This document shows, in pieces, positions 1 to 20,881 of a stretch of 20,881 nt of DNA. Every line of letters starts with the position of its first letter. Within the stretch, counting starts at the first letter, position 1. This stretch comes from a virus: positions 1 through 20,881 of the IMG/VR virus record IMGVR_UViG_3300042261_000257; one strand, 5' to 3'. Position numbers and translations under genes: made by a program. A model generated the notes under the pieces. That model was not told the DNA's origin, did no database searches, and worked only from the letters and a program-made list of their open reading frames with translations.

Positions 1-1962
1 ACCTGTCATCTTGTCCTGCTTCAGTTCATTGATGGCTTTCTCGGCTTGGGAGTAGAAGCCGAGGTCGTTGACGTTAGCGCCCTGCATCAACCTCTGACCA
101 TTCGCCTCATCGTGGGCTTTCTGCCATTCGGATTCGAGTTGGGCTTTGGTTTTTATAGGTATTTCATCTTGCCACAACTGGTAAGTATTTGCATCGACGC
201 CACCAGCGTGCTCTTTAATCTTTATGCCGATAAACCCTTTCGGCTTTGCGATATACTCCGCAACATCTACATACACGGTTGACCAGTCGGCGTCGTTCCC
301 GTCGGGGAACATAGAGTCGTAGTGGTCTTTTGTGAATGTCTCCATCTCGCCATCGGAGTTCCTGAACTTCTTACCAATGAAGGTTTTGAAGATATTCTTG
401 TTCTTATTGATGTCAAAAACCTTATCTTTTATATCCCCTTTCGCCCGATACATCTCACCGCCAAACTGAAATGAAGCCGCAGCCTCTTCTCTGTCGCTCA
501 AGAAATGACCGCCCATATAGCCGCCTTTCTTGAGTTGTTTTCCTGCTCCAAACTTTAATACCCCTCCCTCAATCTCCGCAGGAGTTCCGTGAAATAAGTT
601 CCAACTCTCCACATACGCTTCCTTCGTCGGGAAGTTCAGAGGATGATCGGCTTGTAGGGCGGGTTGATTTAACTCCTGCTGTCCTGTACCGCCAACAATG
701 GTAAAACTGCCATCTTGATTGACAGAGATGCTTGATCCTTCGACAACCTCTGACACAGATACTCCTCGCTGGACAGCTTGCATAACAGCCTGATTCGCAA
801 ACTCGTTCGCGGCGACTTTCAGATACGAAGCCTTCTGATCGTCATTCATGTTTGCCAATGCACCAGACTTCTCGACCGACTCATACAACGTAGCGTACAT
901 CTTGTTGAATATCTCGCCATGAGATTGACGCATTCCAGACTCGGTTTCAAGGATGGTCGTAATATCATCCAACGCGCCTTCAAGAGATATATCAGCGAGT
1001 TTAACCGCCTTCTTCCTATCGCCGGTCAAATCAGTAAAGTGGTCAATAACAGCGTTCCTGTTCATCGTGTTGAACCCGAACGCCGTAGGTCCACCAAGAG
1101 CAGCTCCGATTACGAACGAATATGCAGACTCGACAAGAGCGTCTGGTATCTCCTTGACATCCCTTGTCTGAAATGCCATATCAACAGCCGATTCACTTGC
1201 CGACTGCATAAACTCCTGAAATCCCTCTGTGATCGTCTGCTTAATAGTCCTAAAAAGAAATGGACCCGTTTCTTTCAAGAACTTGTTCAACGTAACAGCC
1301 TCAAGACGACCCTCAATGAGAGCATTTACCAAGGGCTGTGATACCAATTTATCAGCACCGCGATCTCCAAATCCAATGAACGGCTTGTCTAATGTCTCTG
1401 GTTGGTCAACAAGTTGCTCCGTTTTCTGCCCTAACATCTGCGTCCCAACTGCAACGCCAGCCGCGCCTGCTCCTAATGTAGCCCCAAGTAAAACAGACTG
1501 AATTATTGATGGCGCGCCAGCACCAACATCGCGGGCAACATCGAACTTCTCATCCTTAACAACAGCCTCTTTTGCCTGACGTTCTTGTATCAATTTGAGA
1601 TTCTTCATCCCAAGATTAAGAAGTCTGTTCCCGACATTGTATTGGAAATCATCACTATAATTATATAGTCCTGGCTCACGCCCATTCATCAACTTTGCTC
1701 TTGCAGATCCTTGACGAACAGCATTGCCCATATAGACCATCAACTGCGCAGGAACCTTCTCATATTGTTCCATGCCTTCTTGAACGCCTATTGCCATGCG
1801 CGTCGGCCATCCGACAACATCAGACACTTTCGGCATCTCTTGAGTGACATACTCACACTCAAACTCATCAGCCGTTATTAACTTGTCTGCAACGGCAACG
1901 GGTGTCTGCGTTGTCTCTGGAGATTCATTCTCAAACTGGTCGGCAGTTATAAGGTCGTTCAT
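1..1962 (-). CDS. Large internal virion (polyvalent) protein with ADP-ribosyltransferase-like domain, C-terminus cut by window edge
   Basis: Reading on the minus strand from the ATG at 1962 gives at least 654 codons with no stop before the left edge. The ATG overlaps the stop of the upstream gene as ATGA. The N-terminus holds two copies of LITADxFE (about residues 4-11 and 28-35). Alanine/glycine-rich hydrophobic stretches follow (about residues 145-180 and 280-300), of a kind that could contact membrane. From about residue 455 there is an ADP-ribosyltransferase (ART) pattern: FHGT, then GGHFLSDREEAA, then a beta-rich segment with GFIGI and TYQLW. After it comes FYSQAEKAI...KMTG, a motif I associate with phage polyvalent proteins. 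Position at the end of the structural operon, after two core-type proteins, suggests a protein ejected into the host. The family role of ART domains is NAD-dependent modification of target proteins; the target here is unknown. Length and position are clear; the ART call is motif-based. Confidence 0.75.
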   Translation of the reverse strand, partial: MNDLITADQFENESPETTQTPVAVADKLITADEFECEYVTQEMPKVSDVVGWPTRMAIGVQEGMEQYEKVPAQLMVYMGNAVRQGSARAKLMNGREPGLYNYSDDFQYNVGNRLLNLGMKNLKLIQERQAKEAVVKDEKFDVARDVGAGAPSIIQSVLLGATLGAGAAGVAVGTQMLGQKTEQLVDQPETLDKPFIGFGDRGADKLVSQPLVNALIEGRLEAVTLNKFLKETGPFLFRTIKQTITEGFQEFMQSASESAVDMAFQTRDVKEIPDALVESAYSFVIGAALGGPTAFGFNTMNRNAVIDHFTDLTGDRKKAVKLADISLEGALDDITTILETESGMRQSHGEIFNKMYATLYESVEKSGALANMNDDQKASYLKVAANEFANQAVMQAVQRGVSVSEVVEGSSISVNQDGSFTIVGGTGQQELNQPALQADHPLNFPTKEAYVESWNLFHGTPAEIEGGVLKFGAGKQLKKGGYMGGHFLSDREEAAASFQFGGEMYRAKGDIKDKVFDINKNKNIFKTFIGKKFRNSDGEMETFTKDHYDSMFPDGNDADWSTVYVDVAEYIAKPKGFIGIKIKEHAGGVDANTYQLWQDEIPIKTKAQLESEWQKAHDEANGQRLMQGANVNDLGFYSQAEKAINELKQDKMTG

Positions 1963-3413
1963 TTAATCCTCTCAAGAACAGGCTGTCCGTTCTGATTAAA
2001 ACCTTTGAAGATACGCTTAACTTTAAACTGGTTCTCAATCACATCACCAATTTTCTTACCTGCAATCATAGGGTATTTCTCAGAAGCAATCTTACCCATA
2101 ATATCTGATGAAACAACGTCGGCTCTCTCACCGGCAACATTCGTCCTTCTATTGAACTCTGCCATATATTCAGATTTTTTCGACTCAACATCTCCTTCAA
2201 TCGTATCCGCCCATAAATTTAATCCGTTGACAAAATTCTTCCAGGTTCCATTATTCTTCTCGACTTCAGCCCGGACAGACTTATCAAACGCCTTCTGCGA
2301 ACCGTCAATCAAGTCCTTATAATCAACGTCACTCAACTTCTTATCAAGATTCGCTTGACGCGCTTTAATGCGGAAAGCGTTTATGTCCGCCGCGGACTTT
2401 GAAGCGTCTGTCAATTCCTTGTCCTTCTTGCCTCTTTTACCGAGGGTATAAAACTCATTCATCAGTTGTGTATACACCCCAGGGTCTGTCTTTGCGTCAA
2501 TCTGTATCCCGTTTATCGCAAACTCCATGAATTTCTCTGCCTCAGCAGGATCTTTATAGACCCCGTTTGTAATCGCGATATTAACATCTTCAGGCGTCAA
2601 ATCATCTCCAATAGCGAGTTGATCGGCTTTAGCCTTGTTATTCTGTTCCTCTATCAAATCATCTTGTTGCTTCTTCATCGTCTCTTTGCGCTTTTCTGCA
2701 TAATCAATCAGTTTTACCTTTGTGTCCGTATCCATAGAGGCATATCTGCCATCAGGCTTAGTTGCCTCTGTTATGAACATATCAGGATTGCTCTGAGCGT
2801 CGAACGTTGCCTCACCATTGATCCAATCCTTATTTACCTCGTCACGCAACTTTCTGGCAGACTCGGCAGTTATGTATCCAGACTGGATACCAGAATCAAT
2901 CGAAGCAAGAGCTGTATCAATGGCCTCACGCTTCTTTACAGGATCAACAGTTCCAATGTATGATTTCCGATTAACCTCAATATTTTGGAACAAATTATCC
3001 TGTGCCTGTTCTACAACTTGCTTGTTAAACTTGTTCTGTATATTTGAGTACGTCGTATATCCGCTAAGCCTGAACGATTCAGACGCCTTATTCCTTAACT
3101 GCTCGGATGATATTCCTTGAAGATGCGTAGCAATCGCCTCATCAACTTTCTGACGATATTTTGGCGCGTTCTTTGGATCACCGTCCTTGTCCGCCTCGTT
3201 CTCAATCTCTTGCAACGCAATCTTGAAATCTGTTGATGTCTTTAAAACCTCATTCTCATTGCGCAGGTTCTCAAACTTCTTCGTTGTCTCATCCAACGTC
3301 TTAAACGCCTCCGTCGCGTTCCGCCATCCGCCGGTGAACTGCTCCAACTGGACCTGTGGCGCTTGAGGCGCTTGTGCTTCGACTTGGCTTTCGTATATCT
3401 GTATCTTAGGCAT
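1959..3413 (-). CDS. Internal virion protein, gp15-like position, alpha-helical
   Basis: A 484-residue protein, mostly charged and helical, with heptad-rich stretches near residues 30-70 and 225-260 (runs of K, E, Q and N) typical of coiled coils. It has no signal peptide or clear enzymatic motif. Around residues 205-245 it has the pattern NPDMF...YASMD...KLIDYAEKRKE, which resembles repeats in podoviral core proteins. The start ATG at 3413 follows AAGGGGA. The stop overlaps the next gene's start by four bases, suggesting translational coupling to the polyvalent protein. Placed between a gp14-like protein and the ART-bearing protein, it probably forms part of the ejected core or DNA-delivery conduit. 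That role is inferred from gene order, not from a recognised domain. Confidence 0.65.
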   Translation of the reverse strand: MPKIQIYESQVEAQAPQAPQVQLEQFTGGWRNATEAFKTLDETTKKFENLRNENEVLKTSTDFKIALQEIENEADKDGDPKNAPKYRQKVDEAIATHLQGISSEQLRNKASESFRLSGYTTYSNIQNKFNKQVVEQAQDNLFQNIEVNRKSYIGTVDPVKKREAIDTALASIDSGIQSGYITAESARKLRDEVNKDWINGEATFDAQSNPDMFITEATKPDGRYASMDTDTKVKLIDYAEKRKETMKKQQDDLIEEQNNKAKADQLAIGDDLTPEDVNIAITNGVYKDPAEAEKFMEFAINGIQIDAKTDPGVYTQLMNEFYTLGKRGKKDKELTDASKSAADINAFRIKARQANLDKKLSDVDYKDLIDGSQKAFDKSVRAEVEKNNGTWKNFVNGLNLWADTIEGDVESKKSEYMAEFNRRTNVAGERADVVSSDIMGKIASEKYPMIAGKKIGDVIENQFKVKRIFKGFNQNGQPVLERIK

Positions 3414-3422
3414 ATATTCCCC

Positions 3423-3974
3423 TTAACTCATGTATAAGGACGACGTATCAACACCCATACCTTTCGGCAACATCCCACTCTGACCACCGCCACCACCAGC
3501 ATTGATATTCACCCCGCCTTTAGCAGTCCCGCCACCCGCCATCGCCATACTAGTCCCTATCTGCAACAACCCCTGCGACGCCTTCATCCAAGCGGCGGTC
3601 TTTGCGTTCCCTGCCGCGATCCTGGCCTGTAACGCCTGAAACCCTATCGCATTGGCTTTCGATGCCGCGTTCAACTTCGTATTCACAACGTCCAACTGGA
3701 TGTTCCTCTCTGTTTCAGCCCACACAGATGCAGGTGATCCCGTGAACTTCACCCCAGCCTTTGCAAATATCGAACGCTGTCTTGCGACGATCTTATCACC
3801 TTGGATGCGCACCTTATTCGCCGCCAGGTCACCAGACGCAATCGTTCCCTTGGCCTCCATATCAAGAAGGTTCGCCTGTTGCTTGTATCCAGACGATGCC
3901 GCCATCAACTGACCGTCTTCTCCGAACGATTCAAGTCCTCCTGTGAACGCGCTTAGCGCCGTCAATGTATCCAT
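3423..3974 (-). CDS. Internal virion protein, T7 gp14-like
   Basis: A 183-residue alanine-rich helical protein. The central region (KQQANLLDMEAKG ... IVARQRSIFAKAGVKFTGSPASVW) has the long helix followed by a G-V-x-F-x-GSP turn that is common in podoviral internal virion protein B (T7 gp14-type) sequences. A hydrophobic methionine/alanine stretch and a glycine-rich tail near residues 140-172 could insert in membrane. The frame can be opened from a GTG at 3980, but the ATG at 3974 is better placed: GAGG lies five bases before it, overlapping the stop of the tail nozzle gene. Gene order (nozzle, this gene, helical core protein, polyvalent protein) matches T7-like virions, where gp14-16 are ejected to span the cell envelope. 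Assignment rests on pattern and order. Confidence 0.6.
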   Translation of the reverse strand: MDTLTALSAFTGGLESFGEDGQLMAASSGYKQQANLLDMEAKGTIASGDLAANKVRIQGDKIVARQRSIFAKAGVKFTGSPASVWAETERNIQLDVVNTKLNAASKANAIGFQALQARIAAGNAKTAAWMKASQGLLQIGTSMAMAGGGTAKGGVNINAGGGGGQSGMLPKGMGVDTSSLYMS

Positions 3975-3981
3975 ATCCACC

Positions 3982-6207
3982 TCAGTCCGATACTGTAATT
4001 TTCGGGTAAATAGCCAGGACGTGCATCGGCAACGGTTGGCTTTGCTTTATCACAACGGTCTTTTCCTTCGACCACCCCTGCGGGAACACGACCTCACGAT
4101 CACCGCTGAACATCGGCAGCGCCGTATCCATATAATCATCAGACGACCTAAACGGAATAACATCCTGCGAAACAGCCGTTCCAACGGAACACCCAACGCT
4201 TTCCTTGAGCCTGACAGAACATTTACCAAGCAACTTCGGTCTTGACTGCGCTGTTCCAGTAGCCGCGCCAGCCTCAATGTCCAACGTTTCAATCGTCGCG
4301 GTATACCCGATGCCAATATGAACCTTATTAGCCCCGCTGACAAGCGATATTGCCCCATCCGTCACAACCCTATCAGGATGAGCCGCGCCATCAACCAACA
4401 CCTGCACCGTCTCTCCTTCAAGATGCTCAAGCCCTGTGATCGTGGTAGTCTCCGCGCCATCATACGTCACGCCGGACTGGACGAAGAACGCATCCTCAAT
4501 ATCGCCAAAGTCAATCGTTGATAAATACTCAACATATCGTCTTGTCACTCCGTCAATAGTTCTTTTGATAACAAACCAAACCTGATCTTCTTCGCCGTTC
4601 GGAATGACAGCGACGTTCTCGACATCTCCGATCCATTCTTGACGTGACCACCCCTTGACCTCGTTCTTCTGTTCACGCGTCAACGTGGCGATACCACCAT
4701 CATTCAATACAGCCCAAAGGATGTTGAACGGATACCGCATCAGCGCCATTTCCTTGACACCACCATCAAGGATATGATCTGACAGATATGTGATGTTGTC
4801 TGTGATATACGCATCATTGTCAAGGCTGTATGCGAACTGACCTAAGACCTTGCCAGACCTCTCAACGTAGTACACATACGACCCGATACGCACAGGAACG
4901 ATGTTCGCAGATCCATTCTCATTCTGTTGCTTCGTCGTCGGAGGATTAGTCGCAGAGATAACCTCTGTCGCTGAACTATTCGACATCGTGAACGGACCGC
5001 CGGCACTCCCCAGGTTCAACGTAGCCGTCGGGTATATCCATAGCAACTTATCGACCTGGGCGGCGTTTGCCACGAAGAACACCGAGTCCTCGTCCGTATT
5101 CGTCAAGTCCGTACCGGTCTCACGTTGGTTGTTCTCATACTCGTCAATTACAGACCCCCACACGCCCAATGGCTGTGTCGTTGTGGCAATATGATAAAGC
5201 CTGTTCTCATAGAACTTGCAATCTTCAGGGTATCCTTTAAGCGCCGACCACGCACCCTCTGCCCAATCATCAGTAGCACCTGTCCCACCGAGAGTCGCCT
5301 TGACAGTAGCAGACGCGCTTGTTCCACTTGCAACCGCCGTGATCTGCACATACCCCTGCGTCGTGGAATGAACAATGCGCATATAAGTACCAACATGACC
5401 TGCGACAAAGAACGATGCGGATGCGGTGAGCGTTATAGATCCTGTGGTTGCAGAAGGCGTGATTGTCGTTGCGGTGGTGTTCAGGTCTAAGAACGCAGGC
5501 CATGAATACTGGTCGTATGTATACTCGGCAATAGTCCAACTGGTATGCCCAAGCCTTGAGAGTTTCCTCGGCGCATACCCGGCACAATCAATGTACATGA
5601 TGTCCGCTTGCTGTGTGACGCGCAACTTGCTAAGGTCAGCCGTCGCATACGGCGTGACCAACTCATAAACCTTCTCGATTGTTCCACCAGAAGTGTATGT
5701 CGTGTACCCGGTCGAATTGATGTTGTTCCCATCCTCATCGGTCAACTCAAACGTCGTCGATGTCCTGTTCTTAATCTTGAACCGCTTGTTATTCAACTGC
5801 GTCATCCCGCCAACGCTCTCAATGTCAATGGTGGAGCCGTTTGCCGGAGATACTCCACTCACAGTCACAACGGCTGGATTTGCTTTTGTAATTCCTGAAA
5901 TGTTTATTGCTGTTTCTATAACAGACCCAACTTGACGGAATACCCTCATGTAGAGGTTCCCGAACTCAAGCATATAACTATCGCCAGTTGAGAAAATGAA
6001 CGGAATGAGTTTAACAGCGTCAGACGCTTTCGTTCTGCCGGCATAGTGTGTGCCAGGCGTCTTGAACGCTGACCCGTAATGCGTGACAAGCACGTTCTCA
6101 AGCGTCTTGGCACAGGCAAAATACGGCACGGTATCGGTGCGTCCGTAGAGAGATGGTGACGCCTCTCCACCTGCGAAATTGACAATAGGTTTCGTTGACT
6201 GTGCCAT
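3982..6207 (-). CDS. Tail nozzle / tail tubular protein B-like protein
   Basis: A 741-residue structural protein. The N-terminus carries the signature NFAGGEASPSLYGR (residues 10-23), followed by KTLENVLVTHYGSAFKTPGT and YMLEFGNLYMRVF, the classic start of the gp12-like nozzle family. Residues of about 105-190 (ANPAVVTVSG ... GGMTQLNNKRF ... YTSGGT ... VYELVTPY) match the inserted beta domain often labelled E1-FCCH-like in these proteins. The remainder is beta-rich, with threonine/serine-rich repeats. The family forms the hexameric tube at the tip of the short tail through which DNA leaves. The start overlaps the stop of the tail adaptor gene by one base (TAATG), with GGGGA just upstream. Usual family length is 650-800, so it looks complete. 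Confidence 0.85.
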   Translation of the reverse strand: MAQSTKPIVNFAGGEASPSLYGRTDTVPYFACAKTLENVLVTHYGSAFKTPGTHYAGRTKASDAVKLIPFIFSTGDSYMLEFGNLYMRVFRQVGSVIETAINISGITKANPAVVTVSGVSPANGSTIDIESVGGMTQLNNKRFKIKNRTSTTFELTDEDGNNINSTGYTTYTSGGTIEKVYELVTPYATADLSKLRVTQQADIMYIDCAGYAPRKLSRLGHTSWTIAEYTYDQYSWPAFLDLNTTATTITPSATTGSITLTASASFFVAGHVGTYMRIVHSTTQGYVQITAVASGTSASATVKATLGGTGATDDWAEGAWSALKGYPEDCKFYENRLYHIATTTQPLGVWGSVIDEYENNQRETGTDLTNTDEDSVFFVANAAQVDKLLWIYPTATLNLGSAGGPFTMSNSSATEVISATNPPTTKQQNENGSANIVPVRIGSYVYYVERSGKVLGQFAYSLDNDAYITDNITYLSDHILDGGVKEMALMRYPFNILWAVLNDGGIATLTREQKNEVKGWSRQEWIGDVENVAVIPNGEEDQVWFVIKRTIDGVTRRYVEYLSTIDFGDIEDAFFVQSGVTYDGAETTTITGLEHLEGETVQVLVDGAAHPDRVVTDGAISLVSGANKVHIGIGYTATIETLDIEAGAATGTAQSRPKLLGKCSVRLKESVGCSVGTAVSQDVIPFRSSDDYMDTALPMFSGDREVVFPQGWSKEKTVVIKQSQPLPMHVLAIYPKITVSD

Positions 6208-6764
6208 TACGTCCCCTGTATCATTGAACCGCGAACAACCTTTGACTCTGACCCCTCTTGAGCGTCAGACCACTTCGCCTCTTTAAGATCGCGCTGTGCA
6301 ACCGCGTCCATATTCGCCGCAAATGTCGCGTTCTGCGTAATGCCAAACGCCAAGTCTGCCGCAAGCCTTGACGCAAATGCCTTAACAAACCCACTGCTAA
6401 ACTTTGTCGGATCTGTTTCACGTGAAACATATTCAATCCTCGGGTCATCAGAGTTCGTATACAGCTTGTTCCCATACACGGCATAAGGATAATCGCCTTC
6501 TAACTTCGTCACACGGATACAATCGCTTGGTAACTGATACTCATATGACCAGCCATCAAGGACCGGCGCATCTGACAGAACCGCCAATTCGCGCTGTTTC
6601 CGTGCAAAGTTCCAGTTATGTTCCTCAAGCATAGCGTCACGCGTATCGTCAAATATCGCGTTGATCTTCCTTGCCTGCTCGCTCGTATCATTAAGTGCTT
6701 GGATGCGGTCGGCAGACAACAACGTCAATGCCCTGTTCGCTATGGTTACGTTAGATACCGCCAT
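6207..6764 (-). CDS. Tail adaptor, tail tubular protein A-like (T7 gp11 family)
   Basis: A 185-residue protein. SNVTIANRALTLLSAD at the N-terminus, then ARKINAIFDDTRDAMLEEHNWNFARK, then YQLPSDCIRV, form the recognised pattern of gp11-like adaptors that form the ring between portal and nozzle. The C-terminal half (ASRLAADLAFGITQN ... MDAVAQRDLKEAKWSDAQEG) also fits. The open frame extends 11 codons upstream, but I chose the ATG at 6764 because AAGGAG lies at the proper distance and the family starts at this point. With this start the gene overlaps the previous gene by 14 bases and ends overlapping the nozzle start by one base, consistent with co-translation. Length is normal for the family. 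Confidence 0.88.
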   Translation of the reverse strand: MAVSNVTIANRALTLLSADRIQALNDTSEQARKINAIFDDTRDAMLEEHNWNFARKQRELAVLSDAPVLDGWSYEYQLPSDCIRVTKLEGDYPYAVYGNKLYTNSDDPRIEYVSRETDPTKFSSGFVKAFASRLAADLAFGITQNATFAANMDAVAQRDLKEAKWSDAQEGSESKVVRGSMIQGT

Positions 6765-7356
6765 TTGACCACTCCTTCGGGTGTCCGAGAACCTCAAGCG
6801 TGAAGCCTGAGAAACTCTTTAGTTTATCCCCATATATCTGTTTAAGTTTTTTGACCTCGTTATGCCTGTCCATGTCGTGCATATCCGTGTTGTCATTCGG
6901 CTTATAGAAATATCCGTTGCCGTCCATTGGCACTCCAACGAGAGCGACCCGCTCGTATCCGAGAAGCATTGCGAGATCGACACACGACAAACCACTGACT
7001 GATGTTCCGCCATTGAACCTCCATATCCAGTCTATCCTGCTCTCCTCGCTTACAGAATGGACAATCGACTTATCATCCGGCCACTCTGCCATACGCCACG
7101 CCTTGATCGCGCTCAACTGCTTCTTATGCCAAGAAAAAAGGTGCTTCGCGTTAGGAATGACCATCCCCGCCATATTGACGCAGATTATGTCAGTCCCTCC
7201 AAGAAGCACCTCGCTTTCTTTAAAGTCTGCCCACATTGACGATCCACCACCTACGATCCTGCACGTCCCACTGAACGACCCGGCTATCACAGGAATAGTC
7301 AGCTCAGGATATATTGACATCTCGAATCCATTGACGTAGCGGTGTCTATCGTCCAT
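6751..7356 (-). CDS. GT42/DUF115-like fold protein of unknown target
   Basis: A 201-residue protein. It has a nucleotide-binding-like first strand and loop, IVGGGSS (residues 34-40), then DIICVNMAG (residues 56-64), and later GGTSVSGLSCVDLAMLLGY and VALVGVPMDGNG (residues 116-148). This layout resembles the sialyltransferase (GT42, CstII-type) and DUF115/MptE-like Rossmann proteins, where a TSG-containing helix precedes the strand ending in G-x-D. A conserved role is not known. In those families the reaction is sugar transfer or a related nucleotide-sugar chemistry. Start ATG at 7356 has GGAG six bases upstream; a second ATG at residue 13 lacks a good site. It sits inside the structural operon between the decoration-like gene and the tail adaptor, so it may be a virion-linked or morphogenesis-linked enzyme. 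The function is an inference from motifs only. Confidence 0.6.
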   Translation of the reverse strand: MDDRHRYVNGFEMSIYPELTIPVIAGSFSGTCRIVGGGSSMWADFKESEVLLGGTDIICVNMAGMVIPNAKHLFSWHKKQLSAIKAWRMAEWPDDKSIVHSVSEESRIDWIWRFNGGTSVSGLSCVDLAMLLGYERVALVGVPMDGNGYFYKPNDNTDMHDMDRHNEVKKLKQIYGDKLKSFSGFTLEVLGHPKEWSNGGI

Positions 7357-7365
7357 AAAATCTCC

Positions 7366-7389
7366 GAGGGGAGGAATTGCCCTCCCCTC
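7366..7389 (-). terminator. Hairpin between decoration-like gene and GT42-like gene
   Basis: A perfect 9-bp stem (GAGGGGAGG / CCTCCCCTC) with a six-base loop sits eight bases past the stop of the 7397-7825 gene. On the minus strand it is followed by CGGAGATTTTATGG, which has only a short T run and already contains the ribosome site of the next gene. It is therefore more likely a partial terminator, RNA-processing site or 3'-end stabiliser than a full stop. Confidence 0.55.
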
Positions 7390-7396
7390 TGATTGA

Positions 7397-7825
7397 TTAC
7401 AGCGCGTACAACACAGTCATCGAGAACGTGCCAGTCCAAGTGCCGGCAGTCGTCACAATGATCTGCGTATCGTTCGTACCTGTGATGACATAGCCACGAC
7501 CAGCAATATTGCTGATGGAAGCCTTGCCATTAGCGGTCGTCACGTCAGTAGACGCAACGATATAGCGATCATCGTCCGCAGCGTCACCCGCCTTGAACGT
7601 AACCGTTGAACCCATGTCATCCCATTGGAAGATGACATCAACGATGGTCGCGCCAACAGGGAGCGCGGTACCCATCGTGATTGTGGACGCAGTGGCTAGA
7701 GCAGAAGCCTCGTATGTATCCACCATGACCTTCAGACCAGAACCCGCCTGACCCTGACTCAAGATGTTTGAGCCGATGAACCCAGCGGCGGCCTTTGTTG
7801 CGTTGACTCCAAGAACAGCTGCCAT
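7397..7825 (-). CDS. Putative head decoration / stabilisation protein
   Basis: A 142-residue protein rich in alanine, threonine and glycine, predicted beta. After a short leader (MAAVLGVNATKA) it contains KVMVDTYEASALATASTITMGTALPVGATIVDV and a strand-rich region with DRYIVAS and GRGYVITGTNDTQ. This pattern (KVM-D-Y, then a low-complexity linker, then LP-G-A) is common in small proteins encoded directly after phage capsid genes. It is flanked by two perfect hairpins, so its mRNA segment may be regulated separately. The ATG at 7825 has AAGG about eleven bases upstream, a weak spacing. Role as a capsid-binding protein is inferred from position and composition; no fold was proven. Confidence 0.6.
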   Translation of the reverse strand: MAAVLGVNATKAAAGFIGSNILSQGQAGSGLKVMVDTYEASALATASTITMGTALPVGATIVDVIFQWDDMGSTVTFKAGDAADDDRYIVASTDVTTANGKASISNIAGRGYVITGTNDTQIIVTTAGTWTGTFSMTVLYAL

Positions 7826-7860
7826 AGTATTTGTTACCTTTCTAGTTTAAAAACAGTTAA

Positions 7861-7886
7861 GGGAGAGGGGCATTATCCCCTCTCCC
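7861..7886 (-). terminator. Strong hairpin after the major capsid gene
   Basis: A perfect 10-bp stem (GGGAGAGGGG / CCCCTCTCCC) with a six-base loop starts eight bases beyond the capsid stop codon. On the minus strand it is followed by TTAACTGTTTTTAAAC, giving an imperfect T tract. It probably causes partial termination or protects the 3' end of the capsid mRNA, allowing capsid protein to exceed downstream products. It is also terminator-like on the plus strand (ATCTTTTCTT follows). Confidence 0.7.
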
Positions 7887-7894
7887 ATCTTTTC

Positions 7895-8755
7895 TTAATA
7901 CAGCGCCGCGATCTCAACAACCTTCTTCTCCTCCAGACGGCTTGCGCCCATGCTCATAGAGAAGTACAACTGCTTCGCAAAGTGAAGCGTGCTTTCCTCG
8001 GTGATACGGCTCTGGACATCCTTACCGATTGCCAACCCTGCACCAGACTTGGTGTAGAGCATGCAATAGCGGGTGTTAGACCCGTTCGTGGCCAGACGCT
8101 CTGTGCGGATGACCTTGCAGCCGAGGAACGTGTCGATCTGGCCCTGAACAAGCGCCTTGACGCTGTTGTAATCGGCGGACTTGATTTCCGTCGTGTTCAA
8201 CAGGTCGGACAGTTCACCAGAACCGATGAGCAGGAACTTCTCATCAGACGGGTCAACGTCGTTGCCATTGAGGATCTCCAGCGCGCTGAGCCACTTGGCA
8301 AGCGTGAAGCCAGTCGAACCGACAGCAACCTTCTGGGAAGTAGGAAGAGCCGTTGACGTGCCACCAGCCTTGCCGGTGTACGCTGTGCCACGAAGCGCCG
8401 CGATGAGGATGTCATCAATCTTACGGCCCATGCCGGCGATACCAGACTTGACGATCGCAGATGACGGATCAGCAAGAGTGCGGATGTCATCCATCTTGTC
8501 AATCGCCTTCGCAATGAAGAAGTCCTCAAGCGCGATGCGACGACGGGCGAACGATGCAAGTGTCGGATCGGTAGACTCAAGACGAGCCGAACGAGCAGAC
8601 ACCGTGAACGCTTCCAACTGGTCCATGTAAGTTTCTTCACCGACAACGCCACTCTTGATAGTGACGGTGTTGCGCAGGCGTGAACCCTCCTGCTGGGCGA
8701 GCATGGCAACAATATTGCCATAGCTCTTTGCGTAGATTGTTTCAGGACTTGCCAT
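7895..8755 (-). CDS. Major capsid protein (Phage_capsid_2-like, HK97 fold)
   Basis: A 286-residue protein. The N-terminus ASPETIYAKSYGNIVAMLAQQ and the stretch SRLRNTVTIKSGVVGEETYMDQL, then the helix IAKAIDKMDDIRTLADPSSAIVKS and GMGRKIDDILIAAL, are the pattern of the Phage_capsid_2 family. The later part has SDEKFLLIGSGELSDLL and a strand-rich C-terminus ending KKVVEIAALY. It forms the icosahedral shell. The ATG at 8755 has a strong AAGGAGG six bases upstream. The scaffold gene lies before it, the decoration-like gene after it, and a 135-base structured leader plus a downstream hairpin surround it, all consistent with the most highly expressed virion gene. Length matches the family. Confidence 0.93.
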   Translation of the reverse strand: MASPETIYAKSYGNIVAMLAQQEGSRLRNTVTIKSGVVGEETYMDQLEAFTVSARSARLESTDPTLASFARRRIALEDFFIAKAIDKMDDIRTLADPSSAIVKSGIAGMGRKIDDILIAALRGTAYTGKAGGTSTALPTSQKVAVGSTGFTLAKWLSALEILNGNDVDPSDEKFLLIGSGELSDLLNTTEIKSADYNSVKALVQGQIDTFLGCKVIRTERLATNGSNTRYCMLYTKSGAGLAIGKDVQSRITEESTLHFAKQLYFSMSMGASRLEEKKVVEIAALY

Positions 8756-8890
8756 TTGAAACCTCCTTGTAGGAATAAGTAAAAAAGTTTAACCTAACTC
8801 TTTCACGTTATCCCTACAAGGGGCGTGTACTGCGGGAACTGCTTTGAGGGCCTTTCGGCTTGTCTCGAACTACACACTCAACGCCGGGGC
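8756..8890 (-). promoter_or_regulatory. Structured leader of the major capsid gene
   Basis: The 135 bases between the scaffold stop and the capsid ATG hold no gene. A long dyad runs from 8765-8778 to 8808-8821 (CCTTGTAGG-x-ATAA against TTAT-x-CCTACAAGG, one mismatch). In the RNA, its second arm overlaps the AAGG part of the capsid ribosome site. Upstream, TACAC/GTGTA and GGCG/CGCC segments (about 8822-8829 and 8871-8885) can pair around a GCC-GAAA-GGC hairpin. I see no clear sigma-70 promoter. The fold may stabilise the mRNA or gate capsid translation. Confidence 0.55.
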
Positions 8891-9694
8891 TTACGCTTGT
8901 CCGGCCATTATCATCGCCTGAAGATCAGCCATCCGTGTGACGGCGGAGTCATGTTCAGGATGCAACTCATTATAGAACGGATGCTTCTTGTCACCGAGGA
9001 TGTTATTGTACTCACTCTGTGCCTCGTCAGGTGTCATCGTGACCCTCGCTTTCCCTGCGATCTTGTCCTCTGATACCATCTCAGCCAACTCAGACATACC
9101 CTCGATGAATGCCCTGTCATTCGACAGAACCTGCCACGCAGGATGTAATTCCTTACCCTTGAACACCGTGTCGATCACCTTCTGCGCTCCGGCAACCTTC
9201 GCCTCATACGCCGCGCCCCACTTCTCACGCAACTTCGTTTCGCTATCACCGCGCATATTCTTCGCTTTATCAGTTTCCTGATTGAACGAATTCTCGCGCA
9301 TCTTCTTGAACGCATTGAACATCCCCTCAAGATGCTTCTTGGGAACGCCCATCTCAATCGCCGCCTTCTTGAACGCCGCTTTCTCCTCAGCACTCACGCG
9401 GATCGGCTCGGCAACATCATCATCATTAAGATCGTATCCGTCCTCTTTATCCGGTGCGCCAGCCTTCGCCCAGAACGCTTTCCATTCCTCAGGCGTTGAC
9501 TTCTCCGTCGGAACAACGATCTTGTCTTTGCCTAACGTCTTTTGGATCTCGATGTACGACTTTGCAAGATCACCCATGCCCTTGAACTTCGTGATGCTCG
9601 GATTCGCTTTCAAATCGGCATCAAGCCCGTCGAACCATTGAGGCGTAGGGTCTGGTGTCGGCTTCGGATCTGGATTCGGATTTGGGTCTGGCAT
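8891..9694 (-). CDS. Capsid scaffolding protein
   Basis: A 267-residue acidic helical protein. It starts with a proline/aspartate-rich tail (PDPNPNPDPKPTPDP), followed by QWFDGLDADLKANPSITKFKG, then DLAKSYIEIQKTLGKDKIVVP and STPEEWKAFWAKAGAP, which is a well-known pattern of podoviral scaffold proteins. The C-terminal half is charged and helical. Scaffolds direct procapsid assembly and are then lost. The frame opens 19 codons earlier, but AAGGAG lies five bases before the ATG at 9694, so I start there. It lies directly before the capsid gene and after the portal and Bbp19-like genes, the expected place. A putative promoter lies at 9757-9785. Confidence 0.88.
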   Translation of the reverse strand: MPDPNPNPDPKPTPDPTPQWFDGLDADLKANPSITKFKGMGDLAKSYIEIQKTLGKDKIVVPTEKSTPEEWKAFWAKAGAPDKEDGYDLNDDDVAEPIRVSAEEKAAFKKAAIEMGVPKKHLEGMFNAFKKMRENSFNQETDKAKNMRGDSETKLREKWGAAYEAKVAGAQKVIDTVFKGKELHPAWQVLSNDRAFIEGMSELAEMVSEDKIAGKARVTMTPDEAQSEYNNILGDKKHPFYNELHPEHDSAVTRMADLQAMIMAGQA

Positions 9695-9756
9695 TTCAAC
9701 TCCTTGTATACGGTCCGCTTGTCCCGACATTCGGGGGCTGGATTGTCGCATTAGTA

Positions 9757-9785
9757 TTATTACAATTCTTTGCTAATCTTTCAAC
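9757..9785 (-). promoter_or_regulatory. Candidate sigma-70 promoter before scaffold and capsid genes
   Basis: On the minus strand TTGAAA (9785-9780) is followed after 17 bases by AATAAT (9762-9757), in an AT-rich gap between the Bbp19-like and scaffold genes. Neighbouring TAATAC could also act as the -10. It would give extra transcription of scaffold and capsid. A small CCCGA-CAT-TCGGG hairpin (9724-9736) lies in the resulting leader. Match is only moderate. Confidence 0.4.
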
Positions 9786-9857
9786 AATTTTTTAACAAAT
9801 AATAAATCACGATGAAACCGATCAACCATTACATATCCCACAGCACGGTAAGAACGA

Positions 9858-10124
9858 TCATTTAATCGCTTTCTTAGGACGCTCTTTCTTCGTATCAGGA
9901 CGCAACGCCATCTGTGCAATATGCCTTGCGAAATCCTGCTTCGCACAATTCGCCGCCATCACCAACGCGTCCGTGCTGAACGCAGAGCGCTCCATCACAC
10001 CAGACAGCATAATGTCGCGCAACACGCGCTTGCCAGCCGGCAACGCGAATATCTCCTCGTAGTCCTTCTTCAATGCCTCGGTCTGTGCCACGCGCTTCTT
10101 CTGAACGATATCAACTCTGTCCAT
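9858..10124 (-). CDS. Bbp19-like phage protein
   Basis: An 88-residue protein. The core LKKDYEEIFALPAGKRVLRDIM followed by GVMERSAFSTDALVMAANCAKQDFARHI matches the small Bbp19-type family (named after Bordetella phage BPP-1), whose members read F-x-x-x-x-G-R-x-V-L-x-D-L, then S-x-F-x-x-D, then G-x-R-x-x-x. Its biochemical role is not established; genes of this type occur next to portal genes. I chose the ATG at 10124, which has GAAGGAG seven bases upstream and overlaps the portal end by 14 bases. The longer open frame adds an arginine-rich stretch that is only the shadow of the portal gene. Confidence 0.75.
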   Translation of the reverse strand: MDRVDIVQKKRVAQTEALKKDYEEIFALPAGKRVLRDIMLSGVMERSAFSTDALVMAANCAKQDFARHIAQMALRPDTKKERPKKAIK

Positions 10125-11748
10125 CCGGCTTCTCCTTCGCCTTTGCGAACGACGCACTTGCCGCCCCGGCATCCTTAGCGATCATCGCACCCTGTTGCAT
10201 CGTTGCCATCTTCTGCATTGCCATCTGTTGCTGCGAGCGATCTTGCCTTACGGCGTTAACCTCATCATCATCGTTTATGACATCAGGATCAACAGAATAC
10301 GCCTTAGCGAACTTGTCAACCACCTTGTCCGCATTGACCTTATCCAACACAGTCGGAGCCATCTGCGCCATCTGTCCAATGATAGCAATGAACGTCTGCA
10401 TATCACGCGCCTGGACAGCCCTCTGCGCCTTTGCCAACGGACTGACATACACAACGTCCCATTCAACGCCGTTCAATTCCTCTGGTATTTGTGGCAACTT
10501 CCCGGCCCTCATCATAATGTTGAACGTGCGATAGATGATAGGATTCAGCAACTCGTTCTGCAACCTGCCAAGCACAGGACCTAGAATAAGCATCTTCTCT
10601 TGTGTCCTCTCGACAACCTCCGTCGCGGTCATATCCACGCCTTGTGCCAGCATCAGGAACAAGTCAACGAAGAACGCCTTCTGGATCTTCTGCTCTTGCC
10701 TCTGCATATAGTCCAGACCGATCTGAATATTCCGGTCATGCTTCAAGCTCTGCACCGCCTGACCCTGTGACAACGGCTGACGCTGATAGTTCATCGCGTC
10801 CTTCCGGAGATCAAGCGTTCCCATAAGCCCGTCATGTTCTGCCAGCCAGGGCGGGTACGCATCGAACTTCGCCGAGTCCTCATAGAACATCGTGGCATTG
10901 TTCAACCGCTGAACGCTCGGATAGCATGAATACATCGGTCCATACCCATACGTCTCACCGCTGTTCTTGTAGAACCTCGGATACATATACGGGAACTCCT
11001 CATACCCTCCCTCATGCACCATCTTCTTGTCGGCACACGACACCCAATACGACGCGAACGGCTTATTCGTGCCGTCCTTCTTGCGCGGATCACGCTTGTT
11101 CCTCGGACAGACATAATGCACGAAATCGAACTTCTTATTGAAATCCTTATTCGCAATCGCCTCCATCACAGCCTTGCCGACCTTCGCATCGCCCCATTTC
11201 TTATACGCCTGCCACGCGGTAAACTGAAACTTCCGATATAGCATCGTGATATTGTCCCTGTCATCCTCGACGACATAGACCTCTTTCGGGTGACGGGAAT
11301 AGAACCTCACAACGTCATCAATGTCCTCATCCTCATATATCGGACCGTTACCGGCAACGCCAAGATCAAGATAAACCTCATGCACCTGCTGATAGAAATT
11401 GCTATTGCCCAGTACTGCATACATCGCCTCAGCGCTGTCTTGAAAGAACTTCGCCGCACCGGAAGACCGCATCAGACGCTCATCCCTTGTCCTCAACTCG
11501 AACCATCTCTGCGCGGCATTGGTCATATACCCAGACAGACCGGCCGCAAGGATCAGATTCGACTGGATAGCCGTATCGTCATACACGTCATCAGGCAACT
11601 TCTCACCAGGCTCATACTGCGACTGAACGCCACGCTTGCGAGGCGCTCCGTAGTAAAACAGGTCTTCCCATGTATTCTCGACGATCGTCCTGTCGGACTT
11701 CGCTTTATCAAACCCCATCAATATCTCGGCGGCTGAATGTTCTGGCAT
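10111..11748 (-). CDS. Portal protein (T7-type head-tail connector)
   Basis: A 545-residue protein. NTWEDLFYYGAPRKR near the N-terminus, then DDTAIQSNLILAAGLSGYMTNAAQRWFEL, and later YGYGPMYSCYPSVQRLN, match the Head-tail_con (T7 gp8-like) portal family. A helical region near residues 390-430 (AFFVDLFLMLAQ ... TATEVVERTQEK) and PLAKAQRAV further on are also typical. The protein forms the dodecameric ring at the capsid vertex through which DNA is pumped and to which the tail adaptor binds. The C-terminus is glutamine/methionine/alanine rich. The ATG at 11748 has AGGAG seven bases upstream, overlapping the end of the previous small gene. Length is typical. Confidence 0.93.
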   Translation of the reverse strand: MPEHSAAEILMGFDKAKSDRTIVENTWEDLFYYGAPRKRGVQSQYEPGEKLPDDVYDDTAIQSNLILAAGLSGYMTNAAQRWFELRTRDERLMRSSGAAKFFQDSAEAMYAVLGNSNFYQQVHEVYLDLGVAGNGPIYEDEDIDDVVRFYSRHPKEVYVVEDDRDNITMLYRKFQFTAWQAYKKWGDAKVGKAVMEAIANKDFNKKFDFVHYVCPRNKRDPRKKDGTNKPFASYWVSCADKKMVHEGGYEEFPYMYPRFYKNSGETYGYGPMYSCYPSVQRLNNATMFYEDSAKFDAYPPWLAEHDGLMGTLDLRKDAMNYQRQPLSQGQAVQSLKHDRNIQIGLDYMQRQEQKIQKAFFVDLFLMLAQGVDMTATEVVERTQEKMLILGPVLGRLQNELLNPIIYRTFNIMMRAGKLPQIPEELNGVEWDVVYVSPLAKAQRAVQARDMQTFIAIIGQMAQMAPTVLDKVNADKVVDKFAKAYSVDPDVINDDDEVNAVRQDRSQQQMAMQKMATMQQGAMIAKDAGAASASFAKAKEKPDGQS

Positions 11749-11749
11749 A

Positions 11750-11932
11750 TTACGTCTCCTTTATGCCGAGCATATTTAATACGGCATTTCCATTACGTTG
11801 AGGGAACTCAATGATCCCTCCTGTGTTACGACGTGGTAACGGCTTCTTTACAACGGGATTGATCTTCTTCTTGACTTCAACCTTCGGAGTTGACTTCGTT
11901 GCATCGACGTTGATGGTTACGTTAATGTCCAT
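11750..11932 (-). CDS. Small basic hypothetical protein before portal
   Basis: A 60-residue protein (MDINVTINVDATKSTPK ... GNAVLNMLGIKET) with a short beta-like start and a lysine/proline-rich middle (VKKKINPVVKKPLPRRN). I do not recognise a family. I start at the ATG at 11932, immediately after the stop of the upstream gene (TGACATG), with GGGGG just before it. The longer frame only reads through the end of that gene. It ends one base before the portal start region. It is probably a minor head or assembly protein, by position only. Confidence 0.55.
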   Translation of the reverse strand: MDINVTINVDATKSTPKVEVKKKINPVVKKPLPRRNTGGIIEFPQRNGNAVLNMLGIKET

Positions 11933-11933
11933 G

Positions 11934-12263
11934 TCAGACCCCCAGGATGCTCTTAACATTGGTGCTTGCCTGTTCCGTTGTCCCAAGTCCGCCAGGCGCG
12001 GTAAGGATTGACTGTGTTGCACCGGCTTGCTTAGCCTTCAACTTTGTCCGCGCAGTTTCAGCCGCCAACTGCGGGGCTTTCAAACTCGCCTCGATCTGCG
12101 CCATACCGACACGCTCTTGCGCTTCGGCGGCTTTCTTGGCGGCACTAGATTGTTCATGCGCAGAATAAGCCGCCGCGCCCGCCGCTCCCGTCGCGCCGAC
12201 ACCAATTACAATGGCCGCAGCTGTAACAGGGTCCATACAACGATACGATGCAGGTCTAAACAT
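11934..12263 (-). CDS. Small alanine-rich protein with N-terminal hydrophobic segment
   Basis: A 109-residue protein. Residues 10-33 (MDPVTAAAIVIGVGATGAAGAAAY) form a small-residue hydrophobic helix that could span or dip into a membrane. It is followed by a long alanine/lysine/glutamate helix (SSAAKKAAEAQERVGMAQIEAS) and a glycine/threonine-rich tail. The start ATG at 12263 has AAGGAG seven bases upstream. Short proteins of this type lie between the terminase and portal genes in many podoviruses, but I know of no proven role. The helix pattern recalls internal virion or tail proteins. Confidence 0.55.
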   Translation of the reverse strand: MFRPASYRCMDPVTAAAIVIGVGATGAAGAAAYSAHEQSSAAKKAAEAQERVGMAQIEASLKAPQLAAETARTKLKAKQAGATQSILTAPGGLGTTEQASTNVKSILGV

Positions 12264-12266
12264 ATT

Positions 12267-12539
12267 TTATCTCCTTGTAAATAATTTCCCGTTCCGATAC
12301 CACGACACGCTTTTATATTTCGTCAACAATCTCCTAGCGTGTTTAATGATGCTACGGTCTCCAACAAGTTCAAGACGGACAATCACGGCATTATCACCCT
12401 TACTATCCATCACACTAATTATAAACCCAGCATCGTGTAAAAGTATAGGATTTTCTTGTATTTTTATCAAAGCATCATCATCAACACATATCGCCTGTGC
12501 AAAGTCATCATGTATTCCGTCAGCGGTTATCACAATCAT
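12267..12539 (-). CDS. Hypothetical protein coupled to the large terminase gene
   Basis: A 90-residue protein with alternating strand and helix segments (ILLHDAGFIISVMDSKGDNAVIVRLEL, then a helix, then SVSWYRNGKLFTRR). The closing W-x-R-x-G-K motif is one I have seen in small phage proteins near terminase genes, but no function can be given. Its ATG overlaps the terminase stop as ATGA, so it is probably translated by re-initiation. The next gene starts three bases after its stop. Confidence 0.55.
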   Translation of the reverse strand: MIVITADGIHDDFAQAICVDDDALIKIQENPILLHDAGFIISVMDSKGDNAVIVRLELVGDRSIIKHARRLLTKYKSVSWYRNGKLFTRR

Positions 12540-13834
12540 CTTATCGCCGCCTTTTGCATATGTTTCCGTTCCGTGATGTCATTCCTTGACCTTACCGGCA
12601 TTGCGAACGTCAGTGCTAATGCATCACCAACATCCGTTGACCTTCCGAGCCGCTTCTTAATATCCTCTTTACTTTCAAGTCGCATCCTGTTCATCGCATC
12701 GAATGAGTATGTCGGCGTCACAAGATCGGCCTTCAGTTCCGGCGTCTGCGGCAACTGGCCAACATTCACGATCCATTCGCGCATCGTATCCCACATCTCC
12801 ATGCGCTTATTGAGATAGTGCTGATTGATCGGAGCAGACCCGAAGTTCACTTCATGCACCGAATACCCCAACTGACGCATCCTGTCAATGATCCCCTCAC
12901 CGCGTCCGGCGTCGATGAACACCGCGTCTGGTCTAACCCTGTCGCACAACGTCGTCAAGTGTCCTACCAGTTGCATATTGTCAACACCCTTGAACACCAT
13001 CGGCTCATCGGCCTTCTTGCCGGTCCGCACCTGGAACACAGACCGGTCATCACCGAACCGCGCAACGTCAACGCCAATGATCACCGGGTCATAATTGATG
13101 TCAACGATCTTATAATCCCTCGCGCATGAGGCAGATACCATATCGATCGTTATCAACACGTTATCAGACGCGGCCGTGAAGTCGCACAGGATCTCTTGCC
13201 TAAACGTGCTTTCAGCCATGACAGATTTAAGCTCTGCCATTTCATCCGCGTTTATGACGCCAGTCTCATCACCGCGATAACACCCAGCCCACCATGACGC
13301 GTCGTTCTCTTGCATTCGCTTCATGCCGTGATTATAGATGTCAAAGAACTGGTTTTGCCCCTTCGGCGTTCCCATGAACAGACACCACCCGTTGCGGTCC
13401 GATAGAGCCGGGCGGATGATCTCGGAGAACACCTCCGGCTTGATCTGCGCGTACTCATCGAGGACGCACCCATCGAGATACGTTCCGCGAAGCGCGTCTG
13501 GATTGTCCGCACCGAAGATGTATAGCTTAGATCCGTTAGGCAACTCAATGATGAGATCACCCTCGCGGACAACAACGCCCGGGATCACGGCACAGAACCT
13601 GCGGAAATAATCCCAGGAGATCAACTTCGCTTGTTTGAGGAACGGCGCGATATACGCATATCTACAATCAATCCTATTGTTTTTTAGCGCCATCTTTATT
13701 ATATGATTTATTGCAAGCACAGTCTTCCCGGCTCGTCTATGCATAACGAGAACATTAAATCTATGACTTTCTATTTTTGGGTGTATTTCTGTCTGTGGGT
13801 GCCGCGGTTTATAAGGTATGATTATTTCTGGCAT
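12536..13834 (-). CDS. terL: Terminase large subunit
   Basis: A 432-residue DNA packaging motor. The ATPase half has Walker A HRRAGKT (residues 32-38), Walker B CVLDE (residues 123-127) and the coupling motif GTPKG (155-159). The nuclease half has the RNase H-like acidic residues in GVDVARFGDD (D256), FIDAGRG (D308) and STDVGDALAL (D401, D404). All key residues are present, so both translocation and cleavage should work. The ATG at 13834 lies 13 bases inside the end of the HNH gene with only a weak GGA site, suggesting coupled translation. Order small terminase, HNH, large terminase, portal is standard. Length is slightly short but within the family range. Confidence 0.95.
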   Translation of the reverse strand: MPEIIIPYKPRHPQTEIHPKIESHRFNVLVMHRRAGKTVLAINHIIKMALKNNRIDCRYAYIAPFLKQAKLISWDYFRRFCAVIPGVVVREGDLIIELPNGSKLYIFGADNPDALRGTYLDGCVLDEYAQIKPEVFSEIIRPALSDRNGWCLFMGTPKGQNQFFDIYNHGMKRMQENDASWWAGCYRGDETGVINADEMAELKSVMAESTFRQEILCDFTAASDNVLITIDMVSASCARDYKIVDINYDPVIIGVDVARFGDDRSVFQVRTGKKADEPMVFKGVDNMQLVGHLTTLCDRVRPDAVFIDAGRGEGIIDRMRQLGYSVHEVNFGSAPINQHYLNKRMEMWDTMREWIVNVGQLPQTPELKADLVTPTYSFDAMNRMRLESKEDIKKRLGRSTDVGDALALTFAMPVRSRNDITERKHMQKAAIR

Positions 13835-14400
13835 TTAGCATCCATAAACTCTTGTTCTGTCATATCGTGTTTGGATAAGTTACAGAATTGACAAGAAACT
13901 CCGAGATTATTGTACTCATTATTACCACCACGAGAAATAGGTGTCTTGTGTTCAAGGTGATCTTTCCTAAATTCTATTGGGCTTAAACATAGATAACAAG
14001 TAAGAGTTCCGTATCTTTTAATGTTGTCCTCATATACCATTTGGACAACCTTTGTTGATAGCCCCTTCATGAGCGACCTGCGAACAGCCGCCCTTTTCTT
14101 TGCACCAAGCCGTCCTTTTATCGTTCTATAATACCTACGATGAACTTCGTTACATCGCTCTCTATTGTTTATACGATAATTCCTATCGTTTTCTGCTTTA
14201 CGCTCTCTATTTTCTTCTCTCCAACGCTTGTCGTTCTGTTTCTTTCTGTCAGCGTTTTTTATTCTATATGCCTTGCAATCTGCAAGGCATTTCTCTCTAT
14301 TTGAATAATAATAATCTTTCTTCCCTTGAAGGATTCTATCGCGATTAACACGACGATACTCGTCGTTGTATTCCTTCATATATGCTTTTTTATCAAACAT
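13822..14400 (-). CDS. HNH endonuclease next to terminase, with repeat-rich N-terminal arm
   Basis: A 192-residue protein. The C-terminal third holds a zinc-braced HNH nuclease: CYLC (C135, C138), DHLEHKTPISRGG (residues 147-159), NNLGV and CQFCN (C170, C173, N174). The N-terminal 95 residues are a highly charged array of about 18-residue repeats ending in NRER/NRDR-like sequence (near residues 19, 34, 49, 64 and 79), likely a helical DNA-binding arm. HNH proteins beside terminases (for example HK97 gp74) stimulate or are needed for cos cleavage by the terminase. Alternatively it could be a free-standing homing endonuclease that has settled here. Start ATG overlaps the small terminase stop by one base (TAATG). 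Its sequence looks more AT-rich than the terminase gene, hinting at later arrival. Confidence 0.85.
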   Translation of the reverse strand: MFDKKAYMKEYNDEYRRVNRDRILQGKKDYYYSNREKCLADCKAYRIKNADRKKQNDKRWREENRERKAENDRNYRINNRERCNEVHRRYYRTIKGRLGAKKRAAVRRSLMKGLSTKVVQMVYEDNIKRYGTLTCYLCLSPIEFRKDHLEHKTPISRGGNNEYNNLGVSCQFCNLSKHDMTEQEFMDAKCQK

Positions 14401-14666
14401 TATTCAATCCATCTAAAAGCAAGCACATTATTCATTGGGTTGTTCTCTTGACCACCTAGATTTATGTTCTGTGGGACAGACTTACCTGCAAGATGTTCAG
14501 CTACCTTTAGCTTATCCGCACGAGACTCACGGGGATCGTTTAAGAATGACTCGATAATTTCCCACGATTTTGAAATAACTCTAGCGCGAAGCCCCTCGTC
14601 TACCAACGACGGCCGTCCCGCTCCAGGTCTAGCACCACCATTTGTAAATCCTTTCTTACCAACCAT
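14400..14666 (-). CDS. Putative terminase small subunit
   Basis: An 88-residue protein. The N-terminal GARPGAGRPSLVDEGLRARVI is the usual entry of one class of phage small terminases, followed by a helical region (WEIIESFLN ... ADKLKVAEHLAGKSVPQ) that ends in the G-K-x-V-P-Q motif before a flexible tail. In this class the protein recognises packaging sites and loads the large subunit. It is short, but position one gene before the HNH and large terminase supports the call. The ATG at 14666 has no adjacent Shine-Dalgarno site; an AAAGG lies before a perfect leader hairpin that could bring it closer. It is the first gene after promoter 14711-14739. Confidence 0.7.
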   Translation of the reverse strand: MVGKKGFTNGGARPGAGRPSLVDEGLRARVISKSWEIIESFLNDPRESRADKLKVAEHLAGKSVPQNINLGGQENNPMNNVLAFRWIE

Positions 14667-14677
14667 ATGTGACTGAA

Positions 14678-14697
14678 AAATCTGAATAGTCAGATTT
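14678..14697 (-). promoter_or_regulatory. Perfect inverted repeat in the late-operon leader
   Basis: AAATCTGA and TCAGATTT (8-bp arms, ATAG spacer) lie between the promoter and the small terminase ATG. In DNA it is a plausible operator half-site pair. In RNA it is a hairpin occupying the place where a ribosome site would be expected, with AAAGG on its far side. Either repressor binding or hairpin-bridged initiation would make this a late-gene control point; the sequence does not tell which. Confidence 0.45.
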
Positions 14698-14710
14698 ACC
14701 TTTCATCAAA

Positions 14711-14739
14711 ACTATAATACTATTCATCAATTTAGTCAA
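14711..14739 (-). promoter_or_regulatory. Sigma-70 promoter of the packaging/structural operon
   Basis: On the minus strand TTGACT (14739-14734) and TATAGT (14716-14711) are separated by 17 bases, each one mismatch from consensus. The predicted transcript starts near 14704 and enters the small terminase gene and all the structural genes. The -35 box overlaps the stop codon of the 34-aa gene at 14736, so the upstream operon probably reads through as well. Confidence 0.75.
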
Positions 14740-14840
14740 ACTTTATTTTCACAATCTTCGCGCCAGATACATTTCTTGCATTTGTGTTTGTTTGGAAAGC
14801 ATTTGATCGTTGGAAAGTTACCGCGAGATTTTGCGCCCAT
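14736..14840 (-). CDS. Cysteine-rich micro-protein
   Basis: A 34-residue open frame (start MGAKSRGNFPTIKC) with four cysteines spaced C14-x6-C21-x2-C24-x5-C30, a compact possible zinc site in a lysine-rich chain. The ATG at 14840 has only AAAGAA upstream, so expression strength is doubtful. Its stop overlaps the -35 box of the late promoter. It is the last small gene before the late block. The cysteine pattern argues for real coding, but so short a frame can arise by chance. Confidence 0.5.
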   Translation of the reverse strand: MGAKSRGNFPTIKCFPNKHKCKKCIWREDCENKV

Positions 14841-14891
14841 GTTATTTCTTTCGTTTAAACGCGTTTAAAGCCACGATCTCAATAACCCTTG

Positions 14892-15029
14892 TCACCACGT
14901 CACCACATAGGTCAAACCGCCCGCGAACAGCCAATAAAGGCATCTACGCCAGTCTCCATCAAGGCCGTAGGGAATTGCCGCGAGTATATCAATTATTATT
15001 AAGATTGTTGGTAGTATTTTTGGATTCAT
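14892..15029 (-). CDS. Small two-helix membrane protein
   Basis: A 45-residue open frame. Residues 4-19 (KILPTILIIIDILAAI) and 31-44 (LYWLFAGGLTYVVT) are hydrophobic and flank the polar turn YGLDGDWRRC. This N-P-K-x-L-x-x-I-L-I-x-x-D-x-x-A-A ... GDWRR-x-x-YW pattern is one I recognise from small phage and prophage membrane proteins of unknown role. The ATG at 15029 has GAGG five bases upstream. It overlaps the upstream 48-aa gene by 41 bases in a different frame. It is likely an inner membrane protein. A lysis accessory (holin-like) role is possible, but nothing here proves it. Confidence 0.7.
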   Translation of the reverse strand: MNPKILPTILIIIDILAAIPYGLDGDWRRCLYWLFAGGLTYVVTW

Positions 15030-15135
15030 AAATCCTCACGATCTGCCCGTTGAATGTTGAAAGAATAAGGGCCAGGAGATCCATTTCCTGGTCCGTGAAA
15101 CCGTGTTTTGATTGGAATTGTTGGCGAGTGAGCAT
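14989..15135 (-). CDS. 48-aa hypothetical protein
   Basis: A short acidic/polar protein (MLTRQQFQSKHGFTDQEMDL, then LLALILSTFNG-like helix, then an asparagine-rich end). The T-R-x-Q-F-x-x-K-H-G-F-T-D-x-E-M pattern looks like a genuine small helical phage protein, but I cannot assign a family. No clear Shine-Dalgarno site precedes the ATG at 15135; the upstream bases are AT-rich (TTTAACATATAT). It lies just beyond the putative origin and overlaps the membrane micro-gene. Confidence 0.55.
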   Translation of the reverse strand: MLTRQQFQSKHGFTDQEMDLLALILSTFNGQIVRIYESKNTTNNLNNN

Positions 15136-15167
15136 ATATATGTTAAATAGTATTATTTATTGTAGCC

Positions 15168-15176
15168 TGTGGAAAA
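15168..15176 (-). other. DnaA-box-like nonamer
   Basis: On the minus strand TTTTCCACA matches the Escherichia coli DnaA box TTATCCACA at eight of nine positions. It lies eight bases from the first iteron and next to an AT-rich stretch (15131-15165), so it fits an origin. A single nonamer can occur by chance. Confidence 0.4.
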
Positions 15177-15183
15177 CCTGTTA

Positions 15184-15414
15184 GGAACCGACGAACCGAA
15201 AAAAGTGCCATACCTTTTATATTTGAGGTCCCTTATTATTATAATAATAAGGGAAATTGTATACAGGGGATTAGAAAATATTCGGTTACTCGGTTCGTCG
15301 CTAGTTAAGTTATGTATTTTCATAGGTTTACAAGGAACCGAGTATTGGTTCCGCTTGGTTCCTCGGTTCCAATTTTGGAACCGAAAATGGAACCGAATTT
15401 TTACGTTCGGTTCA
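15184..15414. repeat. Iteron cluster, candidate replication origin
   Basis: The octamer GGAACCGA or its complement occurs exactly at 15184, 15334, 15377 and 15389 (plus) and 15363 (minus), and with one mismatch at 15192 (plus) and at 15282, 15290, 15345, 15355 and 15407 (minus): eleven copies in 231 bases. Several pair into dyads, such as 10-bp arms TCGGTTCCAA around TT at 15363-15384 and GAACCGAA/TTCGGTTC at 15390-15413. An 11-bp inverted pair (15189-15199 and 15290-15300) flanks a perfect palindrome. The cluster starts 26 bases past the stop of an SF3 helicase gene. In satellite phage P4 the alpha helicase binds octameric iterons at ori and crr, which is a close parallel. No gene fills this 304-base gap. 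Confidence 0.7.
15230..15253. repeat. Perfect 24-bp AT-rich palindrome
   Basis: The half-site CCCTTATTATTA is followed directly by its exact reverse complement with no spacer. It sits near the midpoint between two inverted copies of CGACGAACCGA. It could extrude as a cruciform, serve as an origin-unwinding or protein-binding element, or be a bidirectional terminator-like stem. Its role is not known. Confidence 0.7.
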
Positions 15415-15439
15415 GTGATAGTTCGTCAATGGTTTTGTG

Positions 15440-16777
15440 TTATTCATTGATAAATCCTAAAGTTATCTGCTCATATTCAATATTATTCGCGCTGTTCTTG
15501 AACGAGATATTAGGCCAATATTTCTCACGATCGCCTGTTGTGCGCTGTGCGTCTTTCTTTGTATGATTGCGGTATGCGGAGAAGAAGCGATTATTGAACT
15601 TGCGATGAGCCGGGCAACGATGTCCGTGATCGGATGACCATTTCTTGAATAACTTGTATAGACCGGCCTTGGTAATGCCGTATTCTGGAGTATCAATCTC
15701 AATTTCTTCATCGACAAATGCCATGATCGGGTTGTTATCAACACGGATCTCGGCAACGTACTTGTCCATTGATGTGTTCTTGGTAAACCCTTGTTTGACA
15801 AGCCTGCGGTATCCCGCGACGCACCAGCGGAATATCCCGGGTAGTTCAGATTCAAGGCGGGTCTTTAAGCCGGTATCCTGTTCACCATCCTTGAACTCGA
15901 CCTCGAACGGAACCAAGAGCATGCGGCGATAGAACGCGGTCGTGGCATCGTCAATGGTTGGGAACTCGTTTAGGCAGTAGATCAGCTTGCAGAATGGAGA
16001 ATGGGTGTAGGTCGGGACGAACTTCTCATTGAATAGGACCGGATCTCCCGATGTAACCTTGCGGAAAGTTTCCTCGAAGCGTTCCGCGTTTCGCGGGAGG
16101 TCGCTGTCGATGTTGATGTACTTGCCTATGATATTGCACCGCAGGACAGGGTTGGATAGGGATTCAAGGGATACGGCGGATACGTTCTGCCTGCCAAAGA
16201 CCTTCGATATGGTCTCTGCAAACACGGACTTGCCGTTGGACCCGTTGCCGATAAGGAACAAAGCCTTCTCGAAATGACAGGACTTCATAAGGCAGTAGCC
16301 TGCGAACTCTTGGAGAATGTCCATCTTCTGTTGGTCGTTCTGCGTGACGGACTTGAGGAAATCCATCCACATTGGCGCGTCGATCCCGGTCTTGAGCGTA
16401 TAAGGCAACTGAATTGTGATAAGGTATTGCGGGTCATGTTCTGCAACAATGTTCGATCTGATGTCGTATAGGCAATCTTGGAAGCAGAATATCCCGTCAG
16501 GGTTAAGCCGGTCAGGATCAACGGCTTTCATAGCCTCGATGTTCTTGATGACATCGTTGCGCTTCGCGGGTGATAAGGCGCGTCCGTATGGCATGGACAT
16601 AATGATCTGGTGCAGTTCAGCATCGCACTTAGGGGACTTGATCTGCTCATAGTACCCGTTGTGGTAGTGGTATATCTTGCCGAACGCTTGGACGGATATG
16701 AACTTGTGCGCCTTGCACACTCGCTCTGCCATGACGAGCGTGACATCGGACTTTGGCTTGTTGTCGTCGTCGATCAT
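15440..16777 (-). CDS. SF3 replicative helicase (phage P4 alpha / D5 type, without primase domain)
   Basis: A 445-residue ATPase. Residues of about 60-165 match the D5_N-like domain (IFCFQDCLYDI ... LPYTL ... MWMDFL ... LQEFAGYCL). The SF3 core has Walker A GNGSNGKS (177-184), Walker B INIDSD (221-226), motif C-like LIYCLNEFPTIDD with N270, and the arginine pair R284-R285. A C-terminal winged-helix-like region follows. Such helicases form hexamers and unwind DNA from an origin. The archaeo-eukaryotic primase domain found at the N-terminus of P4 alpha is absent here (only about 60 residues precede D5_N), so priming must come from elsewhere. AGGA lies six bases before the ATG. Iterons follow its stop codon and a structured RNA leader precedes it. 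Confidence 0.9.
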   Translation of the reverse strand: MIDDDNKPKSDVTLVMAERVCKAHKFISVQAFGKIYHYHNGYYEQIKSPKCDAELHQIIMSMPYGRALSPAKRNDVIKNIEAMKAVDPDRLNPDGIFCFQDCLYDIRSNIVAEHDPQYLITIQLPYTLKTGIDAPMWMDFLKSVTQNDQQKMDILQEFAGYCLMKSCHFEKALFLIGNGSNGKSVFAETISKVFGRQNVSAVSLESLSNPVLRCNIIGKYINIDSDLPRNAERFEETFRKVTSGDPVLFNEKFVPTYTHSPFCKLIYCLNEFPTIDDATTAFYRRMLLVPFEVEFKDGEQDTGLKTRLESELPGIFRWCVAGYRRLVKQGFTKNTSMDKYVAEIRVDNNPIMAFVDEEIEIDTPEYGITKAGLYKLFKKWSSDHGHRCPAHRKFNNRFFSAYRNHTKKDAQRTTGDREKYWPNISFKNSANNIEYEQITLGFINE

Positions 16778-16795
16778 ATAATATCCTTAATAAAT

Positions 16796-16818
16796 GGCCC
16801 CAGGAATTGCACCTGGCC
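16796..16818 (-). other. tRNA T-arm-like hairpin before the helicase gene
   Basis: On the minus strand CCAGG-TGCAATT-CCTGG forms a 5-bp stem with a 7-base loop close to the tRNA T-loop consensus, extended by a bulged GGCC/GGCC pairing. The preceding bases ATGGTGTAATAGGCAC (about 16836-16852) look like a tRNA D-arm, but no anticodon arm or acceptor stem can be paired. It may be a tRNA remnant or a leader hairpin just upstream of the helicase ribosome site. Confidence 0.4.
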
Positions 16819-16862
16819 TTGCTAATTAGTTGAGCTGTGCCTATTACACCATGCCGAAATAA

Positions 16863-16918
16863 GCCCGTCCATCGCCGTCACAGCGGAGATGGCAAGCCTG
16901 TGGGAGCAGGCGCCGGGC
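16863..16918 (-). other. Three-way-junction RNA fold
   Basis: Three stems close neatly: P1 GCCCG/CGGGC (16863-16867 with 16914-16918), P2 CCATC/GATGG enclosing CCG/CGG (16869-16892), and P3 GCCTG/CAGGC (16896-16911). It begins immediately after the T run of the terminator at 16919 and precedes the helicase gene. I cannot match it to a known riboswitch or ribozyme. It could control read-through transcripts into the helicase gene. Confidence 0.45.
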
Positions 16919-16960
16919 AAAAAAGAAATCCGGGCAGTCGCTTGGCGTCCGTCCCGGATT
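16919..16960 (-). terminator. Intrinsic terminator upstream of the helicase gene
   Basis: Arms AATCCGGG and CCCGGATT (8 bp) enclose an 18-base loop that itself pairs further (CGG/CTG and CGC/GCG around CAA). On the minus strand the stem is followed by TCTTTTTT. This is a textbook Rho-independent terminator placed about 60 bases downstream of a consensus promoter and before the helicase, so it should cut most transcription short. Confidence 0.8.
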
Positions 16961-17017
16961 AAATAACAATAATACGTCATGGCTGTGACCATTTATATTA
17001 CCGCCTCCCAGCGGGTA
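16919..17017 (-). ncRNA. Candidate small RNA between promoter and terminator
   Basis: Transcription from promoter 17024-17051 should start near 17017 and stop near 16919, giving an RNA of about 100 bases. Its 5' end is a hairpin, TTACC(C)GC/GCGGTAA with loop TGGGAG (16998-17018), and its 3' end is the terminator stem. A stable 5' hairpin plus an intrinsic terminator is the usual design of a bacterial small RNA. A 56-codon frame (ATG at 16992) crosses it but runs through the terminator, so I favour a non-coding role or a leader peptide. The helicase gene lies downstream, so it may be an attenuated leader. Confidence 0.5.
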
Positions 17018-17023
17018 AGGTTC

Positions 17024-17051
17024 ATTATATATCAGAGTTCTTCTTTGTCAA
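17024..17051 (-). promoter_or_regulatory. Full-consensus sigma-70 promoter
   Basis: On the minus strand TTGACA (17051-17046) and TATAAT (17029-17024) are exact consensus boxes with a 16-base spacer. The -10 box overlaps the stop codon of the 43-aa zinc protein gene. It drives the small RNA/terminator leader and, by read-through, the helicase. Exact consensus on both boxes suggests very strong host-driven transcription. Confidence 0.85.
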
Positions 17052-17156
17052 CAACGCTATCATGCTCACCGATACCTTGATACGATCTGAACGCTTCCGG
17101 CACTTGTGTCGTTCAAGAAACCGAAGGCTCTTGCCGCAGAATTTACATTTAGACAT
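17025..17156 (-). CDS. Small zinc-finger-like protein
   Basis: A 43-residue basic protein beginning MSKCKFCGKSLRFLERHKC, with a C2HC layout (C4, C7, H17, C19) followed by an arginine/lysine-rich helix. It probably binds zinc and perhaps nucleic acid. I start at the second of two adjacent ATGs (17156) because GGA then lies at six bases; the first ATG (17159) is possible. It overlaps the end of the VRR-NUC gene and is the last gene before the helicase promoter. Function unknown. Confidence 0.65.
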   Translation of the reverse strand: MSKCKFCGKSLRFLERHKCRKRSDRIKVSVSMIALLTKKNSDI

Positions 17157-17529
17157 CATTAATCCTATCGTAAGCGTGTTCAAGAATAAGCCGCTTCACC
17201 TGACAACCTGACTGCACTAGCCAGAAGAACACGTGGGGATGCTTGCCGGAATACTTCTCCTTGAATAATTCTTGATCCGGTGATAGACGTGCCTTCTTGT
17301 CACCGCGTTTTACCTCGATGAACGCACCGCATAAAGAGCGATCTTTACCATCGAAAAGGACAAAGAAATCGAACGTACCTTTTCGGCACAACTGTATCCA
17401 AGACCCCCACTCGGACTTGACCCTGCCAGAGTTCAGTCGTTCAAACCATGTGACGGTCCCGGTCACCTCCAATGCGTACAGCGACCGGAACACGTCGTTT
17501 TTGATTATGGTTTCTGGTGTTGGCATCAT
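17149..17529 (-). CDS. VRR-NUC domain nuclease
   Basis: A 126-residue protein that is a stand-alone PD-(D/E)XK nuclease of the VRR-NUC type. Visible motifs are RLNSGRV (residues 31-37), the first metal-binding aspartate in GTFDFF (D54), the catalytic IEVK (E72, K74), and LSPDQELF (Q86). Family members cleave branched or structured DNA and often sit in phage replication/recombination operons, as here. The first ATG (17529) overlaps the stop of the upstream gene as ATGA; a second ATG follows directly. It lies after the RecA-like ATPase and DUF669-like genes, suggesting a shared recombination pathway. Length is normal for phage members. Confidence 0.85.
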   Translation of the reverse strand: MMPTPETIIKNDVFRSLYALEVTGTVTWFERLNSGRVKSEWGSWIQLCRKGTFDFFVLFDGKDRSLCGAFIEVKRGDKKARLSPDQELFKEKYSGKHPHVFFWLVQSGCQVKRLILEHAYDRINDV

Positions 17530-17933
17530 TCAGACCATGCAATCTCGTCTGGAGACTTAACACCGCATGGATTAACATTCTGTCCAGCCTTATTAACATC
17601 TGATAGCACAACGCGAAGAACGCCGGATTTATCGGCCTTGTGAGAAAGGTTGAACTCGATGTTTTCACCTATCACAGCCTCGTCATCCCATTCGTATTTG
17701 TTCTTACCGATCTCTTTTGCACCAAGCGCGGTGAGAAGTTCTCCCATACTTGATGGGAACAAAAGCACCTTAAACGTAAGGACTTCACCATCCTGAACAG
17801 TCGAGAATGACCAGTCATAGGCAGGATAGATGTCCTTTATCATCTTCTTGACAACCTTTTCGATGGTCACGCAATCATAGTGACCCTCGGCAGGCAATGT
17901 GAACTGTGATGTTTCGGTGGTATGTTTAGCCAT
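17526..17933 (-). CDS. DUF669-like putative ssDNA-binding protein
   Basis: A 135-residue protein. After a flexible start (MAKHTTETSQFTLPAEGHYDC) it shows strand-rich segments with VTIEKVVKK, LTFKVLLFP and a C-terminal IEFNLSHKADKSGVLRVVLSDV, compatible with an OB-like fold. The G-x-Y-x-x-x-I-x-x start and its place between a RecA/Sak4-like ATPase and a VRR-NUC nuclease match the DUF669 arrangement in many phages, where the protein is thought to bind single-stranded DNA. I start at the ATG at 17933, three bases after the ATPase stop region, with AAGGAG ten bases upstream. The longer frame only shadows the ATPase C-terminus. Family assignment is tentative. Confidence 0.6.
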   Translation of the reverse strand: MAKHTTETSQFTLPAEGHYDCVTIEKVVKKMIKDIYPAYDWSFSTVQDGEVLTFKVLLFPSSMGELLTALGAKEIGKNKYEWDDEAVIGENIEFNLSHKADKSGVLRVVLSDVNKAGQNVNPCGVKSPDEIAWSE

Positions 17934-17934
17934 A

Positions 17935-18984
17935 TTACTTTTTCTCCTTCTTTGTTGGCTTATCTTCTGACTTTGCCTCCGTCGTAAGGACAGGACACGC
18001 GCGAAGTTTATCAAGCCCTTCTTTCAGACGTTCATTTGTAAGACCTTCGATGGCTGTCTTTGATAGCGTTCCAAACGTGGCGCGGAGGAACTCTGCTCCG
18101 GCCTTTTTTCCTGCATCGGTACGAGCCTCGAATCGAAGTGGCATCTCGGCGAATATCTCCTCAACGAGTATATCACGCTCACGCAGACGCTTTGACACGG
18201 AAGCATCAGAAACGAAAATACCCTGGCTACTATCCTGTGATAAAGGTTCATGCGATCCACCGATATTCAGTTCCTTGATATGCGGAAGGAACGTCTCGAA
18301 TGTCGGACGTTCAAAAGACTGCCCATTGATCTTGTCGAAGCGATCCTTGATAATGAAAGCCTTGTTGACAATTCCTTTAATATGCCCCTTTTCAACAACT
18401 TTTTCAGCTGTCATTTCAACAAGAAGCGAAGGCTCAAAACCAAGTTCTCCCTCGGTTTTCATCTTGATACCAGTCTTGATAAGTTCCTTATCGCCTTCTT
18501 CGTTCTCCTCAAAATCATATTCAAACCCCGCGCGTCCTGCCATCAGGATATGAAGTTTTGAGTTAAGGAACAGTTCGTTAAATACGCCCCATTCCTCTTT
18601 AATAGCACCCCAATGGTTGAACTTTATCTTGGTGATACCCTTATCCTTCATAAACGCCTTGAGAAGTTCTCTCCAAGGATGGGTGATACTGTCGATCAGA
18701 AGAATACCGCCAGCCGCCTCAGCTTCTTTCGTTGCTAGAATAAGCGTTGCAAAAGACCTGCTCTGGACGCGCATCAACTTGATCCCTGCATCACGGAACA
18801 TCCTCTCAACATACGACGATCCCATCTCGGTATCAAAGAAGAATACCGGCTTATCAGACTTCGTATATCGGTGAAGTCCAATAGCAACCTGCGTCATCGT
18901 GTGTGTCTTACCGGCACCAGGAAAGCCAAGAAAACCAGACTTCAGGTATCCTTGAGTGTTCTGTGCCTCCTTGAATATGGACAT
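17935..18984 (-). CDS. RecA-like phage ATPase (Sak4/AAA_24 type)
   Basis: A 349-residue protein. Walker A is GFPGAGKT (residues 20-27), followed by VFFFDTE (47-53) and Walker B GILLIDSITH (93-102). A FNHWGAIKEEW stretch and the strand LHILMAGRAGFE follow. The layout is that of phage RecA-core ATPases (AAA_24, which includes Sak4-type annealing proteins), used in recombination and recombination-dependent replication. The C-terminal 100 residues are charged, ending in a lysine-rich tail. The ATG at 18984 has AGGAGG five bases upstream. It is the first large gene of the early minus-strand operon and is followed closely by the DUF669-like and VRR-NUC genes. Confidence 0.8.
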   Translation of the reverse strand: MSIFKEAQNTQGYLKSGFLGFPGAGKTHTMTQVAIGLHRYTKSDKPVFFFDTEMGSSYVERMFRDAGIKLMRVQSRSFATLILATKEAEAAGGILLIDSITHPWRELLKAFMKDKGITKIKFNHWGAIKEEWGVFNELFLNSKLHILMAGRAGFEYDFEENEEGDKELIKTGIKMKTEGELGFEPSLLVEMTAEKVVEKGHIKGIVNKAFIIKDRFDKINGQSFERPTFETFLPHIKELNIGGSHEPLSQDSSQGIFVSDASVSKRLRERDILVEEIFAEMPLRFEARTDAGKKAGAEFLRATFGTLSKTAIEGLTNERLKEGLDKLRACPVLTTEAKSEDKPTKKEKK

Positions 18985-19025
18985 ATAGTCCTCCTATTTT
19001 ACCCGATCTTACGGGCGTAGCCAGT

Positions 19026-19184
19026 TTAAACGGACTTGGCGGCCGTCTTTTTACAATACTGCTCAAGAGCCTCCTCTATGATAGCCTTCTTCAGCCGACG
19101 CTCGCGCTTCGCCTTGCGCTCGATCGCGTCATCAATGTCCCTGCGGATAATAATTGTTACGACTTTTGTGTCTGGTATTTTCAT
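19026..19184 (-). CDS. Ribbon-helix-helix (Arc/MetJ-type) regulator
   Basis: A 52-residue protein (MKIPDTKVVTIIIRRDIDDAI start). One strand, KVVTIIIRR, is followed by two helices, DIDDAIERKAKRER and LKKAIIEEALEQYCKK, the usual ribbon-helix-helix design that dimerises to bind DNA through the paired strands. The ATG at 19184 is preceded by AAGGAGG at a short spacing; the longer frame from 19220 has no such site and overlaps the upstream micro-gene. Being the second gene after the divergent promoters, it may repress one or both of them. The nearby palindrome at 19341-19359 is a possible target. The target is inferred. Confidence 0.7.
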   Translation of the reverse strand: MKIPDTKVVTIIIRRDIDDAIERKAKRERRLKKAIIEEALEQYCKKTAAKSV

Positions 19185-19192
19185 AAGCCTCC

Positions 19193-19282
19193 TTAACAGT
19201 AAACTCTGACAAGCTCCCACTTGCCGTTGATAAGTTCATATTCCTTGACGAGCCTGCCCTCTCTGACGATCTTTGTTTTCAT
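19193..19282 (-). CDS. 29-aa micro-protein, first gene of the early operon
   Basis: A short open frame (MKTKIVREGRLVKEYELING, then K-W-E-L-V-R-V-Y-C) with a strong GGAGG seven bases before its ATG. It looks like two or three beta strands. The perfect ribosome site just after a good promoter supports expression. It may be a true micro-protein or may serve to couple ribosomes into the next gene, whose start lies nine bases after its stop. No family recognised. Confidence 0.6.
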   Translation of the reverse strand: MKTKIVREGRLVKEYELINGKWELVRVYC

Positions 19283-19303
19283 ATCTTCCTCCAGGTTGAT
19301 TGC

Positions 19304-19332
19304 AGTATAAAGGAAGATGTGAGAGAAGTCAA
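19304..19332 (-). promoter_or_regulatory. Sigma-70 promoter of the early minus-strand operon
   Basis: On the minus strand TTGACT (19332-19327) and TATACT (19309-19304) are separated by 17 bases, each one mismatch from consensus. Predicted start is near 19297, giving a 15-base leader that contains the GGAGG of the micro-protein. It faces away from promoter 19368-19396. Confidence 0.8.
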
Positions 19333-19340
19333 GAAAAATA

Positions 19341-19359
19341 ATTTAAAATGTTTTTAAAT
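19341..19359. repeat. Palindrome between divergent promoters
   Basis: ATTTAAAA and TTTTAAAT form 8-bp arms around a TGT spacer. It lies between the -35 boxes of the two divergent promoters (9 bases from each), so a bound protein could affect both. AT-rich tracts make chance palindromes common, so the operator idea is only a hypothesis. Confidence 0.4.
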
Positions 19360-19367
19360 CTTTTTTG

Positions 19368-19396
19368 TTGACAGTGTTATTCTTTGGGTGTATATT
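19368..19396 (+). promoter_or_regulatory. Sigma-70 promoter of the plus-strand lysis-side operon
   Basis: TTGACA (19368-19373) and TATATT (19391-19396) with a 17-base spacer: exact -35, one mismatch in -10, with TG directly before the -10. Transcription should start near 19403 and read the hydrolase and the three genes after it. Confidence 0.8.
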
Positions 19397-19447
19397 TGAA
19401 ATTGCTTATGGAGACCACACACAACACACAAGACAAAATAAATTTAA

Positions 19448-19507
19448 CCCCCGACGGGAAAGCCTACCGGCGCAAGCCTGTGCGGTTCTCCATAAGCACG
19501 TCGGGGG
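19448..19507 (+). promoter_or_regulatory. Structured 5' leader of the hydrolase gene
   Basis: A 9-bp stem (CCCCCGACG at 19448-19456 with CGTCGGGGG at 19499-19507) encloses an inner bulged hairpin (CCG-G-CGCA / TGTGCGG, 19467-19485). It lies within the roughly 120-base leader, eight bases before the AGGAGG of the hydrolase. It may be a regulatory RNA element; I cannot match it to a known riboswitch. The same bases are also open in frame with the hydrolase, so an N-terminal extension is the alternative. Confidence 0.45.
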
Positions 19508-19524
19508 ACTATTTAGGAGGGGGT

Positions 19525-19989
19525 ATGTTGAAACCAGATTGGGTAGATGATGAGGTAGTTGAGAGTAACCTTGCAAGTGTTGTGATCGGAGCATTGGTTT
19601 GCATTATTATTGTATTTGCGTTCTTGTTCTTCTGTGGGTGTGCGCAGGCTGAAGGTATCAGCAAATCAAAGTTCGTTGATGCGATCATTGGGGAGGCGGA
19701 AGGTGAGCCATATATAGGGAAGTTGGCTGTTGCCTGTGCGATACGGAATCGTGGAACACTTAATGGTGTTTATGGAGTTAATGCTCCTAGGGTCAAGGCT
19801 CGCAAGTATTCATCTGCCATATTCGTTCAGGCGGTCAAGGCGTATGAGGAAAGCGCAAAGCCGGAGGCGTGTGAGTTCATTGATGGTGCAGACCATTGGG
19901 AGGGATCAGCGTTTAATAAACCAACATGGGCATATAATATGCGTGAAACATTCCGCACGAAAGGTCAGGTGTTCTATGTCAAGCGGTAA
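19525..19989 (+). CDS. SleB-type cell wall hydrolase with N-terminal membrane segment (putative endolysin)
   Basis: A 154-residue protein. A hydrophobic helix at residues 16-37 precedes GCAQAEG, which could be a signal peptidase site (AQA) or part of a signal-anchor. The enzyme domain has FVDAIIGEAEGEP (candidate catalytic E57), YIGKLAVACAIRNRG, then GADHWEGSAFNKPTWAYNM and VFYVKR, the pattern of Hydrolase_2/SleB proteins that cut peptidoglycan. Export by its own signal suggests secreted or signal-arrest-release lysis, which may need no holin. I chose the ATG at 19525 with AGGAGGGG just upstream. An in-frame ATG at 19408 lies only a few bases after the predicted transcription start and has no ribosome site. 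The next gene starts inside its last codons. Confidence 0.8.
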   Translation: MLKPDWVDDEVVESNLASVVIGALVCIIIVFAFLFFCGCAQAEGISKSKFVDAIIGEAEGEPYIGKLAVACAIRNRGTLNGVYGVNAPRVKARKYSSAIFVQAVKAYEESAKPEACEFIDGADHWEGSAFNKPTWAYNMRETFRTKGQVFYVKR

Positions 19990-20251
19990 TCACTTAGTAG
20001 ATCGTTACGAGGAATCACAGAACAGGATAAGGACGTGCGGTTATTGTAATGGTGACGGTCATGTGCCGTGGTCTGATATTACTGATGGTTTCGAGAAGAT
20101 GGCAGATTATATCAGTTTCCTGATATATAAGAGAAGCAAGCGCGGATTTCCGTGTAAGAGTTTCCGAGAGATGCTGTCGATCGCAAGGGAAGTCAAGAAA
20201 CATGGTGCAGAATGTCCCATGTGTGATGGGTGTGGGGAGGTGGAGGTATGA
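19976..20251 (+). CDS. Small zinc protein with two CxxCxGxG motifs
   Basis: A 91-residue protein. CGYCNGDG (residues 21-28) and CPMCDGCG (80-87) form two DnaJ-type zinc knuckles that together could hold one zinc ion. Between them lies a helical stretch (DGFEKMADYISFLIYKRSKR). The start overlaps the end of the hydrolase by 14 bases and has AGG seven bases before its ATG. The open frame extends far upstream, but that part only shadows the hydrolase. Role unknown; DnaJ-like knuckles often serve protein or nucleic acid contacts. Confidence 0.65.
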   Translation: MSSGNHLVDRYEESQNRIRTCGYCNGDGHVPWSDITDGFEKMADYISFLIYKRSKRGFPCKSFREMLSIAREVKKHGAECPMCDGCGEVEV

Positions 20252-20607
20252 ATATAGACGGATGTTTCGAGATGTACGGGAAGCATATCAGGCTGTGCAT
20301 GGAGGACTTTGCATTGGTGCATAGGCATTATGCGGAGTTGCAGATGAAAGTAACCCGTGTAAGGATGTATGGCAAGAAGTTGACATCAAGAGCAAGCGGG
20401 AGGGCAGATAGAGCAACTGTGATGATAAAGCACTACGAGAGCGCATATAACTATCTGTTTAATGGCGGTCTTGATGAGTTTATCAACAGGTTCGGTATTG
20501 ATCTTAGTGCTGATGCAATTCGCAAGCAGGCTATTGAGATGGCTGCCGAAGGACAGAAATATACAGAGGGTTTATGTAATGATAAGGATATGGAGGTTGA
20601 TATATGA
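20248..20607 (+). CDS. Hypothetical protein, plus-strand operon
   Basis: A 119-residue helical protein (MNIDGCFEMYGKHIRLCMED start, basic middle KVTRVRMYGKKLTSRASGRAD, acidic end). I recognise no family. The ATG at 20248 overlaps the stop of the zinc protein gene as ATGA, with GGGGAGG seven bases upstream; six extra upstream codons in the frame have no ribosome site. It ends with another ATGA overlap into the next gene, so the three genes are translationally coupled. Confidence 0.6.
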   Translation: MNIDGCFEMYGKHIRLCMEDFALVHRHYAELQMKVTRVRMYGKKLTSRASGRADRATVMIKHYESAYNYLFNGGLDEFINRFGIDLSADAIRKQAIEMAAEGQKYTEGLCNDKDMEVDI

Positions 20608-20881
20608 AAGGCTATCGCAAGTTGGCTGTTGGTGAAATTATGCTTAAAGGAGATATTGGAATTGTCCCAGAGCATAGACTTGGAACTAAATGTATGCCGT
20701 CATTTGAAATATACCGACCCATAACTAAAAACACAAAGCAGAAGTATTCGTATATTGCCAGGGTTGGACGTTTAAGTTCTGGTCGGTTCTTCGTAGATAT
20801 TATCGGAATCAATGGCAAGTTTGCGTTTGGAAGCAAGAATTATTCAAAGCGTTCCTACGCCGTTCGACAAGCAAAATCGTT
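20604..20881 (+). CDS. Hypothetical protein, cut by right edge
   Basis: At least 92 codons from the ATG at 20604, open to the end of the window. The sequence begins MKGYRKLAVGEIMLKGDIGI and continues with strand-rich segments (YSYIARVGRL, GRFFVDIIG). The Y-R-x-L-x-x-G-E-x-x-x-x-G-D opening is common in small phage proteins of unknown function. It overlaps the previous stop as ATGA. Confidence 0.6.
   Translation, partial: MKGYRKLAVGEIMLKGDIGIVPEHRLGTKCMPSFEIYRPITKNTKQKYSYIARVGRLSSGRFFVDIIGINGKFAFGSKNYSKRSYAVRQAKS

Follow-up and report, generated by a model that had tools for sequence, protein, structure and literature searches.

A probable replication origin with the SaPI/PICI rep-ori layout behind the SF3/D5-type helicase gene of an uncharacterised phage

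In the SaPIs, an iteron origin is located directly downstream of rep and is recognised by the C-terminal domain of the Rep protein (PMC7581432). In the origins of PICIs, an AT-rich region always lies between two sets of iterons, and together with rep these origins support autonomous plasmid replication (PMC6092414). A further initiator helicase, SCCmec Cch2, has been compared with Cch and MCM helicases (PMC7581432). The SaPI/PICI rep-ori replicon (SaPIbov1, SaPI5, EcCICFT073) is the closest known system to the locus described here, a repeat array at positions 15184-15414 of a viral DNA of 20,881 nucleotides (IMG/VR record IMGVR_UViG_3300042261_000257, hereafter the window, meaning the entire stretch analysed), and by its layout the origin belongs to that kind. 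Two sets of a helicase-specific word are arranged around an AT-rich core behind the gene of the presumed initiator, and we regard it as very probable that this region is a replication origin.

Within these 231 bases, the word GGAACCGA is found eleven times with at most one mismatch, five copies being exact and six carrying one mismatch, with five on the plus and six on the minus strand. The number, span and double orientation that an earlier note on this DNA had reported are thus reproduced, and the perfect dyads it described are genuine as well (e.g., 15363-15372/15375-15384, with perfect 10-nt arms and a 2-nt gap). The same note had named the density of the octamer elsewhere as a check: the remaining ~20.6 kb of the record hold only twelve copies at one mismatch or less and no exact one, and all five exact copies of the entire 20.9-kb record fall within the array. 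A de novo k-mer scan without any preset word has likewise singled out this interval, in which repeats (GAACCGA, eight copies) are packed more densely than anywhere else in the record; none of 100 fourth-order Markov simulations has matched this count, their maximum being five. Followed in the reading direction of the helicase, the stop codon ends at 15440, and the first copy (15414-15407) comes 25 bases on; the order is then set A of seven copies, set B as a pair, the AT-rich core, set C as a second pair, and an ORF of 48 codons. Set A (15334-15414, both strands) has its copies at 15334+, 15345-, 15355-, 15363-, 15377+, 15389+, and 15407-. Pair B (15282-15297, minus strand) consists of two one-mismatch copies in an 8-bp step, and pair C, past the core (15184-15199, plus strand), of an exact and a one-mismatch copy with the same step.

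Repeats of this kind could also form a copy-number control or initiator-sequestering site that is read by the helicase in the manner of P4 crr, with replication starting elsewhere. In iteron plasmids and in P4, iterons have a part in control in addition to initiation, and this double use lends the idea some weight; an AT-rich core between two repeat sets is, however, the published layout of a PICI origin, and a search for a second array of GGAACCGA across the partial, possibly incomplete 20.9-kb record has found none, so that we consider a control site very unlikely. A second origin may exist elsewhere in the genome. For the array itself, we retain the reading as an origin.

The core between the two repeat sets (15200-15281), which we propose as the melting site, is 73% AT compared to 52% for the record, and the equivalent cores of two close relatives, L006 and L070, reach 75%. 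The earlier note had described AT-rich flanks; the AT-richness is real, but it resides mainly in this internal core and not in flanks. The core also contains a perfect 26-bp palindrome (TCCCTTATTATTA/TAATAATAAGGGA, 15229-15254), which brings to mind pRN1, whose replication gene is followed by a stem-loop that serves as the origin (PMC4234260), and under such a model the stem-loop would be the functional element and the repeats incidental. However, no comparable stem beyond shuffles has been detected in the cores of L006 and L070 (z -0.5 and +0.5), whereas the repeats recur in both; a conserved stem-loop has accordingly been rejected, and the probability left to a pRN1-type origin is practically negligible. 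The DnaA-like nonamer TTTTCCACA (15168-15176, minus strand), which had been counted as part of the origin, is not supported by the comparison: it is the only box at one mismatch in the origin, the window as a whole contains 18 of them, and since the nonamer is absent from the origin regions of L006 and L070, it has been set aside as unconserved. The GC skew of the plus strand does not mark the site cleanly, as it is positive only over the helicase gene and drops again beyond. Between 15000 and 17000, this positive skew over the helicase gene coexists with a minus-strand location of the gene and its neighbours, and given the skew, a foreign origin of the helicase gene is possible.

The proposed initiator is an SF3/D5-type helicase of 445 aa (15440-16777, minus strand) with the Pfam domains D5_N, DUF5906, and Pox_D5 and a match to PHROG 864 (E 2e-79), which groups with phage DNA primase/helicase families. 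The best match in profile searches has been SaPI5 Rep (7ola, E 8e-24), covering the helicase and the C-terminal domain, and the same primase-helicase is the top hit of the structural model in Foldseek and aligns with it in VIA-align at Z 31.6 over 389 residues, followed by poxvirus D5/E5, the ASFV primase-polymerase, and NrS-1. The AF2 model used for these comparisons was built from a 37-sequence alignment and has a mean pLDDT of 89.5, compared to 33 with a two-sequence alignment. Its C-terminal ~80 residues form a winged helix, with a strand at 366-369, helices at 370-383 and 391-401, and the hairpin strands at 420-426; this domain, the proposed iteron reader, spans residues of about 347-428 (15494-15739, minus strand; Pfam Pox_D5 at 347-419). 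Its wing hairpin (residues 404-426; 15500-15568, minus strand), which we propose to set part of the word, is modelled less surely, with 10-residue blocks at pLDDT 63-81. The protein begins at the D5_N region and lacks a primase domain; a neighbouring gene for a primase has not been recognised in the partial 20.9-kb record either.

Only three members of the window's own lineage are known, namely the window, L006/L059 (IMGVR_UViG_3300047552_000244; helicase 62% identical) and L070 (IMGVR_UViG_3300044476_000078; 54%). Megablast of the window against phages has returned no match, and searches of viral and genome collections with the helicase alone or with a two-row alignment have recovered only L006, while a Walker-A DNA pattern has been far more productive. 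In L006, the array (7075-7281) holds six exact copies of GGAAACGA, four straight behind the helicase stop and a closing pair past the AT-rich core, the counterpart of pair C lying at 7266-7281. In L070, TGAACG occurs eight times at the equivalent place behind the helicase, a number reached by none of 200 simulations. The altered octamers at the equivalent site that the earlier note had suggested looking for in relatives have thus been found, and the three words can be aligned as GGAACCGA (window), GGAAACGA (L006), and TGAACG(GA) (L070). The first copy in L070 (TGAACGGAT, 5019-5027 of the reverse complement) includes the helicase stop codon. While the helicase cores of L059 and L070 are 75% and 73% identical to that of the window, their C-terminal domains are so at only 58% and 34%; the more diverged C-terminal domain appears to accompany the more diverged word, although three sequences prove little.

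The genes beyond the array allow a further reading, in which the small terminase would recognise the repeats as a packaging site (pac or cos). A probable small terminase gene starts about 520 bp downstream of the array, and in both the window and L006 it is the next longer gene, situated beside terL. Yet TerS is 86% identical between the window and L006 although their words differ, and homologous loci with an array have VRR-NUC, unrelated genes, or a plasmid DEAD/DEAH helicase gene in this place; for both reasons, a packaging site is highly improbable. Directly after the origin, the window has a 48-aa ORF (14989-15135, minus strand) without PHROG match. It is conserved in both relatives, from 7283 in L006 and from 5300 in the reverse complement of L070, and the three small ORFs, 41-71 aa in length, have an FNG-x-I motif in common. 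A second small ORF, Cys/Lys-rich (MGAKSR...CKKCIW), is located at 14736-14840 (minus strand) and conserved in L006 from 7398. Between terS and terL, the window carries an HNH endonuclease gene (13822-14400, minus strand), which looks like an insertion, since the two terminase genes are adjacent in L006.

Beyond this lineage, the Walker-A pattern has yielded 80 viral loci among the matches listed, 77 of them homologous by blastp, and for the 67 homologous loci with enough flank we have asked whether the repeat density behind the helicase lies in the top 1% of its locus. Such a tile is found directly behind the helicase in 42 of the 67 loci; among the controls, it occurs at 8 of 299 ends of other ORFs and, in 1 of 50 cases, at the 5' end of the helicase gene. 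The survey loci are not independent; once they are clustered at 60% identity, a weighted 12.1 of 30 have the tile, which still exceeds the control rate of ~3% by far. The words of the arrays vary from lineage to lineage, and four distant named homologs, from Latilactobacillus, Streptococcus, and Listeria phages and from an Alicyclobacillus plasmid, have words of their own in the same layout. These distributions indicate that a rep-ori layout is probably widespread in phages having D5-type helicases. It is not universal in the helicase family, because the remaining 25 of the 67 loci have no top-1% cluster behind the helicase and the enterobacterial homologs (9NA-like and Gorganvirus; L014, L015, L017-L019) have none either; the same absence has been noted for the Enterococcus phage L016. 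Taken with the arrays 3' of the helicase in the relatives, the survey counts strongly support the origin proposed in the earlier note, and the array of the window is most likely the replication origin of the phage, as far as sequence comparison can tell.

The family also offers a view on the protein that reads the word. Among pairs with a helicase core identity of at least 0.85, the mean word similarity is 0.79 where the C-terminal domains are at least 0.9 identical (n = 47 pairs) and falls to 0.09 where this identity is below 0.7 (n = 7). The coupling becomes very clear in the DNA of L056 and L102, which are 93-100% identical through the helicase as far as position -300 relative to the stop. 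From there to +273, a stretch that comprises the C-terminal domain and the repeats, identity falls to about 20-70%, and the sequences are again 84-99% identical (mostly 96-99%) from +273 to +1173. Judged from this alignment, the pair is a natural exchange of the putative reader plus its sites, and the swapped block holds only the C-terminal domain and the array. Since the C-terminal end of the helicase varies jointly with the repeats among these phages, the comparison with relatives indicates that this end is the likely reader. The earlier suggestion that the helicase itself reads the iterons has thereby gained strong support, from words that change with the winged helix and from the homology to SaPI Rep in both sequence and fold.

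The same coupling bears on the possibility that the array is a set of operators, by which a phage regulator acts on a promoter in the AT-rich core and so controls the late operon that runs leftward (small genes, terminase, head, tail). The array is indeed located upstream of this operon, an Arc-like repressor gene is present at 19026-19220, and promoter-like matches occur on the minus strand at 15263-15235 and 15146-15117; these matches are, however, at chance level (four found compared to a mean of 2.8 in shuffles), and eleven copies over 231 bp are a large number for an operator. Operators also leave unexplained why, in relatives, the word varies with the C-terminal domain of the helicase itself and why the block swapped between L056 and L102 is confined to this domain and the array. 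An operator array is therefore unlikely as the explanation, though operator function is possible as a second role beside that of an origin.

Returning to the helicase as reader, near-identical pairs narrow the coupling down to the wing, since in the relatives the changes that accompany a word switch fall entirely or mostly within the hairpin. Of the 440 residues of the L088 and L083 helicases, only four differ, each of them located in the wing hairpin (N408K, G409S, K410G, and S412R, numbered as in the window), yet the word is AACCCTCCC in L088 and AACTATGCACC in L083; L029, with the word AACTGTCTACC, differs from L088 at six wing residues and four others. L093 and L094 have the helix-turn-helix in common, the differences between their C-terminal domains being limited to wing and tail, and their words are AACTATCCC and AACTATTCAC; in L033 and L053, the helix-turn-helix is shared at 98%, but neither the wing nor the word is. 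Conversely, L053 and L092 have wing and word in common on different helix-turn-helix backgrounds, and in a record of Enterococcus villorum, found by searching genome contigs with L088, wing and word equal those of its relatives. For pairs with a helix-turn-helix identity of at least 0.95, the mean word similarity is 0.97 with a matching wing (n = 37 pairs) and 0.06 with a different one (n = 35, which go back to about five or six independent switches). Over all distant pairs, the wing is not ahead of the helix-turn-helix in its relation to word similarity (partial rank correlations 0.08 vs 0.31), which is expected if both elements contribute, and the claim for the wing is based on the stratified comparison and on the individual near-identical pairs. 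The sharpest cases belong to other phage lineages than the window's, one cluster being from Enterococcus prophages; that the wing sets the word is accordingly strongly suggested for some lineages and may hold for the window's lineage as well. The more detailed assignment, in which a variable part of the word is set by the hairpin, whose coding sequence lies within ~150 bases of the origin, and a more constant part is read by the helix-turn-helix, has in our judgement even chances of being correct.

We infer from these observations that the helicase of the window binds GGAACCGA, that the core melts, and that replication starts within 15184-15414. The order of events proposed here has been modelled on SaPI Rep (PMC7581432) and the PICI origins (PMC6092414): the C-terminal winged helix of the 445-aa helicase would bind the copies of the word, the helicase would assemble on both sides of the AT-rich core, and upon melting of the core, hexamers would load and unwind the DNA. 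Priming and synthesis would be left to other proteins, as the helicase is devoid of a primase domain and no primase gene has been recognised in the partial record. An origin and its initiator can thereby be assigned with confidence in an uncharacterised phage lineage. As the putative reader adjoins its sites, one short exchange would swap both, and if this holds, the adjacency would explain why the origins are placed directly behind the helicase genes; phage origins would then have a protein-DNA recognition code that can be read in part. The natural swaps of helicase end and repeats, and the helicases that differ in only four wing residues but have different words, render the choice of origin by such initiators directly testable with small proteins and short DNA. 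Within the literature that could be searched, the joint exchange of wing and word may be the new part.

Compared with the described systems, the locus shares with pRN1 ORF904 a helicase with a C-terminal winged helix and an origin directly downstream of its gene, but the pRN1 origin is a stem-loop without iterons, and ORF904 has a fused prim-pol domain. The earlier note had taken P4 alpha as its model, and the likeness of an iteron-reading helicase holds, as in both cases an SF3 helicase has a C-terminal winged helix that reads, or in the window would read, short origin repeats (for P4 alpha, PMC4234260); P4 alpha is nevertheless less close than SaPI/PICI Rep. Unlike the window helicase, which starts at D5_N without a primase domain, P4 alpha, acting with ori1 and crr, has a fused Toprim-type primase, and P4 has in crr a second remote site, whereas no second cluster is present in the possibly incomplete record of the window. 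SCCmec Cch2 and its putative origin are similar in that the initiator helicase binds repeats directly downstream of its own gene via the C-terminal domain (PMC7581432), but these are 5-bp iterons in a 23-bp direct repeat region on a chromosomal cassette. Classification of the window itself as a PICI, i.e., a satellite island with integrase and master repressor and without virion genes, has been rejected because head and tail genes are carried (terminase, portal/adaptor, major head, and tail genes are present). From the SaPI/PICI rep-ori systems, the window thus differs in that it belongs to a phage, which has head, tail, and terminase genes of its own, and not to a satellite island, in the absence of a primase domain or a recognised primase neighbour in the record, and in its word, GGAACCGA. 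It resembles them in a D5/SF3 helicase with a C-terminal winged helix and an origin directly 3' of the gene, in two iteron sets (A and B at 15282-15414, C at 15184-15199) around a 73% AT core, in an array that starts 25 bases past the initiator stop and is similarly placed in L006 and L070, and in a word that varies between relatives.
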